From the NCBI GenBank assembly GCA_015061905.1, contig SUVQ01000007.1, positions 1-64,000 of the forward strand: a stretch of 64,000 nucleotides of DNA, given 5' to 3'. A program made the translations under genes and the position numbers. Source of the stretch: Verrucomicrobiota bacterium (GTDB lineage: Bacteria; Verrucomicrobiota; Verrucomicrobiia; Opitutales; UBA953). The notes under the pieces were generated by a model that saw only the letters and a list, made by a program, of their open reading frames with translations, ran no database searches and was not told the DNA's origin. Below, piece by piece: positions 1 through 64,000 of the stretch (position 1 is its first letter; every line of letters starts with the position of its first letter).

Positions 1-19
1 GACAGCGCGAGGTCCCCTT

Positions 20-133
20 CTGGTGATCACAGGTGAGGTGTAACACACGTTCCCATCCCGAACACGCTCGTTAAGCCCTCAACCGCCGATGGTAGTGCAG
101 CCACGCTGCTGTGTGAGAGTAGGTCGTTGCCAG
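20..133 (+). rRNA. rrf: 5S ribosomal RNA
   Basis: This is a 5S rRNA of about 114 nt. The conserved core CGTTCCCATCCCGAACACG (positions 48-66) and the segment CCGATGGTAGTG followed by GAGAGTAGGTC are diagnostic. The ends pair as helix I (CTGGTG at 20-25 with TGCCAG at 128-133). The 16S and 23S genes must lie to the left of the window, so this is probably the tail of an rRNA operon. The ends are set from helix I and may be off by 1-3 nt. Confidence 0.93.
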
Positions 134-140
134 TCTATAC

Positions 141-184
141 GGAGCCCGTTCTTCTAAAATGAGGAACGGGCTCCTTTCGTTTTA
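141..184 (+). terminator. Rho-independent terminator of the rRNA operon
   Basis: An 11-bp perfect stem (GGAGCCCGTTC at 141-151 with its complement at 164-174) closes a 12-nt A/T-rich loop and is followed by TTTCGTTTT. It lies 7 nt after the 5S gene, as expected for the end of an rRNA transcript. Confidence 0.9.
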
Positions 185-619
185 AAAAAAAAGCAAGGAC
201 GAAGTAAAAGCCCTTAACAACGTAACCGGAAGAAATAGGAAAAAAAAAGAAGAGTGAGGGGTGAATGAGTAAAAAAACGTTACCGAAAAATGAGCCACGA
301 AGTTTTGCGGGAACGCGGGGAGAGTTCGGGGAGCTTTCTGAGAATTTCTTTGCGGAGTTCGCTAAAAGCGTTAAGAAAAACTTTGTGAAATTGGGCGGAC
401 TTTGTGAGAGGTCTTATCCGGATTCCGCAGTTGCGGGAACGTGCCGATATAGGATTTCATCAGATTAAAGCACGGGATAAAAACAGCCGGGACGGCTGTG
501 CTCCTTTAAAACCTCTGCGTTTTTCTGCGTGTTCTGCGAGAGGATAAAAAACGGTTCTGGTGTCGCTCTCCAATCTATCTTTGATTTTTGCGGATATTTT
601 TTATAAGATGTCTTTCCGT
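185..619. other. Intergenic region, no convincing gene
   Basis: This gap separates the 5S terminator from the first protein gene. It holds two copies of the GGGAACG motif (about 308 and 434) and a small inverted repeat at 483-499 (ACAGCCG / CGGCTGT). It also has a run of CTGCG-type words at about 510-540 that resembles the dispersed intergenic repeats elsewhere in the window. An open frame of 67 codons (265-468) has no recognisable motif and is probably spurious. No clear promoter was found. Confidence 0.6.
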
Positions 620-2653
620 ATGAAATCCCTCAAAAAATTACTCCTTACTTTAACGCTTTTAGCCTCTGCGTTTTCGTTATTGAACGCGGAAGTTACGTTC
701 CCGTCCGAAAAAATCCCGAGTGCGGCGGTCGTCAAGGGCAATACGCTAAAGAATAATTGGATTTCCGCCTCTTTCAAAAAAGACGGATTTGTCGTTCGCG
801 CGGGCGGGCAAAAAATCCAAGGCGATGAGCTTTTTACGCTCGTTCTCGGTAGCGGTGAGCGCGTTCCCGCCTCGGCGATGACTTGCAGCGGTATTAAGAA
901 AGTTGCGCTCAAAGGGAATCCCGATGCGCTTAAGCTCTCCGAACGCGTTCCCGGGCAGGCTCTTGCCGGAAAATTTACCAAGGGCGACATCATGGTCGAG
1001 TGGCGGGCGGTTTTGCGCGACGGCTCGCACTACATCCGCCAAGAGCTGAAAATTAAGGCGAAAAACGATACGCCGATGCAGGCGATTGTTCCGCTTGAAA
1101 TCAAGCTTTCGGGCGCAAAAGTCCTTGGGAACACGCGCGGTTCGCCCGTCGTGACGGAAAAAGTTTTTGCTGCGCTCGAAACGCCGATGGCACTCAACGA
1201 AGTTTCCGGCGACACGATGACGGGAAAGTGGTCGCGTAAAACCACGCTGAAAAAGGGCGAAATCTGGGACGTTTCCTCCGTTATCGGCGCGTTTGTTCCC
1301 GGGCAGGAACGCCGCTCCTTCCTTGCTTACAACGAGCGGGAACGCGCGGTTCCGTGGCGCTCGTTTGTCCACTACAATTCGTGGTATGAGCTCAACATCA
1401 ATCGCAACAACGATCCGGATCCGAAGAAACGCATGTCGGAAAAACAATGCCTCGACGTCATTGAAGAGTGGAATAAAAACCTTTTCAAAAAACACAAAAT
1501 CAGTGTTGACGCGTTCGTTTGGGACGACGGCTGGGACGATTTCAATTCGCTCTGGGGCTTCCACAGCGAGTTCCCGAACGGTTTTGAAAAACTCAATACC
1601 GCGGCACTGAAGCAGGGTGCGGGAATGGGTGCTTGGCTCGGTCCCGTCGGCGGTTACGGCGCGTCCAAGGCTCAGCGTCTCGGCTATTGGAATAAAAATC
1701 ACCCGAACAACCAAATCGGCAACTTTGAGCTTTCCAATAAGGAATACTTCGATGCGTTCGTCGGACGTTGCTCGCAAATGGTTGACGATTACGACATGCG
1801 CTATTTCAAGTTCGACGGCATCAGCGCAATTCCCGTTGCCTACGGTCCCGCAGCAGAAGAAGACGCAGAAGGCATTATCAAGGTCGAAAAAGCGCTTCGC
1901 AAAAAACGCCCGGATATTTTCCTCAACACGACCGTCGGCACTTGGGCTTCTCCGTTTTGGTTCCACATCGCCGATTCCGTGTGGCGTCAGGACGGCGACC
2001 ACGGACAAATGGGCGTCGGTAGCAATCGCGACAAATGGATTACGTATCGCGACGATTGGGTGCACAAAATTTTCGTTACGGGATCGCCTCTTTTCCCGAT
2101 TAACTCAATCATGACGCACGGACTCATGGTTACCCGCCACGGTCCGCCGAATTGCATGGCAAACAACGCCGCCGGGCGCGACGACATTCTTAAGGAAATG
2201 CGCTGTGCCTTCGCAAGCGGGAGTGCCTTGCAGGAACTTTATGTCGATAACGACATCATGACAAAGCTCGACCTTTGGAAAGAGCTTGCCGAGTGCATCA
2301 AGTGGTTCCGCGGGAACGCCGACGTGCTCGACGACGCGCACTGGGTCGGCGGCGAGCCTTGGGACAACGAAAATAAAACCGGAGACATCTACGGCTGGGC
2401 GTCCTGGAACGGGAAAAAGGCGACACTCGCTTTGCGCAATTCCGACGACGAAGAAAAAACGTTGAAAACGACGCTTCGCAAATTGCTCGACGTTCCCGCG
2501 CATGTCCAAGGCTCTATCACGCTCAAGGATTCGTTCAAAGGGCAACGCAAACTCAACGGAATTTCCGGCGCGACGCTCCCGCTCGACAAGGAAATTTCCT
2601 TCAAGTTGAAGCCCTTTGAAGTATTCTTCTTTGACGGACGTCCCGCGAAATAA
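620..2653 (+). CDS. Secreted clan GH-D glycosidase (alpha-galactosidase-like)
   Basis: About 677 aa. I chose the ATG at 620 because it gives a clean Sec signal peptide (MKSLKKLLLTLTLLASAFS, cleavage near LNA|EV); the frame is open 20 codons further upstream. An N-terminal beta-sandwich is followed by a TIM barrel with WDDGWDD, then the motif YFKFDG, whose Asp (about residue 399 from this start) fits the nucleophile of clan GH-D (GH27/GH31/GH36) enzymes. WRQDGD may carry the acid/base. A short C-terminal beta domain closes the protein. These features suggest an exported alpha-galactosidase or related enzyme acting on dietary or host glycans. The exact family and substrate cannot be fixed by eye. 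It is monocistronic, with hairpins downstream. No Shine-Dalgarno sequence precedes the start. Confidence 0.72.
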   Translation: MKSLKKLLLTLTLLASAFSLLNAEVTFPSEKIPSAAVVKGNTLKNNWISASFKKDGFVVRAGGQKIQGDELFTLVLGSGERVPASAMTCSGIKKVALKGNPDALKLSERVPGQALAGKFTKGDIMVEWRAVLRDGSHYIRQELKIKAKNDTPMQAIVPLEIKLSGAKVLGNTRGSPVVTEKVFAALETPMALNEVSGDTMTGKWSRKTTLKKGEIWDVSSVIGAFVPGQERRSFLAYNERERAVPWRSFVHYNSWYELNINRNNDPDPKKRMSEKQCLDVIEEWNKNLFKKHKISVDAFVWDDGWDDFNSLWGFHSEFPNGFEKLNTAALKQGAGMGAWLGPVGGYGASKAQRLGYWNKNHPNNQIGNFELSNKEYFDAFVGRCSQMVDDYDMRYFKFDGISAIPVAYGPAAEEDAEGIIKVEKALRKKRPDIFLNTTVGTWASPFWFHIADSVWRQDGDHGQMGVGSNRDKWITYRDDWVHKIFVTGSPLFPINSIMTHGLMVTRHGPPNCMANNAAGRDDILKEMRCAFASGSALQELYVDNDIMTKLDLWKELAECIKWFRGNADVLDDAHWVGGEPWDNENKTGDIYGWASWNGKKATLALRNSDDEEKTLKTTLRKLLDVPAHVQGSITLKDSFKGQRKLNGISGATLPLDKEISFKLKPFEVFFFDGRPAK

Positions 2654-2704
2654 GCGGAAAAAGATTCGCTGTCGGAACTGGAAGAAGCGTTCCCGCAAAT
2701 TGAA

Positions 2705-2730
2705 ATTTGCCGAAGCTTGCTTCGGCAAAT
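2705..2730. terminator. Hairpin after the glycosidase gene
   Basis: This is a perfect 12-bp inverted repeat (ATTTGCCGAAGC / GCTTCGGCAAAT) with a 2-nt loop, 52 nt after the stop codon. It has no long T-run, so it may be an mRNA-stabilising hairpin rather than a true terminator. Confidence 0.5.
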
Positions 2731-2800
2731 GTTTAAAAGCAGAGGAGCCGAAAAGTTTAGTCGGCTTCTCCGAGAATTTTACTTTGAGTGTGGCATAGAT

Positions 2801-2846
2801 ACGTTTTTTTTTACGGGATGGAAGACATGCTTCCCGAAAAAAAACG
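2801..2846. terminator. Bidirectional terminator between convergent genes
   Basis: ACGTTTTTTTTT and AAAAAAAACGT flank the pairing arms ACGGGA / TTCCCG. A hairpin with a T-run is therefore formed in both directions. It sits between the glycosidase (plus) and the acyltransferase (minus), which converge here. Confidence 0.65.
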
Positions 2847-2898
2847 TCGTTCCGTTGTTGTTTCTTTGTAAAAGCTCTTAGCTATGCCAAGCTCTTTT

Positions 2899-4134
2899 TT
2901 ATGCTTTCAGGAAAACTTTAGCGCGATAGCAAAGCCAAAGGATAAGGAAAAGAATCGCCGCGTTCCCGCAGGCAAAAAAGATTTCCGGGCGGGAAACGTC
3001 GAATGCGCGAAGCAAGCCGCCGAGCAAGGCGCGCGAAATTCCGCCGAAATCAATTAATCCGACTTCCGGGCTGAGCATGTAGGCGAGAATCGAATTCATA
3101 CCGATAATTTTCAGCCAACTCGCCCAACGCTTCCACCCGAGCCAATCGACAACGCCGTAAAATGCCGCCATGAGCAGCACGCAGTAGCCGGACGAGACCA
3201 GCGTGAACGTTCCCGTCCAAATACGCTTAATCACCGGAAATCCGCAGGCGTGCCCGAGCCAGCCGATCGCAACAAGCAACGTGCCTGCAACGACGAGCCA
3301 CCAAAATTTCCTCGCCTGCGAAAGCGTTTTGCTTTTTAGCAAAATTCCCGTGAAAACCCCGCTCATTACAGTTACGACAAAAGTCAACGAGCACCAAAGC
3401 CAAGCCGTGTCGTAATATGCGGGGAAAATGACGTTCCCGTCGGCGGAAACGCTTGCGCAGTCGCGCCATCGCCCGAGGCAAAGCTTGTCCAAGGTCGCCG
3501 GAAAATTCAGTTCCCGTGCCCACGGCGACGTTCCCGCCGCTTGCCATTCGCCGAAAAGCAGACAGCCCGCCGTGAAAACCGCAAGCAAGCCGATCGCAAG
3601 GATTACCTGTTTTTTCCAACTCAAAAAAAGAAATGCCAACGCCGCTCCCGCGTAGCCGACGGCGATCGCCTGAAGTGTATTGGTTAGCGGCTTGAACGCA
3701 TTTAAATCAAAGGCAAGTAAATTCCCCTGTGCGATGCAACCGAGTATCCACAAAGTAATTACGCGGCGAAAAATTCTCCACAACGCGTGAGTGCGCGGGA
3801 ACGCCGCGCTTTCGCCGACATATTTTGCCATTGCGAACGGAATCGAAACGCCCGCCATAAACATGAAAAGCGGCATCACCAAATCCCAAGTGAGAAAGCC
3901 TTCCCATGTCGCGTGCGTCCAGTGCGCAATGTGCCACGCGCCGTTCGGATGATGCCCGAGCCACGCGTGCATGACGGGACCGAGCATTGTCAGGACGAAA
4001 AGGTCAAATCCGCGCAGCGCGTCGAGCGATTCGAGGCGTTGAGCGGGAGCAGGAGCGGGAACGTTTCGGTCAGGCAAGTCCACTTTGAATAACTGTGTTC
4101 CCGCGGCATATTTGAAGCAAGTTTTCTTTTGCAC
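2899..4134 (-). CDS. Membrane acyltransferase, NagX/HGSNAT family (COG4299)
   Basis: About 411 aa polytopic membrane protein. RLESLDALRGFDLF near residue 34 is the hallmark of the DUF5009/heparan-alpha-glucosaminide N-acetyltransferase-like family. The His-rich stretch WHIAHWTHATWEG and the segment MPLFMFMAGVSIPFAM follow. About ten hydrophobic segments run to the C-terminus. Known relatives move acyl groups across membranes onto amino sugars, which suits a glycan-degrading cell, but the substrate here is unknown. The frame opens with GTG at 4134, with no clear ribosome-binding site, so a slightly later start is possible. It is divergent from the BioB-like gene, with about 60 bp between the starts. 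Confidence 0.8.
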   Translation of the reverse strand: MQKKTCFKYAAGTQLFKVDLPDRNVPAPAPAQRLESLDALRGFDLFVLTMLGPVMHAWLGHHPNGAWHIAHWTHATWEGFLTWDLVMPLFMFMAGVSIPFAMAKYVGESAAFPRTHALWRIFRRVITLWILGCIAQGNLLAFDLNAFKPLTNTLQAIAVGYAGAALAFLFLSWKKQVILAIGLLAVFTAGCLLFGEWQAAGTSPWARELNFPATLDKLCLGRWRDCASVSADGNVIFPAYYDTAWLWCSLTFVVTVMSGVFTGILLKSKTLSQARKFWWLVVAGTLLVAIGWLGHACGFPVIKRIWTGTFTLVSSGYCVLLMAAFYGVVDWLGWKRWASWLKIIGMNSILAYMLSPEVGLIDFGGISRALLGGLLRAFDVSRPEIFFACGNAAILFLILWLCYRAKVFLKA

Positions 4135-4194
4135 CGGCGGCGGGCGGGAAATTTCCTTTTCGGGACTTCTCTTTCGTATTATCTTGGAACGACT

Positions 4195-4719
4195 ATGGTT
4201 TACTATTTAGAAGACGTTCGCAAAGTTTACGCCAATCCGCTTCCGACGCTGATTTATTTTGCTCAGGAAATTCATCAGCAATCTCAGGTGGCGGATGCCG
4301 TGCAAGTCGCCGCGTGGGATCACCCGGAAACGGTCGAACGCGTGGTCGTCGAATCGAACGAAACAACGGAAAAATGCTTGGAGCAACTTATTGCACTTTC
4401 AAACTCCGAAAAGCATCCGGACGTGGTTGAGATTGACGCGGGAACGCCGTCGATCGGCGTTTTTGAATTTGTGCGCATTGTCGCCGTGGCGCGTATTTTG
4501 TTGCCGAAAACGCTGATTCGCTTGGCGGAAAATTGCGCGGCAATGTCGGCGGGAGCGCTTGCGCTTTGCCTGTCCGCCGGAGCCAATTCCGCATTTTTCG
4601 CGGGAAATATGCTTGAGGCTTTGGGCTTGCGCCCGCTCGACGTAACCGAGCATCACAAAAAAGTTCACGGTTGCAAGGGCGACGGCTCCTGCGGTCATTG
4701 CACTTGCGGCAGGCACTAA
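4195..4719 (+). CDS. BioB-like protein lacking the radical-SAM core
   Basis: 174 aa. The N-terminus (about residues 4-37: EDVRKVYANPLPTLIYFAQE, then IHQQ and VQV) aligns well with the start of biotin synthase. The second half (about residues 95-150: FEFVRIVAVARILLP, then RLAENCAAMS and CLSAGANS) aligns with the BioB C-terminus. The intervening 150 or so residues of a normal 320-350 aa BioB are absent. These include the CxxxCxxC cluster for the SAM-binding 4Fe-4S and the Cys ligands of the 2Fe-2S cluster. A tail CKGDGSCGHCTCGRH supplies four new cysteines. It cannot be a working biotin synthase as written. It may be an in-frame deletion remnant or a repurposed metal- or substrate-binding protein. 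A possible -10 (TATTAT) lies at 4178-4183. Confidence 0.7.
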   Translation: MVYYLEDVRKVYANPLPTLIYFAQEIHQQSQVADAVQVAAWDHPETVERVVVESNETTEKCLEQLIALSNSEKHPDVVEIDAGTPSIGVFEFVRIVAVARILLPKTLIRLAENCAAMSAGALALCLSAGANSAFFAGNMLEALGLRPLDVTEHHKKVHGCKGDGSCGHCTCGRH

Positions 4720-4852
4720 TTTTAGCGAATGGCTAATTGTGAGCGGTGAAATTGTGGCGGGCGAAAATATTTGCCGTGAGGCGGCATTTTTGAAAACGCC
4801 TTTGTTCATCGCTCACTAAAATTCCCCATACAATCCATTTCCCTCGAAAAAT

Positions 4853-7800
4853 ATGTCCGACACGTCCCCCGCCGCCCAAGAAGAAACGCCGTTCAGCGAT
4901 TTTGTCCACTTGCACGTTCACTCGCAGTATTCGCTTTTGGACGGTGCGACGAATATCAAAAAGTTGGCGGCGAAGGCGAAGGCGGACGGCATGGCGGCGG
5001 TCGCGCTCACCGACCACGGGAACATGTTCGGCATAAAGCTTTTTTACGATACTTGCAAAAAAGCGAAGATTAAGCCGATTTTGGGTTGCGAGGCTTACGT
5101 TGCCCGGCGCACGCGCTTTGACAAAGGGAAAAATATTCCCGCGGGAACGGATGAAAAAATCGACCGCTCCGGGAATCACCTGATTTTGCTTGCGAAAAAC
5201 CTTACGGGCTATCGCAACCTCGTGCGTCTGGTTTCGCTCGGTTGGACCGAAGGGAATTATTACCGCCCGCGTATCGACAAAGAAATTCTCGAAAAATATC
5301 ACGAAGGGCTGATTGTGTGCTCCGCCTGTATCGCAGGCGAAATCCCGTCAAAAATTCTCGCCGGAAACGAGGAGGGCGCGGAGGAAGCGGCACGCTGGTT
5401 TCAACGTGTTTTCGGTGATGATTTTTATCTCGAAGTCATGCGCCACCCGAACAATGTTTCGGACGATACCCGCGATGTTTACCAGCGGCAACTTCGCGCG
5501 GAGAAAGGCATTTTTAAGCTCGCCGAAAAACTCGGAATCAAAGTCGTCGCGACAAACGACGTTCACTTTTTGAACGAAAAAGACGCCGAAGCACACGATA
5601 TTTTGCTGTGCCTAAATTCCGGGAAAAAAGTTGCCGACGAAAGCCGCCTTCGCTACACGCGGCAGGAATGGTTTAAGACAACGGCGGAAATGAAAGCGTT
5701 GTTTCACGATCGTCCGGACATTCTTCTCAACACGCTGGAAGTCGCCAACAAAGTTGAAGAATACAATTTGGACTCGCCGCCGATTATGCCGGTTTTCCCG
5801 ATTCCGGAAAGCTTCGGAACGGAAGCCGAATTGCGGGAACGCTTGAGCGAAGAGGAGCTTCGCGCGGAGTTCGGCGAGCGTTACGAGAAACTCGGCGGCG
5901 CGGAAAAAGTTTACCGCATTCGCTTCGAATACGATTATTTGCGCCACCTGACAATGACCGGCGCACAAAAAAGATGGAACGGGAACATTCCCGAAGACGC
6001 GCAGGAGCGCATCGATTTTGAGCTGACAACTATCAAGACGATGGGCTTTCCGGGCTACTTTCTCATCGTGCAGGATTTTATCGCCGCTGCACGCGAAATG
6101 GGCGTTCTCGTCGGTCCCGGGCGCGGGAGCGCCGCCGGAAGCGTTGTCGCCTATTGCCTCGGAATCACCGGGATAAACCCGATGAAATACGATTTGCTTT
6201 TCGAACGATTTTTGAATCCGGATCGTATTTCGATGCCCGATATCGATATTGACTTCGACGACGAAGGGCGCGGCAAAGTTCTCGAATGGGTTTCGCAAAA
6301 ATACGGGCAGGATCACGTCGCGCACATTGTAACTTTCGGGAGTATGGCTCCGCGCATGGCGATTAAAGACGTCGCACGCGTGCTGGATTTGCCGCTCGCG
6401 GAAGCAAACCGCCTCGCGAAACTCGTTCCCGCGAAGCCGAAAATCACAATGGATGCGGCAATGGCGGAAAGCCCGCAGCTCCGGGAAGAAAAAAACTCCA
6501 ACGACGCGCTCATCGTCAGCACCCTCAATTTTGCGGAAGCTCTCGACGGCTCCATTCGCCAAACCGGCGTTCACGCCTGCGGCACGCTCATTTCCCGCGA
6601 CCCGCTCATCGAAACCATTCCGGTGATGCCGACGCCGGACGACAATTTGCTCACAACGCAATACGACGGACACTTCGTCGAGCCGATCGGGCTTCTCAAA
6701 ATGGACTTCCTCGGGCTGAAAACGCTTACCATTTTGAAAAATTGCCTCGCCAACGTAAAAGCCGCCAAAGGGATTGAATTTGAAATTAACGAAATCCCGC
6801 TCGACGATCAGGAAACTTTCGGCGTGTTCGCGCGCGGGGAAACAACCGGGCTTTTTCAGTTTGAATCCGGCGGAATGAAAAAATATCTGCGCCTGCTCAA
6901 ACCGAATCGTTTTGAAGACCTCGTCGCGATGAACGCGCTCTATCGCCCGGGTCCGATGGAATACATTCCGCAGTTTATCCGGCGCAAACACGGAGACGAC
7001 CGCATCGTTTACGATCATCCGCTCATGGAACGGTATCTGAAAGATACTTACGGAATTACCGTTTATCAGGAACAGGTCATGTTGCTTTCCCGCGAGCTCG
7101 GGCAATTTACGCGCGGCGAGTCCGACGTGCTCCGCAAAGCGATGGGGAAAAAGCAACTCGACACGATGGCGAAGTTGCAGGAAAAGTTTCACCGCGGATG
7201 CCTCGAAAATCCGCGCTTCATGGAGCCGCTCAAAGGCAACAAAGCAAAGGCGGAACAACTCATCGAAAAAATTTGGAAAGACTGGACGGCGTTTGCCGAA
7301 TACGCATTTAACAAATCTCACTCCGTCTGCTACGCCTATGTCGCTTACCAAACCGGCTATCTCAAGGCGCATTTCCCTGTGGAATATATGGCGGCGGTGC
7401 TCGACTCCGAAATGAGCAATCCGGAAAAGATGCTCGGCGTCATCGCCGAATGCGAAAGCATGGGCATTCGCGTGCTCGGTCCGAACGTCAATACCTCCAA
7501 CGTCTTTTTCACGCCCGATCCCGCAAACAATGCGATTCACTTCGGCTTCCGCGCGCTCAAAGGATTAGGCGAAAAAATTGCGCAAGCCATTATCGAAGAG
7601 CGTTCCCGCAACGGGAAATACAAAGGTTTCGTCGACTTCATGGAGCGCCTTTGCACCAAGCGCGTTACCGTAAAAAATGAAGAAACCGGAGAAACCCGCG
7701 AAGTGAATTTAAACATCGGTCGTAGCTTGGGAACGCTCATCGAAACCGGCGGCTTCGATAACTGCGACGTTTACGAAGACCGAAACCACATTCTCGACTC

Positions 7801-8626
7801 GTTCAACGCCGTGCGCGAATTTCTTCAGAAAAACAACGAGGAAGACGCGTTCACGATGGAACTCGGGATTCTCGACGAACGCCGTTCCGCCGCCGATTTT
7901 ATCAAACGCACGGGAACGCCGATGTCTCCTTCGGAAAAACTCCGCAAGGAAAAAGAATTGCTCGGGCTTTATCTTTCCGGGCATCCGCTCAATGTTTACG
8001 CAGGACTGGAGCAGGCGCTCTCCACATTCTCCGGCGCGCTCGAAGATTGTAAATTTTCAAAAACGGAAAAAAATCATCAGGTGCGGCTGTGCGGAATTAT
8101 CGAAGATATCGTTATTAAATACACCGCCGATAATCGCAAATTCGCCACGTTCTCTCTCGAAACCCGAAAAGATAAATACGGGCTCGTTTGCTTCGCGTCC
8201 GATTTTCAGGAATACGGAGAATACATCAAAGACGGCGCACAGGTTATTCTCGATTGTGATTTGCGTTACCGCGACCGGCAGGAGGAATGGAGCTTGCAGG
8301 TTTCCCGGATTTCCCCGATGAAAGAGCAGGTTTCGCGCCTGCTTAAAAAAGTCGTATTCGTCGTGAATCCCGAGGAAGACGTTCCCGCCTTTCTCGAAAA
8401 TAAGCTCATGCGGCACATCGGTGAAAATTCCGGCGGCACACGCATCGCCGTTGCTCAGCAACAACCGGACGGAAGCCTCATCGAAGCCGACTTGCCGGAA
8501 CACGTGCAAACCTTTTTCCCCGTGGAAAAATTTGCGGAACTCCTGCGCGATCCCGCCGTCATCGGTTATCGCATCGACGCTTCCGCGCCGTATCGCCGCC
8601 CGTCGCGCTTCCCCGATCGCCGATAG
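4853..8626 (+). CDS. dnaE: DNA polymerase III subunit alpha
   Basis: 1257 aa, the replicative polymerase subunit of DnaE type. The N-terminal PHP domain begins with FVHLHVHSQYSLLDGA (about residue 18). The palm has GPGRGSAAGS (about residue 421) and the catalytic acidic motif PDIDIDFDD (about residue 462). FNKSHSVCYA and a helix-hairpin-helix region (FGFRALKGLGEKIA) follow, then a C-terminal OB-like domain. The length is in the usual DnaE1 range. It is preceded by 133 bp without an evident Shine-Dalgarno sequence and followed by a repeat-rich gap. Motif density (7 copies of GGGAACG) is lower than in most neighbours, as might be expected of a tightly constrained protein. Confidence 0.97.
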   Translation: MSDTSPAAQEETPFSDFVHLHVHSQYSLLDGATNIKKLAAKAKADGMAAVALTDHGNMFGIKLFYDTCKKAKIKPILGCEAYVARRTRFDKGKNIPAGTDEKIDRSGNHLILLAKNLTGYRNLVRLVSLGWTEGNYYRPRIDKEILEKYHEGLIVCSACIAGEIPSKILAGNEEGAEEAARWFQRVFGDDFYLEVMRHPNNVSDDTRDVYQRQLRAEKGIFKLAEKLGIKVVATNDVHFLNEKDAEAHDILLCLNSGKKVADESRLRYTRQEWFKTTAEMKALFHDRPDILLNTLEVANKVEEYNLDSPPIMPVFPIPESFGTEAELRERLSEEELRAEFGERYEKLGGAEKVYRIRFEYDYLRHLTMTGAQKRWNGNIPEDAQERIDFELTTIKTMGFPGYFLIVQDFIAAAREMGVLVGPGRGSAAGSVVAYCLGITGINPMKYDLLFERFLNPDRISMPDIDIDFDDEGRGKVLEWVSQKYGQDHVAHIVTFGSMAPRMAIKDVARVLDLPLAEANRLAKLVPAKPKITMDAAMAESPQLREEKNSNDALIVSTLNFAEALDGSIRQTGVHACGTLISRDPLIETIPVMPTPDDNLLTTQYDGHFVEPIGLLKMDFLGLKTLTILKNCLANVKAAKGIEFEINEIPLDDQETFGVFARGETTGLFQFESGGMKKYLRLLKPNRFEDLVAMNALYRPGPMEYIPQFIRRKHGDDRIVYDHPLMERYLKDTYGITVYQEQVMLLSRELGQFTRGESDVLRKAMGKKQLDTMAKLQEKFHRGCLENPRFMEPLKGNKAKAEQLIEKIWKDWTAFAEYAFNKSHSVCYAYVAYQTGYLKAHFPVEYMAAVLDSEMSNPEKMLGVIAECESMGIRVLGPNVNTSNVFFTPDPANNAIHFGFRALKGLGEKIAQAIIEERSRNGKYKGFVDFMERLCTKRVTVKNEETGETREVNLNIGRSLGTLIETGGFDNCDVYEDRNHILDSFNAVREFLQKNNEEDAFTMELGILDERRSAADFIKRTGTPMSPSEKLRKEKELLGLYLSGHPLNVYAGLEQALSTFSGALEDCKFSKTEKNHQVRLCGIIEDIVIKYTADNRKFATFSLETRKDKYGLVCFASDFQEYGEYIKDGAQVILDCDLRYRDRQEEWSLQVSRISPMKEQVSRLLKKVVFVVNPEEDVPAFLENKLMRHIGENSGGTRIAVAQQQPDGSLIEADLPEHVQTFFPVEKFAELLRDPAVIGYRIDASAPYRRPSRFPDRR

Positions 8627-8870
8627 CGTTCCTGCCGCGTTCCCGCTTCGTTTTCGCGCGAAGCGGAAAAAAGAAACCACGAATGGACACGAAGTTTCAC
8701 GAATGATAACGCAAAGATGAAATCGGGATATCTGCGAATATCTGTTTCATCTGTGGCAAAAAATTAACCGCAGACAAAAAAACTTCGCGTCTTAGCGGCT
8801 TTGCGCGAGGTTTTTACACAGCCCTCGAAAGAAGATTTTGCTTCGCCCGATTTTTTCGCGCGAGATCTAT
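8627..8870. repeat. Intergenic gap with dispersed short-period repeats
   Basis: This is part of the 415-bp gap between dnaE and the first PEP-CTERM gene. At about 8673-8812 three modules occur in order. The first has three CACGAA words spaced 10 nt apart. The second contains TCTGCGAATATCTGTTTCAT. The third has GCGTCTTA-like words spaced about 8 nt. The same series recurs at 9857-9996, 54895-55034, 56007-56142 and 56287-56414. Two GGGAACG-type words lie near 8636. No gene was found. Confidence 0.75.
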
Positions 8871-9101
8871 TGGTGTAATTGGTGAAATTTGCGGATTTTT
8901 TTCAAAACGTGCTTGACGGGCACGTTTTTTTTTTTGCGACAATCCATGCTAAGAATTGGGACAAATCGGCGGGAACGCCGCATGTGTTCCGGTTTTTACC
9001 CTCAAAAATAATTTTAACAATCACAATCAAACTTAGTTATTATGAAAAAATACATCACACTCGCGGCGCTCCTCGCCGCCGGAACAACATTCGCTAACGC
9101 G
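8871..9101 (+). repeat. Cassette 5' block, copy 1
   Basis: About 230 bp are nearly identical (I estimate about 95%) to 55041-55272. The block covers the leader, a hairpin or promoter, the start codon and the signal peptide of the PEP-CTERM gene. Homology stops at the signal-peptide cleavage region. Its first 30 nt (GTGTAATTGGTGAAATTTGC and following) also occur alone at 12632, before the EF-hand gene, and in degenerate form near 15011. Confidence 0.85.
8904..8943 (+). promoter_or_regulatory. Promoter or hairpin with poly-T tract, copy 1
   Basis: TTGACG (8913-8918) and GACAAT (8938-8943) are separated by 19 nt that include a run of 11 T. The same stretch folds as AAAACGTGC / GCACGTTTT around the TTGACGG loop, so it can also be read as a terminator with a long T-run. 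Copy 2 at 55084-55113 has 10 T and an 18-nt spacer. A promoter is plausible because the block is conserved upstream of both PEP-CTERM genes. The two readings cannot be separated from sequence. Confidence 0.5.
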
Positions 9102-9737
9102 GACCCTGAGGTATATTCAACTCCTTGGCCTGGAACCGGAGACGGATATACCCGCGGGGGAATGAATGCACAAGAAATAAATCTCGCGGGATTTAGTCTT
9201 TCAGCTGAGGAATATTATATCGGAGACATTACTTTTGCCAAAAATACATACACCGCATCATTTGCCTCATATCTCGCAATCGTAGATTTATCGTCTAATC
9301 TTCTTCTTGGAATCTCTAACGAAGTTTCATCTTTGACGGGACAATCTTTCGGAAATGCTAGTGGTAAAGCTGCGGCAGCTTATTCTTTTTCAAACCTGAC
9401 GCTTTCTGCCGATTCCAGTTATCTTGCCGTCTTTTTGTCGGGAACCACGAGTCTTGCTGTCGGGAGTGAGTTCGATTTTACATCAGATTTGATTACAACG
9501 GTTACAAGTGATAAAAATGGAATTTATTGCACCGCTCTTGATTCCAACAAAAATTCTTATGGATATGCAAAGTCCATTTCGGACGAAGGGGTGATTAGTA
9601 ATTTCACAGACAGCAGTCTTACATATGGAGCAACCTATAAAGTTTCGGTAACTCCTGTTCCCGAGCCGTCGGCATTCGGAATGCTTGCGGGCTTGGGTGC
9701 GCTTGCGCTCGTGGCATCGCGTCGTCGTCGCAAATAA
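9042..9737 (+). CDS. PEP-CTERM surface protein, cassette 1
   Basis: 231 aa. A Sec signal peptide (MKKYITLAALLAAGTTFANA) is followed by about 180 residues rich in Ser/Thr/Asn and predicted to be beta-rich, with no recognised domain. The tail begins PVPEPSAFGMLAGLGALALV and ends SRRRRK, a PEP-CTERM sorting signal: PEP motif, membrane helix, basic end. Proteins of this class are processed by an exosortase and placed at the surface or exported. The leader and tail are almost identical to those at 55213-55887, while the middle is unrelated. The gene body has no GGGAACG copy and is A+T-richer than its neighbours. The start has no Shine-Dalgarno sequence and sits in a conserved A-rich leader. Confidence 0.88.
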   Translation: MKKYITLAALLAAGTTFANADPEVYSTPWPGTGDGYTRGGMNAQEINLAGFSLSAEEYYIGDITFAKNTYTASFASYLAIVDLSSNLLLGISNEVSSLTGQSFGNASGKAAAAYSFSNLTLSADSSYLAVFLSGTTSLAVGSEFDFTSDLITTVTSDKNGIYCTALDSNKNSYGYAKSISDEGVISNFTDSSLTYGATYKVSVTPVPEPSAFGMLAGLGALALVASRRRRK

Positions 9738-10080
9738 TTTCTGTAATATATTAATTCATAGATTATGGTTAGCGTTCCTGCGACTTCGGTTGCGGGAACG
9801 TTTTTTTTTCGCGCCAAGCCGCCAAGCCGCGAAGTTTTTAAAATTTAATAAAAAAAGAAACCACGAATAGACACGAATTTTCACGAATGATAACGCAAAG
9901 ATGAAATCAGGATATCTGCGAATATCTGTTTCATCTGTGGGAAAAATTAACCACAAACCAAAAAAACTTCGCGTCTTAGCGTCTTCGCGCGAGTTTTTTA
10001 CACAGCCCTCGAAAGAAAATTTTGCTTTGCGCGGGAACGTTTTGCGGCGAAGACTTATTTTTGTTCGCACAAACTTCACT
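9659..10080 (+). repeat. Cassette 3' block, copy 1
   Basis: About 420 bp resembling 55809-56218. It covers the PEP-CTERM tail codons, the stop, a conserved spacer (TTTCTGTAATATATTAATTC), the motif-built terminator, and the short-period repeat modules, ending near TTGTTCGCACAAACTTCAC. The first 150 bp are near-identical in the two copies and the rest is more diverged. Confidence 0.82.
9773..9809 (+). terminator. Terminator built from an inverted GGGAACG pair
   Basis: CGTTCCTGCGAC and GTTGCGGGAACG form a 12-bp stem (with G-T pairs) around a TTCG tetraloop, followed by nine or more T. The right arm is the interspersed motif and the left arm a one-base variant of its complement. Confidence 0.88.
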
Positions 10081-10188
10081 TCGCAAGCGACATGAGTGTT
10101 GCTTCTCCCGTTTTTTTTTTCACGTTAAAATCATTCGTGAAAATTCGTGTTTATTCGTGGTTCCTTTTTTCGGCTTTGCGGGAAATGC
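10081..10188. other. Short gap with inverted repeat module
   Basis: It contains a T-run (10111-10120) and the module TCATTCGTGAAAATTCGTGT and following (10131-10170), which is the reverse complement of the CACGAA module found in neighbouring gaps. Nothing else was found before the hemD stop codon. Confidence 0.6.
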
Positions 10189-10971
10189 TTATTTTACCAA
10201 GCCTTCAATCGCGTCGGCGATGGCGGGAACGGTGGCGCGGCTTGCGACGGCAGCAACGGGGATGCCCGATTTTTTCAGCACGGACGCGGTAGGCTCGCCG
10301 ATGGCGACAACGCGCGGTTGCGTCGCGTTTTTTTCCAAGCGTAGATTCGGAGCCTGCGTGATAAAAGATTCCACGGCGCTTCTGCTGGCGAAAACAATGA
10401 AGTCTGCGCCGTTTTCACGAAAATCCGCAAGCGCATCCTGCACGTTTTCCACCTTGGCGGAATCCGTGGAATAGCACGGGAACGTATCGACGATGGCGTG
10501 TGCTTCCTCCGAAAGGCGTTTCGCTAATGTATCCGGATTTCGATTACCGGTAACGACGCAGATTTTGAGGTTTTCCAAATCCTGTTCCGCAATCAGTTTT
10601 TCCGCGAGAGCCGTTCCCGTGTGCTCTTCGGGAACGATTTCCACTTCGAGGTGAAGTTCTTCCACGGCTTTTTGCGTTGCCGGACCGACGCAGGCGATGC
10701 GGCACGGACCGAGCCAGCGCAAATCCTTAAAGCGGGCAAAAAACTTTTTGAAAAATCCCCGCACGCCGTTCGCGCTTGTAAACACGAGCCAATCGTATTC
10801 GCTGAGCATCGAGAAAATTTCGTTCGCGATTTCTTCGTTCCCGTCGAGCGAGATTTCGATGAGCGGCATTTCGATGACTTTTGCGCCGCGCGCTTCGAGT
10901 TCGGCGCGCAATTCGGCGTTTTGTTCTTCGGGGCGCGTGATAACGACGCGTCGATTTTTTAAAACCTGCAT
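10189..10971 (-). CDS. hemD: Uroporphyrinogen-III synthase
   Basis: 260 aa, cytosolic. It closes hydroxymethylbilane into uroporphyrinogen III with D-ring inversion in tetrapyrrole synthesis. The N-terminus VVITRPEEQNAELRAELEAR, the segments DWLVFTSANGVRGFF and ACVGPATQKAVEE, and the C-terminal half with DFIVFASRSAVESF and VVAIGEPTASVLKKSG are typical of the two-lobed HemD fold. The length matches the family. It lies 32 nt downstream of lepB on the minus strand and is likely cotranscribed with it. No other heme gene is near. Confidence 0.92.
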   Translation of the reverse strand: MQVLKNRRVVITRPEEQNAELRAELEARGAKVIEMPLIEISLDGNEEIANEIFSMLSEYDWLVFTSANGVRGFFKKFFARFKDLRWLGPCRIACVGPATQKAVEELHLEVEIVPEEHTGTALAEKLIAEQDLENLKICVVTGNRNPDTLAKRLSEEAHAIVDTFPCYSTDSAKVENVQDALADFRENGADFIVFASRSAVESFITQAPNLRLEKNATQPRVVAIGEPTASVLKKSGIPVAAVASRATVPAIADAIEGLVK

Positions 10972-11003
10972 AGCAAAAAAAATTAAAGCGAAAAAAAACG
11001 GTT

Positions 11004-12296
11004 CTATTCCGCCAAGCCCCAGCGGGACGAGAACGGATACAAAATAAAGAGTGCGGAGCCGACGACGTCTTCAGCGGGAACGCCGCCCCAGCCGCGCGAA
11101 TCGTAGCTGTTGGAGGAATTGTCGCCGAGGGCGTAGAAAAATCCTTCGGGAACGCGAAAATCTCTCGTGAGTTGCCAGCTGTGAATCGAGGGCGCGCCGT
11201 TCGTCGGGAAGTAGCCGTAATAATTCTCGGCGGGAAGCGGCGTATTGTTTTTTACAAAAGCTTCTGCCGAGTCGGCGGGAACGCCGTTGAGGAGAAGTTT
11301 TTCGTTGTCGACGCGCAGAACGTCTCCGGGCAAGCCCGCCAAGCGCTTGATGTAGTAAAGCTCCACGTTGTTCAGCCCGGGAATATGGTGCGTGCGGAAA
11401 ACAAACGGGTCGCCGCGCTCGGGCTCGAAGAAATGATACTTTGCGCGGTTGACGAGAACCATGTCGCCGCCGAGAACTTTAAAGTTGAGCAAATTTTCTC
11501 CTGCGCGAACGGTTTTTCCGGTGCGGAGCGCGGGCGTGCCGTCGGGCAAAATCGTAATTTGTCCGTTTTTAAAAACGTTTCTCCAGCGAAAAGTTTCGGG
11601 CGTATTTTCTTTTTCCGTTTCCGGGAAAAATGTTTTGAGCAAAACCGAATTGAGCGAAAAATCTCGCGGCACGGGAACAGGTACGGCGTTCCCGCCGACG
11701 TAGAGCCGATAAATATCTTTCCCGGGCGAGATGACCGAGCCGGCAGTCGTTTCTTTTTCCGGCGGCAGAAGCGTCAGCGCGCGCGTTCCCGCGTCGCGGC
11801 GCAGAGGGATTAGGACTTCTCCGCTTGCGGGAGATTTTATTTCGTAAAAAGAGGCACTGCGGAAAATCCGTTCCGCCCATTTGGAAAGCGTGCTTTCTTC
11901 GCCGTTGCAAATTTCTGCCGTCATTCCGTTGTAAGTCGGGAACATGGAATTGGTCGGAATTTTAAACGGTTGGATAAAAAATGCGCGAATCCCGCCGGCA
12001 AGAATCGCCGCGACGACGATGAGCTCGACCCACTCGGGGATTTTTTTCTGCGGAAAAATCGTCCCGCCGAGTTCCTGCAAAACGGTTTCCAGTGCGGCGG
12101 CGCGGGCTTTGAGCGCATCGGTATCAAGCGGCGATTCTTTGGCTGCAGTGCGGAGATCGGCGACGGCGGCGTCAAAGCGTTCCCGCTCCGCTTCGTCGAA
12201 AAGGTCGCCGCGGTATCGCAGAACTTTTTCCGCGGAGGCGAGCAGATTTTCCGCCTGCTTACGCAGGGCTTTGTCGGATTTTCCGGAAAAAAACAT
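11004..12296 (-). CDS. lepB: Signal peptidase I
   Basis: About 430 aa, the membrane-bound serine protease that removes Sec signal peptides. I prefer the ATG at 12296; the frame extends three codons upstream to a TTG. A hydrophobic segment (WVELIVVAAILAGGIRAFFI) is followed by PTNSMFPTYNG with the catalytic Ser, IKRLAGLPGDVLRV with the catalytic Lys, and ALGDNSSNSYDSRGWGGVP. The N-terminal 90 or so residues are a charged, helical extension. A large insert between the Ser and Lys motifs makes it longer than the E. coli enzyme (324 aa). It is upstream of hemD in the same transcript. Confidence 0.93.
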   Translation of the reverse strand: MFFSGKSDKALRKQAENLLASAEKVLRYRGDLFDEAERERFDAAVADLRTAAKESPLDTDALKARAAALETVLQELGGTIFPQKKIPEWVELIVVAAILAGGIRAFFIQPFKIPTNSMFPTYNGMTAEICNGEESTLSKWAERIFRSASFYEIKSPASGEVLIPLRRDAGTRALTLLPPEKETTAGSVISPGKDIYRLYVGGNAVPVPVPRDFSLNSVLLKTFFPETEKENTPETFRWRNVFKNGQITILPDGTPALRTGKTVRAGENLLNFKVLGGDMVLVNRAKYHFFEPERGDPFVFRTHHIPGLNNVELYYIKRLAGLPGDVLRVDNEKLLLNGVPADSAEAFVKNNTPLPAENYYGYFPTNGAPSIHSWQLTRDFRVPEGFFYALGDNSSNSYDSRGWGGVPAEDVVGSALFILYPFSSRWGLAE

Positions 12297-12700
12297 CTTG
12301 CGCAAAACAATAGCCGCCGCGGGAACGTTTTAGAAGAAAAATCAAAAAAAGAACAGGGCGCGGGCAGAAAAAAGTTCAGACAAAATTTCCTCGGGCGACG
12401 CTTCTTTTGTGTATTTGGTTAAGTTAGTTTAGAGGTTAATTGAGACAGAGAGAGAAGTTAAATAGTTAAGTCAGTTATAACGCTCCGGCGGGAACATAGT
12501 TCTCGTCGGAGTTTTTTCGGTAAACCTTTCTCTCGCGCGAAGCCGCAAAGTCGCAAAAACCACGAATAGACACGAATATTCACGAATAAATAAAAAGCTT
12601 TGCGTCTTTGCGTTTTTGCGCGAGCTCCTTTTGTGTAATTGGTGAAATTTGCGGATTTTTTTCGCTTTCAAGGCGTATTTTCCGGGGCTATCTTTTAGCT
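12297..12700. other. Intergenic gap with orphan terminator and repeats
   Basis: A 404-bp gap between divergent lepB and the EF-hand gene. It holds one GGGAACG motif (12319), an A/T-rich purine-biased stretch (about 12415-12478), a plus-strand terminator at 12483-12517, short-period repeat modules (12556-12626) and the 30-nt element shared with the PEP-CTERM leaders (12632-12661). No open frame is credible. The terminator has no gene upstream on its strand, so a small RNA is possible. Confidence 0.6.
12483..12517 (+). terminator. Orphan rho-independent terminator
   Basis: CTCCGGCGGGAAC pairs over 13 positions (two G-T) with GTTCTCGTCGGAG around a 3-nt ATA loop, followed by six T. The left arm contains a near-copy of the interspersed motif. 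No plus-strand gene precedes it within this gap. Confidence 0.8.
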
Positions 12701-14923
12701 ATGTCTAACTACTATTTCTTTTGCCGAGGCGGAGCCGCGCAGCTTCGCATCGAAACCCCGGAAGACCTCGCCGCCGTAGAAACTCTGGACCCGAAATGGT
12801 GGGTCGCGCTGAGCATGCCTATTGCCGGGCAGGAATTTGATCCGCGCACGCTGAACTTGCTGGACGCCGATGCGGACGGGCGCATTCGCGTTCCCGAAAT
12901 TCTTTCCGCCGTAAAATTTGTCCGGGAAAACCTTGCGGATTTTTCCGCATTTTTTGCGGGAAAAGATTCCGTGCCGCTGAGCGCGATTGTTGCGACGAGC
13001 CCGCTTTTGCAAACGGCAAAAAATATTTTGGAACATCTCGGCAAAATGTCGGCGGGAACGCTTTCCCTTGCCGATGTCGAGGCTTCGGAGAAAACATTTG
13101 ACGCGCAGGCGTTCAACGGCGACGGCGTTCTCGTTCCCGCCTGTGCCGGAGAAGATGCCGCGCTTGCGGATTTTCTCCGCAACGCCGTCGCCGCCACGGG
13201 CGGGAGCGCGGACGCTTCCGGCGAAAAGGGCGTGACGGCGGCTCAAATTGCGGATTTTGTCAAAAACGCCGCAGACGTTCTTGCATGGCGGGCTGTTGCC
13301 GATACGGATTCCGAAAAAATTCTTCCGCTCGGAGCGGGAACGGCGGACGCGTTTTCCGCGTTTGTGAAAATTCGCAGCAAGGCGGAGGATTTCTTCGCGC
13401 GCACGCGCTTGGCGGGATACGATGCTGCCGCGACGGCGAAATTGAATCCGTCTGATGCCGATTTTGCCGCCATTGCGGCGGGAACGGAAATCTCGGCGGC
13501 GGCATCCGAAGCGTTCCCGCTTGCGCGCATCTCGGCGAGTGTCAAAGAGCCGGAACTTCCGCTTGCGAGCGGCGTAAATCCTGCGTGGGCGCCCGCGATC
13601 GCTTCGTTTACGGAAAAAACTTTGTCGCCCGCACTTTCAAAATTCGGCGTTCCCGCGACGGAGAAACCGGCTTCGCTTTCCGAAACGCTTTGGCGAAAAA
13701 TTTCCGCCTTGTTCGCGCCGTATGAAGCTTGGCTTGCGGCGAAGCCGGCGGGCGGCGCAGATGCGTTCCCGTCGGAAAAGTTGGACGAAATCGTTTCCGG
13801 AAATTTTGTCGAAAAAACCGCTCCGCTTTTTGAAAAAGACGCGGCGGAAAAACCCTTGCGCGCCGCTTTGTCCGAGGCGGAAAAACTTTGTCGCTACTCG
13901 CGGGACTTGGCGGTGATTTTGCGGAACTTCGTTTCGTTTGCCGAATTTTACAAACGTGATTCTTCAACGACGGCGTTTCTTGTCGGGAAGCTTTACATGG
14001 ATCGCCGCGCTTGCGCGCTGTGTATCCGTGTCGAAAATACGGGAACGCATTCCGCGCTCGCCGCGAAGTCCAACTGTTGCCTCGCGTATTGCGAATGCAC
14101 GCGCAAAAAGGGCGGCGAAAAAATGACGATTGTCGCAATGTTCGGCGATGGTGATGCGCGCTCGCTCTACGTCGGGCGAAACGGGGTTTTTTACGACAAA
14201 AAAGGCGACGACTGGGACGCGAAAATCGTCAAAATCATCGAAAACCCGATTTCCGTCCGCGAAGCGTTTTGGACGCCGTATCGCAAAGTTGCCAAATTCG
14301 TAGAAACACAGATTGAAAATTTTGCGGCTTCGCGCGAAAAGAAAGTGGACGCGGATTTGAGCGGCGGCGTGGGAACGGCTTTGTCAAAGGCGACAACGGC
14401 TCCTGTGGCGGGAACGCCGAGCGCGGCAAAGCCTGCGTTTGACGTGGCGAAATTTGCCGGCATTTTTGCCGCCATCGGCTTGGCGCTCGGTGCTATCGGC
14501 GCTGCTCTTTCCGTCGCGCTCGGGAGTTTTCTCGCGCTTGCGCCGTGGCAAATGGTTTTGGTGGTGCTCGCGGTTATTTTGGTGATTTCGGCTCCGTCGA
14601 TGTTGCTCGCGGCGATGAAGCTTCGCCGTCGCTCGCTTGGACCGATTCTCGAAGCCAACGGCTGGGCGATAAACGGGAACGTCAAAATCAACATTCCGCT
14701 CGGAAAAGCATTTACCGAAATGCCGCAAAAGCCGAAAGGCGCGAAAATTTCCCGCGCGGATCCGTTTCGCCGGAAACCGTTCCCGTGGGGAAAAATCGTA
14801 ATCGCGATTTTGTTGCTCGCAGGAATCACCTTCGGCGTGTGGCGGTGGACGCAGCGTTGCGAGCCGCCTTGTGAGCCGCCGGCTGAGCTTCCTGCCGACA
14901 CGCAAAACGTTCCCGCTACTTGA
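12701..14923 (+). CDS. Membrane protein with an EF-hand loop, function unknown
   Basis: 740 aa from the ATG at 12701, where the protein MSNYYFFCRGGAAQLRIETP begins; the frame is open upstream through repeat DNA. Residues 55-66 read DADADGRIRVPE, a canonical calcium-binding EF-hand loop. About 450 Ala-rich residues follow, then a more conserved-looking block (FYKRDSSTTAFLVGKLYMDR and RACALCIRVEN, about 420-450) with several Cys. Near the C-terminus are hydrophobic segments (about 590-650) and a final helix (IVIAILLLAGITFGVW, about 700). I recognise no enzyme domain. The protein may sense or bind calcium at the inner membrane. The terminator hairpin overlaps the stop codon. Confidence 0.75.
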   Translation: MSNYYFFCRGGAAQLRIETPEDLAAVETLDPKWWVALSMPIAGQEFDPRTLNLLDADADGRIRVPEILSAVKFVRENLADFSAFFAGKDSVPLSAIVATSPLLQTAKNILEHLGKMSAGTLSLADVEASEKTFDAQAFNGDGVLVPACAGEDAALADFLRNAVAATGGSADASGEKGVTAAQIADFVKNAADVLAWRAVADTDSEKILPLGAGTADAFSAFVKIRSKAEDFFARTRLAGYDAAATAKLNPSDADFAAIAAGTEISAAASEAFPLARISASVKEPELPLASGVNPAWAPAIASFTEKTLSPALSKFGVPATEKPASLSETLWRKISALFAPYEAWLAAKPAGGADAFPSEKLDEIVSGNFVEKTAPLFEKDAAEKPLRAALSEAEKLCRYSRDLAVILRNFVSFAEFYKRDSSTTAFLVGKLYMDRRACALCIRVENTGTHSALAAKSNCCLAYCECTRKKGGEKMTIVAMFGDGDARSLYVGRNGVFYDKKGDDWDAKIVKIIENPISVREAFWTPYRKVAKFVETQIENFAASREKKVDADLSGGVGTALSKATTAPVAGTPSAAKPAFDVAKFAGIFAAIGLALGAIGAALSVALGSFLALAPWQMVLVVLAVILVISAPSMLLAAMKLRRRSLGPILEANGWAINGNVKINIPLGKAFTEMPQKPKGAKISRADPFRRKPFPWGKIVIAILLLAGITFGVWRWTQRCEPPCEPPAELPADTQNVPAT

Positions 14924-14944
14924 GCGCGGGAACGTTTTTTTTTA
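14904..14944 (+). terminator. Terminator built from an inverted GGGAACG pair
   Basis: AAAACGTTCCCGC (14904-14916) pairs perfectly with GCGGGAACGTTTT (14926-14938) around a 9-nt loop that contains the TGA stop of the EF-hand gene. A run of T follows. Both arms are the interspersed motif. Confidence 0.92.
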
Positions 14945-15112
14945 TTAAAAATTAGTAAAAAAAATTAACCGCAAAAACTTTGCGCCTTCGCGTCTTCGCG
15001 CGAGATTCTTTTGTGGAGTTGGTGAATTTTGTCGTTTCTTTCTCTTTGCGCGGGAACGTTTTTTCTCCGATTTTTTTTTCGCGGGAACGCTTTATTAAGT
15101 GAGGTAAAACGC

Positions 15113-15142
15113 TTTACATTTTATTTTTGTAGTGATTACAAT
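15113..15142 (+). promoter_or_regulatory. Probable katA promoter
   Basis: TTTACA (15113-15118) and TACAAT (15137-15142) are separated by 18 nt, about 36 nt before the catalase start. They resemble a sigma-70-type -35 and -10. No operator was recognised. Confidence 0.5.
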
Positions 15143-15178
15143 TTTAACGGTTATTAAAAATAAACACAGAACAAAAAG

Positions 15179-16690
15179 ATGAAAAAACAAAACAAACTCA
15201 CCAACGAGGTCGGGGCTCCGGTTTCCGACAACATTCACTCGCAGACTGCGGGCGCGCGCGGTCCGATTATGATGCAGGACGTGTGGCTGATGGAAAAGCT
15301 CGCGCATTTCGACCGCGAAGTTATTCCCGAGCGGCGCATGCACGCCAAGGGCAGCGGTGCCTTCGGCACGTTTACGACAACGCACGACGTTACGCAGTAT
15401 ACCTGCGCGAAACTTTTTTCCGAAATCGGCAAAAAGACGGACGTTTTCGTGCGTTTTTCGACGGTTGCCGGCGAACGCGGCGCGGCGGATGCGGAGCGCG
15501 ATATTCGCGGCTTTGCGATCAAATTCTATACCGAAGAAGGCAACTGGGATTTGGTCGGCAACAACACGCCGGTCTTCTTTATTCGCGATCCGCTCCAGTT
15601 CCCGGATTTGAATCACGCCGTGAAGCGCGACCCGAAAACAAATTTGCGCTCGCCGCAAAACAACTGGGATTTTTGGACGATGCTTCCGGAAGCGCTTCAC
15701 CAAATCACCGTTGTGATGTCCGACCGCGGCATTCCCGCGAGCTATCGCCACATGCACGGGTTTGGCAGCCACACTTACAGCCTCGTCAATGCGGCGGGAA
15801 CGCGTTTTTGGGTGAAGTTCCACTTTAAAACACAGCAGGGCATTAAAAACCTGACAAACGAGGAAGCGGCGAAAATCATCGCGTCCGACCGCGAAAGCCA
15901 TCAGCGCGATTTGTTTGACGCAATTGAACGCGGCGATTTCCCGCGTTGGCGGCTTTTCTTCCAAATCATGACGGAAGAACAGGCGAAAAATTATAAGGAA
16001 AATCCGTTTGATATCACGAAAACGTGGAGCCAAAAAACGTTCCCGCTGATTGAAGTCGGCACGCTTGAGCTGAACCGCAATCCGGAAAATTATTTCGCCG
16101 ATGTCGAGCAGGCGGCGTTCGCACCCGCGCACGTCGTTCCCGGAATCGGCTTTTCGCCGGATAAATTGTTGCAGGGGCGCCTGTTCTCCTACGGCGACGC
16201 GCAACGCTACCGCCTTGGCGTCAATCACGACCAGATTCCGGTCAATCAGGCACGTTGCCCGATGCATTCCTACCACCGCGACGGATTTATGCGCGTGGAC
16301 GGGAACGCCGGCGCAACTAAAGGCTACGCGCCCAACGGCTTCGGCGAGTGGGAAAGCGACGCAAGCGTCCGCCCGCCGAAAATGAAGGTTGACGGCGATA
16401 TTGACCATCACAGCCCGTATGACGACAAGACGGACGATTGCTTCTACCAAGCCGGCGACTTGTTCCGCCTGATGACGGAAGATAAAAAACAGCTTCTGAT
16501 TTCAAACACGGCGGCAGACATTGCGCCCGTTACCGAAAACGTCAAATACCGCCACGCCGCGCACTGCTATTTGGCGGACAAAGATTACGGGACGCGCATC
16601 GCGAAAGCACTCGGACTCGACATTAAAAAAGTCGAAGAACTCGCCGCGATGAGCGAACCCGAACGCCTTCACGCCACGCGTTGCGCTTAA
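15179..16690 (+). CDS. katA: Catalase (heme, small-subunit type)
   Basis: 503 aa, the monofunctional heme catalase that dismutates hydrogen peroxide. The distal His is in RRMHAKGSG (residue 55) and the distal Asn in [13 protein letters not shown] (about residue 128). The proximal Tyr is in [14 protein letters not shown] (about residue 338). The length fits clade-3 small-subunit catalases, and no signal peptide is seen. It is monocistronic, with a candidate promoter upstream and a terminator downstream. A defence against oxygen or host peroxide is the natural reading. Confidence 0.97.
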
Positions 16691-16714
16691 AAAATAGTGA
16701 AGTTTTTCACGAAG

Positions 16715-16750
16715 AAAGAGGCGGCAAGCAATTGCCGTCTTCTTTTTTTT
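16715..16750 (+). terminator. katA terminator
   Basis: GAGGCGGCAA pairs with TTGCCGTCTT around a GCA loop, followed by CTTTTTTTTTT. It starts 25 nt after the catalase stop codon. Confidence 0.85.
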
Positions 16751-16813
16751 TAACTTCTCATCTATGCCGCGATCAATTTTTTTTCGTGAATTTTGTGGTC
16801 TTTTATTAAAGGA

Positions 16814-16837
16814 GAACAGCCGTCTCGGCTGTTTTTT
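16814..16837 (+). repeat. Inverted repeat GAACAGCCG...CGGCTGTT with T-run
   Basis: AACAGCCG-TCT-CGGCTGTT is followed by TTTT, so it can act as a second terminator. The same pattern recurs at 483-499 and, with a different core, at 16903-16926. Inverted CACGAA-type words lie at 16857-16890 between the hairpins. Confidence 0.65.
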
Positions 16838-16902
16838 CTTTCTTAAAAGGAAGAACTCATTCGTGGAAATTCGCGTGATTCGTGTTTCTTTTTTTTACAG
16901 AA

Positions 16903-16926
16903 AGAACAGGCAAGATGCCTGTTCTC
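16903..16926 (-). terminator. Hairpin after the beta-galactosidase gene
   Basis: AGAACAGGCA and TGCCTGTTCT form a 10-bp perfect stem 34 nt beyond the stop of the minus-strand gene. The T-run on the minus strand is short (TTTCTG), so termination is likely but not certain. Confidence 0.5.
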
Positions 16927-16959
16927 CTGTAGATTTTCCGTGGATTCCGTGGTCAAAAT

Positions 16960-19900
16960 CTATTTCACGTTGATTTTGAGCGTTTGCGTGCCGAGTTCGC
17001 CTCCGTCGATGGTGAGTTCGGCTTCGCCCGTCGTGCCGCGCTTGGAGCGCAAAATGACTTGCGCAAGTCCCGCGAACGCGCCCATTTTCGTGCCTTTCAT
17101 CGAAAGTCGGTCGGTCGGATCGCCGTTGCACACGCCGACGATTTCGGCGTTCCCGCGCACGGAGAATTTGAAAAGATTTTCCGCCGTCGGAACGACGCGC
17201 CCTTGTGCGTCGGTCACGGAAATCGTGATGTAGGAAAGGTCACGCCCGTCGCCGCGAATCGTCGCGCGGTCGGCTTCCGCCTTAAAGCCTGCGGGAGCGC
17301 CGGTGGTTTCGACTTTGTCGCGTGCCCATTCCTTGCCGTCTTTGTAAGCGACGACTTCGAGCGTGCCCGGCTCGTATTTTACGTCCATCCACGTAAGGCG
17401 GAAGCGTTCCCGCTGGTCGCCGTTCAAATCCTTGTTCGTAATTTTCGCGCCTTTTTTCTTAGCGCGTTTGCCGAGGGATTTGCCGTTCAGGAAAAGCTCT
17501 GCGGAATCGCCGCTCGTGAAAACGAAGACGGGCGTGGTTTTGCCTTCGCGGGAACCTTCCCAGTTCCAGTGCGGAAGAATGTGCGCCATCGGCACGTCCG
17601 GTAGCCATTCGGATTGCCAGAGCCAAGCGACGTTTTTGCGGAAACCGCAAAGGTCAACGATGCCGAAATACGAGCTACGGGAGGGCGAGCCTTGTTTAAG
17701 CACTTCGGCGAATTCTTTTTCGAGTCGGGCGATTTCTTCCGGGGACGCGCCGCGGAAGTCGTTTGCGGGTTTGCGTCCGAGATTCCACGGCGTCGGTTCG
17801 CCGAGGTAGTCGAAGCCTGTCCAAACGAATTGCCCCGCGGTGCGCGGCTGATCTTCGATGGCGCCGAATTCGATGTCCGGCGTCGAGCCCCAGCCGGTTG
17901 CGTAAATTGCGTAATCGCTGACTTGGCAGGCGGCGAGGCTGTCGCAGAAATTGCGTCGCCAGAACGCGGTGTCAAAATCTTTTTCGTTTACCGGGAACGA
18001 ATAAAATCCGCGGGAAGCCAGCGTGGAGCAAGTTTCCGAGCCGTAGAACGGTGTGTTCGGATTGTTGGTCGCAAATTCCGTGTAATTGTTCGGTTTGTAG
18101 TTGAAGCCGAAAACGTCGAACTGCTTGCCGAAATTGGTGCGGGAAGCGCGGATGTCGTTACTGCCGATGGTTGTCGGGCGCGTCGGGTCGTAGCGGTGGA
18201 AGCGGTCGACGAGGTCTTTCGCGAGCGCGGGACCGTCGTCGGAATGCTGTTCTTCGATTTCGTTCCCGACGGACCACATGATGACGGACGGGTGGTTGCG
18301 GTCGCGCATGACAAAGTTGCGCACGTCGCGTTCCCGCCAGTTTTCCCAGAAAAGATTGTAGCCGTTGGTTTTGCCTTCTTTGAGGTGTTTCCAGCAGTCG
18401 AGCAATTCGTCGTCAACGAGAATGCCCATGCGGTCGCAGAGGTCGAGAAATTCCGGCGCGGGCGGGTTGTGCGAAGTGCGGATTGCGTTCACGCCGAAGC
18501 TCTTGAGAATTTCGATTTGGCGTTCCATGGCGCGTGTGTGGACGGCGCCGCCGAGCGGTCCGAGGTCGTGGTGCTGGCAAACGCCCTGAATCGGCACGCG
18601 GCGGTTGTTCAGGTAATAGCCGTCGGCTTTCCATTCGGATTTGCGCACGCCGAATGCGGTTTCTTGGCGATCGACGACTTTGCCGTATCTGACGAACGCA
18701 TTTTCTTTTCCGGGGACTTCGGCATCTTTGAGAACCGTTGTTACGAGCGTGTAGAGTGCGGGATTTTCGATGTCCCAAAGCTCGACGTCTTTGAGCGTGA
18801 GTTTGGCGGCGGTGCCTTCGGCGGCGGCAAGCAATTTGCCGTCTTTTAGGATTTCGACGACGACATTAAAATCCTTAGGAATTTTTGCTCCGGGAACGCT
18901 AACATCGGTAACAACGCTCGTATCAACGGTAACGGTTGCCGTTTTCGCGTAGCGTTTGCCGTCGCGGAGCTCGATGCCGGAAATTTCGGGCGTTTTCACC
19001 CAAACGCCGTTGTAATCGATGTAAGTCGGATTTTTTTCGACCAACCAAACGTGGCGGTAAATGCCCGCGCCGGGATACCAGCGCGTGGAGTTCGGCAGGT
19101 TTTCGGCGCGAACGGCGACGGTATTTTTTTCGCCGAATTTGAGAAACGGCGTAATGTCGACGCGGAACGACGAGTAGCCGTATTTCCACTCGCCGGCGAG
19201 TTTCCCGTTCACGTAAACCTGCGGCATCATCATCACGCCGTCGAAATCGAGGAAGAATTTTTTGCCGGATTTGTCTGCGGGAACGTCAAATTCCTTGCGA
19301 TACCAGCCGACGGCGTTCCACGGGAGCGAGCCGGTTTGGTTCGGTTCGGAAGCGAGGAACGGGCTTTCCACGCCCCAATCGTGCGGGAGGTCGAGCTTGC
19401 GCCACGCGGAATCGTCAAACGCGACGTCGTAAGCTTTCAGCGCGGGACCGCTTGTCGGATTTTCCGGGGTGATTTTTGCGCCGTTCCCGTCAAAAAATTC
19501 CCACTCGCGGATGCTTGCCCACGTTTTTTGATCCGGCGGTTCGACTTCGATTTTGGCGTAGCGGATTTTGGAGTCCAAGCGGTCGCTGTTTTCCTTGTCG
19601 GCGGTTGCTTTTGTCGTCTTGTTGATGAGCGGAATCCATGTTTTTCCGTCGGAAGAACCGAGGATTCTGTAATGATAGTTTGCCGCTTTTTCCCAAAGAA
19701 TTTTTGTGATGCCGACATCGCGAAGTCGTCCGAGATCGACAGTGAGAGCCGCGTTCCCGCTTCCGAGAGAGCACCAGCGCGTGGCGGCGTTCCCGTCAAC
19801 GGCGTGCCCGGCGGGATTGTGCTCTTCTTCACGTGTCGCGACGGCAACGCCTTTGGGCGCGCCGGGTTCCTGCTTGGCGAGGCAATCGGCGTGTTTGCCG

Positions 19901-20094
19901 AATTTGGCGAAACGCCAGCCGAAGTCAAAATTTTCGCGCGAAACGCCCGCGTCCGCATAAGCGATTTTTTCCGCGAGAACGTAATTTTTTTCTGCGGTGG
20001 GAACGGACGTTTTCTCCACCGTTTTTTCGTCGGTGCAACCGACCGTAAACGCGGCGAGGGAGAGGGCAACGAGAATAGTTTTTGCAGAACTCAT
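16960..20094 (-). CDS. GH2 beta-galactosidase lipoprotein with inserted F5/8C domain
   Basis: 1044 aa. The start at 20094 gives a lipoprotein signal (MSSAKTILVALSLAAFTVGC, lipobox FTVGC). The GH2 sugar-binding domain begins FDFGWRFAKFG and resumes at AFDDSAWRKLDLPHDWGVES. Between these lies an insert of about 130 aa that reads as an F5/8 type C (discoidin) module (GHAVDGNAATRWCS, then YHYRILGSSDGKTW). The catalytic barrel has SVGNEIEEQ (acid/base Glu) and FYGSETCST (nucleophile Glu). C-terminal Ig-like domains, including DUF4982-like sequence, follow. It is anchored in a membrane facing the periplasm or outside, and probably splits beta-galactosides from host or plant glycans. Transcription starts divergently from ilvA. 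Confidence 0.88.
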   Translation of the reverse strand: MSSAKTILVALSLAAFTVGCTDEKTVEKTSVPTAEKNYVLAEKIAYADAGVSRENFDFGWRFAKFGKHADCLAKQEPGAPKGVAVATREEEHNPAGHAVDGNAATRWCSLGSGNAALTVDLGRLRDVGITKILWEKAANYHYRILGSSDGKTWIPLINKTTKATADKENSDRLDSKIRYAKIEVEPPDQKTWASIREWEFFDGNGAKITPENPTSGPALKAYDVAFDDSAWRKLDLPHDWGVESPFLASEPNQTGSLPWNAVGWYRKEFDVPADKSGKKFFLDFDGVMMMPQVYVNGKLAGEWKYGYSSFRVDITPFLKFGEKNTVAVRAENLPNSTRWYPGAGIYRHVWLVEKNPTYIDYNGVWVKTPEISGIELRDGKRYAKTATVTVDTSVVTDVSVPGAKIPKDFNVVVEILKDGKLLAAAEGTAAKLTLKDVELWDIENPALYTLVTTVLKDAEVPGKENAFVRYGKVVDRQETAFGVRKSEWKADGYYLNNRRVPIQGVCQHHDLGPLGGAVHTRAMERQIEILKSFGVNAIRTSHNPPAPEFLDLCDRMGILVDDELLDCWKHLKEGKTNGYNLFWENWRERDVRNFVMRDRNHPSVIMWSVGNEIEEQHSDDGPALAKDLVDRFHRYDPTRPTTIGSNDIRASRTNFGKQFDVFGFNYKPNNYTEFATNNPNTPFYGSETCSTLASRGFYSFPVNEKDFDTAFWRRNFCDSLAACQVSDYAIYATGWGSTPDIEFGAIEDQPRTAGQFVWTGFDYLGEPTPWNLGRKPANDFRGASPEEIARLEKEFAEVLKQGSPSRSSYFGIVDLCGFRKNVAWLWQSEWLPDVPMAHILPHWNWEGSREGKTTPVFVFTSGDSAELFLNGKSLGKRAKKKGAKITNKDLNGDQRERFRLTWMDVKYEPGTLEVVAYKDGKEWARDKVETTGAPAGFKAEADRATIRGDGRDLSYITISVTDAQGRVVPTAENLFKFSVRGNAEIVGVCNGDPTDRLSMKGTKMGAFAGLAQVILRSKRGTTGEAELTIDGGELGTQTLKINVK

Positions 20095-20257
20095 ACGAAA
20101 GAGAATCCTATCGTTCCCGTGCGCATCTTCGCAAATTCTTTTTACACAACCGCCAAGGTTCGCCGCTGAGAACACGTCGCGCGGGCGTTCCCGAGAAGGC
20201 GCATTCTCTAAATTTCAATTTGCGGGAACGCGTCGGGCGGCGTAGAATCTGACGATT

Positions 20258-21784
20258 ATGTCAGCTTTGTGCGATGAGTTGTTTGATGCGATTTTGATGG
20301 CTCGCCAGCGCGTGTATGCGGTTGCGGACGCGACGCCGCTTGAAGAAGTGGCGGCGGATTTGCCGTTTCGTCTGTTTGTGAAGCGCGAGGACTTGGGTCC
20401 GATTAAAGCGTATAAATGGCGCGGTGCGTATAATCGCATGGCGATGCTTTCGGCGGACGAGCGTTCCCGCGGTATCGTGGCGGCGTCGGCGGGAAACCAC
20501 GCGCAGGGCGTGGCGCTTTCGGCAAAACTTTTAAATATTCACGCCAAAATTTTTATGCCGCGCTCGACACCGGACGTGAAGCAGAATGCGGTGCGCCGTT
20601 TCGGCGGCGAGAACGTGGAAATCGTGCTTTTCGGAGAATCGTATGACGAAGCGAGCCGCGCCGCGCACGAGGCGGCGGACAAAGACGGGCTGACTTTCGT
20701 GCATCCCTACGACGATATTGCGACAATGGGCGGGCAGGGCACGCTGGCGGACGAATGCGTGATGTCGGGCAAAGGTCCGTTTGACGTGGCGTTTCTCCAA
20801 ATCGGCGGCGGCGGCATGGCGGCGGCTTGCGCGTGCTGGTTGCGGCGGCAGTATCCGGAAATCAAAATTTACGGCGTGGAAGGCGCAGAGCAGGCGTCGA
20901 TGAAGGCGGCGTTTGATGCGGGAACGCCGACGGATATCGGGAAAACGGATATTTTTTGCGACGGAACCTCGGTGCGCAAGGCGGGAGATTTGACGTTCCC
21001 GCTGTGTCGCGAATTAATGGACGGCATCGTAACCGTAACGAACGACGATGTCTGCTGGGCGATTCAAACGCTTTGGGAAACGCATCGCGTTTTGCCGGAA
21101 ACTTCCGGCGCGATGGGCGTTGCCGCCGCGCTCAAGCTCGCGGGAACGCTTGCCGGGAAAAAAGTGCTGACGGTGATTTCCGGCGCGAATATTGATTTCG
21201 GAATGCTCGGCGTGATTACGCGCAACAGTCAGGTCAACGGCGCGCATCGCCGCTATTTGCGCGTGCGGATTCCGGAGCGCCCGGGCTCATTGCTCAAGGT
21301 GCTCGGGAACGCGTTTTCCGACTGTAATTTACTTGAGTTTCAATACGGGAAAACTTCCGAAGAGGTCGCTTGGTTTACTATCGGGGTCGCAGTCAGCGAC
21401 GCGCAATTTGCCGCTCTTTCCGAGAAGCTTTCCGAGAAAAAAATCGAATGGCAACATGTTACGGGCGAGGCGGACGTGCTTTTCCGCGTGATTCCCTACG
21501 AAGAAAAGCTGATGCGCCTGCCGGTGTTTTTGCGGCTCGACTTTTACGAGCGTCCGGGCGCGCTTTCCGCGTTTTTGGAAAAGAATCTCGGAGAAAACGA
21601 AAATATTTGCTACTTCAACTACCTTTACACGGGCGAGCGCGTGGGGCGGGCGCTCATCGGGATCGAATTTTCGGATTCGGCGGCGCGGGAACGCTTCCTG
21701 GCGAAATTGCCGAAGTCGGGCGACGGATTCCGCTCCTGCGTTGTCGTGAACGGTGCGGCGGCAAAGCGTTTGACGGGAGAATAG
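20258..21784 (+). CDS. ilvA: Threonine ammonia-lyase, biosynthetic type
   Basis: 508 aa, PLP enzyme that deaminates L-threonine to 2-oxobutanoate, the first step of isoleucine synthesis. The PLP lysine is in KAYKWRGAY (residue 53). The phosphate/substrate loop SAGNHAQGVALSA and the glycine-rich LQIGGGGMAAACA follow. The C-terminal third holds two ACT-like regulatory domains (RVRIPERPGSLLKVLGNAFS and LRLDFYERPGALSAFLEK), as in the isoleucine-inhibited long form. It is a single gene, with no other ilv gene nearby. Confidence 0.94.
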   Translation: MSALCDELFDAILMARQRVYAVADATPLEEVAADLPFRLFVKREDLGPIKAYKWRGAYNRMAMLSADERSRGIVAASAGNHAQGVALSAKLLNIHAKIFMPRSTPDVKQNAVRRFGGENVEIVLFGESYDEASRAAHEAADKDGLTFVHPYDDIATMGGQGTLADECVMSGKGPFDVAFLQIGGGGMAAACACWLRRQYPEIKIYGVEGAEQASMKAAFDAGTPTDIGKTDIFCDGTSVRKAGDLTFPLCRELMDGIVTVTNDDVCWAIQTLWETHRVLPETSGAMGVAAALKLAGTLAGKKVLTVISGANIDFGMLGVITRNSQVNGAHRRYLRVRIPERPGSLLKVLGNAFSDCNLLEFQYGKTSEEVAWFTIGVAVSDAQFAALSEKLSEKKIEWQHVTGEADVLFRVIPYEEKLMRLPVFLRLDFYERPGALSAFLEKNLGENENICYFNYLYTGERVGRALIGIEFSDSAARERFLAKLPKSGDGFRSCVVVNGAAAKRLTGE

Positions 21785-21889
21785 TGTCGGAGGCTTGAGG
21801 CGAAAAGCGGTTTTCTGCGATTTACTTTTGTTTTGCCGATGCTTAATCTTATCGGAAAATTGTAATCATTCCATTTTTTTAGAGCGAAG

Positions 21890-23230
21890 ATGAATCCTTT
21901 GTCCGAAACCAGCATTCTTTCCGAAAAAACATTTCTCGACGCGAAGAAGACGCGCGGCAAAGCGGATCTTTTTGCGGGCGTTCGCGATTGTTCTTGGGCG
22001 GATTTTAGCGTGTTGCCGATGCCGAACCGACGTATGGAAGAATGGCGTTTCGCGTCGATTTCCGGCGTTTCGTTTGACGGGTTTTCGCTTCCCGGAAAGC
22101 TTTCGGAGGAAACTGCCCGGGAGATTGATGCGCGTTCCCGGCGTTTTGCGGGCGTGGCGGGGAAATTGGTTTTTGCGGACGATCATCCGGTTGTCGCCGA
22201 GCTCGCGCCCGAGCTGGCGGCGCAGGGCGTGATTTTGGCTCCGCTGAAACAGCTTACGCCGGAGCAACGCTTGGCGGTGCGCGAGTATTTTTTTGTTTCC
22301 TGCGGCGGGATTTGCTCGGAAAAAATTTCGACTTTGCACCGGGCTTATGCGGACGAAGGCGCATATTTGTTTTACGTTCCCGCCGGCGTGAAAATAGATA
22401 AACCGGTTGCCGTTTTTCATTGGGCGGTTGCGGGAAAAACGGCGACGTTCCCGTATGGAATTGTAATTGCGGAGGAAAACGCGAACGCCGCAATCGTGAA
22501 CTTTTTCCTCTCTGCGGAGAAAAAACCGGGAAAGGCGGACAAAAAAGTTGCGCCGGAGACGCTGACGATTTCCCGCTTGGAAATTTTTGCGAAACCGGGC
22601 GCGCAGATTGCGCGAAAACTCATTCAGGATATGGCAAACACGGCGCATTTTTACCAACAGGAATGGACGCATGTGCACGGGAACGCGACCGTGCGCGGAA
22701 TCGCGCTCAATCTCGGCGCACAGCGTTCCCGCACGACGACGGAGCTCCGCCTGGAAGGCGAAGCGGCGCGCGCGGATCTTTTTTCGCTGACGGTTACCGA
22801 CGGCGAGCAGGAAGCGGACCAACGCACCGTGCAGCGGCATGTCGCGCCGAACGCTTCGTCGAATTTGCTTTTCAAAAATGTTTTGCTCGACCGTTCCCGC
22901 ACGATTTTCGGCGGCTCCATTGTCGTGGCTCCGGACGCGCAGCAAACTTCGGCGGTGCAATCGAACCGGAATCTGATTTTGTCTCCCGAGGCGGAATCGC
23001 ACTCGCTTCCGGGATTGGAAATCGACGCGAACGACGTGTGGTGCTCGCACGGCGCGACGAACGGGACGCTCGATGCGGACCAACTTTTTTACTTGCGGCA
23101 ACGCGGAATTCCGGAGGCGGAAGCGCGCGCGTTGCTCATTCAGGGATTTTTCGAGGAAGTGCTTTCCGAAATCGAATCTGCGGAACTTGCGGACATTTTG
23201 CGCGAAGCGCTTGCGGAGAAGGCGGCTTAG
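21890..23230 (+). CDS. sufD: Fe-S cluster assembly scaffold subunit SufD
   Basis: 446 aa of the SufB/SufD family. MPNRRMEEWRFASISGVSFD is the usual N-terminal SufD signature. The beta-helix core with LGAQRSRTTTELRLEGEAAR, and the C-terminal ATNGTLDADQLFYLRQRGIP followed by EAEARALLIQGFF, are diagnostic. SufD partners SufB and SufC in assembling and delivering Fe-S clusters. No sufB, sufC or sufS is adjacent, although suf genes are normally clustered, so the partners must lie elsewhere or the cluster boundary has been broken. Confidence 0.9.
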   Translation: MNPLSETSILSEKTFLDAKKTRGKADLFAGVRDCSWADFSVLPMPNRRMEEWRFASISGVSFDGFSLPGKLSEETAREIDARSRRFAGVAGKLVFADDHPVVAELAPELAAQGVILAPLKQLTPEQRLAVREYFFVSCGGICSEKISTLHRAYADEGAYLFYVPAGVKIDKPVAVFHWAVAGKTATFPYGIVIAEENANAAIVNFFLSAEKKPGKADKKVAPETLTISRLEIFAKPGAQIARKLIQDMANTAHFYQQEWTHVHGNATVRGIALNLGAQRSRTTTELRLEGEAARADLFSLTVTDGEQEADQRTVQRHVAPNASSNLLFKNVLLDRSRTIFGGSIVVAPDAQQTSAVQSNRNLILSPEAESHSLPGLEIDANDVWCSHGATNGTLDADQLFYLRQRGIPEAEARALLIQGFFEEVLSEIESAELADILREALAEKAA

Positions 23231-23302
23231 GCTTTAGATTGGGAAAGTCGCCGCTTTCCGGTGAGCTTTCAAAGAGACCTCTTCCGCAAAATTCGAAAAA
23301 AA

Positions 23303-23953
23303 ATGGAACTTTCCCGAAGTTATAAAGTTATTCCGCTTAAAACGTGGCATCGGCGGGAGCTTTTTCAAAGCTTCCTCGCCTTTGATTCGCCGTGTTTTTC
23401 CGTTTCTTTCGAGCCTGAAATTTTGCCGCTGAAAAAATTTGCGGAGGCGAGGGGCGAATCGTTTTTCCTGCGCACGCTTTTTGAAATAGCCCGCGCGTAT
23501 AATTCCGTTCCCGAGATGCGCCGGCGTTTTTTGAACGAAGATGCAATTGCCGAATACGATGTCGTGCATCCGAGCACGCCGCTGATGACGGCGGACGGGG
23601 AAAATTATTGCCAGACGACGCTCCCGTTTCGGGAAACTTTTACGGAGTTTGCGGCAATCGCCGAGCCGATTATCGAAGCGGTTCGGCGCGGGAACGCGAG
23701 CGGGCAGATCATAGAAAATGATTTGCCGAATTGCTTTTGTGCGTCGTGCGTGCCGTGGTTTTGTGCGGCGGGTTATGCTCCGGCGGCTTATTCGCGAAAT
23801 CAGGATATTCATGTTTTGACGTGGTTTAAAATGACGGCGGCGGGAACGGTGTTGGTGAGCAATCGCTTTAATCATTGTTTTACGGACGGGATTCACGTCG
23901 GTCGCTTTTTCAATGCGATTGCCCGGAATTTTCGAGAGCCGCTTGCCGAGTGA
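23303..23953 (+). CDS. Chloramphenicol acetyltransferase-like protein (CatA fold)
   Basis: 216 aa from the ATG at 23303, where MELSRSYKVIPLKTWHRREL begins as in CatA relatives. The frame opens 14 codons earlier, without better support. The catalytic motif appears as NHCFTDGIHVGRFF, with the His at about residue 191. The segment CPWFCAAGYAP replaces the usual VPWVSFTS-like region. It may be an acetyltransferase of unknown acceptor. Drug resistance cannot be claimed from this divergence. It lies 72 nt after sufD on the same strand and could be cotranscribed. Confidence 0.8.
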   Translation: MELSRSYKVIPLKTWHRRELFQSFLAFDSPCFSVSFEPEILPLKKFAEARGESFFLRTLFEIARAYNSVPEMRRRFLNEDAIAEYDVVHPSTPLMTADGENYCQTTLPFRETFTEFAAIAEPIIEAVRRGNASGQIIENDLPNCFCASCVPWFCAAGYAPAAYSRNQDIHVLTWFKMTAAGTVLVSNRFNHCFTDGIHVGRFFNAIARNFREPLAE

Positions 23954-24078
23954 GGGCGGTGTTTGCCGTGTTCGGATTGCCGGGCGCGTCGCCGCGAAGC
24001 TTCCCGTTCCCGCGTTCCCGGATTGCTATTTTCTTGCGTTTTAGGGTGAAAGAGGGTTTGCTCTCCGTAAAAATACGG

Positions 24079-24109
24079 TAGACAAAAACGGTCCGCCGCG
24101 TGTGATAAT
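24079..24109 (+). promoter_or_regulatory. Candidate extended -10 promoter of the subtilisin autotransporter
   Basis: TGTGATAAT (24101-24109) has the TGn extension just before GATAAT. TAGACA (24079-24084) lies 19 nt upstream as a weak -35. The start codon follows 22 nt downstream. Confidence 0.45.
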
Positions 24110-24130
24110 CCCCTATTTCCCCTATTCTTT

Positions 24131-27100
24131 ATGAAAGTTCGTTTGCCTCTTTCGCTCCTTTTTGCGTGTGCGGTTTCCGCCGTGGTTTCTCCGGCATTTG
24201 CTGCTACTGCGGATACTTCGTCCGCCTCGATTGTGGATCCGGCAAAGCCGACATCGGTTTTCGACGACAAATATTTGAGCAAGCAGTGGCAATGGTATTT
24301 GACCAAAAACGGGGTGAATATCGTTCCCGTATGGCAAGCCGGAATCACCGGAAGCGGCGTCGTTATCGGGATTATGGACACGTGGGTCGAGCCGAATCAC
24401 GAAGACTTGAATGTTTCTCCCTACAATCCGACGAACGATGCCTATAACGGACAGGGCTTGAGCAAAGACTTTGTCGGAAGCGAAGTTATCCCGACGGACA
24501 ATCCGGATACGGAGGAAGACGAATCGCAGACGCAAATTTACACGAGCGAGGGCGAAGAGCACGGTCAGTTTGTCGCCGGGATGGCGGCAGCCGTCGGCGG
24601 GAACGACAAAGGGGTTGTCGGAGCCGCGCCGGGAGCGACGATTGCCGGGCTTCACATCAATCTGAGTAATATTCAAACGATTTTGAATGCGGCGTATTGG
24701 GGAAGCGGCGTTTCGGCGTCGGGCGCATATGAAAATGACGCCTTGATTCAGGTGAAGAACTGTTCGTTCGGGAGTGTGTTTCAGCAGGGAAGTGAGGATG
24801 AAAAGAAGTTTTGGAAAGCGATTGCCGACACGTCCGCCAACAACGTGATTTATGTTTTCGCCGCCGGAAATAGCCGCGGGGAAGACGGTCTTAATTGGCC
24901 GGGAACGACCGGCTGGGATTCTACGGGAAGTAATCCGAATATTATCAATGTCGGCGCGACGAATGACGACGGACGGTATACGTCGTTTTCCTGCTTCGGC
25001 TCCAATCTGTTCGTTACCGCGCCCGGCGAAGGCGTTGTTTCCACAGACCGCACCGGAGAGCTCGGCTACAATAAAACAACGGATCTTTCGTCGGATTCCT
25101 CAACGTCATCGGACTCGGAGTCTGATGTCGTAAAAATTAAGGACAATAATTATGCGGAAAGCGACGGAACCTCGTTTTCCGCGCCGCTCGTTTCCGGGGT
25201 AATCGCTCTCGGCAAACAGGTTTGCCCCGTAATGGATGTGCGCTGGGCGAAACATGCGTTGGCATATTCTTCCGGCTACGGCGAAGCTCCGAATATCGAC
25301 TACGTTTACGATACGGAGAAGAAAACGTATGTTCAGGCGAGCGGTTACACGGAAACCGTGATCGATGAGGAAACCGGAGAAAAGACCGAAGTTACGGTTT
25401 CTCCGACAGGAAATTGGCAAAAGAACAACGGCGGATATTGGTTTAACAACAACTACGGATTCGGGATCGTGAATCCGGAAGGTTTTGTCGAAAAAGTGCG
25501 CGATATCGCGTATTCGACGGTGGAGACGAAATATTCGGCAAAAACATCGGACATTGCTCTTGTCTCGGACGAAAATCTTGCCGGGAAAGCTCCGAAAATG
25601 GAGTTCGCCGTGGGAACGTCCCGTAAAGATGCGGACGGAAACAAGCATTCGGCGTTTGACCAAAAACTGGAAACCGTGTCCGTAACGCTTCTCTTCAGCG
25701 AAGCAGCCCTCACGAGCAATTTGCTTGATATCGGCTCTCTGAAAGTAACGCTCGTCGCATCCGACGGGAAAGAAAGCGTGCTGGTGCAGCAGTCGGCGGA
25801 AGATGCTGCCGTTCCCGTGGGCACGGTCGGTGGTTCTTATACTTTCCTTTCCAACGCGTTTTGGGGTTCTTCTTATACGGATACGAAGGATTGGACGGTG
25901 CGCATCGAATACGACGGTGCAAAAGACGCAACGGATACCTACGTGGATACTGCCGGATGGGTTTCCGTCGGGAGCGTCGATTTTACGATGGGAACGACTG
26001 TGGACGAGAGCGCCGGCGGAATTCACGCCGGGCAGGTGGTAAACGCACACGCTCTCGCCTTGGATTCGGAAGCCTTCACTGTCTCCGGTAAACTCAATAT
26101 TGAAGATGCGGTTTATGTCAACGGGGGCTCGTTAGTGGTTGCCGACAGCGCAACGGTGGATTACTACACCGGCGGAGCACTGAATAAGCAAGGTGCGCTT
26201 TTGATGCAGTCGGGCGGAACGATGACAATTGTCGGGAACGCGACGTTCGCGCGCGGTGCCTATCTTTACGGCGGAAAAATGAACCTGTCGGGCGGGACTT
26301 TGTCTGCGGGAGAAAAAGGGCTCGTCGTGGACGGCGGCACGCTCGTGGTTTCTCCGAAGGAAAAGTCCTCTTCAAAAAGCGTTTCGGCTGTCAATGTCGC
26401 ATTGCGTTCGGGAAGTGTTACTCTTTCCGGCGGAGTGGAATTTCTTTCCGAAATTTCTCAGTCCGGCGGCACGTTCTCTGCTCTTGACGGGACAAAGGTC
26501 GCGAAGCTCTCGATTAAGGGCGGGCAGGCAAATTTGGGTCGCACCGAATTTTCCGAAACAATTCAGGTCGGCACAACCGAAACGCGAAAGGTTAAAGATG
26601 AGGTAACCGGCGTAGAAACGACGGTTACGGATTACTACGGCGGTTCTTTGAACATTGAACGCTCCGTGAAAATTCGCAAAGGACTTGCCGTTGCCGGAGA
26701 CGGGAAGGCGGTCGTTGCGGATAATGCCGTTTTGAATACTGCGGAAAAAGATTCCGATTTGAATAAAACCTCCGGCGTGAAAGTGTCGGATCGAGCGATT
26801 TTGCAACTCGGGAAAAACGCTTCCGTTGTCGGAAATCTTTTTGTTAGCGGCGGGAACGTCAACTTACTTGGCGGGAACGAGGTTTACGGAATCTCTCTGA
26901 CGGGCGGCGTGCTTTCCGCCACCGGAGAACTGAAAACTTCCGGATTGCATCTTTCCGATCTCGGAACGCTTAGCGTGAACGGAGAACTTGTCGTTTTGCC
27001 GCACTCAAGCTATACGCCGGTTCCCGATCCTTCGGTCGCCGTTCCCGAGCCGAAAATGACAATCGACTCCGGCGCGACGCTTGCCTTCGCCGCGCACGGT

Positions 27101-28645
27101 CACGGCGTCTCGGATCGGCTTGTGATCGGAGAAGGGCAAAAATTGGTGTTCGAAGACGATGCCGTCGTTACGATTGCATATAACTACGGCGACACCTTGC
27201 CTTTTGAAGCCTCAATCATTGAGTTGACGAAGGAAGTCCCGTCGGATGAAAAGATTTTCGGCTACAAATCTGCCACTTTCAAGGTTTCGGTTCCGAATGC
27301 GCCGCAATATTGGGACACGGATTTGAAATTGCAAAATTTAATCTTCGAAATCGCACAGGATTCCGTCGGAGATATTGTGCTTCAGTCCGGGTTGACCACG
27401 ACCGGGGAAATTTCCGCGCATCGCCTTTACTACAATTACCAAACTCCGCTTCAAACTGCCGTTCAGAAAGCGATTTTGAAAAATGAAGCGGTTTCAACGG
27501 ATATTGTTCGTGAGCTGAACAACATGAACCATGTCTCCGAATTGCTGACGACCTACGACAAGTTGGGCGCTCCCGCAAACGTGGTGGCGATTAACGAATT
27601 GCACGAAAAGCAGGCAAGCGCGATTACCGGCGCGGTTTCCCGCCGTTCCCGCGAGTTGCGTAGCGGGTTTATTCACTATGACGTTTGGAGCAATCCGCTT
27701 CTCGGGAACAGCGGCTTCTCGTTCTCTGCCCGCCCGAATCAGGTTGCCGCGAAAGGCTTTGTCCCGTATGCGGTCGAGGACGTGGATTATCCGCTGATGG
27801 TTTGGGCAAACGGCGGCTACTCGTTCTCGGAAGCGGACGACGGGGCGATGTCGGTTTCGTCCACGAAATCGAATATGCTCAATCTCCTCATGGGAGCGGA
27901 TTACAGCGTTTCCGAAAATCTCGCACTCGGTATTTTCATCGGCTATGCAGGCGGTCGCACGAAGTTTGACGACGGTTCCCGCACGGAAATCCAGTCGCGA
28001 AATATCGGGGTTTATCTTACGGGAAGCAAAACCGACAAGCTCGGCGGCTCCTACTACGGGACGGCGATTGCGGCATTCGGTTTTGAGGAATATGATTTCA
28101 CTCGAAAGTTTTCCCTTGGTGCCGTAAATGCCGAAGCGCAGGCATCGCCGGAAGGCTGGCAGGGCATTCTCTTCTTCGAAGGCGGCTACGAATGGAAGCT
28201 CGATAAATTCTCAATGGGACCGACCCTTTCCGCGCGATACGTTTCCAACAATATCGACGGCTACACGGAATCTTCCGAAGACGCGTGGTTGAGCCAGGAA
28301 GTTGACGACGTCAGCTATGATTCCCTTCAAACGAGCCTCGGTTGGAGAATCGCCTATCGCGCAGACTTCGAAACCGTCTCGATTTTGCCGGAAATCCGCG
28401 CGTCGTGGAATCACGAGTTCCTCGGAACGGACGAAGATTTCGACGCGAAACTCGCGCTTCCGAACGCCGATTCTTATACTTGCACCATCGCCGACACCGG
28501 AGACAATTATATGACGCTCGGCGCAGGGCTTACGATGATGCTCGGCGACGTCTCGACGATTTCCGTTGATTACGACGTGCAGATTATGCGCGACGATGCC
28601 GATCCGGTGCATTCCGTGAACGCGATGTTCCGCACGCGTTTCTGA
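24131..28645 (+). CDS. Autotransporter with subtilisin (S8) protease domain
   Basis: 1504 aa type Va secretion protein. A signal peptide ends at SPAFA. The S8 domain has a complete triad: Asp83 in GIMDTW, His144 in EEHGQFVAG and Ser348 in DGTSFSAPLVSG, plus the oxyanion Asn in AAGNSRG. The segment to about residue 450 carries acidic Ser-rich and low-complexity inserts. From about 630 to 1000 it has repetitive beta-helix-like sequence (GGTLVVS, SGGTFSALDG). The last 300 or so residues form the outer-membrane barrel, ending HSVNAMFRTRF. It would display or release a serine protease that could mature surface proteins or degrade host protein. It contains about 11 GGGAACG motifs. Confidence 0.93.
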   Translation: MKVRLPLSLLFACAVSAVVSPAFAATADTSSASIVDPAKPTSVFDDKYLSKQWQWYLTKNGVNIVPVWQAGITGSGVVIGIMDTWVEPNHEDLNVSPYNPTNDAYNGQGLSKDFVGSEVIPTDNPDTEEDESQTQIYTSEGEEHGQFVAGMAAAVGGNDKGVVGAAPGATIAGLHINLSNIQTILNAAYWGSGVSASGAYENDALIQVKNCSFGSVFQQGSEDEKKFWKAIADTSANNVIYVFAAGNSRGEDGLNWPGTTGWDSTGSNPNIINVGATNDDGRYTSFSCFGSNLFVTAPGEGVVSTDRTGELGYNKTTDLSSDSSTSSDSESDVVKIKDNNYAESDGTSFSAPLVSGVIALGKQVCPVMDVRWAKHALAYSSGYGEAPNIDYVYDTEKKTYVQASGYTETVIDEETGEKTEVTVSPTGNWQKNNGGYWFNNNYGFGIVNPEGFVEKVRDIAYSTVETKYSAKTSDIALVSDENLAGKAPKMEFAVGTSRKDADGNKHSAFDQKLETVSVTLLFSEAALTSNLLDIGSLKVTLVASDGKESVLVQQSAEDAAVPVGTVGGSYTFLSNAFWGSSYTDTKDWTVRIEYDGAKDATDTYVDTAGWVSVGSVDFTMGTTVDESAGGIHAGQVVNAHALALDSEAFTVSGKLNIEDAVYVNGGSLVVADSATVDYYTGGALNKQGALLMQSGGTMTIVGNATFARGAYLYGGKMNLSGGTLSAGEKGLVVDGGTLVVSPKEKSSSKSVSAVNVALRSGSVTLSGGVEFLSEISQSGGTFSALDGTKVAKLSIKGGQANLGRTEFSETIQVGTTETRKVKDEVTGVETTVTDYYGGSLNIERSVKIRKGLAVAGDGKAVVADNAVLNTAEKDSDLNKTSGVKVSDRAILQLGKNASVVGNLFVSGGNVNLLGGNEVYGISLTGGVLSATGELKTSGLHLSDLGTLSVNGELVVLPHSSYTPVPDPSVAVPEPKMTIDSGATLAFAAHGHGVSDRLVIGEGQKLVFEDDAVVTIAYNYGDTLPFEASIIELTKEVPSDEKIFGYKSATFKVSVPNAPQYWDTDLKLQNLIFEIAQDSVGDIVLQSGLTTTGEISAHRLYYNYQTPLQTAVQKAILKNEAVSTDIVRELNNMNHVSELLTTYDKLGAPANVVAINELHEKQASAITGAVSRRSRELRSGFIHYDVWSNPLLGNSGFSFSARPNQVAAKGFVPYAVEDVDYPLMVWANGGYSFSEADDGAMSVSSTKSNMLNLLMGADYSVSENLALGIFIGYAGGRTKFDDGSRTEIQSRNIGVYLTGSKTDKLGGSYYGTAIAAFGFEEYDFTRKFSLGAVNAEAQASPEGWQGILFFEGGYEWKLDKFSMGPTLSARYVSNNIDGYTESSEDAWLSQEVDDVSYDSLQTSLGWRIAYRADFETVSILPEIRASWNHEFLGTDEDFDAKLALPNADSYTCTIADTGDNYMTLGAGLTMMLGDVSTISVDYDVQIMRDDADPVHSVNAMFRTRF

Positions 28646-28666
28646 TAAAACTTCCGTCAGAAAAAA

Positions 28667-28697
28667 AGAAAGCCTCGCTTCTTGCGGGGCTTTTTTA
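28667..28697 (+). terminator. Terminator after the subtilisin autotransporter
   Basis: AAAGCCTCGC pairs with GCGGGGCTTT (one G-T) around a TTCTT loop and is followed by a T-run. It separates this gene from mraY. Confidence 0.88.
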
Positions 28698-28757
28698 TTG
28701 GTGTGAACAAAAAAAAATGGCGGGGCTTGGGCGGGAACGGTAATCTCGTTCCCCTTT

Positions 28758-29909
28758 ATGCTTTATTATTTGAAATTTCTTGAAAATTTTTGGGGACCTT
28801 TTCGCCTTTTTGAATACGCGACGGTGCGCGGAGTGTTGGCGGCGGCAATCGCTTGTGCCATCGGTGCGTTTATCGCTCCGAAAATTATTCGCCGCCTGCA
28901 AAATGTAATACAGCCGGAGCGCGGACGGGAATTGCTCGGTGAAGCGGCTCAGGAAAAACGCAAAGTGCCGACGATGGGCGGGCTCATCATTTTCTTTTCC
29001 GCGCTCGCGGGAACGCTTCTTTGCGCGCGCCCGAACGTTTACGTTTTTTCCGCGCTGACGGTTTTTGTCGGGATGACCTTAGTCGGCTTTTGGGACGATT
29101 ATCAAAAAGTCGTGAAAAAAAACTCCGACGGCATGAGCTCCCGCCTCAAATGGGTTTTGACTTCGCTGACGGCATTCGCCGCGTTTTGTATTTTGCTCTG
29201 CAAGGGCGGCTTCCGAATGGATCTTCTCGAAATTTGGCTTCCGTTTATGAAGCAGCCGCTCGTCGCATTCGACGGAGCCGTAATTTCCTCCAACAACCTT
29301 TCAACCGTTGGCGCGCTCTTTTTTGCCGGGTGTGTGCTGGCGCTGTTTTGGCTGACGAGTGTCGGCGTAAGTCATGCCGTGAATTTAACGGACGGCGTGG
29401 ACGGGCTCGCGGCGGGTTGCGCGGTTCCGAATGTTTGCGTTTTCGGCGCGGTCGCATACCTTGTCGGGAACGCGCGTTGGGCGGAGTATCTGAATATCGG
29501 ATACGTTCCCGGCGTAGGCGAGCTCGCTGTTTTTTGCGCGGCGATTGTCGCCGGGATTTTGGTGTTTCTTTGGTTCAACGCGGCTCCGGCAAATGTTTAT
29601 ATGGGCGATACGGGCTCGCTTGCTCTCGGCGGCGCGTTGGGCGCGACGGCTTTGCTTACCGGACATCCGTTTTTGCTGATTATTTCCGGCGGAGTGTTCG
29701 TGGTCGAAACGGGAACGGCAATGCTTCAAATCGGATACTTTAAGTATACAAAAAAAAGATACGGAGAAGGGCGGCGCATCTTTTTAATGACGCCGATTCA
29801 CCACACGTGGCAACTTCGCGGCACGCCGAATACGAAATTGGTTGTCCGCTGTTGGATTATTTCTCTCGCGCTCGCCGCGCTTGCGCTGATTACGTTGAAG
29901 CTTCGCTAA
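28758..29909 (+). CDS. mraY: Phospho-N-acetylmuramoyl-pentapeptide transferase
   Basis: 383 aa, ten-helix inner-membrane enzyme that makes lipid I from UDP-MurNAc-pentapeptide and undecaprenyl phosphate. It has KVPTMGGLIIFFSA, GFWDDYQKV with the acidic pair, NLTDGVDGLAAG, and MGDTGSLALGGALG. The C-terminal FLMTPIHHTWQLRG is the expected HHH-like motif. It is 13 nt upstream of murD. The rest of a usual dcw cluster (murE, murF, ftsW, murG) is absent on both sides. Confidence 0.96.
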   Translation: MLYYLKFLENFWGPFRLFEYATVRGVLAAAIACAIGAFIAPKIIRRLQNVIQPERGRELLGEAAQEKRKVPTMGGLIIFFSALAGTLLCARPNVYVFSALTVFVGMTLVGFWDDYQKVVKKNSDGMSSRLKWVLTSLTAFAAFCILLCKGGFRMDLLEIWLPFMKQPLVAFDGAVISSNNLSTVGALFFAGCVLALFWLTSVGVSHAVNLTDGVDGLAAGCAVPNVCVFGAVAYLVGNARWAEYLNIGYVPGVGELAVFCAAIVAGILVFLWFNAAPANVYMGDTGSLALGGALGATALLTGHPFLLIISGGVFVVETGTAMLQIGYFKYTKKRYGEGRRIFLMTPIHHTWQLRGTPNTKLVVRCWIISLALAALALITLKLR

Positions 29910-29922
29910 TAAAAAAACGCAC

Positions 29923-31359
29923 ATGGATATTCCCGTTGTTTTAGAAAAAAAACTGCAAAAGCCGGTCGCGATTTTCGGTGCCGGCATCAGCGGTCGAGCC
30001 GTTGCGGATTTTTTGCGCGAGAACGGTTTTTCTTCAAAAATTTACGATCGCAAGGCAGAAGGCGCGGGAACGCGCTTTGATATGGCGGAGGCGGGCGAGC
30101 ATGATTTGGCAGTGTTCAGCCCGGGGTTTCCCCGAAATCATCCGTGGCGGGAAGTGGCGCAGCGCGCGGGTTTGCTTTGCCTCTGCGAGCCGGATTTCGC
30201 GGCACTTTTTTGGCAGGGAGTTTTGCCGCCGATTAAACGCTTACCGGGGGAAACGCAGGCGGCGTTTCTTACTCGGGCGGACGCGCGCTTAGGGCTGACG
30301 GCGGTTACGGGAACGAACGGGAAAACGACGCTGACGGAATTTCTCGCGTTTGCGCTTCGCCGCATCGGGAAAGATTCGCTCGCTGTCGGCAACAACGGCG
30401 TTCCGATGTCGAAAATGCTTTCCCGCACGACGGCGGCAAGTTTCCGCCCCGTTTGCGAAATCAGTTCGTTTCAGGCGGAAGACATGCGGTATTTTTCTCC
30501 CCGCACGGTGCTTTGGACAAATGTTGACGAAGACCATATTGACCGCCACGGCTCGTTTGAAAATTATTTTCGTGCAAAATTCCGTTTGGTGGAATGCCTT
30601 TTAAGGCTTCGCTTGGTGGTCGGAGATTTTCCGCGCGAGGACGATCCGGACACGCAGGCGGTGCTTGCGCGGCGTGCGCTGATCATCGGCGAAAGCGTCG
30701 CTGAGGCGGCGCGACGTTTCGGCGTGGCATTGCCGCCGTGGACGCAGGTGGCAACGCGGGCGGAAGTCGCAGACCGCGTTCCCGCGAAAAGTATTTTCGC
30801 GACGTTCCCGCAGTCGGAAAATTATGCGATCGCACGGAGATTTTGGCAGGCAAACGGTTTTCGGGAAAAAGATTTGATTGCGGCGGCGGAGGCGTTTCCG
30901 TCGCGCGCGCACCGCTTGACGAAAGTGAAAACGTTCGGTGGGAAAGACGGCGCGCCGAGCGTGGAATTTTGGGACGATTCGAAAGGAACCAATTTCCACG
31001 CGACGCTTGCTGCGCTCGAAACATTTCGCGGAAAGAAAATTTTTTGGATCGGCGGCGGCTTGGGAAAGGGCGGCGATGTTGCCGGCTTCGCAAAAAAAGT
31101 GGCGGCGCGGGTTTCCGGTGCATTTTTAATCGGAGCGACTGCCGGCGAATTAAAAAAAGTTTTTGACGAACAGGGCGTTCCCGCCGGGTGTTTCCCGCTT
31201 TTGCAAGGCGCGGTTGCCGCATCGGCGAAAGCGGCGTCCGCGGCGCGAACGGATGCCGTGGTGCTGTTTTCTCCGGGCTTTGCGAGTTTCGATATGTTTT
31301 CCGGCTACGCAGAGCGCGGCGCGCGCTTCGAACAATGCGTCGCGCAAGTGGAAATTTAG
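29923..31359 (+). CDS. murD: UDP-N-acetylmuramoylalanine--D-glutamate ligase
   Basis: 478 aa, cytosolic ATP-dependent ligase that adds D-Glu to UDP-MurNAc-L-Ala. The N-terminal Rossmann-like domain starts VAIFGAGISGRAVADFLREN. The ATP P-loop is VTGTNGKTTLTEF (about residue 128). The middle domain has NVDEDHIDRHGSFENYF and the C-terminal domain HRLTKVKTFGG followed by WDDSKGTNFHAT. The length is slightly above the usual 440-460. It is translated with mraY (13-nt gap). Confidence 0.95.
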   Translation: MDIPVVLEKKLQKPVAIFGAGISGRAVADFLRENGFSSKIYDRKAEGAGTRFDMAEAGEHDLAVFSPGFPRNHPWREVAQRAGLLCLCEPDFAALFWQGVLPPIKRLPGETQAAFLTRADARLGLTAVTGTNGKTTLTEFLAFALRRIGKDSLAVGNNGVPMSKMLSRTTAASFRPVCEISSFQAEDMRYFSPRTVLWTNVDEDHIDRHGSFENYFRAKFRLVECLLRLRLVVGDFPREDDPDTQAVLARRALIIGESVAEAARRFGVALPPWTQVATRAEVADRVPAKSIFATFPQSENYAIARRFWQANGFREKDLIAAAEAFPSRAHRLTKVKTFGGKDGAPSVEFWDDSKGTNFHATLAALETFRGKKIFWIGGGLGKGGDVAGFAKKVAARVSGAFLIGATAGELKKVFDEQGVPAGCFPLLQGAVAASAKAASAARTDAVVLFSPGFASFDMFSGYAERGARFEQCVAQVEI

Positions 31360-31421
31360 TGGGAACGAAGTTTCTATTTGGTTGCAAGAGAAGACGAAAA
31401 AAGCGCATAATCGGCGACGCT

Positions 31422-31658
31422 ATGGCAAACAAAGACGAAAAAACCAACGGAAACGTTCCCGGAAAATGGTATGTGGACACGCAGTGCATCGATTGCGATC
31501 TTTGCCGCGCTTCCGCTCCGGATTTCTTCGGGCGCAATGACGACGATGGTGTTTCCATCGTGATTAAACAGCCGGAAACGGACGACGAAGTCGCTCAGTG
31601 CGAAGAAGCGAAAGCCGGTTGCCCGGTTGACGCTATCGGCGACGACGGCGAAGAATAA
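31422..31658 (+). CDS. Small single-cluster ferredoxin
   Basis: 78 aa, starting MANKDEKTNGNVPGKWYVD. Cysteines in CIDCDLCRASAPDFF and, later, CEEAKAGCPVDAI match single [4Fe-4S] (or [3Fe-4S]) ferredoxins of the Fer4 type, with Ala in place of the usual fourth Cys before the Pro of the first motif. It is very acidic and probably a cytosolic electron carrier. The partner is unknown. It follows murD by 62 nt and ends at its own terminator. Confidence 0.85.
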   Translation: MANKDEKTNGNVPGKWYVDTQCIDCDLCRASAPDFFGRNDDDGVSIVIKQPETDDEVAQCEEAKAGCPVDAIGDDGEE

Positions 31659-31675
31659 TCCGCTCTCCGCTTTCA

Positions 31676-31716
31676 AAAAAAAGACGCGTTCCCGCATCGG
31701 GGCGCGTCTTTTTTTT
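31676..31716 (+). terminator. Terminator after the ferredoxin gene
   Basis: AAAAAGACGCG pairs with CGCGTCTTTTT. An inner CCCG/CGGG extends the stem and one CGTTCCC motif lies at the stem-loop junction. Eight T follow. Confidence 0.92.
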
Positions 31717-31805
31717 GTCCGCGATGCGCCGCGCTTGTTCACGCACGCGGCGTTATTTTTGATTTGAATTGCGCGTTCCCGCCGCGAGGCATAGGATTGC
31801 CGCTC

Positions 31806-33008
31806 ATGAGCTCAACGAATTCTTCCGACAACGGACGCTACGCCGCGCGCGGCGTCTCCTCTTCCAAAAACGAAGTTCACGCCGTCGTGGACAAGTTGGA
31901 TCCCGGATTGTTCCCGGGCGCGTTTTGCAAAATTACGGAAGATTTTCTCACCGGGAATCCCGAGCTTTGTAATGTAACGCATTCCGACGGCTCCGGCACA
32001 AAATCTCTTCTCGCCTACATGTATTGGCGCGAAACGGGCGATGCGTCCGTTTTTCGCGGCATCGCGCAGGACAGCATCGTGATGAATATTGATGATTTGC
32101 TCTGCGTCGGCGTTACCGGGAACGTGATTCTTTCTTCCACGGTAAACCGCAACGCGAAAAATATTCCCGGAGAAGTGCTTGCGCATTTGATTCAGGGGAC
32201 GGAGGATTTTCTCGAAATGCTGCGCGGCTACGGCGTGGACGTGCGTTCCGGCGGCGGAGAAACGGCGGACGTGGGGGATTTGACGCCGACCTGCACGGTG
32301 GATTCCTGTGCGACGGCGGTTTTGCCGCGTTCCCGCGTGGTGGATGCTTCCCGCATTCGCCCGGGACTCTCGATTGTCGCGCTCGCTTCGTCGGGAACCT
32401 GTGCTTATGAAGAAAAGGAAAATTCCGGCATCGCCTCGAACGGTTTGACCAGTGCCCGCCACGAGCTCCTTTCCAAATATTACGCGGAAACGTATCCGGA
32501 AACTTTTGACCGCAATACGCCTTACGACCTCGTTTACTGCGGTCCGCATAAAATGACGGACGCTCTCGACGGCTCGTCGCTGACCGTCGGGCAGGCTTTG
32601 CTTTCGCCGACGCGGACTTATGCGCCGTTTGTTTTGCGCCTGCTTAAAAACGTTCCCGCCGAGCGCGTTTACGGTTTGATTCACTGCTCGGGCGGCGCAA
32701 TGACGAAGTGCATCCGTTTCGGGAAAAACGTTCATTTTGTTAAAGACAATCTCTTGCCGGTTCCGCCCGTTTTCCGCGAAATTCAAAAAGTCAGCGGAAC
32801 GGACGATGCGGAAATGCACCGCGTTTACAATATGGGGCAACGCCTCGAAATTTACGTGGAAGATCGCGACGTGGCGTCCGTGCGCGATATTGCGGCTTCG
32901 CTCGGGCTCGTTTCGCAGGTCATCGGGCACACGGAAACCTCGCAGAAACCGGACGGAAAAAACCACATCACGCTCACAACCGCCGGCGGGAACGTAATTT
33001 CCTACTGA
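31806..33008 (+). CDS. purM: Phosphoribosylformylglycinamidine cyclo-ligase (AIR synthase)
   Basis: 400 aa, purine synthesis enzyme that closes the imidazole ring of AIR using ATP. I chose the ATG at 31806 because [14 protein letters not shown] begins the conserved region. Diagnostic stretches are [63 protein letters not shown] and [10 protein letters not shown]. The sequence pattern and length resemble the longer Bacteroidetes-type PurM rather than the 345-aa E. coli enzyme. No other pur gene is adjacent. Confidence 0.92.
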
Positions 33009-33033
33009 GCACCCGTTTTTAAACGCGGAAACG

Positions 33034-33070
33034 AAGCTCTTCCCCTTTTGAAAGAGGAAGAGTTTTGTTT
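33034..33070 (+). terminator. purM terminator
   Basis: CTCTTCC and GGAAGAG pair around a loop containing CCTTTTGAAAGA, and TTTTGTTTT follows. It starts about 26 nt after the purM stop. Confidence 0.75.
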
Positions 33071-33150
33071 TCGGGGCGTTTCCGGATTTTTCCGGCTTTC
33101 GAAATCGCTTAATCCGCCGTGTTCCCGCAGAAGTTAGGGCTTGCGTTTAC

Positions 33151-33200
33151 GGGGCTTATGCGGTGTTTTATTAGGCTAATAAAACCTCGTAGCCCCTTTT
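33151..33200 (+). terminator. Long leader hairpin with T-run just before the next gene
   Basis: GGGGCT...TTTTATTAG and CTAATAAAA...AGCCCC pair in two blocks across a small internal bulge, followed by TTTTT. It ends 5 nt before the ATG at 33206. It is either a second terminator for readthrough from purM or an attenuator of the surface-protein operon. Confidence 0.6.
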
Positions 33201-33205
33201 TACAG

Positions 33206-34321
33206 ATGAATTTTGTATTCCCCAACGTCTCCTTTTTAAAACGGACGTCGACGCTCACGTTTTCCCTGCTGGTGAGCCTTGCTTTTTTTGCCGGAAATCT
33301 CTTTGCCGCACCGTTGCTGATTGTTACGGAACCAGCCGCTACGGCCGTATTTCAAGCGGATTCTGCGGGAGCGCAACCCATCGCGCTGGGCGTGGCGGAC
33401 AAAGACGGAATCTTATTCGTCGCCGAGGCACCGGAGGCGGCGGGAACGCTCACGCTTTCTCATCCGGATGCCGTCGCACCGCAAAGTTACGCGTTCACGC
33501 GAGGGCGAATTTCCGGAAAGCTGACGCTTAAAATGGACTTGAAACCCGCTTCGTTGCTGATTTCGGCGTTGCCGGCAGACGAGGTGGAAATTTTTGTCAA
33601 CGGGCAACATCGCGGGCGCGGTGCCGTTACGATCGGCGGCGTTAAACCAAGGGAAAAAATGACGATTGAGGCGCGTTCGGCGCGTCGCGGCATGCAGTCT
33701 CGCGTGGTTGCCGCCGCTCCCGGCGAAGTGCTTCCGGTGAAGTTTGACTTGCGCGGGAACGATGTTTCCGACCGCCCTGACGGGCAAATTGTTTTGCCGG
33801 AATTGCCTTTAGTGCTCGCCTCGCAGGCGGGCGCCGTCGTAAAGGCGGACGGTGCCGTAGTCGCCTTGGACGAAGGCGCGTTGCGCGGGCTTGAACCCGG
33901 CGAACGCGTGATTGAAATTTTCCTGCCGTGGCGCGGACGCGAAGTTTGCGTTTATCGTGCCGCGATGCCGGCGCGCTCTGCGATTTTGCCGGGCTCGGAC
34001 GCAGTCGCGATTCCCAATCCCGTGGCGGAAAAACCGGCGGAAGAAAAGCCGGACGTTCCCGCCGTTGCCGATCCGAATCTCGGCGAAGTGCTTTTGGTTA
34101 TCGGACGCAATGTAACGGTTTCCTTGGGAGCGAAGAACGGCTTGAAGGAAGGCGAAACGGTTTCGGTGTGCTTCGGGGATTCGACGACTCCGGTGAGCGT
34201 TGTCGCCACGGGCGTTACGCCGGATCAGTCAATGCTTCGTTTGCCCGATGACGTTCCCGCGCCGAAAGACGGCGAAAAATGCCGCTTGTCCGTTCCCGCG
34301 ACGTCGGCTCCCGCTCTTTAA
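33206..34321 (+). CDS. Secreted PEGA-like protein, first gene of the autotransporter operon
   Basis: 371 aa from the ATG at 33206, chosen because it gives the signal peptide ending FFAGNLFAAP. Residues about 110-190 (SLLISALPADEVEIFVNGQH, then RGRGAVTIGGVKPREKMTIE) look like a PEGA domain, a surface-associated beta fold. The C-terminal part (LGEVLLVIGRNVTVSLGAKN, then GLKEGETVSVCF) resembles the terminal domain of FlgT/CsgG-like envelope proteins. It lies 43 nt before the first giant autotransporter and probably shares its transcript, so it may assist envelope assembly. I cannot name a precise function. Confidence 0.65.
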   Translation: MNFVFPNVSFLKRTSTLTFSLLVSLAFFAGNLFAAPLLIVTEPAATAVFQADSAGAQPIALGVADKDGILFVAEAPEAAGTLTLSHPDAVAPQSYAFTRGRISGKLTLKMDLKPASLLISALPADEVEIFVNGQHRGRGAVTIGGVKPREKMTIEARSARRGMQSRVVAAAPGEVLPVKFDLRGNDVSDRPDGQIVLPELPLVLASQAGAVVKADGAVVALDEGALRGLEPGERVIEIFLPWRGREVCVYRAAMPARSAILPGSDAVAIPNPVAEKPAEEKPDVPAVADPNLGEVLLVIGRNVTVSLGAKNGLKEGETVSVCFGDSTTPVSVVATGVTPDQSMLRLPDDVPAPKDGEKCRLSVPATSAPAL

Positions 34322-34364
34322 TTTTTCATCTTTTTCTTAATCTTTTTTCTAAATATTTCCGGAT

Positions 34365-37300
34365 ATGTTTACCGCATCTCGAATTTCCAAAAAAACATTT
34401 TTCGCCGCCGCCGCGCTCGGTCTCGCCGCCGCGCTCCCTGCCGTCGCCGATTTGACTCCGACGATAACGCGTGAAGGTGATTCCGTGAGCTGTGATTTTG
34501 ACGGTTATGTTTATGAAGCGAACTTCGGTTTGCTGGCAAACGGAGGGATGCTCAATTTTACGAAAACGGGAACGGGTAGCCTGATTACGGATCTTCTTTC
34601 CGCCGGCGGAAGTCTTTACAACTTGCACTACGCGTGGTATGACCCCGGGTCTGATAAAAACTCCGGAGCCGCTTATTACACGTTGGTGCGACTGAACAGC
34701 AACGGAACGGTTACTGATAACGAGGCAAACTATATTCCCGGGTGGGTCGGCGAGCCTTCCTCACAGAAGATGTTGGAGTGGACGAGCGGGGAAGTGCGTG
34801 TCGAGGGCGGTATCCTCAATCTGACCGGTTATGTAAACGCATGGTTTGATTTCGGTCCTTTGTTCAACGATTACTTTGATACGCCCGTTACGACCGGACC
34901 TCAGCAGCAGCAACATCCGGGCTACGGGACCGCCGGCGGGAAAATGACCGGGGTTACGCGCATTACCGTTGATTCCGGCGCGGTGTTGGACGTTGCTCGT
35001 AATAATAATTACGGCAAAGACTCCGTCTTCGGCTACATGGTAACGAGAAATTACCAGACGATTTTCCAGTTTCTGCACAATTTGCAGGCGGGAGATTACG
35101 GGAACGCGCAGACGGCAACCTTGCGTCTCGGCGACTCTCCTTCGCTTCATCTCAACATTCACATTGACGGCTGGGATGAAAACACGCGCACGCGAAGGAC
35201 GGACGGAACGTATTTGGACAACGCGTTGGCGTTCGGCGGCTCCGTCGGCGTGATTGACGGCTCGGGTGCCGTTTACAAAACGGGCGGCGGGGATCTTGTT
35301 CTGCTGAACTCCTCCGCCGGATTTGTCGGAGAACTTTATGCGGCGGGCGGAGAGCTGACGTTTGCTTCAAATGATTCCGCCGGGCTCGGCGTTTATTCGT
35401 TTAAGGACGCCAAAGGCAATGTTGCGTGGAAAGCGAAAATCTCAGCGGGTTATTCTTCCGCCGAATCCGTAAACATCGCGGGAACGTATCGGGATAAGGG
35501 TGACAACGGGGAATCCCGCTTGGGCTCCGCCGTGCGGTATGACGAACATAACGTGGTAACAAAAGCGGACAAGGATACGACCACCTACTATTATTCGGTG
35601 AAGGAATCGTATTTTACGACGCCGGAAGCGGGAACGCTCGTTATCGCGGAAAATCAGCAGATTCGAAATTTCCAATCGTATTTTAACGCCGGATACAAAG
35701 TTAATCCCGGAACGACGGAATCGCTCGCTGTGTTGGCTGCGGGAAATGCGGAGATTACTTACAATCGGAACGGGATTGCGGCAGAATCCCTCGTGGCGAC
35801 GGCTCCGATTATCGCGGGAACGGGAACCGGCGGGAAGCTCGTTATCCCGGGCGGGAATTATAAGCTCGACTCGGCGGGAAATTGGGAACTTCAGACAAAT
35901 GCTTCCGGCGAAATGATCGGCGGCGTCCTGCTCATCAATCAGGAAGAAGGGATGGGCGGCATTTACGAAGGCTCAATCGTCGGTTGCCGCGTTACGATTT
36001 ACGATCGCGCGAAATTTAACGAAAATACGGAAAGCAGTAAAACGAATGCGAATCCGGGAACGTCCGAAAACCGTCTTTCTGCGGTAAAAGTTGGTGAGTC
36101 CGAATTAAAGAGCGCGTTGACGGAAATTTACGGGAACGATTCGAAGTATGCGGATTTGAAGGTCGCGGCGGACGGCTCGTTTGCGTTGGACAACGAAACG
36201 GCGTGGGCTGTCGTCAATTACTACAAGGAAAAGACGGTTAACAGCACGGAAACAAACGGGAAATTCTCGGAAGCTTTCTATGTGGATTACCAAGCGGACG
36301 CGACCGTGACGGGCGGGATTCTCGCGCTCGACGGGAAGGGCGATCTTGCCCTGTTGCTTGAGCAGGCGAATTTTAGCGGAATTAATATTGCCGCAACCCG
36401 GACCGGGAAAACGGTTTTGAATATTGCTGCGCTCAACGCGTTGCCCGGCTCGGTGGTCGCGCTCGGCGGGAGCGTTTCCGTTGTATCTTCTCAGGCGGAT
36501 ACATTGGAAACCAAGTTGTCCTTCAATGAAGGCACGCGCTTGATTTTCACGACAGGCGAAACAATCAGCACCGTTGTCCGCGAATCTAATGACTATAACG
36601 CGTGGGATAAAATTACTCCCGGCGGGAACACGATTTTGGTCGGCGATCTCCGTAAATCCGTTGTCGCGTTCAAACACGTTCAAGATGACGTTCGCGGCGA
36701 TGTTTACGTTGAACGGGGAATGGACTTGGATTTGGCGGGAACGGAAAGCATTTTCCCGAATGCGTCCTCTTTGGTTCTTTGGCAGGGAGAATCTCCGGAA
36801 GAAAGCCATGCCGCTTCATCGCTTTCCCTGAAAGGCTCCTCTACCGATAAGAGCAAGACTTACGTGCAGGTGATTAACAATCTCACCGGCGATTCCACGG
36901 CGAGGATCGACCTGGGAAGCGGTGTGCTTATCGCAAATATTACCGACAACGAGGAAGACAACCGTTCCGGCTTGATTCGAGGAACCTTTAACGGCGTTAT
37001 TCGCGGCGAAGGAAGCGTTGTCAAGGGCGGAAGCGGCACGCTGACGCTCGGCGGCGGCGATCGCAATATTTATACGGGAACGACGGAAGTGGGTTCCGGC
37101 ACGCTCAACGTTTCGGGCGCGAACGGAATTTCGCACTCCTCCGCGCTGATTCTCAATGCGGGAACGTCTGTCGTAATGGCGGACGGACAGAGCTTGCGCA
37201 ATCTTTTCGGTGCCGAAAATTCCTCAATTTCGGTGGGAACAACCGGCGCGAACGGCGCGTTTACGGCGGGAGCACTGATTGTCGGGTCGAATGCGGCGAT

Positions 37301-40300
37301 TGAGTCCGGCGACAATCGTCCTCTGCTGATGAACAATCTCGGCACGGCAAACTCCGGAGATTATTCCCGAGACAACTCATTTGCCCGCTTTGAAGGCAAC
37401 TACGACCGGGAAGGAAATCTGACAACCGGTCCCGGCTCTGCTTCCGGTATTTCCCAAAGCGAAGCGACGCAGGCTTATTTGACGGAAACGGCAAAACTCG
37501 CCTATTCCGGGTTCGACGCAAGCGTGCTCGAACAGTTTGTCGGAGTGAAAAACTACGACGGAACGGAGCTCGTTTCTCAGGCGGATTACGAAAAAGCACT
37601 CGCTTACGGAAAAAACCAGACGGGAACGGTTTCCGTTTCCGGAATCGCGCTGACGGAAGGCGGCTTGCTCGGCGAGTTGGCGAAAATTTATCAGGAACTT
37701 AAGACGGACAAGTTCTATCTCGATAATATCAAAAAAACAAACGGCTACTACGATCCCGCCGGGCTTCTTCGCGGTTTCTTTGCGTCGGAAGCGGAATATC
37801 GCGATTATGTCGAACGCGAAGATTTGACGACCCCGACCGGAGAAACGGAAATTCAGCAGGCGGCGACGAATAAGACGCGCTTCGAAAAAATTGTTTCCGA
37901 ATACGAAAGATTGTCCGGAATCGCCCGTGAGGAATCCCTCGAAAAGGCGTTCACGTCGGAAGCGGCGGCGCGCGCGAAATTTGCATCCGATTTCGGTTCC
38001 GTGAAAAATCTCGGCGGCACGACGCTTGTCGATTCTTACACGAAGGCGGAGGCTCTCAATACGACGCTCGCCAATTTTGGAATCGCACTCGAAGCCTGCG
38101 CCGTGCTCGAGAAAAAGTTGCTCAATCCGGATTTGACGACGGTTGAAAAAGACGCGCTGATCAAAGAGCTCGAAGATCTGGAAAAGGAAATTTACGAAGA
38201 TTCGGGATTGCTTGACGACATTGTCGGCTACTACGAAGAGCTTGCGACACTCAAGGCTACGATTGAGGCAAAATCCCAATTCGCCGGAATCGCGATTGCG
38301 GGTGCTTTTGCCGGAGATGTCAGTGTCGGCGGAGAACTGGTTTCTTCCGACTGGGTCGATGACCTTGCCTACGCGGGAACGCTGACGGTGTCGTCTCTGA
38401 CTAAAGTCGGCGACAACACGCTGACGCTGACGGGAACGCTTAACGCACAGCAAATCGTTGCGGAGGCGGGAACGCTTGCCGTAAATCTCTCTGCTCTTCC
38501 GAGCACGCTTCCGGGCGGAATCACCGTCGGCTTGAATGCAAATCTTTCCGTCGATGTCGCTTCCGGCGAGCATACATTCAATTATGCGGTTTCCGGGGAC
38601 GGAAATTTTGTGAAAACCGGCGCGGGAACGCTCGTTTTGCCGGATTCCGTAATTTACACGGGAACGACGACGATTGCGGACGGCGTTCTTCAACTGACTT
38701 TGCGCGAGCCTCTGATTCAGGACGACGGCTCTTTCCTTGCCGTTCAGAAAAATATCTCAATCACGGGAACGGGCGCAGGACTTATTCTCGATCAGAAAGA
38801 TGATATCGACTGGGCTTACGGCATCAATTCTTCCGCCGACGATGTTTTTGTAAAGAAAATCGGCGAAGGTTCTCTGGCGATTAACGGGAACGTGGCTTTG
38901 ACCGGAGAAAACTCCGCGCTGACGGTTTCCGGCGGGAAGTTGAAGCTCGCCGGAAAAACCGAAATCGGAGACAACGCATATTTCACCGTCGAAAAGGGCG
39001 CGACGCTTGCTGTCGCCGAGCTTTCCGGAACGGCGGCTTCGTCCGTCGCTCTTCGCGGCTCGGGCGCATTTGAAGTTGTCGCCGCCGCCGGAAAATCCGT
39101 TTCGATGACGGGTGCCGGAATTTCCTCGCAAACGCCAGTCCCCGCAAACGGGCAGGGGCTGACGTGGGACGCGTTTTACGGAACGGTTTCCGTAAACAGC
39201 GGAACTTTGTCGCTCAGCGGAGAATCGCTGTTTGATTATGCGCGCGGCGTGATTGTTGCCTCGGGCGCGACGCTTTCCGTTGAAAACGGTTCCACGCAAA
39301 AGCTCAACATGGTTGCGGGCTCCGGGAATATTTCTCTCGCGGGAACGCTTGATATTGAAAACAACGGCGGAGCCCGTCTCGGCTGGGACTGGATTTCGAC
39401 GAAGAGCTATATTTTCGATGAAGGAAAACTGTTGGACGCGCCGACGTTTACCGGAGAAGTTTCCGGAACGGGAACGCTCAAGATTTCCGGTCGCGGGCTG
39501 ACCGGCTTCACGGGAACGCTCAAATCCGCCGTCAGCATTGCAGAGGGCGGCCAAGTGGTGCTCGAAGCGAAGAACGCCAAATCCATCCAGGATGCGGGGA
39601 AGAAAATTACCGTCGACGGTTCGACGACCCGCTATGAAGACGCGAACGGCAAAACCATCGTCGGCGGATATACGCCGAATGCCGTTGCAACGAACTATTC
39701 TTCGGGCGTGGCAGCCTCGGTTCCCGCATTCTGCACGGGAAGCACTTATGTGCCGCGCACGTTTACGGCATCTTACAAAGACGCGGCAGGCAATGCCGTT
39801 GCGGTCTCTCCGGAAAATATTGAAAAAGACGCTTCCGGCAAGCTGATTGACAAAGTCAGCCGTCGTGAAGTTTCCCTGTCCGTTACGGAATGGGATTATG
39901 TCGACGGCGGAAAACTTTCCGCAAACTGGACGGTTCTTGACGCGGCAGGCAATCCGGTTGATTTGTCGAAAACGCCGGGCGCAATCGTTTGGAGCGCGGC
40001 GGAAGGAAAATTTGTTTTGGGTTCCTATACGGACCAAAATGAGCAGAAACAGAGCTACAAGGGCGGGTTCCGCTGGCTTGTCGAATCCGAAAATGAAGAC
40101 GGGAGCGTCTCGCTTGTTTTCGCGGATATGACAGCCGTGAAGTCGGAAAAACTCACGAGCGAGCTGATTTTCTCGGCTGAGGCGGGAACGTCCGGCGCGG
40201 TGGCATTGAGCTCCGGATTGATTGAGTTCAAGAACGGCGGCTTGCTCGGAAAAGTCGGCGACGGTGTGCTTTCTCTCAACGGCTCGGATTTAACTTCCGA

Positions 40301-43300
40301 CTGCGGTGGCGTGAACGTTTACGAGGGCGAGTTGAAACTGACCGGCGGCGCGTGGGATTTGACCGAAACCAATGCGGCGCGAGTCGCCTTGGGCGCAACG
40401 CTTACAGTCGAACTTGACGGTTCGGAGCAGCCGAATTTTGAAACCGTTTACGGAAGCGGAACACTCAAACTGACAACGGCGGAAGGCAAAAGCGCAACTC
40501 TTGCTATTTCGAAAAGCAGCAACGGGTTGAGCATTTTGCCGACTTACAACAAAAACGGAAAATTCTTCAACGGGGTGATGAGCTTCGACGGAGATTTTGA
40601 CGTTTCTATTTCCGAAGTTGAAATGTCTGCCGTTAACACGTCGAAAGACGTGAAACTGACTCTCGACGACGGCTTAACGTTGGTTCAGACTCAAAATACG
40701 GAAATTCTCGGAGACTTGGTGGTTTCGGGTGCGGTAATGGTTAAGGGTGAATCTGCCGCCGCCGGATACGCGACCGGGGAAGCCGCGCGCCGCCTGTCCG
40801 TGCTCGGAAGCAGTTTTGACATTCAGGGGCCGGACGGAACCCTGACGCTTCAAAATGTGGGCTTCGGCTACAAGGCGGGAGAAAACGTAAACGTCATTAT
40901 CGATCATAAGTCCGTTGCGAATACGTTCTATTACACACAGGAAAGCGGCACCATCAACCCGACGACCAACGGTCTGATTGATTTGAGCAGCAATTCCAAA
41001 CCGGGTTCCGGATCGGATGCTCCGGCGCTGAAAAGCCTTTCGATGGTGATGTCCGGCGGAGCAACAAGAACGATTTCCGGCGCGACGCTGAGCACGGAAT
41101 TGGGCTCCGTCAGCGATGCGGCGACCAAGGACAGCGTGTTCTCTGTCAGCGACGCGGTTTACAGCCAGCTCGCCTATCGCGACGGCACTTTCAATATCGG
41201 AGTCGAAGGCGGAATTTTGGAAATTTCCGATTGGCATAAGTTTACGGGAACGACTGCCGAAACGGCAAACGGCAAGGCGGTGAACATCGAGTTCCTTTCC
41301 TTGCGCAGCAATGTTGCCGGCATGGCGGGAACGATTAAAATTACGGGAGAAAACGGCGCAAGCGCACGTGTCCTCGGTGCAAATTACGGCACGCTCTTCA
41401 AGACAATTGTCGGCGGCGGAAACGTGGAGTTTGCCGATCCGGCAGGCACGTTGGTTACGGCAAAACAGGAATATTTGGGGCTGACAACCGTTTCCGGTAA
41501 AGCTCATTTCACGGGCGCCGGAGAAGAAAATCATTCTTCGGAATTTACGGTGCTCGGGAACGCCGAAATGATTGGCGGACTCAAGCTCGCCGGGCGCAAT
41601 ATTTCCGTTGTCGGTTCCGCAACCCGCAATATGAACGATGCCGGCGCGGCGGGAACGACGACGCTCAAGCTTGAACTTTCCGACCCGCGTCTGCCGAAGA
41701 ACATTACGGTGCAGGTTGAAATCGATGCTCTCGGAAATCTTTCCTCGAAGAGAGTTTACGCTGAAACGACCTTGGAAGCCTACGGAATTAAGGCAGAGTT
41801 GGGCGATGCCGTGAAGGACGGGAAACTCGAAGTTACAATTAAGGACAGTGCTTACGGCAGTGCCGGCGAGTATTCCGTTTCCTTGCCGGTGGATATTAAC
41901 ACGTTCCCGTCGAAGGTCGGCGCATCCATTCCTTATGCCGCACCGGCAATCCCGGTGGCGACAACGTTCGATCTTCAAAACGGTGCCGTTTGGACGGCAG
42001 ACGTTACCGACGGCGACGGCGTTTCCGCGTCCAAGGTGAAACTGGACGGCACGATTAAACTTCTCGGGTTGACGGATGCCGCCGCGCTCGGCAAAAACGT
42101 GGTGCTCGTAAGCGCGGAAGAAATTTCCCGCGGCACAACGGTCGGCTCTGCAGCGGTTGCTGACGCTCTTCGCGCGGGAACGCCGGAGCGCGACGTGATG
42201 ATTTACACGGATGCCGACGGGAACGTGAATCTGCGCGTTATCAATGACGATTTCGCCATTGAGGGCGTTGATTACAACAAGGGAATTTCCGAAAGCTTCC
42301 TCGAAGCACTTGCGGAACGCGCGGGAAGCGCGAAAGCGACCGGCGGCGTTCTGAACGCGGATAATGCTCCGGACGACCAAAACAAGGAATTGCTCTTTGC
42401 GTTGAACAGTATCTCGGCGGAAAATCTTAAGCAGGAAGTGGAAAGACTTTCTCCGAGCATCTTCGCTTCGATGCTGGCGATGCCGGTCGCGGCGTTTAAT
42501 TCTGATGCCGCCCGCATTCACGAACGCCTCAATCAGCGTCGCTACGACGGCGCGGATCCGCTTCGCGAAACCGGCGAGTATGAATTCTTCGCGCTGGCTC
42601 AAAGCGATTTTGCCGAAAACGGGAACGACTCCGAAGCCCCGACTTTTGACTACTCGCTCTACGGCGTAACCGCCGGATACGATTGGAAACCGAATTACGA
42701 AACGACGCTCGGTTTCGCTCTCGGCTACACCTACGGGGACGCCAAGGGGCACGGCAACGGCGGCAAGGTGAAGATGGACGATATGCGGATCACGGCTTTC
42801 GCAAGCCGCCTTATCGAAAACTTCTACATTGATGCCGGCGTGCAGGCGGGTATGGCGATGTTTGACTCGAAACGCCATACCATCGCGGGAACGTCTTCCG
42901 GCGATACCGATTCGGTTTTCGCGGGAACGTTTGTCACCGTCGGCTCCATCTTTACGCTTTCTCAGAACAAGAAAGAAGGAAGCGGGCTTTACTTCTCTCC
43001 GAGCATCGGATTGAGCTACTTCCGCACGGAAATCGACGGATTCTCCGAAACGGGAATCGCCGGATTGAAAATGGATGATGCCGAGGGCGACAGCTTGCGC
43101 GCGCGCATCGCGGCGAGCCTCCAGTGGCAGTTCCCCTTGGAAACATGGAATGTGCGCCTCGGCGTGGAAGCCGCTTACACACATGATTTCCTCGGCGAGG
43201 AATTGGATACGGACGGACGCTTCGCCGTCGGAAGCTCGACGTTCTCGACTTCTGCGGGCGCCTTGCCGACGGATATCTTCTCGTTCGGACCGACGGTGGA

Positions 43301-43409
43301 CATCATGGTTTCCGAGCGCACCAGTCTGTATTTCGGTTACGGTATTGAAGTGGATACGGATTCCGGAGTTTCCCAAAATATCAACGCCGGTTTCCGCCAT
43401 CGTTTCTAA
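34365..43409 (+). CDS. Giant autotransporter adhesin-like protein (3014 aa)
   Basis: A signal peptide (SKKTFFAAAALGLAAALPAV and following) leads a passenger of about 2,700 residues made of beta-helix repeats. GTGTLxLxG- and GGxLxLxG-type units such as KGGSGTLTLGGGDRNIYTGT recur, as in PL1/AIDA-like passengers. Around residues 1120-1310 there is an alpha-helical, charged, coiled-coil-like interruption (EYERLSGIAREESLEKAFTS and following). The last 270 or so residues form the type V outer-membrane barrel (FFALAQSDF to SQNINAGFRHRF). No catalytic motif was seen, and surface adhesion is the usual role. It carries about 32 GGGAACG copies, nearly all in the coding sense. Confidence 0.92.
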   Translation: MFTASRISKKTFFAAAALGLAAALPAVADLTPTITREGDSVSCDFDGYVYEANFGLLANGGMLNFTKTGTGSLITDLLSAGGSLYNLHYAWYDPGSDKNSGAAYYTLVRLNSNGTVTDNEANYIPGWVGEPSSQKMLEWTSGEVRVEGGILNLTGYVNAWFDFGPLFNDYFDTPVTTGPQQQQHPGYGTAGGKMTGVTRITVDSGAVLDVARNNNYGKDSVFGYMVTRNYQTIFQFLHNLQAGDYGNAQTATLRLGDSPSLHLNIHIDGWDENTRTRRTDGTYLDNALAFGGSVGVIDGSGAVYKTGGGDLVLLNSSAGFVGELYAAGGELTFASNDSAGLGVYSFKDAKGNVAWKAKISAGYSSAESVNIAGTYRDKGDNGESRLGSAVRYDEHNVVTKADKDTTTYYYSVKESYFTTPEAGTLVIAENQQIRNFQSYFNAGYKVNPGTTESLAVLAAGNAEITYNRNGIAAESLVATAPIIAGTGTGGKLVIPGGNYKLDSAGNWELQTNASGEMIGGVLLINQEEGMGGIYEGSIVGCRVTIYDRAKFNENTESSKTNANPGTSENRLSAVKVGESELKSALTEIYGNDSKYADLKVAADGSFALDNETAWAVVNYYKEKTVNSTETNGKFSEAFYVDYQADATVTGGILALDGKGDLALLLEQANFSGINIAATRTGKTVLNIAALNALPGSVVALGGSVSVVSSQADTLETKLSFNEGTRLIFTTGETISTVVRESNDYNAWDKITPGGNTILVGDLRKSVVAFKHVQDDVRGDVYVERGMDLDLAGTESIFPNASSLVLWQGESPEESHAASSLSLKGSSTDKSKTYVQVINNLTGDSTARIDLGSGVLIANITDNEEDNRSGLIRGTFNGVIRGEGSVVKGGSGTLTLGGGDRNIYTGTTEVGSGTLNVSGANGISHSSALILNAGTSVVMADGQSLRNLFGAENSSISVGTTGANGAFTAGALIVGSNAAIESGDNRPLLMNNLGTANSGDYSRDNSFARFEGNYDREGNLTTGPGSASGISQSEATQAYLTETAKLAYSGFDASVLEQFVGVKNYDGTELVSQADYEKALAYGKNQTGTVSVSGIALTEGGLLGELAKIYQELKTDKFYLDNIKKTNGYYDPAGLLRGFFASEAEYRDYVEREDLTTPTGETEIQQAATNKTRFEKIVSEYERLSGIAREESLEKAFTSEAAARAKFASDFGSVKNLGGTTLVDSYTKAEALNTTLANFGIALEACAVLEKKLLNPDLTTVEKDALIKELEDLEKEIYEDSGLLDDIVGYYEELATLKATIEAKSQFAGIAIAGAFAGDVSVGGELVSSDWVDDLAYAGTLTVSSLTKVGDNTLTLTGTLNAQQIVAEAGTLAVNLSALPSTLPGGITVGLNANLSVDVASGEHTFNYAVSGDGNFVKTGAGTLVLPDSVIYTGTTTIADGVLQLTLREPLIQDDGSFLAVQKNISITGTGAGLILDQKDDIDWAYGINSSADDVFVKKIGEGSLAINGNVALTGENSALTVSGGKLKLAGKTEIGDNAYFTVEKGATLAVAELSGTAASSVALRGSGAFEVVAAAGKSVSMTGAGISSQTPVPANGQGLTWDAFYGTVSVNSGTLSLSGESLFDYARGVIVASGATLSVENGSTQKLNMVAGSGNISLAGTLDIENNGGARLGWDWISTKSYIFDEGKLLDAPTFTGEVSGTGTLKISGRGLTGFTGTLKSAVSIAEGGQVVLEAKNAKSIQDAGKKITVDGSTTRYEDANGKTIVGGYTPNAVATNYSSGVAASVPAFCTGSTYVPRTFTASYKDAAGNAVAVSPENIEKDASGKLIDKVSRREVSLSVTEWDYVDGGKLSANWTVLDAAGNPVDLSKTPGAIVWSAAEGKFVLGSYTDQNEQKQSYKGGFRWLVESENEDGSVSLVFADMTAVKSEKLTSELIFSAEAGTSGAVALSSGLIEFKNGGLLGKVGDGVLSLNGSDLTSDCGGVNVYEGELKLTGGAWDLTETNAARVALGATLTVELDGSEQPNFETVYGSGTLKLTTAEGKSATLAISKSSNGLSILPTYNKNGKFFNGVMSFDGDFDVSISEVEMSAVNTSKDVKLTLDDGLTLVQTQNTEILGDLVVSGAVMVKGESAAAGYATGEAARRLSVLGSSFDIQGPDGTLTLQNVGFGYKAGENVNVIIDHKSVANTFYYTQESGTINPTTNGLIDLSSNSKPGSGSDAPALKSLSMVMSGGATRTISGATLSTELGSVSDAATKDSVFSVSDAVYSQLAYRDGTFNIGVEGGILEISDWHKFTGTTAETANGKAVNIEFLSLRSNVAGMAGTIKITGENGASARVLGANYGTLFKTIVGGGNVEFADPAGTLVTAKQEYLGLTTVSGKAHFTGAGEENHSSEFTVLGNAEMIGGLKLAGRNISVVGSATRNMNDAGAAGTTTLKLELSDPRLPKNITVQVEIDALGNLSSKRVYAETTLEAYGIKAELGDAVKDGKLEVTIKDSAYGSAGEYSVSLPVDINTFPSKVGASIPYAAPAIPVATTFDLQNGAVWTADVTDGDGVSASKVKLDGTIKLLGLTDAAALGKNVVLVSAEEISRGTTVGSAAVADALRAGTPERDVMIYTDADGNVNLRVINDDFAIEGVDYNKGISESFLEALAERAGSAKATGGVLNADNAPDDQNKELLFALNSISAENLKQEVERLSPSIFASMLAMPVAAFNSDAARIHERLNQRRYDGADPLRETGEYEFFALAQSDFAENGNDSEAPTFDYSLYGVTAGYDWKPNYETTLGFALGYTYGDAKGHGNGGKVKMDDMRITAFASRLIENFYIDAGVQAGMAMFDSKRHTIAGTSSGDTDSVFAGTFVTVGSIFTLSQNKKEGSGLYFSPSIGLSYFRTEIDGFSETGIAGLKMDDAEGDSLRARIAASLQWQFPLETWNVRLGVEAAYTHDFLGEELDTDGRFAVGSSTFSTSAGALPTDIFSFGPTVDIMVSERTSLYFGYGIEVDTDSGVSQNINAGFRHRF

Positions 43410-43460
43410 TTTTAACTTTTAAAAATATTAAATCAGCTTAACCCCAAAACAGGTTTTCTA

Positions 43461-46400
43461 ATGATTTTTTCAAAAAAGACATTGTTTGCTGCCGCCATGC
43501 TTGCGGGAGCGGTCATTTCCGTTTCTGCCGCGACAAAAGATGCGAGCGATTTCGGGAACGGGTATTTGTGGACGAACGATGTTCAGGAAGATATCTCGAT
43601 TAATGAGAATTTGAACATCACGGTTTCCGAGGGCGAAGCGATTACGCTGAGCGGTTCTTTCCTGTCTCAACAAGGCTCCGTTTTGGACTCGTGGAACGAC
43701 GAGAACAACAACCTCACTTACAAAGATGATACGGAAACGATAACGATTTCCGGCGGCGGAACCGTGGAATACGCCGGAGAAAAAGGTTCCGCGTATTACA
43801 CGCAGACGTATAAGCTCAATCGCGGAGATAAGCACTCCGACCCGGAAGATTTGATTTTTAAAGCCTGGGAAGGTTTTGACAGCTTTGTATCCGCCGGGAA
43901 CTTCACGGGAACGGTCGTCGTCGAAGGCGAGGGCACAACGCTCAATCTCAAGGGACAATTGGTGCAGTTTGTCGGGTTGTATAAACCGAATCAGACGGAT
44001 AGCGATACTCCGGTTGCGCTCGAAATCGACGATTACGTCGGAGCTTCGGTTACGCTTAAAGACGGCGCGGTATTGTCTTTTGAAGAATCGAACAAGAACC
44101 TTGCGGCACAACGCCTGCATACGAATTTGCTGGCGGAGCGCGTAAATGCCCTGAATTTTGTAAAAAATCTTCATTCCGACTCGAAATCCGTGTTGCGCCT
44201 CGGAACGGATGCCGGTTCGCACAATCGCATCGTTCTCTATTCGAGTGAGGCGGATCGCCAAGTCGAGGGTTTGGATTATACCTATAACAAAGTCGATATT
44301 TCGACGGTCGGGCGGCTTGCCGGGAACGGTCGTCTTTATGTCGTCGGGGAAGGAGCCGTCGCGTTTATCGGTGAATCCGAATTGGATCCGGGAAAAAGCA
44401 CAACCGGAAATACCTGGGAGAAGGGAAATCACCTCGCCGACATCATCATCGACAACTACGTTACCTTTGTCGGGGCAAATATTTACGGAAAAACCGCCTC
44501 GGGCGCGGACGGTTCCGCAAAAGGTGAGATAGAAGGCGATACGAGTCAGAAGCTTTCCATGCTGACGGACAGCGAAGCCCTCGCTGTCGCCGTAGACAAT
44601 GTATTTGCCAACGCAACGGCGGTGCAACTCGGAACGACGGCAAATGCCACCGGCACTTATCAGACACTCGGGCAGACGCAGGTGCTTGCTGGAGCCGTGA
44701 ACGCATCTGCGATTAGCGGAACGGAAGGTGCAATTCAGGATGTTTCTTTGGTGACGGTTTACGGCAACCAGGTTTTCAATAACTTTCAATCGCTTTGGCG
44801 GGAACGTTCGGCTCTCATGGCGGATGCGTCCGAAGATCGGGCGTCGAACACCGAGGCGTTTTTGCAATCTTGGAATGACGGGTCGAAGCACTATCAGCGG
44901 GGCTCTTCAAAAAAATTGCGTGTTGCCGGCGGTTCCGTGCTGACGATTAATCAGGACGCCTATCGCGACGGTTGGTTCCAAGGTGAAATTATTACCCGGT
45001 TGGGGACCGACTCTCACGAACACGACGATCTTAAACTTGATGATAACGGCGACGGGCTTGTCGTGAAAACCGGCGCGGGAACGTTTCTCTATGATTGTTC
45101 GTCAACGCCATCCGAGTTCGGGCGGTTTTCCGGCTCTCTCTCTCGTTTGCGGGTGGAAGAAGGTCGTTGGGTTTCTTCCTTGGCAGGGATTGAAAAAACG
45201 AATGTCGAAATCGGGGAAGAGGGCAATCTTGAATTATTGGTAGATGATGCAGGCTTTGTTACCGGTTTGATTAAAGGCTCCGGAACACTGGAGCTGTCCC
45301 GCGTTATTATTTTAGAAAATGATTTAACGTCTACGTCTCTTTCCGAAGTCTCCGATCCGGCGGCGACGTTGCAGTATCGCAGACTCGCCCTCGCTTATTT
45401 GAATACGCCTGAAGCGTCGGTTCAGTTTACGACGGAACAGTCTCAGTTTACGGGCTCGGTTGTCGTTCGCGACGGGCTTCCGCTTATTCTCGGAGAAGTC
45501 GGGGAAAAAAGCCCCAGTATTTTCTCTTCGGCGGAAAGCATCATTCTCCGCGGGCTTAATCCCGAAGAAGAACGCTACGACAATCTTTTGGGCAGCTATG
45601 ACGGAACTTCGCTCCAATATTCGTCGTTGCAAGTGCTTAGCGGCGTGCAAATGGTGCGAAATCTCATCGGAGAAGCCAATTATTCCACCGTTAAGGTGGA
45701 AGCTGATGCAACCTTGGTGCTGACAAAGACAGATGAAGACGCGATTTTCGGCGGAACAATTTCCGGGAACGGGAATTTGATCAATCTCGGCGGAAGCCGC
45801 GCCGTCAGAATGAAAAGCAACGATAATACGAACGGCGGCGATCTTTTCGGTGCATTGATTTCGCTTTCCGGCGCGCTTTCCGTGTCGCAGACGAATGCGA
45901 ACAACGGTTTTTCCGGCTTGTTCCTTGCCAACGGCAGTTCCGCGACATTCTCCGGCAACGATTACGCGAAAGTCGGCGCTCTTATCGGGGAAGCCGAAAC
46001 CTCCGTTTCCGCGAGCGGCGACTTTCACGTCGGCAGAGCCGATCGGACTTTGTCCGGTCGCGAAGGCGAATATTTTGCGACGGCGCAGTATGACAAGTAT
46101 GAAAAGTATTTCACGGGAACGTCCCTGAAAGATAATTTCTACAAATCGCTTTCCGATGCCGCGACGAGTTCCCGTAGCAAAAAGTTTACCTACGATTCTA
46201 CGGTCAAATACCTGAAAAATCCGGCGAAACTGATTTACACGACGGACGAAAATGTTTACGACGGCGCGTTCTCGCGCATCTTGGCTTCGACAAAATACGA
46301 TGCGACGTCCAAAACCGATAAGATTTTGGAAGCGATGCAAAGCGGTGCCGGCGCGAAAAACAGTGCGCGCTACGATTTCTCTACGGGAACGACGGTGTCG

Positions 46401-49400
46401 GCAGACACACTTTTCTCCGGCGAAAAAACGGCAGCGGAATGGTTGCGCAAGGTTTTCTCCGTTGAAAACGTCAATGCGTTTTTGGGTTCCAAGGAAGCTC
46501 AGCTTTCCGCGATGATGAAAGACTCGCTTCGCGCGCTCGTTAATCAGATTGCGAGCGGCGAAGAAGGCGTTTGTGCGTATTTGGACGGTTCCAATCCGAA
46601 AACGGCATCTCTGAATGTCGAAGGCTGGAACAAAATCGTTGCCGCCGGCGGTTTGGAATATCTCAAAGCCGCTTACAAGGGTGCCGGATTCGACAAAATG
46701 CCGGACGAGACGCTGTATTCGCTCATCACGAACTTCTATCCGACTTCGGAAAAGTATCAGTTCCAAATCACGTCGTGGAATGTTGCACAAATCGGAAAAA
46801 TTTACGGAGTGGAGCTGATTAATCCGGATTATGACGATTTGAAAGCCGCATTCGGCTACGATAATACGGACTTCGCGGGAACGCTTTCCGGCTCAATGAA
46901 TTTGGTCAAATTCGGCTCGGAATCTCTGAAGCTCACGGGCGTAAACACCTACAGCGGACAAACGAGCGTGGAAGCCGGGGAGCTTTACGTCGATTATGAC
47001 GCGATTGCTCAAACGTCCGGCGTTTTCGTAAAATCCGGCGCGTTGCTGACAATTAATGCCACGAAGGAGATGATTGAGGACAGCTATCGCGACCCGGAAA
47101 CCGGAAAGATGCCTTCCGGCTACAATCCGGAAACGGCAACGGGCGCAATGTTTGTTCCTGAAAGCCAAGCCCGGCTGAGCGGCGGAGGCGTTGTTCTTAA
47201 AGTCGGCGACGGCGTTGTCGACCTCGGAAACGCCTTGCTCGATGTTCCGGAAGGCGGCGAGGATTTTACGGGAACGTTCCTTGTCGCAGAGGGCGGTTTG
47301 GTGGCGACGGTCGATGCCGAAGCTCGCAGTCCGAAATTCGGAATTACGCTCAACGCCGTAAGCCAATATGATGATACCGGGAACGCGATTCCCGCTTCGT
47401 TTAAGCTCGCCTTCGCACGGGAAGAAGCAAACAACGCGATTTTCCGCGCCCCGGAACTCGGAGCCGTTGAGCTGAATTTCGAAGGAAAAATTGAAGGCAA
47501 GGGAACGTTTATTCTCGATGCCGGAATTTCCGGATATGTCTCCGGAGGAAAATTTGTTTCACTCGGAAACAATACCTTGGCGGTCGCCGGGAAAAATTTC
47601 TCTCCGACGGACGCGGAAATCGCGAGCGGCGCACTGCGCATTGACGCTGACGGAACCGCACTCAGCACGAAGACGTTCGCGCTCGGAAGCGATGCGGAAC
47701 TCGTGTTTGACCTTTCGGCGAGCACGACGCTTTCCGGCTCCGTTATTTCCGGAACGCAGTCTGCGGGAACGGAAACCCTGCGCGTGTCCGCTACCGGTCT
47801 CGATTTGACAACCGATTCCACCGGAGCGACCTACGAAAAACGTGAACTGGATTTGAAAAACGTTCGCTTCGCGAATGTGGACGCAATCGAGCTCGTCGGC
47901 GGCGCACAACTCAAAATCGGAGAATTGAACGGCACTCCGGCACCGACGGACGACGAAAAGAAAATCGTTCTCTCGTCGTTGGTAATGGGCTCGCAAACGT
48001 CTCTCGATTTGGGCTTCGAACGCACGATTGAATTGTCCGGGGATTCGGTGCTTGCCGGTGCTCTCACCGGGCGCGGCACGCTTACTTTCAGCGGAGAAAC
48101 GCTCACGCTCGGGAGCACTGATTCCGCCGGCCCGACGACAGGATTTTCCGGAACATTGAGCATCACCGGCAACAAGGACCACACAATCAACTTGAACGCC
48201 GGAGCCGGAAGAACGGTTGACTTTAACGGGCTTTCCGTTACCGCTGCCGCTGATGAAAACGTAACCTTCGTTAAAAACGGCGAAGGCTCCGTGAAGATTT
48301 CGGAAAACGCAAGTGTTGTTCCCAAAAACAAAATCGACGTCGCAAATTTAAATATCAATGTTCTGGCGGGAACGCTGGAAGTCGGTGCCGGGCTTTTCAC
48401 AAACCAACCGGATTCCTTGGCAATCGCAGAGGGTGCGACGTTCCGCTTCTCGGATCCGTTGACGAATTTCGCACTCGATAACCTTGGTTCGCTTTCCGGC
48501 GCGGGAACGCTCTCTTTCTCGACGGCAACCACCGCGACGATTACCGCAAACGGGAATATCAAGCCCGAAGCGTTTACGGGAATCATCGATGTCGGCAGCA
48601 ACGTAACGCTTGATTTGGCGGCAAACGTCGAAGAATTTGCCGCTTTCTCCGGCGCGGGAACGATTAACGTCAAATCCGGGAAATTGACGGTTACGGTGAA
48701 TGCCAATGAAACCGGCGCACAGAAATTTGACGGCACGCTTATCGGACTGACGGATTTGACGGTTGTCGGCGACGGCGCAATGGTTCTGGAGTCTGTCCCG
48801 ACGGGGCTTAATTCCGTAACGGTCGGTTCCGCAACGCAGTCCGGCGGTTTCGGCGTTGGCGCGACGGAGAATTTGGCAATCAAAGCACTCGGCGCAGAAT
48901 CCCGCATCCTTGTTACGAGCGCGGGAACGTCCGCATTTGCGGGAACGGTTTCCGTGGGCGAAAATGTTTCCTCTCTCGTGCTTTTGCGCGACGGCGAACT
49001 GGATCTTTCCGCTGAAAATGCAGTTTCGAAAGCCTTTAACCTCAAGACGGAAGGCGGAGAGGACCTGCTTCTGAACGGTTCCGAAAATTCTCCGTTTGTT
49101 ACCCTCGGAAACGTCGCCGGTAAAACGCTGACGCTGACGGACCTCGTAAAACTCAACGAAACTATTGAGCTGAGCGCAAATGCGAATGCAAACGGGAACG
49201 GCGGGCTTGTATTCAAAACCACTCCGAATGCGTTCCGTGCGGTGCGTCCGACCGAAGTTACGGTTTGGTCCAAAGATATTTCCGGAACCGGAGGAATCAC
49301 GGTTGAGTCGGGAACAAATTTGCAACTGGACGCTTCAGTTCTGTCGTATGAAGGCGAAACACTCGTCAAAGGCGGATCTACGCTGATTTACGGCGCGGAA

Positions 49401-50969
49401 AAAACGGTTTCGAAATCGTCCAAGCTCGAAATCGCGAGCGGCGGCACGCTCATCGGCGGCGTCAGCCTCGTCGGTGAAAGCTCCGATGTCGTGTTCAACT
49501 CCGGAACGACCTTTGTTTTCACGGGCGACGGAATTGAGTTCACGGGAACGGCGGAAGTTGTTGCCGGAAAACTGAAGGTAGAAATCGATACCGAAGCGAC
49601 GAGTGTTCGCGGAACCCCCGTTTCGCTGTTCAAATACATCGGGAGCGGCAATCCGACGGGAAAGAACAAGATTACTTTCGATAATCTCACCATCGTGTCT
49701 GCTGACGGGCTCAATTATTACAAGGACCCGGCGCAAACCGGATCGACATCGATCTATATCGTGGCGAACGATCTTGCCAATGCCGGCGTGGATTTACACG
49801 AAGGCATCAGCTCGGCATTTGTCGGTTTGCTGAACGATATTACGCAGACTGATGCCGGCGAGTTGAAAAATACCGTCAACGGAATCGTTCTCAAAGAAGG
49901 GCGCTACAATACACTCACGGCGGCGGGGCAACTTGCTGAGGCGATTATCAAGACGCCGAACAGCGACCTTGCGGGAACGCTGAACAACCTTTCCCCGCTG
50001 AGCTACGGCGCAATGCTCGCGCTCCCGCAAAGCGGATTTGTCAGCGACATCGCCGCGATTTCCTCGCGCATTGAGCAACGCCGCTACGACAGCTACACGC
50101 AATTCGCGTGGGAAATTCACGACGACTGGGAATTTTTCGCGCAAGCGCAAGGCACGCTCGCTCAGGCGGACGAAGGAAAGCCGGATACGCGCACTTTCGA
50201 TATGAACTCCTACGGCGCAATCGCCGGGATGGACGTTAAGATGAACGCGACAACCGTCGCCGGATTCTCTTTCGCCTACGATTTCGGCGATGCCGATATT
50301 CACGACAACGGCGGCGAAATTCAATCTCACGACGTTCGCGCGACGGCGTTTATCGGAAAACTCATCGAAAACCGCTTCTATGTGGACGCGGGCGTGCAGG
50401 CAGGTTTCGCCATGTTTGACGTGGATCGCAGAACCGTGCTCGGCGGAGTAAACGGGGACACGACCGCTTGGCATGCGGGCGCGTTTGCGAACGCGGGAAT
50501 GCTCATTCCGCTCGGCATGAGCGAAGACGAAAAAACAAGCGTGAACCTCATGCCTTACGTCGGTTTGGCGTATTCCTACTACGGCGTGAACGCTTTTGAC
50601 GAATCCGGCGCGGCAACGGCACTCGACACCGACTCTTTCGGCGCGAGCAGTTTGCGTGCGACTGTCGGCGCGTCGCTCGCGGTAACGTTCCCGTGGCTCG
50701 GAAAAACTTCCCGCTTCAATCTTGACGTAGCCTACACGCGTGAATTGATGGATTCCGACGTTGATATTGACTACGCGATGCCGGAAATCAGCGATGCTTC
50801 CTACACCGCGTCCGCGAAAACATTTGCGGAAGACTCGTTCTCTATCGGTCCGCGCTTGAGCTACGACTTGGATCGCAACAACAGCATCTACGGCGGCTAT
50901 CGCTTTGAAATGTCAACGGATTCGGATACGGCTCACTCCGTAAATCTCGGTTTCCGTTCCCGTTTCTAA
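43461..50969 (+). CDS. Giant autotransporter adhesin-like protein (2502 aa)
   Basis: The signal peptide starts MIFSKKTLFAAAMLAGAVIS. A passenger of about 2,200 residues has beta-helix units (SLNLVKFGSESLKLTGVNTY and similar) and one alpha-helical stretch at about residues 880-1100. The C-terminal barrel begins near WEFFAQAQGTLAQADEGK and ends HSVNLGFRSRF. Both the barrel and a preceding linker (LSPLSYGAMLALPQSGF) are paralogous to the neighbour at 34365-43409 (LSPSIFASMLAMPVAAF). The gap between the two is 51 nt with no terminator, so they are probably cotranscribed. No enzymatic motif was recognised. Confidence 0.92.
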   Translation: MIFSKKTLFAAAMLAGAVISVSAATKDASDFGNGYLWTNDVQEDISINENLNITVSEGEAITLSGSFLSQQGSVLDSWNDENNNLTYKDDTETITISGGGTVEYAGEKGSAYYTQTYKLNRGDKHSDPEDLIFKAWEGFDSFVSAGNFTGTVVVEGEGTTLNLKGQLVQFVGLYKPNQTDSDTPVALEIDDYVGASVTLKDGAVLSFEESNKNLAAQRLHTNLLAERVNALNFVKNLHSDSKSVLRLGTDAGSHNRIVLYSSEADRQVEGLDYTYNKVDISTVGRLAGNGRLYVVGEGAVAFIGESELDPGKSTTGNTWEKGNHLADIIIDNYVTFVGANIYGKTASGADGSAKGEIEGDTSQKLSMLTDSEALAVAVDNVFANATAVQLGTTANATGTYQTLGQTQVLAGAVNASAISGTEGAIQDVSLVTVYGNQVFNNFQSLWRERSALMADASEDRASNTEAFLQSWNDGSKHYQRGSSKKLRVAGGSVLTINQDAYRDGWFQGEIITRLGTDSHEHDDLKLDDNGDGLVVKTGAGTFLYDCSSTPSEFGRFSGSLSRLRVEEGRWVSSLAGIEKTNVEIGEEGNLELLVDDAGFVTGLIKGSGTLELSRVIILENDLTSTSLSEVSDPAATLQYRRLALAYLNTPEASVQFTTEQSQFTGSVVVRDGLPLILGEVGEKSPSIFSSAESIILRGLNPEEERYDNLLGSYDGTSLQYSSLQVLSGVQMVRNLIGEANYSTVKVEADATLVLTKTDEDAIFGGTISGNGNLINLGGSRAVRMKSNDNTNGGDLFGALISLSGALSVSQTNANNGFSGLFLANGSSATFSGNDYAKVGALIGEAETSVSASGDFHVGRADRTLSGREGEYFATAQYDKYEKYFTGTSLKDNFYKSLSDAATSSRSKKFTYDSTVKYLKNPAKLIYTTDENVYDGAFSRILASTKYDATSKTDKILEAMQSGAGAKNSARYDFSTGTTVSADTLFSGEKTAAEWLRKVFSVENVNAFLGSKEAQLSAMMKDSLRALVNQIASGEEGVCAYLDGSNPKTASLNVEGWNKIVAAGGLEYLKAAYKGAGFDKMPDETLYSLITNFYPTSEKYQFQITSWNVAQIGKIYGVELINPDYDDLKAAFGYDNTDFAGTLSGSMNLVKFGSESLKLTGVNTYSGQTSVEAGELYVDYDAIAQTSGVFVKSGALLTINATKEMIEDSYRDPETGKMPSGYNPETATGAMFVPESQARLSGGGVVLKVGDGVVDLGNALLDVPEGGEDFTGTFLVAEGGLVATVDAEARSPKFGITLNAVSQYDDTGNAIPASFKLAFAREEANNAIFRAPELGAVELNFEGKIEGKGTFILDAGISGYVSGGKFVSLGNNTLAVAGKNFSPTDAEIASGALRIDADGTALSTKTFALGSDAELVFDLSASTTLSGSVISGTQSAGTETLRVSATGLDLTTDSTGATYEKRELDLKNVRFANVDAIELVGGAQLKIGELNGTPAPTDDEKKIVLSSLVMGSQTSLDLGFERTIELSGDSVLAGALTGRGTLTFSGETLTLGSTDSAGPTTGFSGTLSITGNKDHTINLNAGAGRTVDFNGLSVTAAADENVTFVKNGEGSVKISENASVVPKNKIDVANLNINVLAGTLEVGAGLFTNQPDSLAIAEGATFRFSDPLTNFALDNLGSLSGAGTLSFSTATTATITANGNIKPEAFTGIIDVGSNVTLDLAANVEEFAAFSGAGTINVKSGKLTVTVNANETGAQKFDGTLIGLTDLTVVGDGAMVLESVPTGLNSVTVGSATQSGGFGVGATENLAIKALGAESRILVTSAGTSAFAGTVSVGENVSSLVLLRDGELDLSAENAVSKAFNLKTEGGEDLLLNGSENSPFVTLGNVAGKTLTLTDLVKLNETIELSANANANGNGGLVFKTTPNAFRAVRPTEVTVWSKDISGTGGITVESGTNLQLDASVLSYEGETLVKGGSTLIYGAEKTVSKSSKLEIASGGTLIGGVSLVGESSDVVFNSGTTFVFTGDGIEFTGTAEVVAGKLKVEIDTEATSVRGTPVSLFKYIGSGNPTGKNKITFDNLTIVSADGLNYYKDPAQTGSTSIYIVANDLANAGVDLHEGISSAFVGLLNDITQTDAGELKNTVNGIVLKEGRYNTLTAAGQLAEAIIKTPNSDLAGTLNNLSPLSYGAMLALPQSGFVSDIAAISSRIEQRRYDSYTQFAWEIHDDWEFFAQAQGTLAQADEGKPDTRTFDMNSYGAIAGMDVKMNATTVAGFSFAYDFGDADIHDNGGEIQSHDVRATAFIGKLIENRFYVDAGVQAGFAMFDVDRRTVLGGVNGDTTAWHAGAFANAGMLIPLGMSEDEKTSVNLMPYVGLAYSYYGVNAFDESGAATALDTDSFGASSLRATVGASLAVTFPWLGKTSRFNLDVAYTRELMDSDVDIDYAMPEISDASYTASAKTFAEDSFSIGPRLSYDLDRNNSIYGGYRFEMSTDSDTAHSVNLGFRSRF

Positions 50970-50993
50970 AAAAACGCGATTTTCCGAAAATCG

Positions 50994-51027
50994 AAGAGGA
51001 GGCGACGTTCCCGTCGCTTCCTCTTTG
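50994..51027 (+). terminator. Hairpin after the giant autotransporters
   Basis: AGAGGAGGCGAC pairs with GTCGCTTCCTCT (one G-T) and the loop is the CGTTCCC motif itself. The following T content is low (TTTGCGTTG), so termination may be partial. Confidence 0.65.
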
Positions 51028-51110
51028 CGTTGTGAATTAAGCCGTTTGTGAGGCAATTTTATTTTTTTTCTTGCCGCGTTCCCGCCGAATCATTTCCATT
51101 AACCCTTAAA

Positions 51111-51401
51111 ATGTCAGAAACGACCCACACCAGAGAGCTTATTGTTCAAAACAAGATGGGCATCCACGCCCGTCCTGCGGCGATGATTGTGCGTATCGCC
51201 AATAAATTCCCTTCCGTCGGGCTTGATGTCGTTAAAGATGACGAGCAGGTCAACGGAAAGAGCATCATGGGTCTCATGATGCTTGCTGCCGGGTGCGGGG
51301 CGAAATTAAGTTTTGTGGCGACGGGAAATGCCGTCGACGCTGCTTGCATGCTCGATAGCCTGCAAACACTCTTTGAGAGAAAATTTGACGAAGAAAATTA
51401 A
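51111..51401 (+). CDS. ptsH: HPr-like phosphocarrier protein
   Basis: 96 aa from the ATG at 51111. It has GIHARPAAM with the phosphoryl-accepting His (about residue 21), and NGKSIMGLMMLAAG with the regulatory Ser (about residue 52) that HPr kinase modifies in many bacteria. The fold length is normal apart from a short N-terminal extension. It either relays phosphate from EI to sugar EII units or serves a regulatory PTS. No other PTS gene lies in the window. It ends at a terminator that overlaps the stop region. Confidence 0.93.
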   Translation: MSETTHTRELIVQNKMGIHARPAAMIVRIANKFPSVGLDVVKDDEQVNGKSIMGLMMLAAGCGAKLSFVATGNAVDAACMLDSLQTLFERKFDEEN

Positions 51402-51438
51402 AAAAAAGACGCGGCTCGAGGTCGCGTCTTTTTTTTTG
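51401..51438 (+). terminator. HPr terminator
   Basis: AAAAAGACGCG and CGCGTCTTTTT pair around GCTCGAGGT, with a long T-run. Its stem is the same as the ferredoxin terminator at 31676-31716. Confidence 0.93.
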
Positions 51439-51510
51439 CGTTCCCGCAAAGAGTTTTTTTGAAAATAACTTTGCGTTTTTTTTCCGGTGCACTCGGCGGG
51501 ATTCGTGCTT

Positions 51511-52068
51511 TTATTTCCAAATATCCGGGCGCAGGAGAAGTGCTTTGGAAAGAGCCGTGAGCATGAGAGCGTGTTTCATTTCGCCGCTGCGGGCGAGGGC
51601 GAGCACTTCCTGCGGAGTTGCGAGCTTCATTTCAATTTCTTCATTGGCGTCGAAATGCGTTTCTTCGACTTTTCGGCAATTTTCGATGAGCACGAAATGG
51701 CAACGGTTGTTAAAAATCGCCGGATTGGCGGCGGCGTTCCCGAGCTCAATAGGAGCGTTCCCGCGGTAGCCGGTTTCTTCCGCCACCTCGCGCACGGCGG
51801 CTTCGAGAAAATTTTCTCCTTTGTCGATGACCCCGCCGGGAAATTCCCACGAAAGCTCGCGGATGCCGAAGCGGAATTGGTTGACGAGAAGGATTTTTCC
51901 CTCGTTCGTTACCGGAATGACTGTTACCCAATCCGGCGCGTGCGCAACGTAGAAATCGCCCTCGCGTCCGTCCGTCGGGTGCGCGAAATGTTCTTTGTAA
52001 ACGTCGAAAACCACGCATTTTGCGTGAAGATTTTCTTGCGTCAAATTCCAGTGAGCCGGGGTTTTCAT
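51511..52068 (-). CDS. NUDIX hydrolase, ADP-ribose pyrophosphatase-like
   Basis: 185 aa. The Nudix box reads GGVIDKGENFLEAAVREVAE followed by ETGYRG, with the metal-binding REVAEE in place (about residues 93-117). The upstream VIPVTNEGKILLVNQFRFGI and WEFPGG fit the ADP-ribose or nucleoside-diphosphate-sugar pyrophosphatase subgroup. It probably cleans up nucleotide-linked metabolites in the cytosol. It lies downstream of the LysM gene, from which a hairpin separates it. Confidence 0.88.
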   Translation of the reverse strand: MKTPAHWNLTQENLHAKCVVFDVYKEHFAHPTDGREGDFYVAHAPDWVTVIPVTNEGKILLVNQFRFGIRELSWEFPGGVIDKGENFLEAAVREVAEETGYRGNAPIELGNAAANPAIFNNRCHFVLIENCRKVEETHFDANEEIEMKLATPQEVLALARSGEMKHALMLTALSKALLLRPDIWK

Positions 52069-52081
52069 AAGGTGTATTTAT

Positions 52082-52113
52082 AAAAAAATTACGCCCGCGG
52101 GAACACGGGCGTA
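52082..52113 (-). terminator. Terminator of the LysM gene
   Basis: TACGCCCG and CGGGCGTA pair, with CGGGAACA (one base from the interspersed motif) in the loop. On the minus strand the stem is followed by ATTTTTTTA. It lies between the LysM stop and the NUDIX start. Confidence 0.8.
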
Positions 52114-52134
52114 TGGATTTTACGGGAAATTGAA

Positions 52135-52749
52135 TTATTGGTTCGCGGGAACGTTGAGTTCCTGTCCGATTTGAAGCTTGGTCGGATCCAATCCCGGATT
52201 CGCGTCCATCAGCGCCTTGGTGGAAACGCCGAGTTCCTTTGCGATTTTTCCCGGATAGTCGCCTTTTTTCACGACATATTTTCCGTTGGAGGAAACCGGA
52301 GCCGTTGCGGGCGCGGGATCGGCGGAAGCCGGAGTCGCGGCGGTCGTCGTGGTGCCGCGGGCGGGACCGCTTGTGCGACCTTCGAGGCGGTCGAGGCGCT
52401 TGTTGGTTTGCGTTCCGTGTTCAACAAGATTTTTGATAACGCCGGAAAGTTTGCTGTATTCCGCTTTCACCATCGCTTCGAGTTCTTCGAAATCGGTTTG
52501 AAGCGTGGAAATTCCGTCGCTGCCGGCACCGGCGTTGCGTGCGTCTGCCGCCGCTTGCTTGGCGACTTCGACGGCATCGTTCACTTCCTTGATAATGCTG
52601 TCTTTGTGGCGGGTGAGATTGCTCTTCGTGTTCCACGCGAACACGAAAGACAGTCCGCCGAGAACGAACGCGGCAATGGCAAGAATCATCGGAATTTTGG
52701 ATTCCGTGTTTACCGGTTCGATGGTTCCGTCGATTGAAGAATTTTCCAT
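52135..52749 (-). CDS. Membrane-anchored LysM protein
   Basis: 204 aa. A short cytoplasmic N-terminus is followed by one transmembrane helix (MILAIAAFVLGGLSFVFAW, about residues 21-39). A predicted coiled coil (about 45-120) and a Thr/Ala/Pro-rich linker come next. A C-terminal LysM domain (YVVKKGDYPGKIAKELGVST and following, about 158-202) should bind peptidoglycan N-acetylglucosamine. The arrangement suggests a tether between inner membrane and wall. It is divergent from the tRNA-Pro region. Confidence 0.86.
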   Translation of the reverse strand: MENSSIDGTIEPVNTESKIPMILAIAAFVLGGLSFVFAWNTKSNLTRHKDSIIKEVNDAVEVAKQAAADARNAGAGSDGISTLQTDFEELEAMVKAEYSKLSGVIKNLVEHGTQTNKRLDRLEGRTSGPARGTTTTAATPASADPAPATAPVSSNGKYVVKKGDYPGKIAKELGVSTKALMDANPGLDPTKLQIGQELNVPANQ

Positions 52750-52848
52750 AGTCTGTGTTAAATTTTTTTGCTAAGTAAAAATTGAAAGACACAATGGAAT
52801 ATTGTGTTGACAACAAGAGCAATAAAAAACGATGCTCAATGCAATTTT

Positions 52849-52926
52849 CGGGCGTTAGCGCAGTCTGGCTAGCGCATCTGCTTTGGGAGCAGAGGGTCGG
52901 GGGTTCGAATCCCTCACGCCCGACCA
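52849..52926 (+). tRNA. tRNA-Pro (anticodon UGG)
   Basis: A 78-nt cloverleaf. The acceptor CGGGCGT pairs with ACGCCCG and begins with the C1-G72 pair typical of bacterial tRNA-Pro. The anticodon arm is TCTGC-TTTGGGA-GCAGA with anticodon TGG. The T arm contains GGTTCGAATCC. The CCA end is encoded (52924-52926). A long T-run follows directly. Confidence 0.96.
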
Positions 52927-52952
52927 ATTTTTTTTTCTTTATTAAAACCCCT

Positions 52953-53960
52953 ATGAAAAAAATATCTCTTCTCGCGGTGCTTGCCGTTTCCGTTTTGTCG
53001 CTCGCGGCATCTACGCTTTCCGCCGCTACGAAAATCGCCTGTATCGGAGATTCCATTACGTTCGGCTACCTGATTCCGACCCGAAATGCGGACAATTACC
53101 CGAAGCGTCTCGGCGAACTTCTCGGCGCGGAGTTCGAAGTGCGCAATTTCGGAAATCCGGGAAAAACCTGCGGCGATTATCCGAGCCAAAAAAATCGCCG
53201 CCGCTGGCTCGGCGACAACACGGAGCACAAAAACGCCGTGGAATGGCAGGCAGATGCCTACATCTGCAATCTCGGAATCAATGACACCGGCGCGTGGTGG
53301 GACGAAAAACTTTTCGTTTCCGGTTATGAAAAACTTATCGACGCGTGGCTCGGCGGACGCAAAAACGTCGCGTTGATGATGTGGACGAAGCTCGCTCCGG
53401 ATTTTCGCGGTCCCGACGGGAAGAAGACGTTCCCGGGCAATGTTTATTTGCCCGAATTTTCCTTCCCGAAGCAGGATAACGGCTCCGCAAAAAATCGTCC
53501 CGCCGCCGAAAAACTTTTGGCGAAAATCGCAAAAAAATACAAAGCGCACGGCATTGACGCCTACTCTCCGCTTGCCGGACATCCGGAATTTTATTTGCCC
53601 GACGGCTTGCACCCGAACGCTCTCGGCGCAAAGCGGCTCGCGGAAATGACCTTTGCCGAATTGGTAAAAGCGGATTTTCCGCAAATTAAAATCCCGCAGG
53701 GAAAGCCGCAACTCGTTCCCGCCAAAGACGGAAAAAGCATTACGCTCAAAAACAAGGGCGAGGTCGCCATCTTGCTCGACGGCGCGGCTTTGCGCTACGG
53801 AAAGGCGGCTTTTGTCTTTGAAAACGCAACGGTAATTCCGCCGAAGGGCGAAATCGTGGTCGCACTCGGCGGCGCGCAGGACCGGAAAGATCCGGCGGCG
53901 CCGTTGGTTTCCGCTCAATTGAAACGTGCCGCCGGAATCAAATACGTTCCCGCGAAATAG
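52953..53960 (+). CDS. Secreted SGNH/GDSL hydrolase, long form
   Basis: 335 aa. The signal peptide starts MKKISLLAVLAVSVLSLAAS. Block I is ACIGDSITFG with the nucleophile Ser (about residue 34), block III is NLGINDTGAW, and block V is DGLHPNALGAKRLAE with the catalytic Asp/His. A C-terminal beta extension of about 80 aa follows. The family removes acyl groups from carbohydrates, so an acetyl-esterase on xylan, pectin or sialic acids is likely, but the substrate is not defined. It starts 27 nt after the tRNA and converges on a second SGNH gene. Confidence 0.85.
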   Translation: MKKISLLAVLAVSVLSLAASTLSAATKIACIGDSITFGYLIPTRNADNYPKRLGELLGAEFEVRNFGNPGKTCGDYPSQKNRRRWLGDNTEHKNAVEWQADAYICNLGINDTGAWWDEKLFVSGYEKLIDAWLGGRKNVALMMWTKLAPDFRGPDGKKTFPGNVYLPEFSFPKQDNGSAKNRPAAEKLLAKIAKKYKAHGIDAYSPLAGHPEFYLPDGLHPNALGAKRLAEMTFAELVKADFPQIKIPQGKPQLVPAKDGKSITLKNKGEVAILLDGAALRYGKAAFVFENATVIPPKGEIVVALGGAQDRKDPAAPLVSAQLKRAAGIKYVPAK

Positions 53961-53968
53961 CGGGAACG
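53945..53968. repeat. Inverted pair of the GGGAACG motif at the stop codon
   Basis: CGTTCCCGC and GCGGGAACG form a perfect 9-bp stem around GAAATA, spanning the TAG stop of the SGNH gene. There is no T-run, so a terminator role is uncertain. Confidence 0.75.
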
Positions 53969-54010
53969 CGGCGCGGCGGCTTCGTGCTCAAAAAAGGAAG
54001 CCGGACGCCG

Positions 54011-54787
54011 CTATCTCGCCAAGCGTTTGACGGTCGGTAAAACCGCGTCCGCCCAGCGGCGATAGCCTTCCGCGTTCGGGTGAAGCAAATCCGGCATTAC
54101 GCTCGGCGAAAGTTTGTGCATATCGTCTTTTTCGACAAAAACTTTGTTGATATTGAGCCAAAAAACACGGCGGTTATCCGCGAATTTTTGAATCATCGCG
54201 TTTAGTTTTTCGTTGGTTTGGCGTTTGGCGTCCGCGTCGTCGGCTCCGCGCGGGAACACGGCAAGGAGCAGGATTTTCGTTTTCGGATGCTGCGCGCCGA
54301 TTTTTTCCAAAATCGCTTTCACGCCCTGCGCCGTGTCTTCCGGCGCATCGCGCCAATTGTTGGTGCCGATCATCAGAACGACGAGTTTGGGCGACATTTT
54401 CCCGCCGAGGTTTCCGCTGTCCAAGCGCCAGAGAATGTTTTGCGTTTTGTCTCCGGAAATTCCGAAATTGACCGCATCGAGCGGCGCGATTCTTTCGTCC
54501 CAAATTTCTTTCCCGCCGTTTCGTTTTGCCGGACGCCGCCACAAATCCGTAATGGAATCGCCGAGGAAAACGATTTTTGCATTACGTTCCCGCGCAGTTG
54601 CGTTAAAGCTGTCGTTCATATTTTTCCACCAGGCGAGATTTTCGCGGCTCGCGGGAACGCAGGTCGCCGGGAGATTCTTTTGCTCCGATTTTTTTTCGGC
54701 GGCAATGGCGGCGGGCATCGAAAACGCGCTGAGTGCGCAAATTGAAAAAACAGTGAAGAGGCGGAGTAGTCTAAGCGTTTTATTCAT
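54011..54787 (-). CDS. Secreted SGNH/GDSL hydrolase, PAF-acetylhydrolase-like
   Basis: 258 aa from the ATG at 54787, chosen for the signal peptide MNKTLRLLRLFTVFSICALS and following. Block I is IVFLGDSITDLW, block II is GISGDKTQNILWRL, block III is VLMIGTNNW, and PDLLHPNAEGYRRWAD carries the Asp/His. This is the PAF-acetylhydrolase gamma-like subgroup often found among carbohydrate esterases of gut bacteria. It converges with the SGNH gene at 52953-53960, to which it is only distantly similar. Confidence 0.87.
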   Translation of the reverse strand: MNKTLRLLRLFTVFSICALSAFSMPAAIAAEKKSEQKNLPATCVPASRENLAWWKNMNDSFNATARERNAKIVFLGDSITDLWRRPAKRNGGKEIWDERIAPLDAVNFGISGDKTQNILWRLDSGNLGGKMSPKLVVLMIGTNNWRDAPEDTAQGVKAILEKIGAQHPKTKILLLAVFPRGADDADAKRQTNEKLNAMIQKFADNRRVFWLNINKVFVEKDDMHKLSPSVMPDLLHPNAEGYRRWADAVLPTVKRLAR

Positions 54788-55040
54788 AACCGATTTTATA
54801 GCAAAACCGGGCTTTTCGCGCAATCGCAGAACCGGAAACCTATTTGTGAAAAAACTTTTTTCGCGCCAAGCAACCAAGCCGTAATGTTTTTAGGAAGCAC
54901 GAATGGACACGAAGTTTCACGAATGATTTTTAACGCAAAGAAGAATCAGAATATTTGTGAAAATCTGTTTCATCTGCGGGAAAAATAAACTGCAAAAAAC
55001 TTTGCGTCTTAGCGACTTTGCGTCTTCGCGCGAGATTCTT
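54788..55040. repeat. Intergenic gap with short-period repeats
   Basis: Part of a 425-bp gap. It has CACGAA words with 10-nt spacing, the ATCTGTTTCATCTG module and the GCGTCTTAGC module at 54895-55034, then the cassette 5' block starts. The order is the same as upstream of cassette 1. No gene was found. Confidence 0.75.
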
Positions 55041-55272
55041 TTGTGTAATTGGTGAAATTTGCGGATTTTTTTTCAAAACGTGCTTGACGGGCACGTTTTT
55101 TTTTTTGCGACAATCCGCACTGAAAATTGGGACAAATCGGCGGGAACGTCGCATGCGTTCCGGTTTTTACCCTCAAAAATCATTTTAACAATCACAATCA
55201 AACTTAATCATTATGAAAAAATACATCACACTCGCGGCTCTCCTCGCCGCCGGAACAACATTCGCTAACGCA
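55041..55272 (+). repeat. Cassette 5' block, copy 2
   Basis: Near-identical to 8871-9101, including the GGGAACG copy in the leader (55140) and the signal-peptide codons. Differences are mostly single bases, plus one base in the poly-T tract. Confidence 0.85.
55075..55113 (+). promoter_or_regulatory. Promoter or hairpin with poly-T tract, copy 2
   Basis: TTGACG (55084-55089) and GACAAT (55108-55113) are separated by 18 nt containing 10 T, one fewer than copy 1. The flanking AAAACGTGC / GCACGTTTT hairpin is conserved. Confidence 0.5.
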
Positions 55273-55887
55273 GAGGAGATTCTGCTTACACTTACGACTC
55301 CTGCTGGTAGTAAGCTCGAAAGCGGAAACAGCGGATTCGTATGGTCTGATTCAAGTGTTTCATCTCCGCTCGATTCGTGGAAACTTGAATTTACATTGAC
55401 AGATAAGTCGCTTGAAACAGGGGCGAAGTATCTCTTCGGAACCGAAAAAGATGCTAAAGGAGCTGCGGGCTATGTTCTTCAAACGACGAATGGAAATATT
55501 ACTTTCGGGTATAAGGACGAGGCGGCAGAAATTACCTTTGATTCAGTCGTTGAGGCAAATGTAGGTGTCAGTATTGCACTTTCTTTCGTTTTAGACGTTA
55601 ATGAGGAAGGTGTTTCCCAAGAAAGCGGAATATTTACATTGAAGGTGGGCGAATCTTCGGAAACATATTCCTGGAGTGCTTCTGAGAGCGGAAAAGTGGT
55701 TTCAAACACTCAGTTTGAAGGACGCGATGGTGGCACGCGCCTTTGGACAAATGGTGGGGCCGAAACGTTCTCGGGTATTTCGCTTACGAAATTGGACAAC
55801 AATGTCATCCCTGAGCCGTCGGCGTTCGGAATGCTTGCGGGCTTGGGCGCGCTTGCGTTGGTGGCATCGCGTCGCCGCCGCAAATAA
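55213..55887 (+). CDS. PEP-CTERM surface protein, cassette 2
   Basis: 224 aa. The signal peptide MKKYITLAALLAAGTTFANA is identical to cassette 1. The middle (about residues 21-195, EEILLTLTTPAGSKLESGNS and following) is beta-rich and unrelated to that of cassette 1; it resembles a lectin-like jelly-roll only in general pattern. The tail VIPEPSAFGMLAGLGALALV ... SRRRRK is the same sorting signal. An exosortase, not in this window, should process it. It has no GGGAACG copy in the coding region and is A+T-richer than the surroundings. Confidence 0.88.
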   Translation: MKKYITLAALLAAGTTFANAEEILLTLTTPAGSKLESGNSGFVWSDSSVSSPLDSWKLEFTLTDKSLETGAKYLFGTEKDAKGAAGYVLQTTNGNITFGYKDEAAEITFDSVVEANVGVSIALSFVLDVNEEGVSQESGIFTLKVGESSETYSWSASESGKVVSNTQFEGRDGGTRLWTNGGAETFSGISLTKLDNNVIPEPSAFGMLAGLGALALVASRRRRK

Positions 55888-56218
55888 TTTCTGTAATATA
55901 TTAATTCATAGATTATGGTTAGCGTTCCCGCGGCTCCGGTCGCGGGAACGTTTTTTTTCGCGCAAAGCCGCTAAGTCGCGAAGTTTTTAAAATTTAATTA
56001 AAAAAGAAACCACGAATGGACACGAAGTTTCACGAATGGTTTTAACGTAAAGAAGAAATCAGAATATTTGTGAAAATCTGTTTCATCTGTGGGAAAATAA
56101 ACCGCCAAAAAACTTTGCGTCTTAGCGTCTTCGCACGAGATTTTGAAGCTTGTATTAAGGATAATTTTGCTTTGCACACCAAACGTTATGCGGCGAAAAT
56201 TTCTTTTTGTTCGCACAA
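55809..56218 (+). repeat. Cassette 3' block, copy 2
   Basis: It corresponds to 9659-10080: PEP-CTERM tail, spacer, motif-built terminator and short-period repeats, ending near TTGTTCGCACAAACTTCAC. Confidence 0.82.
55923..55958 (+). terminator. Terminator built from an inverted GGGAACG pair
   Basis: CGTTCCCGCG pairs with CGCGGGAACG, extended by two further pairs around a TCCG loop, and eight T follow. Compared with 9773-9809 the stem is preserved although several bases differ. Confidence 0.92.
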
Positions 56219-56472
56219 ACTTCACCCGTTTTTTTTTTCGCGCAAAGCCGCTAAGTCGCGAAGTTTTTAAAATTTAATTAAAAAAGAAACCACGAATGGA
56301 CACAAAGTTTCACGAATGGTTTTAACGCAAAGAAGAAATCAGAATATTTGCGAGTATCTGTTTCATCTGTGGGAAAATAAACCGCCAAAAAACTTTGCGT
56401 CTTCGCGCGAGATTTTGAAGCTTGTATCAAAGATGATTTTGCTTTGCTCACCAAACGTTATGCGGCGAAAAT
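55951..56472 (+). repeat. Tandem direct repeat, two copies, 280-bp period
   Basis: Positions 55951-56202 and 56231-56472 are near-identical. Both run from TTTTTTTTCGCGCAAAGCCG through the CACGAA, ATCTGTTTCATCTG and GCGTCTT modules to CACCAAACGTTATGCGGCGA. The second copy lacks one 8-nt GCGTCTTA unit. The 676-bp gap between the PEP-CTERM gene and uvrA is filled mainly by this repeat. No gene was found. Confidence 0.85.
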
Positions 56473-56563
56473 TCGTGTTCCTTCGTGGTTTCTTTCCCCG
56501 GTTTTTCAAAATCTTTGCGTTTTTGGCTCGAAAAATGTAGAGATTCCAAAACGCTTAAACACT

Positions 56564-59500
56564 ATGAAAAATTTACCGGAAGCCATTCGGCTGCGCGGAG
56601 TGCGCCAAAATAATTTAAAAGGAATCGACGCGGACGTTCCCGTCGGGAAGCTCGTCGTGGTTACCGGACTTTCCGGGGCGGGTAAATCCTCGCTTGTCTT
56701 TGAAACGCTTCACGCGGAAGGACAGCGCCGCTACGTTGAAACGTTTTCGCCTTACACGCGCCAATTTCTCGAGCTTTTGCCCGAGGCGAGCGTCGACGCG
56801 GTGGAAAATGTGCGCCCGTCGATTGCGATTAAGCAGGGAAATTCCGTGAAAACGTCGCGCTCGACGGTCGGGACGATGACGGAGCTTTGCGATTGGATGA
56901 AAATTTGGTTCGCGCATCACGCCGAGCTTATTGATCCGGCGACGGGAACGCCGCTTCGGGCGTGGTCGCCCGCCACGGTTTGGTCGCATGCGCAGGAACG
57001 CTTTGACGGGGAACGCCTTGTCGTCGCGTTTCTTTTGGAGCGTCCGAAAAAAATACGCTGGCCGGAAATTTTACCGGAGTTCGTTTCGCGCGGGTTTACT
57101 AAAATTTTGGCAGAAAAAGAGCTTTTTGAAATCGACGACTTTCTGCAAAACCCGCAGACGGGAAAAGTCGGAAAAATTTTTGTGGTTGCCGACCGTATCC
57201 GAATTTCGGATACGGAGCGTTCCCGTTTCATCGAAGCGGCGGCATCGGCGATGAAGCTCGGCGGCGGAATTTTATTTCTTTTTAAAAAATGCGGGAACGG
57301 GAATTACGAAGAATGCGGCGCGTTTGCGGACAAACTGGTTTCGCCGAAAACACGCCGGCGTTTTCGCGAAGCGTCTCCGGCACTTTTTTCGTTCAATTCG
57401 CCCGTCGGCGCGTGCCCGCGTTGCCGCGGCTTCGGGCGCGTTATCGAAGTTGACTGGAAAAAAGTGATTCCCGACGAGACGAAAACGCTCGCGGAAGGCG
57501 TGTTTGCTCCGTTTTCCGGGGAAGTTTACGGCGAATCCCAGGCGGACCTGATGCGTGCCTGCCGCCGCAAAAAAATTCCGACAAATGTGCCGTGGAGCAA
57601 GTTGCCCGCCGAAACGCGGGAATACATTCTTGCCGGCGATGCCGATTGGACGGAGGCGGAATGGTCGTGCGGCTGGTATGGCGTGCGTCGATTTTTTTCG
57701 TGGCTTGAAAGCACGTCTTACAAAATGCACGTGCGCGTTTTTCTTTCTCGCTTTCGCGCCTACGTAAAATGTCCGGAATGCGCGGGAACGCGGTTTCGGG
57801 AAGAATCGCTTTGCTGGAAGTGGCGCGGGTTCACGCTCCCGGAATTGTATTCCAAAACCGTCGACGAATTGCTGGAGCTTACGGAGGATTTGCATTTCGC
57901 GACAAGCGAAACTTCCGCGCAGCGGGCGGAGGATGTCGCACTTGTCGAAACGCGCAACCGGCTCTCGTATTTGCGGGAAGTGGGCTTGGGCTATCTGACG
58001 CTTGACCGCCAGTCGCGCACGCTTTCCGGCGGAGAAACGCAGCGCGTGAACCTCACGGCGTGCTTGGGCGCGTCGCTTGCCAACACGCTGTTTATTCTCG
58101 ACGAGCCGAGCGTCGGGCTCCACGCGCGCGACCTCGGGAAAATGGTTTCGATTTTGCGGAGGCTTGTTTCCGGCGGGAACACGGTGGTGGTCGTCGAGCA
58201 CGATGAATCCGTGATGCGCGCGGCGGATTGGCTGATTGAAATCGGACCGAAGCCGGGCGCGGAGGGCGGAGAGCTGGTTTATTCCGGCGTTCCCGAAGGG
58301 ATTTTGAAATGCAAAAATTCCGTAACGGGCGCATGGTTGAGCGGTGCGCGCGTTCCCGCGCTCGCGAGTCCGGAAGCGGTTGTTCGCGGGAAAAAAACAC
58401 CGGAAATCAAACTTGCAAAAGTTTTTGCCCACAATTTGAAAAATTTTTCGGTTTCGTTCCCGATGCGCGCATTAGTCGGGCTTTGCGGCGTTTCCGGTTC
58501 GGGAAAATCGACTTTGCTGAACAATGTGCTCGCGCATTTTGCGGAGGATAAATCGGGCGTTCCCGCGGAAGATGATTTTGAATTGCCGCCGTTTAAATTT
58601 GAATCCGGCGAGCCGATAGCGGAAGTCGTTCTCGTGGACCAGTCTCCCGTTTCAAAAACGCCGCGCTCCAACACCGCACTTTATTCCGGGGTTTGGGAGC
58701 ACATTCGTAATTTACTTTCGGATACGGAAGAAGCGCAACGTCTGGGGCTGGCTTCGTCGCATTTTTCGTTTAACAGCGGCGACGGGCGTTGCCCGCATTG
58801 CGGCGGCGCGGGCTGGGAAGCGGTTGAGATGCAGTTTCTTTCCGACGTCCACGTCCCGTGTCCGGTTTGCGAAGGGCGGCGGTTTCGTCGTGAGGTGCTC
58901 GAATTTCTCTATAACGGGAAAAACGTGGCGGAAATTCTCGACTTTACGGTTTCGGAGGCGAAATCGTTTTTTGCGGGAACGCGAAAAATTGTTGAAAAAT
59001 TGGAGCTTCTCGAAAGTATCGGGCTCGGGTATTTGTCGCTCGGGCAACCTTTGAATACGCTTTCCGGCGGCGAGGCGCAGCGGCTCAAACTCGTTAAATT
59101 TCTTACGTCGATTGCCGCTCCGGAAAAAGGAAAGAAAAAAACGGAGCGCGGGAACGCCGGACGCCTGATTTTGCTGGACGAACCGACAACGGGGCTTCAC
59201 CGCGAAGACGTTTCTTTGCTCATTAAAATTTTGAAAAAACTCGTGGCGGCGGGAAATACGGTGGTCGTCGTCGAGCATCAGACGGATGTTTTGCTTGCCT
59301 GCGATTGGTTGCTTGAACTCGGACCGGAAGCGGGAGAAAAAGGCGGGAAACTCGTGGCGGCGGGAACGCCTTCGCAACTCGCGAACGGGAATACGGCGAC
59401 GGCTCCGTTTTTGCGCGAGGCGCAAAATGCTACGAAGAATTTCGCGCCCGGCTTTGTGCGGAACGCCGTGCCGGCGTCGCCGGAAAATGCCGCAGGGATT

Positions 59501-62206
59501 TCGCTTCGCGGCGTGCGCGAGCACAATTTGAAAAATGTTTCTTTGGAGATTCCGCATCGCGCGCTCACGGTGTTTACGGGCGTTTCCGGTTCGGGAAAAT
59601 CTTCGCTGGCGTTCGACGTGATTTTCGCCGAAGGTCAACGCCGCTTCATGGAATGTATGAGCGCGTATGCGCGTCAGTTCGTGGAGCAAATGCCGCGCCC
59701 CGACGCGGACGTGCTGACGGGGCTTCCGCCGACGGTTGCCATTGAGCAACGCATCACGCGCGGAAGCGCAAAATCCACGGTCGCGACGGTAACGGAAGTC
59801 GCGCAGTATCTGCGCCTTCTATACGCGAGAATCGGCGTGATGCACAATCCGCGCACGGGAACGCCGCTGGTCGCGGGAACGCAGGAGCAGGTGTGCGCGC
59901 GCGTTGCGGAAGTTTTAAAGTCTTGCCGCAAAAACGAAAAACTTTTGCTCGCGGCTCCGCTTATTCGCAATCGAAAAGGTCACCACCAACCGCTTGCAAC
60001 TTGGGCGATTGAACACGGTTATGAAAAATTGCGTATCGACGGAATCATTACGGAATTGAAAAATTTTAAGCCGCTCGATCGTTACAAAGAACACGATATT
60101 GAAGCGGTCGTCGCGGAGATTTCGGTCGCGGATTCCGGCGTGTTGAAAAAGGCGGTTGGAGAAGCATTGCGCCTCGGAAAAGGAATTGCGCTTCTTTTGG
60201 GCGCGCGCGGGAACGCTGTGGAGTGGCTTTCGCGGGAACGCATTGATCCGGAAACCGGAGAGGCTTTTCCGGAGCTTGATCCGAAAAATTTCTCGTGGAA
60301 TTCTCCGCGCGGCTGGTGCCCGGAATGCCACGGGCACGGGCGCGTGGTGGAAGCTTGGGGCGCAGAAGAAGATGCGCTCAACGACGATGCGCTTTCCGAT
60401 AAAGTTTCCCGGAAAATTTGTCCGGTTTGTCGCGGCGAGCGTTTGAATGCGCTTGCTCGCGCCGTTCGCATTTTTACCGACGAAAAAAAATGTGCGGCGG
60501 GAACGTCGTTTTCGCTTCCCGAATTGCTTGCGCTTTCTCCGGCGCAATTGCTTGATGTGCTGGAACATTTGAAACTGAACGCGCGAGACAAAGCCGTTGC
60601 CGCGCGCATCGTGCCGGAAGTGCGTTCCCGCCTGCGCTTCCTCGACGGAGTAGGGCTCGGTTATCTTACGTTGGATCGTGCGAGCAATACGCTTTCCGGC
60701 GGCGAAGCGCAGCGCATCCGGCTTGCGGCGCAACTCGGCTCGAACCTTTCCGGCGCGCTTTACGTGCTCGACGAGCCGAGCATCGGCTTACATCCGCGCG
60801 ATAACGTGCGCCTTATCCGCTCGTTGAAAGATTTGCGCGATCGCGGGAATACGGTGCTGGTTGTTGAGCACGACGAGGAAACGATGCGCGCGGCGGATTA
60901 TATTGTAGACATGGGACCGGGCTCGGGAACACAGGGCGGGGAAATCCTTTTTTCCGGCGCGCCGAAGCAGTTGTTGAAAAATGCGCAGGCAAAAAATTCC
61001 CGCACGGCGAAATTTTTATCGGCGGGAATTGCGCATCCGATGCGCGGCGCGTGGCGAAGCGTCGGGAAAAGCACGACGTTTGTTTCGCTTCGCGGCGCAC
61101 GCTTGCGCAATTTGAAGAATATCGACGTGAAATTTGCGGTCGGGCGGCTGAATGTCGTTTGCGGCGTTTCCGGCGCGGGGAAATCAACACTGGTTTCCGA
61201 TTTGCTTGCGCCGGCTCTTGCCTTTTCCGTATCTAAAAAAATAGATACGCTTACGGGCGAGCGTGCTTTGCGGGAACGCCTTATCGATGATGATTCCGGG
61301 AAAACCGCGTTTCGCGAGTTGCGCGGCGGGAACGTATTTCGGAAGCTGATTGTCGTCGACCAGGAGCCGATAGGAAAAACGTCGCGCTCGACTCCGGCGA
61401 CTTACATCGGCGCGTTTGACATTATCCGGCAGGTTTTTGCGACGCTTCCCGAGGCGCGTATGCGCGGGCTTTCCGCCGGATTTTTTTCGTTTAATACAAA
61501 AGGCGGGCGTTGCGAAACCTGTGCCGGTGCGGGGCGCGTGAAACTCGAAATGAATTTTATGCCGGATACGAGCGTCGTTTGCGAAGATTGCGCGGGAACG
61601 CGCTATTCTCCGGCGGTCGCGGATATTCGCTGGAACGGAAAAAATATCGCGGACGTGCTTGCGATGACGTTTGCGGAAGCGGCGGAGTTTTTCTCGTTTC
61701 ATAAAAAACTGCAGGAAATTTGTGCGCTGATGACGGAATGCGGTTTGGGGTATTTGACGCTCGGGCAGAGCTCGCCGACGCTTTCGGGCGGGGAGTCTCA
61801 GCGTTTGAAACTCGTCAGCGAATTGGTAACGGCGCTCCCGTCGTGGAAGGAACGCATGGGAAAAGCGGGCGCGGGAACGCCGCAGAAAAATTGCTATATT
61901 CTTGAAGAGCCGACAATCGGCTTGCATCAGGCGGACTGCGAAAAGCTTTTGCATTTGCTTCACCGCTTGGCGGACGAAGGGCACACGGTTATTGTGGTCG
62001 AGCATCACGCGGACGTGCTGGCGGAAGCGGATCATATTATTGAAATCGGACCGGAGGGCGGGAACGCCGGCGGTCGCCTGCTTTATCAGGGCGATTTGCC
62101 CGGGCTTGCAAAATTAACGGCGGAAGTTTCGCCCACGGCACCGTTTTTGCCGAAGCTCGGCGGGAACGCGCTTTCCGGTTGCGCAAATGCCGGCGGGGCG
62201 GTTTAA
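56564..62206 (+). CDS. uvrA: Excinuclease UvrA, four-ABC-module (double-length) form
   Basis: 1880 aa from the ATG at 56564; the frame is open upstream through repeat DNA. UvrA recognises DNA lesions in nucleotide excision repair. Four Walker A motifs occur: GLSGAGKSS (about 34), GVSGSGKST (about 641), GVSGSGKSS (about 1005) and GVSGAGKST (about 1533). Four ABC signatures pair with them: LSGGETQR, LSGGEAQR, LSGGEAQR and LSGGESQR (about 487, 832, 1376, 1740). Cys-rich zinc-binding pairs (CPRCRGFG, CPHCGGAG, CPECHGHG, CETCAGAG) are present. A normal UvrA has two modules in about 940 aa, so this is an internal tandem duplication acting as a covalent dimer, as in chlamydiae. All ATPase motifs look intact. 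Confidence 0.95.
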   Translation: MKNLPEAIRLRGVRQNNLKGIDADVPVGKLVVVTGLSGAGKSSLVFETLHAEGQRRYVETFSPYTRQFLELLPEASVDAVENVRPSIAIKQGNSVKTSRSTVGTMTELCDWMKIWFAHHAELIDPATGTPLRAWSPATVWSHAQERFDGERLVVAFLLERPKKIRWPEILPEFVSRGFTKILAEKELFEIDDFLQNPQTGKVGKIFVVADRIRISDTERSRFIEAAASAMKLGGGILFLFKKCGNGNYEECGAFADKLVSPKTRRRFREASPALFSFNSPVGACPRCRGFGRVIEVDWKKVIPDETKTLAEGVFAPFSGEVYGESQADLMRACRRKKIPTNVPWSKLPAETREYILAGDADWTEAEWSCGWYGVRRFFSWLESTSYKMHVRVFLSRFRAYVKCPECAGTRFREESLCWKWRGFTLPELYSKTVDELLELTEDLHFATSETSAQRAEDVALVETRNRLSYLREVGLGYLTLDRQSRTLSGGETQRVNLTACLGASLANTLFILDEPSVGLHARDLGKMVSILRRLVSGGNTVVVVEHDESVMRAADWLIEIGPKPGAEGGELVYSGVPEGILKCKNSVTGAWLSGARVPALASPEAVVRGKKTPEIKLAKVFAHNLKNFSVSFPMRALVGLCGVSGSGKSTLLNNVLAHFAEDKSGVPAEDDFELPPFKFESGEPIAEVVLVDQSPVSKTPRSNTALYSGVWEHIRNLLSDTEEAQRLGLASSHFSFNSGDGRCPHCGGAGWEAVEMQFLSDVHVPCPVCEGRRFRREVLEFLYNGKNVAEILDFTVSEAKSFFAGTRKIVEKLELLESIGLGYLSLGQPLNTLSGGEAQRLKLVKFLTSIAAPEKGKKKTERGNAGRLILLDEPTTGLHREDVSLLIKILKKLVAAGNTVVVVEHQTDVLLACDWLLELGPEAGEKGGKLVAAGTPSQLANGNTATAPFLREAQNATKNFAPGFVRNAVPASPENAAGISLRGVREHNLKNVSLEIPHRALTVFTGVSGSGKSSLAFDVIFAEGQRRFMECMSAYARQFVEQMPRPDADVLTGLPPTVAIEQRITRGSAKSTVATVTEVAQYLRLLYARIGVMHNPRTGTPLVAGTQEQVCARVAEVLKSCRKNEKLLLAAPLIRNRKGHHQPLATWAIEHGYEKLRIDGIITELKNFKPLDRYKEHDIEAVVAEISVADSGVLKKAVGEALRLGKGIALLLGARGNAVEWLSRERIDPETGEAFPELDPKNFSWNSPRGWCPECHGHGRVVEAWGAEEDALNDDALSDKVSRKICPVCRGERLNALARAVRIFTDEKKCAAGTSFSLPELLALSPAQLLDVLEHLKLNARDKAVAARIVPEVRSRLRFLDGVGLGYLTLDRASNTLSGGEAQRIRLAAQLGSNLSGALYVLDEPSIGLHPRDNVRLIRSLKDLRDRGNTVLVVEHDEETMRAADYIVDMGPGSGTQGGEILFSGAPKQLLKNAQAKNSRTAKFLSAGIAHPMRGAWRSVGKSTTFVSLRGARLRNLKNIDVKFAVGRLNVVCGVSGAGKSTLVSDLLAPALAFSVSKKIDTLTGERALRERLIDDDSGKTAFRELRGGNVFRKLIVVDQEPIGKTSRSTPATYIGAFDIIRQVFATLPEARMRGLSAGFFSFNTKGGRCETCAGAGRVKLEMNFMPDTSVVCEDCAGTRYSPAVADIRWNGKNIADVLAMTFAEAAEFFSFHKKLQEICALMTECGLGYLTLGQSSPTLSGGESQRLKLVSELVTALPSWKERMGKAGAGTPQKNCYILEEPTIGLHQADCEKLLHLLHRLADEGHTVIVVEHHADVLAEADHIIEIGPEGGNAGGRLLYQGDLPGLAKLTAEVSPTAPFLPKLGGNALSGCANAGGAV

Positions 62207-62239
62207 TTCTCCGCATAACTTTTTTTTTTCGTAAAACCT

Positions 62240-63958
62240 ATGGACGGCAAAAACGAAGATAACGAAAATTTTTCCGGCGAGCTTGATTTGAGCGCGCTTT
62301 CATCGCTTAGCCTTGAGCCTTCTTGGGCTTCGGGAAACAAAACCGACAAGATTTCCGTCGGTCGGATTTCGCGCGACGATCGTCGCGGACCGGCTCCGAG
62401 GCGGGAACGCGGCTCCGGTGCCGGTTTTCGGGATCGCCGCCCGCCGCGCAATCGGGAGCGCGGAATCGCGCCCGAGGCGGAATCCGGTGCGCATTCGGAC
62501 GGAGCGTCGCCGCGCAGAGAGCGCCGCGGGAAGCCGCCGCATCGCCGCGACGGCAAGCGCGCAGGATTTGTTCCCGCGCCGCGCGTGGTTGAAGTTTCGT
62601 TTTTCCCGGAGGAAAAACCGTTCGGGATTCTTTCCAAGGCGATTAAAAATTCGGCGCGCACTTACGCGCTGTTTGAGATTGCGAATTTGATTTTGGAAAA
62701 GCCGGAACGCTTTACGATTGCGATTAAGCCGTTGGCGCGCAAAGGCAATGCGGGCGTTCCCGCCGAGCCCGCGCCGCAGCTTGTTGTCAGCGTTCCCGAC
62801 GGCATGCCTTTCCTGAACGAGGCGGATGCGTTCGCGTATGTTTTTGCGCAGCACAAGGACAAGTTCTTTACGGTGGAAACCGTTGAGATTGAAGCTCCGA
62901 AGGGGAATTTTTCCATGATTGCGAAATGCGGCTTCACGGGAGAATTGCTTGCGCCGCCGAATTATCATGCGTATCAGCAGATTTTGCGCGATCACCATGC
63001 GGCGAATTTCCCGAAAATGCCGTTTGAGAAATTTATGTCGCGCCTCGAAACCGTGAAGGATTCGGAATCCATCAATGCGTGGGTTGAGAAAATGAAGACG
63101 GTTGAGCGTTATACGATTAAAGATCGCCGAGAAGGCGAGCCGGAAACGCTCGACGGTGTCGGTGCGGCAAAAGCCTTTTTGCTTTCCAACCGGAAAAACA
63201 AGGTGCTTCGCACGGTTGGTGCGGCGCGCATTCCCGGTAAAATGCTGGAGCAAATGCCGATGGGCGTCGTGAAAGCCGGAATCGAGCACGAGTTGGAATT
63301 TCAGCGGAAATTCCCGTTGAATACGGCGAACCTTCTGCGCGGGCGTCTGCGCCGCTCCGGATTTTCTCTGTTCAAACGCGGTGCGAAGGGAATTACGCTT
63401 GTTTGCGCGATTCGCCGCAAGTTCCGCACGCCGGACTCGGTTTTCTCCGATACGATTCAGCGCGTTTTTGATTTTCTCGAAAAACATCCGAACACGAAAG
63501 TGCAGGATTTGCCGAAGCTTATGCTCGGAATCGGAGAAGACGCGGCAAAACCGGAAGACGGGAAAACGGACGTCGCTCCCGAAGGCGTTCCCGCTCCGGC
63601 GGAAAATGCGGAAACGGCTTCCGTTCCCGCGCCGACAGAAACGCCGGCTACCGCTCCTGAAACGGAGGCGCAACTTTCGGAGCTCCTCGTCAATGTGCGC
63701 TGGCTCGTTCTCGAAGGCTACGTTTCCGAGCTTTCCGACGGTTCGCTTTTCACTTATCCGAAAATGACGCTTGCTCAGGCGAAAGCTGCCGCGAAGGAAG
63801 AAGAATCCGAGGTAAAAGCGGAAGAACTTGCCGTTCCCGCCGAGGAAGCTGTTGCGCCTGCCGAAGAGCCCGTCGTTCCTGCCGGGGAAACTGTTGCGCC
63901 TGCCGAGGAGCCTGCCGTTCCCTCCGAGGAAACGCCGGGCGAAGTCGCGGCGGATTAA
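62240..63958 (+). CDS. Arg-rich conserved-looking protein, function unknown
   Basis: 572 aa. Residues about 45-115 are rich in Arg/Gly/Pro (RRGPAPRRERGSGAGFRDRR and following), as in RNA- or DNA-binding tails. A compact middle (about 120-430) has no motif that I recognise; it includes FPKMPFEKFMSRLETVKDSE and KVLRTVGAARIPGKMLEQMP. After about 435 an Ala/Pro/Glu-rich linker leads to a short segment (LLVNVRWLVLEGYVSELSDG) and ends in an acidic tandem repeat (VPAEEAVAPAEEP-like units). It starts 33 nt after uvrA and is probably cotranscribed. A nucleic-acid-binding role is suggested only by composition. Confidence 0.7.
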   Translation: MDGKNEDNENFSGELDLSALSSLSLEPSWASGNKTDKISVGRISRDDRRGPAPRRERGSGAGFRDRRPPRNRERGIAPEAESGAHSDGASPRRERRGKPPHRRDGKRAGFVPAPRVVEVSFFPEEKPFGILSKAIKNSARTYALFEIANLILEKPERFTIAIKPLARKGNAGVPAEPAPQLVVSVPDGMPFLNEADAFAYVFAQHKDKFFTVETVEIEAPKGNFSMIAKCGFTGELLAPPNYHAYQQILRDHHAANFPKMPFEKFMSRLETVKDSESINAWVEKMKTVERYTIKDRREGEPETLDGVGAAKAFLLSNRKNKVLRTVGAARIPGKMLEQMPMGVVKAGIEHELEFQRKFPLNTANLLRGRLRRSGFSLFKRGAKGITLVCAIRRKFRTPDSVFSDTIQRVFDFLEKHPNTKVQDLPKLMLGIGEDAAKPEDGKTDVAPEGVPAPAENAETASVPAPTETPATAPETEAQLSELLVNVRWLVLEGYVSELSDGSLFTYPKMTLAQAKAAAKEEESEVKAEELAVPAEEAVAPAEEPVVPAGETVAPAEEPAVPSEETPGEVAAD

Positions 63959-64000
63959 GGGAAAAGGAATTTCCCACGCGCGCTGTTATAGCGCAAAAAC

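Follow-up and report, generated by a model that had tools for sequence, protein, structure and literature searches.

A biotin synthase-like protein without the radical-SAM core is maintained by purifying selection in a genus of gut Opitutales

The 64,000-nucleotide stretch of Verrucomicrobiota DNA analysed here (the window) carries an uninterrupted frame of 174 codons corresponding to a short form of biotin synthase (BioB), which we call mini-BioB (Table 1). Strong purifying selection acts across the whole of this gene and is about as strict as that on the neighbouring gene dnaE. The short form is almost certainly retained for a function, and that function is very probably something other than biotin synthesis. 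We consider it reasonably probable that it is an exapted, non-catalytic descendant of BioB, i.e. a pseudoenzyme, that binds a soft metal or an Fe–S cluster. A preliminary description made from the sequence had already proposed an intact frame kept for another purpose rather than decaying; both proposals held, the second through orthologues of the same shape in four relatives, very low dN/dS, the lack of any detected full bioB in the short-form genomes and a coherent predicted half-barrel fold.

Table 1 Features of the mini-BioB locus (positions in the window; G000–G007 are the eight genomes of the genus, G000 being that of the window)
Feature	Position	Strand	Basis and remarks
TATTAT hexamer, possible −10 element	4177..4182	+	12 bases 5′ of the start codon; upstream sequence comparison
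Short-form BioB (mini-BioB)	4195..4719	+	174 aa, coordinates include the stop; orthologues in G007, G004, G005 and G001; purifying selection
Residues 1–38, kept BioB N-terminal helices	4195..4308	+	Alignment to full BioBs; two helices in the model
Residues 39–55, linker in place of the deleted radical-SAM core	4309..4359	+	Deletion blocks relative to G002 BioB; selection
Residues 56–142, C-terminal half-barrel/BATS region	4360..4620	+	Pfam BATS; AF2 model and 1r30 match; newly fixed C61, H74, D81 and C114; retained R109 and C125
Residues 150–174, last helix and Cys/His tail	4642..4716	+	Invariant in 5/5 short forms; H153, H154, H158, C160, C166, H168, C169, C171 and H174
Tail core	4672–4707	+	Within the last helix and tail; low model confidence

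In order to define what had been lost, the full BioB of the congener G002 (Candidatus Spyradosoma merdigallinarum) was taken as the reference for deletion blocks. Alignment placed the absent parts at its residues 39–95, 99–168 and 178–188, which agrees with the roughly 150 missing middle residues described earlier, with smaller gaps at 221–225, 229–233 and 288–301 and at the end of the C-terminal extension. All blocks are in-frame in the five genomes that carry the short form. At the N-terminus the 40 or so residues said to align with BioB are borne out, residues 1–38 being retained; at the other end the C-terminus is indeed kept, but more than the last 60 or so residues is BioB-like, the retained part running roughly from residue 56 to 159. 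Over the aligned parts the short form is 55–60% identical to the BioBs of its congeners. The segments CPEDCAYC (from residue 49 of the G002 protein), RFCMG (91), VCCTLG (124), YNHNLD (147) and VCSGG (184) are all absent, and with the first of these the radical-SAM CxxxCxxC motif is gone. The lost segments also hold what we take to be the three cysteine ligands of the BioB 2Fe–2S cluster. Its fourth ligand, presumably an arginine, survives as R109, at the position of E. coli R260, and is conserved in 10/10 sequences. The earlier statement that the SAM cluster and the 2Fe–2S ligands are missing therefore stands for the motif and the three cysteines but not for the arginine. The asparagine of the VPIN motif, invariant in full BioBs (the E. 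coli N222 position, which we assume to have a ligand role), is replaced by an invariant aspartate, D81, in the short forms. Lacking the SAM-cluster motif, the short form, we infer, cannot make biotin and is almost surely an inactive remnant of the enzyme.

The window protein matched the Pfam BATS profile PF06968 over residues 83–140 with 28.4 bits, above the gathering cut-off of 22.2, while the most divergent short form, from G001, scored 15.3 and fell below it. Against the BioB family model TIGR00433 the window protein reached 34.2 bits, far under the cut-off of 225, and matched only profile positions 232–291 of 307. Among PDB sequences it matched E. coli biotin synthase (1r30) with an E value of 1.2e-9 over residues 85–140, and weakly over residues 5–39. 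The next gene downstream is dnaE, as it is for the full bioB of G002, and the neighbourhood otherwise consists of unrelated genes, among which no partner or operon hints at a role. Taken together, the 1r30 match, the identity to the congeners' proteins and the shared dnaE neighbour indicate that the short form shares descent with BioB. The TATTAT hexamer listed in Table 1 occurs at about the same position 5′ of the short forms in G007, G004 and G005 and of the full bioB in G002, and may be a −10 element; a scan for the sigma-70 consensus found no promoter upstream of the short-form gene. Elsewhere in the neighbourhood, a PEP-CTERM protein (Pfam PF07589) is encoded after dnaE at 9042–9737, and G004 and G005 contain, immediately 5′ of the short-form gene, short frames with secreted-protein-like starts.

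Of 57 genomes searched, comprising the window's own and relatives, five contain a full-length short frame: G000, G007 (97% protein identity to the window copy), G004 (87%), G005 (86%) and G001 (51%). The relatives carrying it are Opitutales metagenome-assembled genomes (MAGs) from the hindgut of goat, sheep, water buffalo and water deer. When the search was widened to 372 genomes of the order, 109 gave some match, and the whole short form was recovered in one match only in those same five. It is thus found in five of the eight members of the window's genus and nowhere else among the 372 genomes; the remaining three members (G002, G003 and G006, the last an Opitutia MAG) encode a full BioB and no short form. 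Five other short or partial frames from the order search, in G266, G116, G344, G014 and G233, were inspected as candidate BATS-only forms and rejected, being either truncated at a contig edge or a full BioB with frameshifts. The full BioB of G266 (L096) contains frameshifts that reflect either a recent pseudogene or a sequencing error. No relative was found on viral contigs or plasmids. In other family members that lack a BioB match the profile found no remnant, so that retention is no general habit, and as far as searched the short form appears specific to one genus. A search of the open-licence PMC literature found nothing on a core-less BioB, which publications elsewhere may hold.

Selection was then estimated from the aligned copies. 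Among the four close copies the six pairwise NG86 dN/dS values lie between 0.017 and 0.098, at dS of 0.44–1.29, and the same pairs of dnaE give 0.018–0.069. A codon model with ω = 1 was rejected with 2ΔlnL of 276 for four sequences and 282 for five, and region by region with 2ΔlnL of 70 for the N-terminus, 17 for the linker, 133 for the half-barrel and 67 for the tail. Even the 16 linker codons of residues 40–55 showed selection at 2ΔlnL 16.7. Differences fall mostly in third codon positions (44 of 53 between G000 and G007, 42 of 45 between G004 and G005). Pairs with G001 gave dN/dS of 0.149–0.337, values that are little informative since its branch is very long (5.6) and saturated. The regional rejections of ω = 1, the low dN/dS and the third-position excess together show that the short form is constrained over its entire length, tail included.

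The five short forms formed a single clade with support of 100/100 in a gene tree built on shared columns, from which one intended outgroup, G044, was left out. A tree of histidyl-tRNA synthetase (HisRS) did not group the five genomes, and their grouping was not rejected (AU p 0.116). A single origin, with the short form maybe an old paralogue that sorted among species, would be the simpler reading and is favoured by the gene tree. Fourteen residues are fixed in the five short forms but occur in none of five full BioBs, namely V38, E59, C61, H74, D81, L103, T106, L107, C114, L122, A136, H154, V157 and H158. Five of them are cysteine or histidine (C61, H74, C114, H154 and H158), an excess with a binomial p of 0.0016 on full-BioB composition and 0.007 on short-form composition, figures that ignore the kinship of the five sequences. 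Without the three columns at the tail end, three of 11 are cysteine or histidine (p 0.033, again ignoring relatedness). Both C61 and C114 stand where the five full BioBs have invariant arginines.

Pathway profiles were run on ten genomes, eight of the genus and two of the family, of which five have a full BioB and five the short form. The BioB profile search found no full BioB in the five short-form genomes. BioA was above cut-off in all five full-BioB genomes versus none of the short-form genomes, and BioD scored 71.2–143.7 bits in the former versus a sub-threshold 36.5–41.3 bits in the latter, where the weak matches sit in long frames of 387–403 aa; matches of similar weakness are also seen in the full-BioB genomes. 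The biotin ligase BirA is encoded in all ten. A search for BioY, and with it for BioY-type biotin uptake, found none in the ten genomes. For bioF every genome gave a match and none reached the cut-off, the genomes with an apparent BioD–BioF fusion included. Such a fusion is seen as one 630-aa frame on contig 98 of G002 (L053), and a similar 679-aa frame in G006 has both BioD and BioF matches. The BioB, BioA and BioD pattern together with the kept BirA makes biotin auxotrophy, with continued use of biotin, probable in the short-form species. With genomes 95–98% complete, the absence of bioA and bioD could be due in part to MAG incompleteness.

The C-terminal tail, CKGDGSCGHCTCGRH, had been described as a gain of the short form, and its novelty had been part of the argument for a new purpose. 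That part does not hold, since the short form inherited the tail from the BioB of the genus and HisRS carries it too. In the genus each of the three full BioBs already has CKGDGSCG(N/H)CTCG, after which the protein runs on for a further stretch. In G004 and G005 the profile search also matched a 479-aa frame at its end; this frame is HisRS (TIGR00442, 327 bits against a cut-off of 286.75). The HisRS of all eight genus genomes has the Cys tail with small variations, e.g. HCRGDGSCGHCTCGKHE (L064–L071); outside the genus, that of G009 (L072) carries a Cys tail of another sequence, ending in GCDRQGGCGCSH, and that of G008 (L073) has none. A strict DNA pattern for the tail hit eight of the 372 order genomes, all within this genus. 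BioBs of sister genera (L010–L026) have short Cys-rich ends of the CGxGGCGCK type, e.g. CGQGGCGCK, so BioB tends to end in a Cys tail across the family, with a sequence that changes. In 445,468 bases of G000 (about one fifth of the genome, window included) the short form was the only protein found with this tail. A 495-aa frame on contig 3 of G000 (L092:13135–14622) ends in SCTCACSEKD and possibly has another Cys tail.

AlphaFold2 (AF2) models were obtained for the window protein (mean pLDDT 76, pTM 0.78) and for the divergent G001 copy (mean pLDDT 75, pTM 0.73). The best structural match of both was BioB 1r30, with Z 14.4 and rmsd 2.1 over 146 residues for the former and Z 13.0 and rmsd 2.1 over 140 residues for the latter, followed for both by HydE, HydG, ThiH and PylB; structures of type II (4Fe–5S) biotin synthase, 8vcw and 8vdw, were also among the matches of the window protein. 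The fold is partly informed by full BioBs, since the AF2 alignment had seven rows and two of these were full BioBs, and the model may be drawn towards BioB. In the models the N-terminal helices are predicted to pack on the half-barrel, and the Cys/His tail, modelled with low confidence (pLDDT 45–51), would be flexible. The newly fixed Cys/His residues, the retained C125 and the four tail cysteines suggest a soft-metal or Fe–S site. On residue chemistry, binding of a metal or Fe–S cluster is, if by a narrow measure, the likelier case. This suggestion leans more on the newly fixed Cys/His residues than on the tail. Putative ligands, named with less assurance, are C61, C114, C125 and the tail cysteines C160-x5-C166-x2-C169-x-C171, with neighbouring histidines.

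Several other explanations of the locus were considered. A bioB made useless in an auxotroph could be decaying by piecemeal deletion, its frame open by luck; the loss of the biotin pathway in these five genomes and the several deletion blocks fit such a pseudogene. The dN/dS values and the rejection of ω = 1 at 2ΔlnL 276, in the range of dnaE, speak against it, as do the preservation of frame by every block in five of five genomes and the 14 new residues fixed in all five copies, and we regard it as very improbable. An assembly or binning artefact might be suspected given that the short-form relatives are MAGs, but the same shape recurs in four relatives from four host species at 51–97% protein identity, with many synonymous differences among the copies, which makes an artefact the most improbable of all. 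Strong purifying selection and the shared shape in relatives thus leave little room for either decay or misassembly. A split enzyme, in which a radical-SAM core encoded elsewhere would be completed in trans by the short form, is suggested by the fact that the two kept ends are those able to complete the barrel. The BioB model nevertheless found the short form alone in G000, where four candidates were scored, and turned up no further fragment in the remaining four genomes, and the substrate suppliers BioA and BioD are missing as well; the odds of a split enzyme are accordingly minute, hardly above those of an artefact.

A metal-free regulatory or scaffold role deserves more weight, although we judge it rather unlikely. 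The half-barrel would then bind biotin, dethiobiotin, a SAM-like ligand or a protein, and act as a sensor or subunit. The conservation of R109 throughout and the change of the VPIN asparagine to an invariant D81 would suit such a role, and retention of BirA means that biotin is still in use. Most of the substrate pocket, formed by YNHNLD and the surrounding barrel strands, is lost, however, and such a role would account neither for the fixed Cys/His residues nor for selection on the tail. The metal- or cluster-binding descendant of BioB is the reading we favour. By this account, biotin synthesis would have been lost in a gut Opitutales lineage and the radical-SAM core of bioB removed by several in-frame deletions, while the N-terminal helices, the C-terminal half-barrel and the pre-existing Cys/His tail would have been kept by strong selection for a different task. 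The product may hold a soft metal ion (Zn or Fe) or an Fe–S cluster and serve as a carrier, a sensor or an assembly partner.

Type I BioB (TIGR00433; 1r30) would be the direct ancestor, to judge from the shared N-terminal helices, C-terminal half-barrel and arginine ligand position, the tail common to the short form and the congeners' BioB, and the dnaE neighbour seen at the G002 bioB. The short form differs from it in having no radical-SAM core, CxxxCxxC motif or three 2Fe–2S cysteines, in scoring far under the family cut-off, and in that BioA and BioD are gone. The BATS domain (PF06968) of BioB, whose C-terminal arrangement is shared by structure with HydE, HydG, ThiH and PylB, normally follows a radical-SAM barrel; in the short form it stands without that core. 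Pseudoenzymes keep a scaffold after catalysis has been lost, as the short form does, but usually with the fold intact and catalytic residues altered, whereas here roughly half of the barrel has been lost. A further comparison is offered by BsaP, an auxiliary protein of actinobacterial BioB that is encoded mostly downstream of bioB; mycobacterial BioB is described as needing this small protein, whose three conserved cysteines are proposed to hold an Fe–S cluster (PMC11099021). By that description the short form resembles BsaP as a small protein with conserved cysteines, but BsaP serves a BioB and the short-form genomes have no bioB. By analogy, the tail of the genus BioB may once have acted in a comparable way.

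A more far-reaching proposal, which we hold to be doubtful, is that the short form represents a new family of metal or Fe–S carriers that arose within one genus by excision of the BioB radical-SAM core. It has the tag CxGDGxC..CTCG in common with HisRS, so one metal-delivery or redox system would perhaps serve or sense both proteins. The Cys tail common to these two proteins suggests that gut Opitutales possess a cysteine tag. The case cautions against taking BATS or BioB annotation as evidence for biotin synthesis. The locus seems to offer a clear-cut natural example of a radical-SAM enzyme whose entire catalytic core is gone while constraint remains on a par with that of dnaE, and it allows direct tests of what becomes of enzymes in organisms auxotrophic for a vitamin.

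What the first reader, a model, noticed from the sequence alone, without database searches (positions are those of the whole stretch)
8871..10080. PEP-CTERM gene cassettes: constant ends, unrelated centre
The genes at 9042 and 55213 share about 230 bp upstream (leader plus signal peptide, about 95% identical) and a 3' block of about 400 bp (sorting tail, terminator, repeats). The roughly 540 bp between are unrelated. This fits a family in which new passengers are shuffled between fixed expression and sorting ends, by recombination in the flanking repeats. Expansion of PEP-CTERM proteins in Verrucomicrobiota is known. A cassette exchange mechanism is inference.
Basis: partly seen in the sequence, partly recalled or inferred. 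Interest (0 to 1): 0.72.

Follow-up and report, generated by a model that had tools for sequence, protein, structure and literature searches.

The report
Surface-protein gene cassettes with swappable centres
In this uncultured gut bacterium at least 17 genes share the same "on-switch plus export signal" at the front and the same "surface-anchor tag plus stop" at the back, while the protein in the middle is different and is replaced wholesale between sister species, so the bacterium appears to plug new surface proteins into ready-made sockets.

Summary
The 9042 and 55213 genes are two of 17 MKKYI-type PEP-CTERM cassettes in this 2.08 Mb Opitutales MAG, which has about 61 PEP-CTERM genes and one exosortase. 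Each cassette has a constant leader plus signal peptide and a constant tail plus terminator. Most centres are unrelated by blastp. One locus keeps both flanks and both constant ends, but its centre is at the shuffled level. Four more keep the upstream side up to the signal-peptide end with another centre. Five lack the cassette, including both window loci. Only 3 of 17 centres have an orthologue in G003, against 21 of 21 flanks. One cassette is 92-99% identical between species whose flanks are about 82%, so cassettes move between species. Centres are low-GC and nearly free of an 8-mer, CGTTCCCG (6,550 genome copies, DNA-uptake-sequence-like), that marks the constant ends. Best reading: homologous recombination in the constant ends swaps passengers; flanking direct repeats and terminators allow whole-cassette gain or loss. 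Transformation is inferred. All genomes are MAGs.

The parts
8662..10175 (+). segment present here and absent at the orthologous site in sister species G003 (cassette plus repeats)
   Evidence: G003 C8 joins the sequence left of 8662 to that right of 10175, where it forms an intact CGTTCCCGC..GCGGGAA hairpin
8667..8843 (+). direct repeat R, left copy of the 9042 cassette
   Evidence: 93% to 9851-10027; genome copies
8871..9041 (+). constant leader; promoter-like TTGACG..T11..GCGACAAT at 8913-8939, CGGGAACG motif at about 8970
9042..9101 (+). constant signal-peptide coding part, MKKYITLAALLAAGTTFANA
   Evidence: 98% DNA identity to 55213-55271; shared by 17 genes
9102..9653 (+). passenger (centre) of 9042; no blastp relative among the cassettes; absent from G003
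9654..9737 (+). constant PEP-CTERM sorting tail
   Evidence: Pfam PF07589 over its cut-off
9738..9815 (+). constant 3' UTR with intrinsic terminator (stem 9771-9802) built from the CGTTCCCG-type motif
9838..10027 (+). direct repeat R, right copy of the 9042 cassette
10130..10170 (-). inverted partial R at the right edge of the inserted segment
54892..55022 (+). direct repeat R, left copy of the 55213 cassette
55041..55212 (+). constant leader of 55213; promoter-like motif 55084-55110
55213..55272 (+). constant signal-peptide coding part of 55213
55273..55803 (+). passenger of 55213; family with C6_38090, C14_52785, C9_22774; predicted concanavalin-like beta-sandwich
55804..55887 (+). constant PEP-CTERM sorting tail of 55213
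55888..55980 (+). constant 3' UTR and terminator of 55213
55987..56416 (+). two further direct copies of R (55987-56144, 56267-56416); G003 has a single R at this site and no cassette

Best explanation
The two window genes belong to a dispersed family of at least 17 surface-protein cassettes. Each has a 5' module (promoter, leader, signal peptide) and a 3' module (exosortase-type PEP-CTERM tail, terminator) shared with the others, and a centre that is replaced as a block. Shown: the same chromosomal locus carries unrelated centres in sister species with the modules kept, whole cassettes are present or absent, and one cassette shares a more recent ancestor between two species than its flanking genes do. 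Inferred: replacement occurs by homologous recombination between the constant modules of a resident and an incoming or second cassette, while whole-cassette gain and loss uses the flanking direct repeats R and terminator hairpins. New centres probably come from other strains or species, possibly by natural transformation, because the constant ends carry a DNA-uptake-sequence-like 8-mer that the centres almost lack. The centres probably act as diverse exported binding or adhesion domains.
For: 17 cassettes. In-situ swap at C8:19370 / G003 C11:367791: 94% from -4 kb to +47, centre at the codon-shuffled level (0.42), about 95% again from the tail. Four upstream-anchored swaps with the boundary at +59 to +63. 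Five loci with cassette absent and flanks adjacent. Centre identities bimodal, 0.91-0.97 or 0.42-0.47. 14 of 17 centres have no orthologue in G003 while 21 of 21 flanks map. C10_5427 cassette 0.92-0.99 against flank about 0.82 to G002. R copies beside cassettes 12 of 14. Motif 6.5/kb in ends, 0.20/kb in centres, centre GC 0.47 vs 0.55.
Against: All genomes are MAGs and only one per species was available. Only one swap has both flanks conserved; in the other four the downstream side is also rearranged. Differential loss of ancestral tandem cassettes could mimic a swap. Leader and terminator similarities are still correlated (Mantel 0.51, p 0.01), though leader and tail are not (0.22, p 0.16). 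ComEC is widespread (10 of 14 controls), so competence is unproven.
Confidence: 0.72

Rival explanations
1. Ordinary old paralogues: one duplicated gene family whose centres evolve very fast while signal peptide and tail are held by selection or homogenised by gene conversion.
For: A few centres are homologous at 30-38% aa; four of 17 match laminin-G and the 55213 family has a concanavalin-like predicted fold, so some centres may share a distant ancestor. Neighbouring cassettes on a contig have the most similar ends.
Against: Untranslated leaders are 91-95% identical beside unalignable centres. At orthologous loci centres are either 0.91-0.97 or at the shuffled level, with nothing between. Gene conversion of the ends cannot make a centre unrelated to its orthologue.
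Confidence: 0.08
2. Differential loss: ancestors carried tandem cassettes at one site; recombination between constant ends deleted different members in each lineage, so no new centre came in.
For: Adjacent cassettes exist (G002 C12:77808 and 78837). It needs only deletion between direct repeats. Missing centres are absent elsewhere in the sister, as loss would predict.
Against: The C10_5427 cassette is far more similar between G000 and G002 than its flanks, which needs transfer. The 9042 segment interrupts a hairpin that is intact in G003, which points to gain.
Confidence: 0.12
3. Assembly artefact: metagenome assembly misjoined contigs inside the repeated ends and made false swaps and false empty sites.
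For: All genomes are MAGs; several contigs of this genome end in PEP-CTERM genes (C1, C7, C14, C17).
Against: Longest exact shared stretches at C8:19370 are 67 bp (5') and 56 bp (3'), short against usual read and k-mer lengths. Centres at swapped or empty loci are not found elsewhere in the other genome, so a misjoin within one genome cannot produce them. The pattern recurs across loci and three species.
Confidence: 0.08

Closest known systems
PEP-CTERM/exosortase (EpsH) surface-protein sorting, Haft et al. 2006 (PMC1569441)
   Same: Signal peptide, diverse centre with little homology, C-terminal PEP motif plus hydrophobic helix plus basic end, many copies per genome, exosortase present; V. 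spinosum has 65. The paper already noted that many members lack orthologues between close species.
   Different: The paper attributes this to frequent gene duplication and loss. Here leader, signal peptide, tail and terminator are constant at the DNA level and centres are replaced between them at fixed loci.
Conserved upstream regulatory DNA of PEP-CTERM genes in proteobacteria (PMC1569441, section 7)
   Same: Shared non-coding DNA ahead of many PEP-CTERM genes.
   Different: There a short sigma-54 type site; here a ~170-bp leader with a sigma-70-like motif that continues into the signal peptide.
DNA uptake sequences of Neisseriaceae (PMC3630211)
   Same: Thousands of copies of a short motif, intragenic copies common, inverted pairs at terminators; genus-specific.
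   Different: Another motif (CGTTCCCG), another phylum, denser (3.1/kb), uptake function untested.
Cassette-type antigenic variation with constant ends, such as Borrelia vls or Neisseria pilin (own knowledge, no paper read)
   Same: Constant expression site with an exchangeable central part.
   Different: Here many expressed loci, unrelated rather than variant centres, no silent archive found, change seen between species and not within a clone.

Membership tests
PEP-CTERM/exosortase substrates | C-terminal PEP motif, hydrophobic helix, basic end | tested here: met
   PF07589 matches all 17; TIGR02595 matches all 17
PEP-CTERM/exosortase substrates | N-terminal signal peptide | tested here: met
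   MKKYITLAALLAAG..ANA in all 17 by inspection; no signal-peptide program was run
PEP-CTERM/exosortase substrates | exosortase in the same genome | tested here: met
   one PF09721 gene, C6:42589-43554
PEP-CTERM/exosortase substrates | tail is processed by the exosortase and the protein reaches the surface | not testable with these tools
   needs an isolate and proteomics
Exchangeable-cassette gene family | more than two copies with constant ends and unrelated centres | tested here: met
   17 copies
Exchangeable-cassette gene family | same locus, both flanks kept, different centre in a relative | tested here: met
   C8:19370 vs G003 C11:367791; one locus with both flanks, four with the upstream flank
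Exchangeable-cassette gene family | exchange seen within a species or clone | not testable with these tools
   one genome per species available
DNA uptake sequence (DUS/USS) system | strongly over-represented short motif on both strands, lineage-specific | tested here: met
   6,550 copies, 3317/3233 by strand, background in other genera
DNA uptake sequence (DUS/USS) system | competence machinery present | tested here: inconclusive
   ComEC present in all 8 genus genomes, which is weak support only
DNA uptake sequence (DUS/USS) system | motif increases DNA uptake or transformation | not testable with these tools
   no isolate

The most novel reading that the evidence does not exclude
The cassettes are a dedicated docking system for foreign surface proteins. 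Their constant ends serve at once as expression/sorting modules, as homology arms, and as carriers of a genus-specific DNA-uptake sequence, so transformed DNA from other species delivers a new centre that is expressed and anchored straight away.
Probability: 0.22. Interest if true: 0.88.

Novelty: new variant of a known kind. Interest (0 to 1): 0.7.

Why it matters
PEP-CTERM proteins have been described since 2006 as unusually diverse and fast-changing, attributed to duplication and loss. Here the turnover is a modular event at fixed chromosomal sites, visible between sister species, with the swapped block bounded by the signal peptide and the sorting tail. If right, it explains how these gut Verrucomicrobiota renew their surface proteome, and it gives a directly testable model linking surface diversity to recombination and perhaps to a new DNA-uptake-sequence system.

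Tried and rejected
Phase variation by slippage of the T tract in the promoter-like spacer was considered (9-11 T, 12 of 17 with 11) but cannot be tested on consensus MAGs. A terminator reading of the leader hairpin (8904-8928) was considered; its arms are not conserved in all copies whereas TTGACG and GCGACAAT mostly are, so a promoter is preferred. AlphaFold of 9042 alone was useless (pLDDT 31). Simple paralogue divergence was rejected on the bimodal identities. Internal shuffling alone was rejected because missing centres are not elsewhere in the sister. Dedicated recombinases or integron-like attC sites were not searched for.

Full report
WHAT IS THERE. The two window genes share a 5' block (94% over 248 bp) and a 3' block (86% over 429 bp) and nothing in between. 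The 3' block consists of the PEP-CTERM tail, a 3' UTR with an intrinsic terminator (14-pair stem, folding z -3.95) and a ~175-bp intergenic repeat, here called R. The 5' block consists of a promoter-like TTGACG-N6-T(9-11)-GCGACAAT motif that is unique to these two genes in the window, an untranslated leader of about 100 bases, and the signal peptide.

GENOME-WIDE. The window is part of contig C12 of a 2.08 Mb genome in 17 contigs. Named relatives found by sequence are mostly Opitutales MAGs, many from ruminant gut, and Candidatus Spyradosoma. The genome has 61 PEP-CTERM places above Pfam's cut-off and one exosortase. Seventeen genes are of the MKKYI type with this tail. Their centres fall into many groups: blastp links only 55213/C6_38090/C14_52785, C10_59873/C13_30599 and, marginally, C10_5427. 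Four of 17 match the laminin-G/concanavalin Pfam model, and the 55213 family is predicted as a concanavalin-like beta-sandwich (pLDDT 72, weak TM scores of about 0.4-0.5). Some centres may therefore share a fold; 'unrelated' here means unrelated by sequence.

SISTER-SPECIES TEST. Outcome for the 17 loci. Centre kept at 3: C15_47853, C6_38090, C12_105281 (0.91-0.97 nt). Centre replaced with both flanks kept at 1: C8_19370. Centre replaced with the upstream flank kept at 4: C3_158683, C10_291749, C12_113189, C10_5427. Cassette absent with flanks adjacent at 5: C12_9042, C12_55213, C7_35753, C15_31359, C2_10880. Flanks rearranged at 4: C10_59873, C10_65098, C13_30599, C14_52785. At C8 the alignment runs at 94.3% for 4 kb into nucleotide +47 of the gene, falls to the codon-shuffled level for the centre, and resumes at about 95% at the tail. 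In G002 the corresponding upstream flank carries a third centre. The two swapped centres have no blastp relation (best E 7.4).

TURNOVER, NOT DRIFT. Centre identities are either 0.91-0.97 or 0.42-0.47, the latter close to a codon-shuffled null of 0.39-0.45. Fourteen G000 centres have no close copy anywhere in G003, and six G003 centres have none in G000 apart from a 63-aa remnant, whereas each of 21 flank probes maps uniquely at 89-98% (Fisher p 7e-8). The C10_5427 cassette is 0.92-0.99 identical to G002 from about -360 through most of the gene, while the upstream genes are about 0.82. The cassette therefore shares a more recent ancestor than its surroundings, best explained by transfer between species. 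One centre (G002 C20_172125, G003 C1_46848) is 0.89-0.97 identical in different immediate flanks.

JUNCTIONS OF WHOLE-CASSETTE GAIN OR LOSS. At 9042 the sister has the two arms of a CGTTCCCGC..GCGGGAA hairpin next to each other (folds at -15.4 kcal/mol); in the window the arms are separated by the 1.5-kb segment 8662-10175, whose edges are inverted copies of R sequence. The most economical reading is a gain in this lineage. At 55213 the sister has one R where the window has R, cassette, R, R, as expected from recombination between direct repeats in either direction. At C2_10880 both edges lie in terminator right arms, GGGAACGTTTTTTTT. C7 and C15_31359 are less clean. Of 14 full-length R copies in the genome, 12 lie beside cassettes and five cassettes are bracketed. 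Nine of 17 cassettes sit at points where G000 and G003 lose flank adjacency, whereas the 43 kb between the two window cassettes keep length and end points.

THE 8-MER. CGTTCCCG is the commonest 8-mer of the window (218 copies), with 6,550 genome copies split evenly between strands against 85 for the reversed control. It is iterated in six of eight genus members, weaker in two, and at background in other genera. It is common inside genes (3.4/kb) and forms terminator stems. In cassettes the constant ends carry 6.5/kb and the centres 0.20/kb (2 seen, 33.6 expected, p 1.6e-12). Other PEP-CTERM genes of similar GC carry 2.2/kb, so composition alone does not explain it. Thirteen of 17 cassettes have the motif in both ends and none in the centre. 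This is the distribution expected if centres are recent or foreign and the ends resident. DUS in Neisseriaceae have similar genomic habits (PMC3630211). An uptake function here is untested.

MECHANISM. Shown: modular replacement between species, presence or absence of whole cassettes, movement between species. Inferred: homologous recombination in the constant ends for swaps, recombination in R or terminators for gain and loss, foreign DNA as source, transformation as route. The product is inferred to be a set of exported domains handled by the exosortase; binding or adhesion is a guess from the laminin-G-like centres.

COMPARISON. The proteins are PEP-CTERM substrates by all features that could be tested. 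The cassette layout and in-situ replacement were not found in the papers searched, though Haft et al. 2006 already described fast turnover of PEP-CTERM sets and a conserved upstream site in proteobacteria. Hence: a new variant of a known kind.

LIMITS. All comparisons use MAGs, one per species. Exact shared stretches around C8:19370 are at most 67 bp, which makes misassembly there unlikely but not impossible; only C10_59873/C10_65098 share 172 bp. Differential loss of ancestral tandem cassettes cannot be fully excluded.

Noticed in passing
whole window, e.g. 8640, 8970, 9772-9801; genome-wide: 8-mer CGTTCCCG: 218 copies in 64 kb and 6,550 in the genome, strand-symmetric, genus-specific, also forming terminator stems; looks like a DNA uptake sequence, in a phylum where none was found in the papers searched.
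   Followed up: partly
8913-8939 and 55084-55110; other cassettes: T tract of 9-11 bases between the -35-like and -10-like boxes of the cassette promoter; a possible slippage switch that could be tested with reads.
   Followed up: no
8667-8843, 9838-10027, 54892-55022, 55987-56416: Repeat R (~175 bp): 14 full-length genome copies, 12 beside cassettes, plus many partial ~41-bp copies elsewhere, several near other PEP-CTERM genes.
   Followed up: partly
G000 contigs C1, C7, C14, C17 at their ends (L083, L085, L109, L086): Several contigs of the assembly begin or end inside or next to PEP-CTERM genes, as expected where repeats break assembly.
   Followed up: no
L083, L093, L095, L116, L121, L122 (MKNTLLITT-type genes) and L087, L096, L120, L124 (MKTSKFFFSTL-type genes): Other PEP-CTERM genes fall into further signal-peptide types that may be separate cassette families.
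   Followed up: no
window 56531-62203: Double-length UvrA-like protein of 1,891 aa directly downstream of the 55213 cassette, with UvrA interaction and DNA-binding domains.
   Followed up: no
L103:2048-2236 (G000 C10, minus strand): A 63-aa stretch 78% identical to a G003 passenger (C9:84712), apparently a cassette remnant.
   Followed up: no
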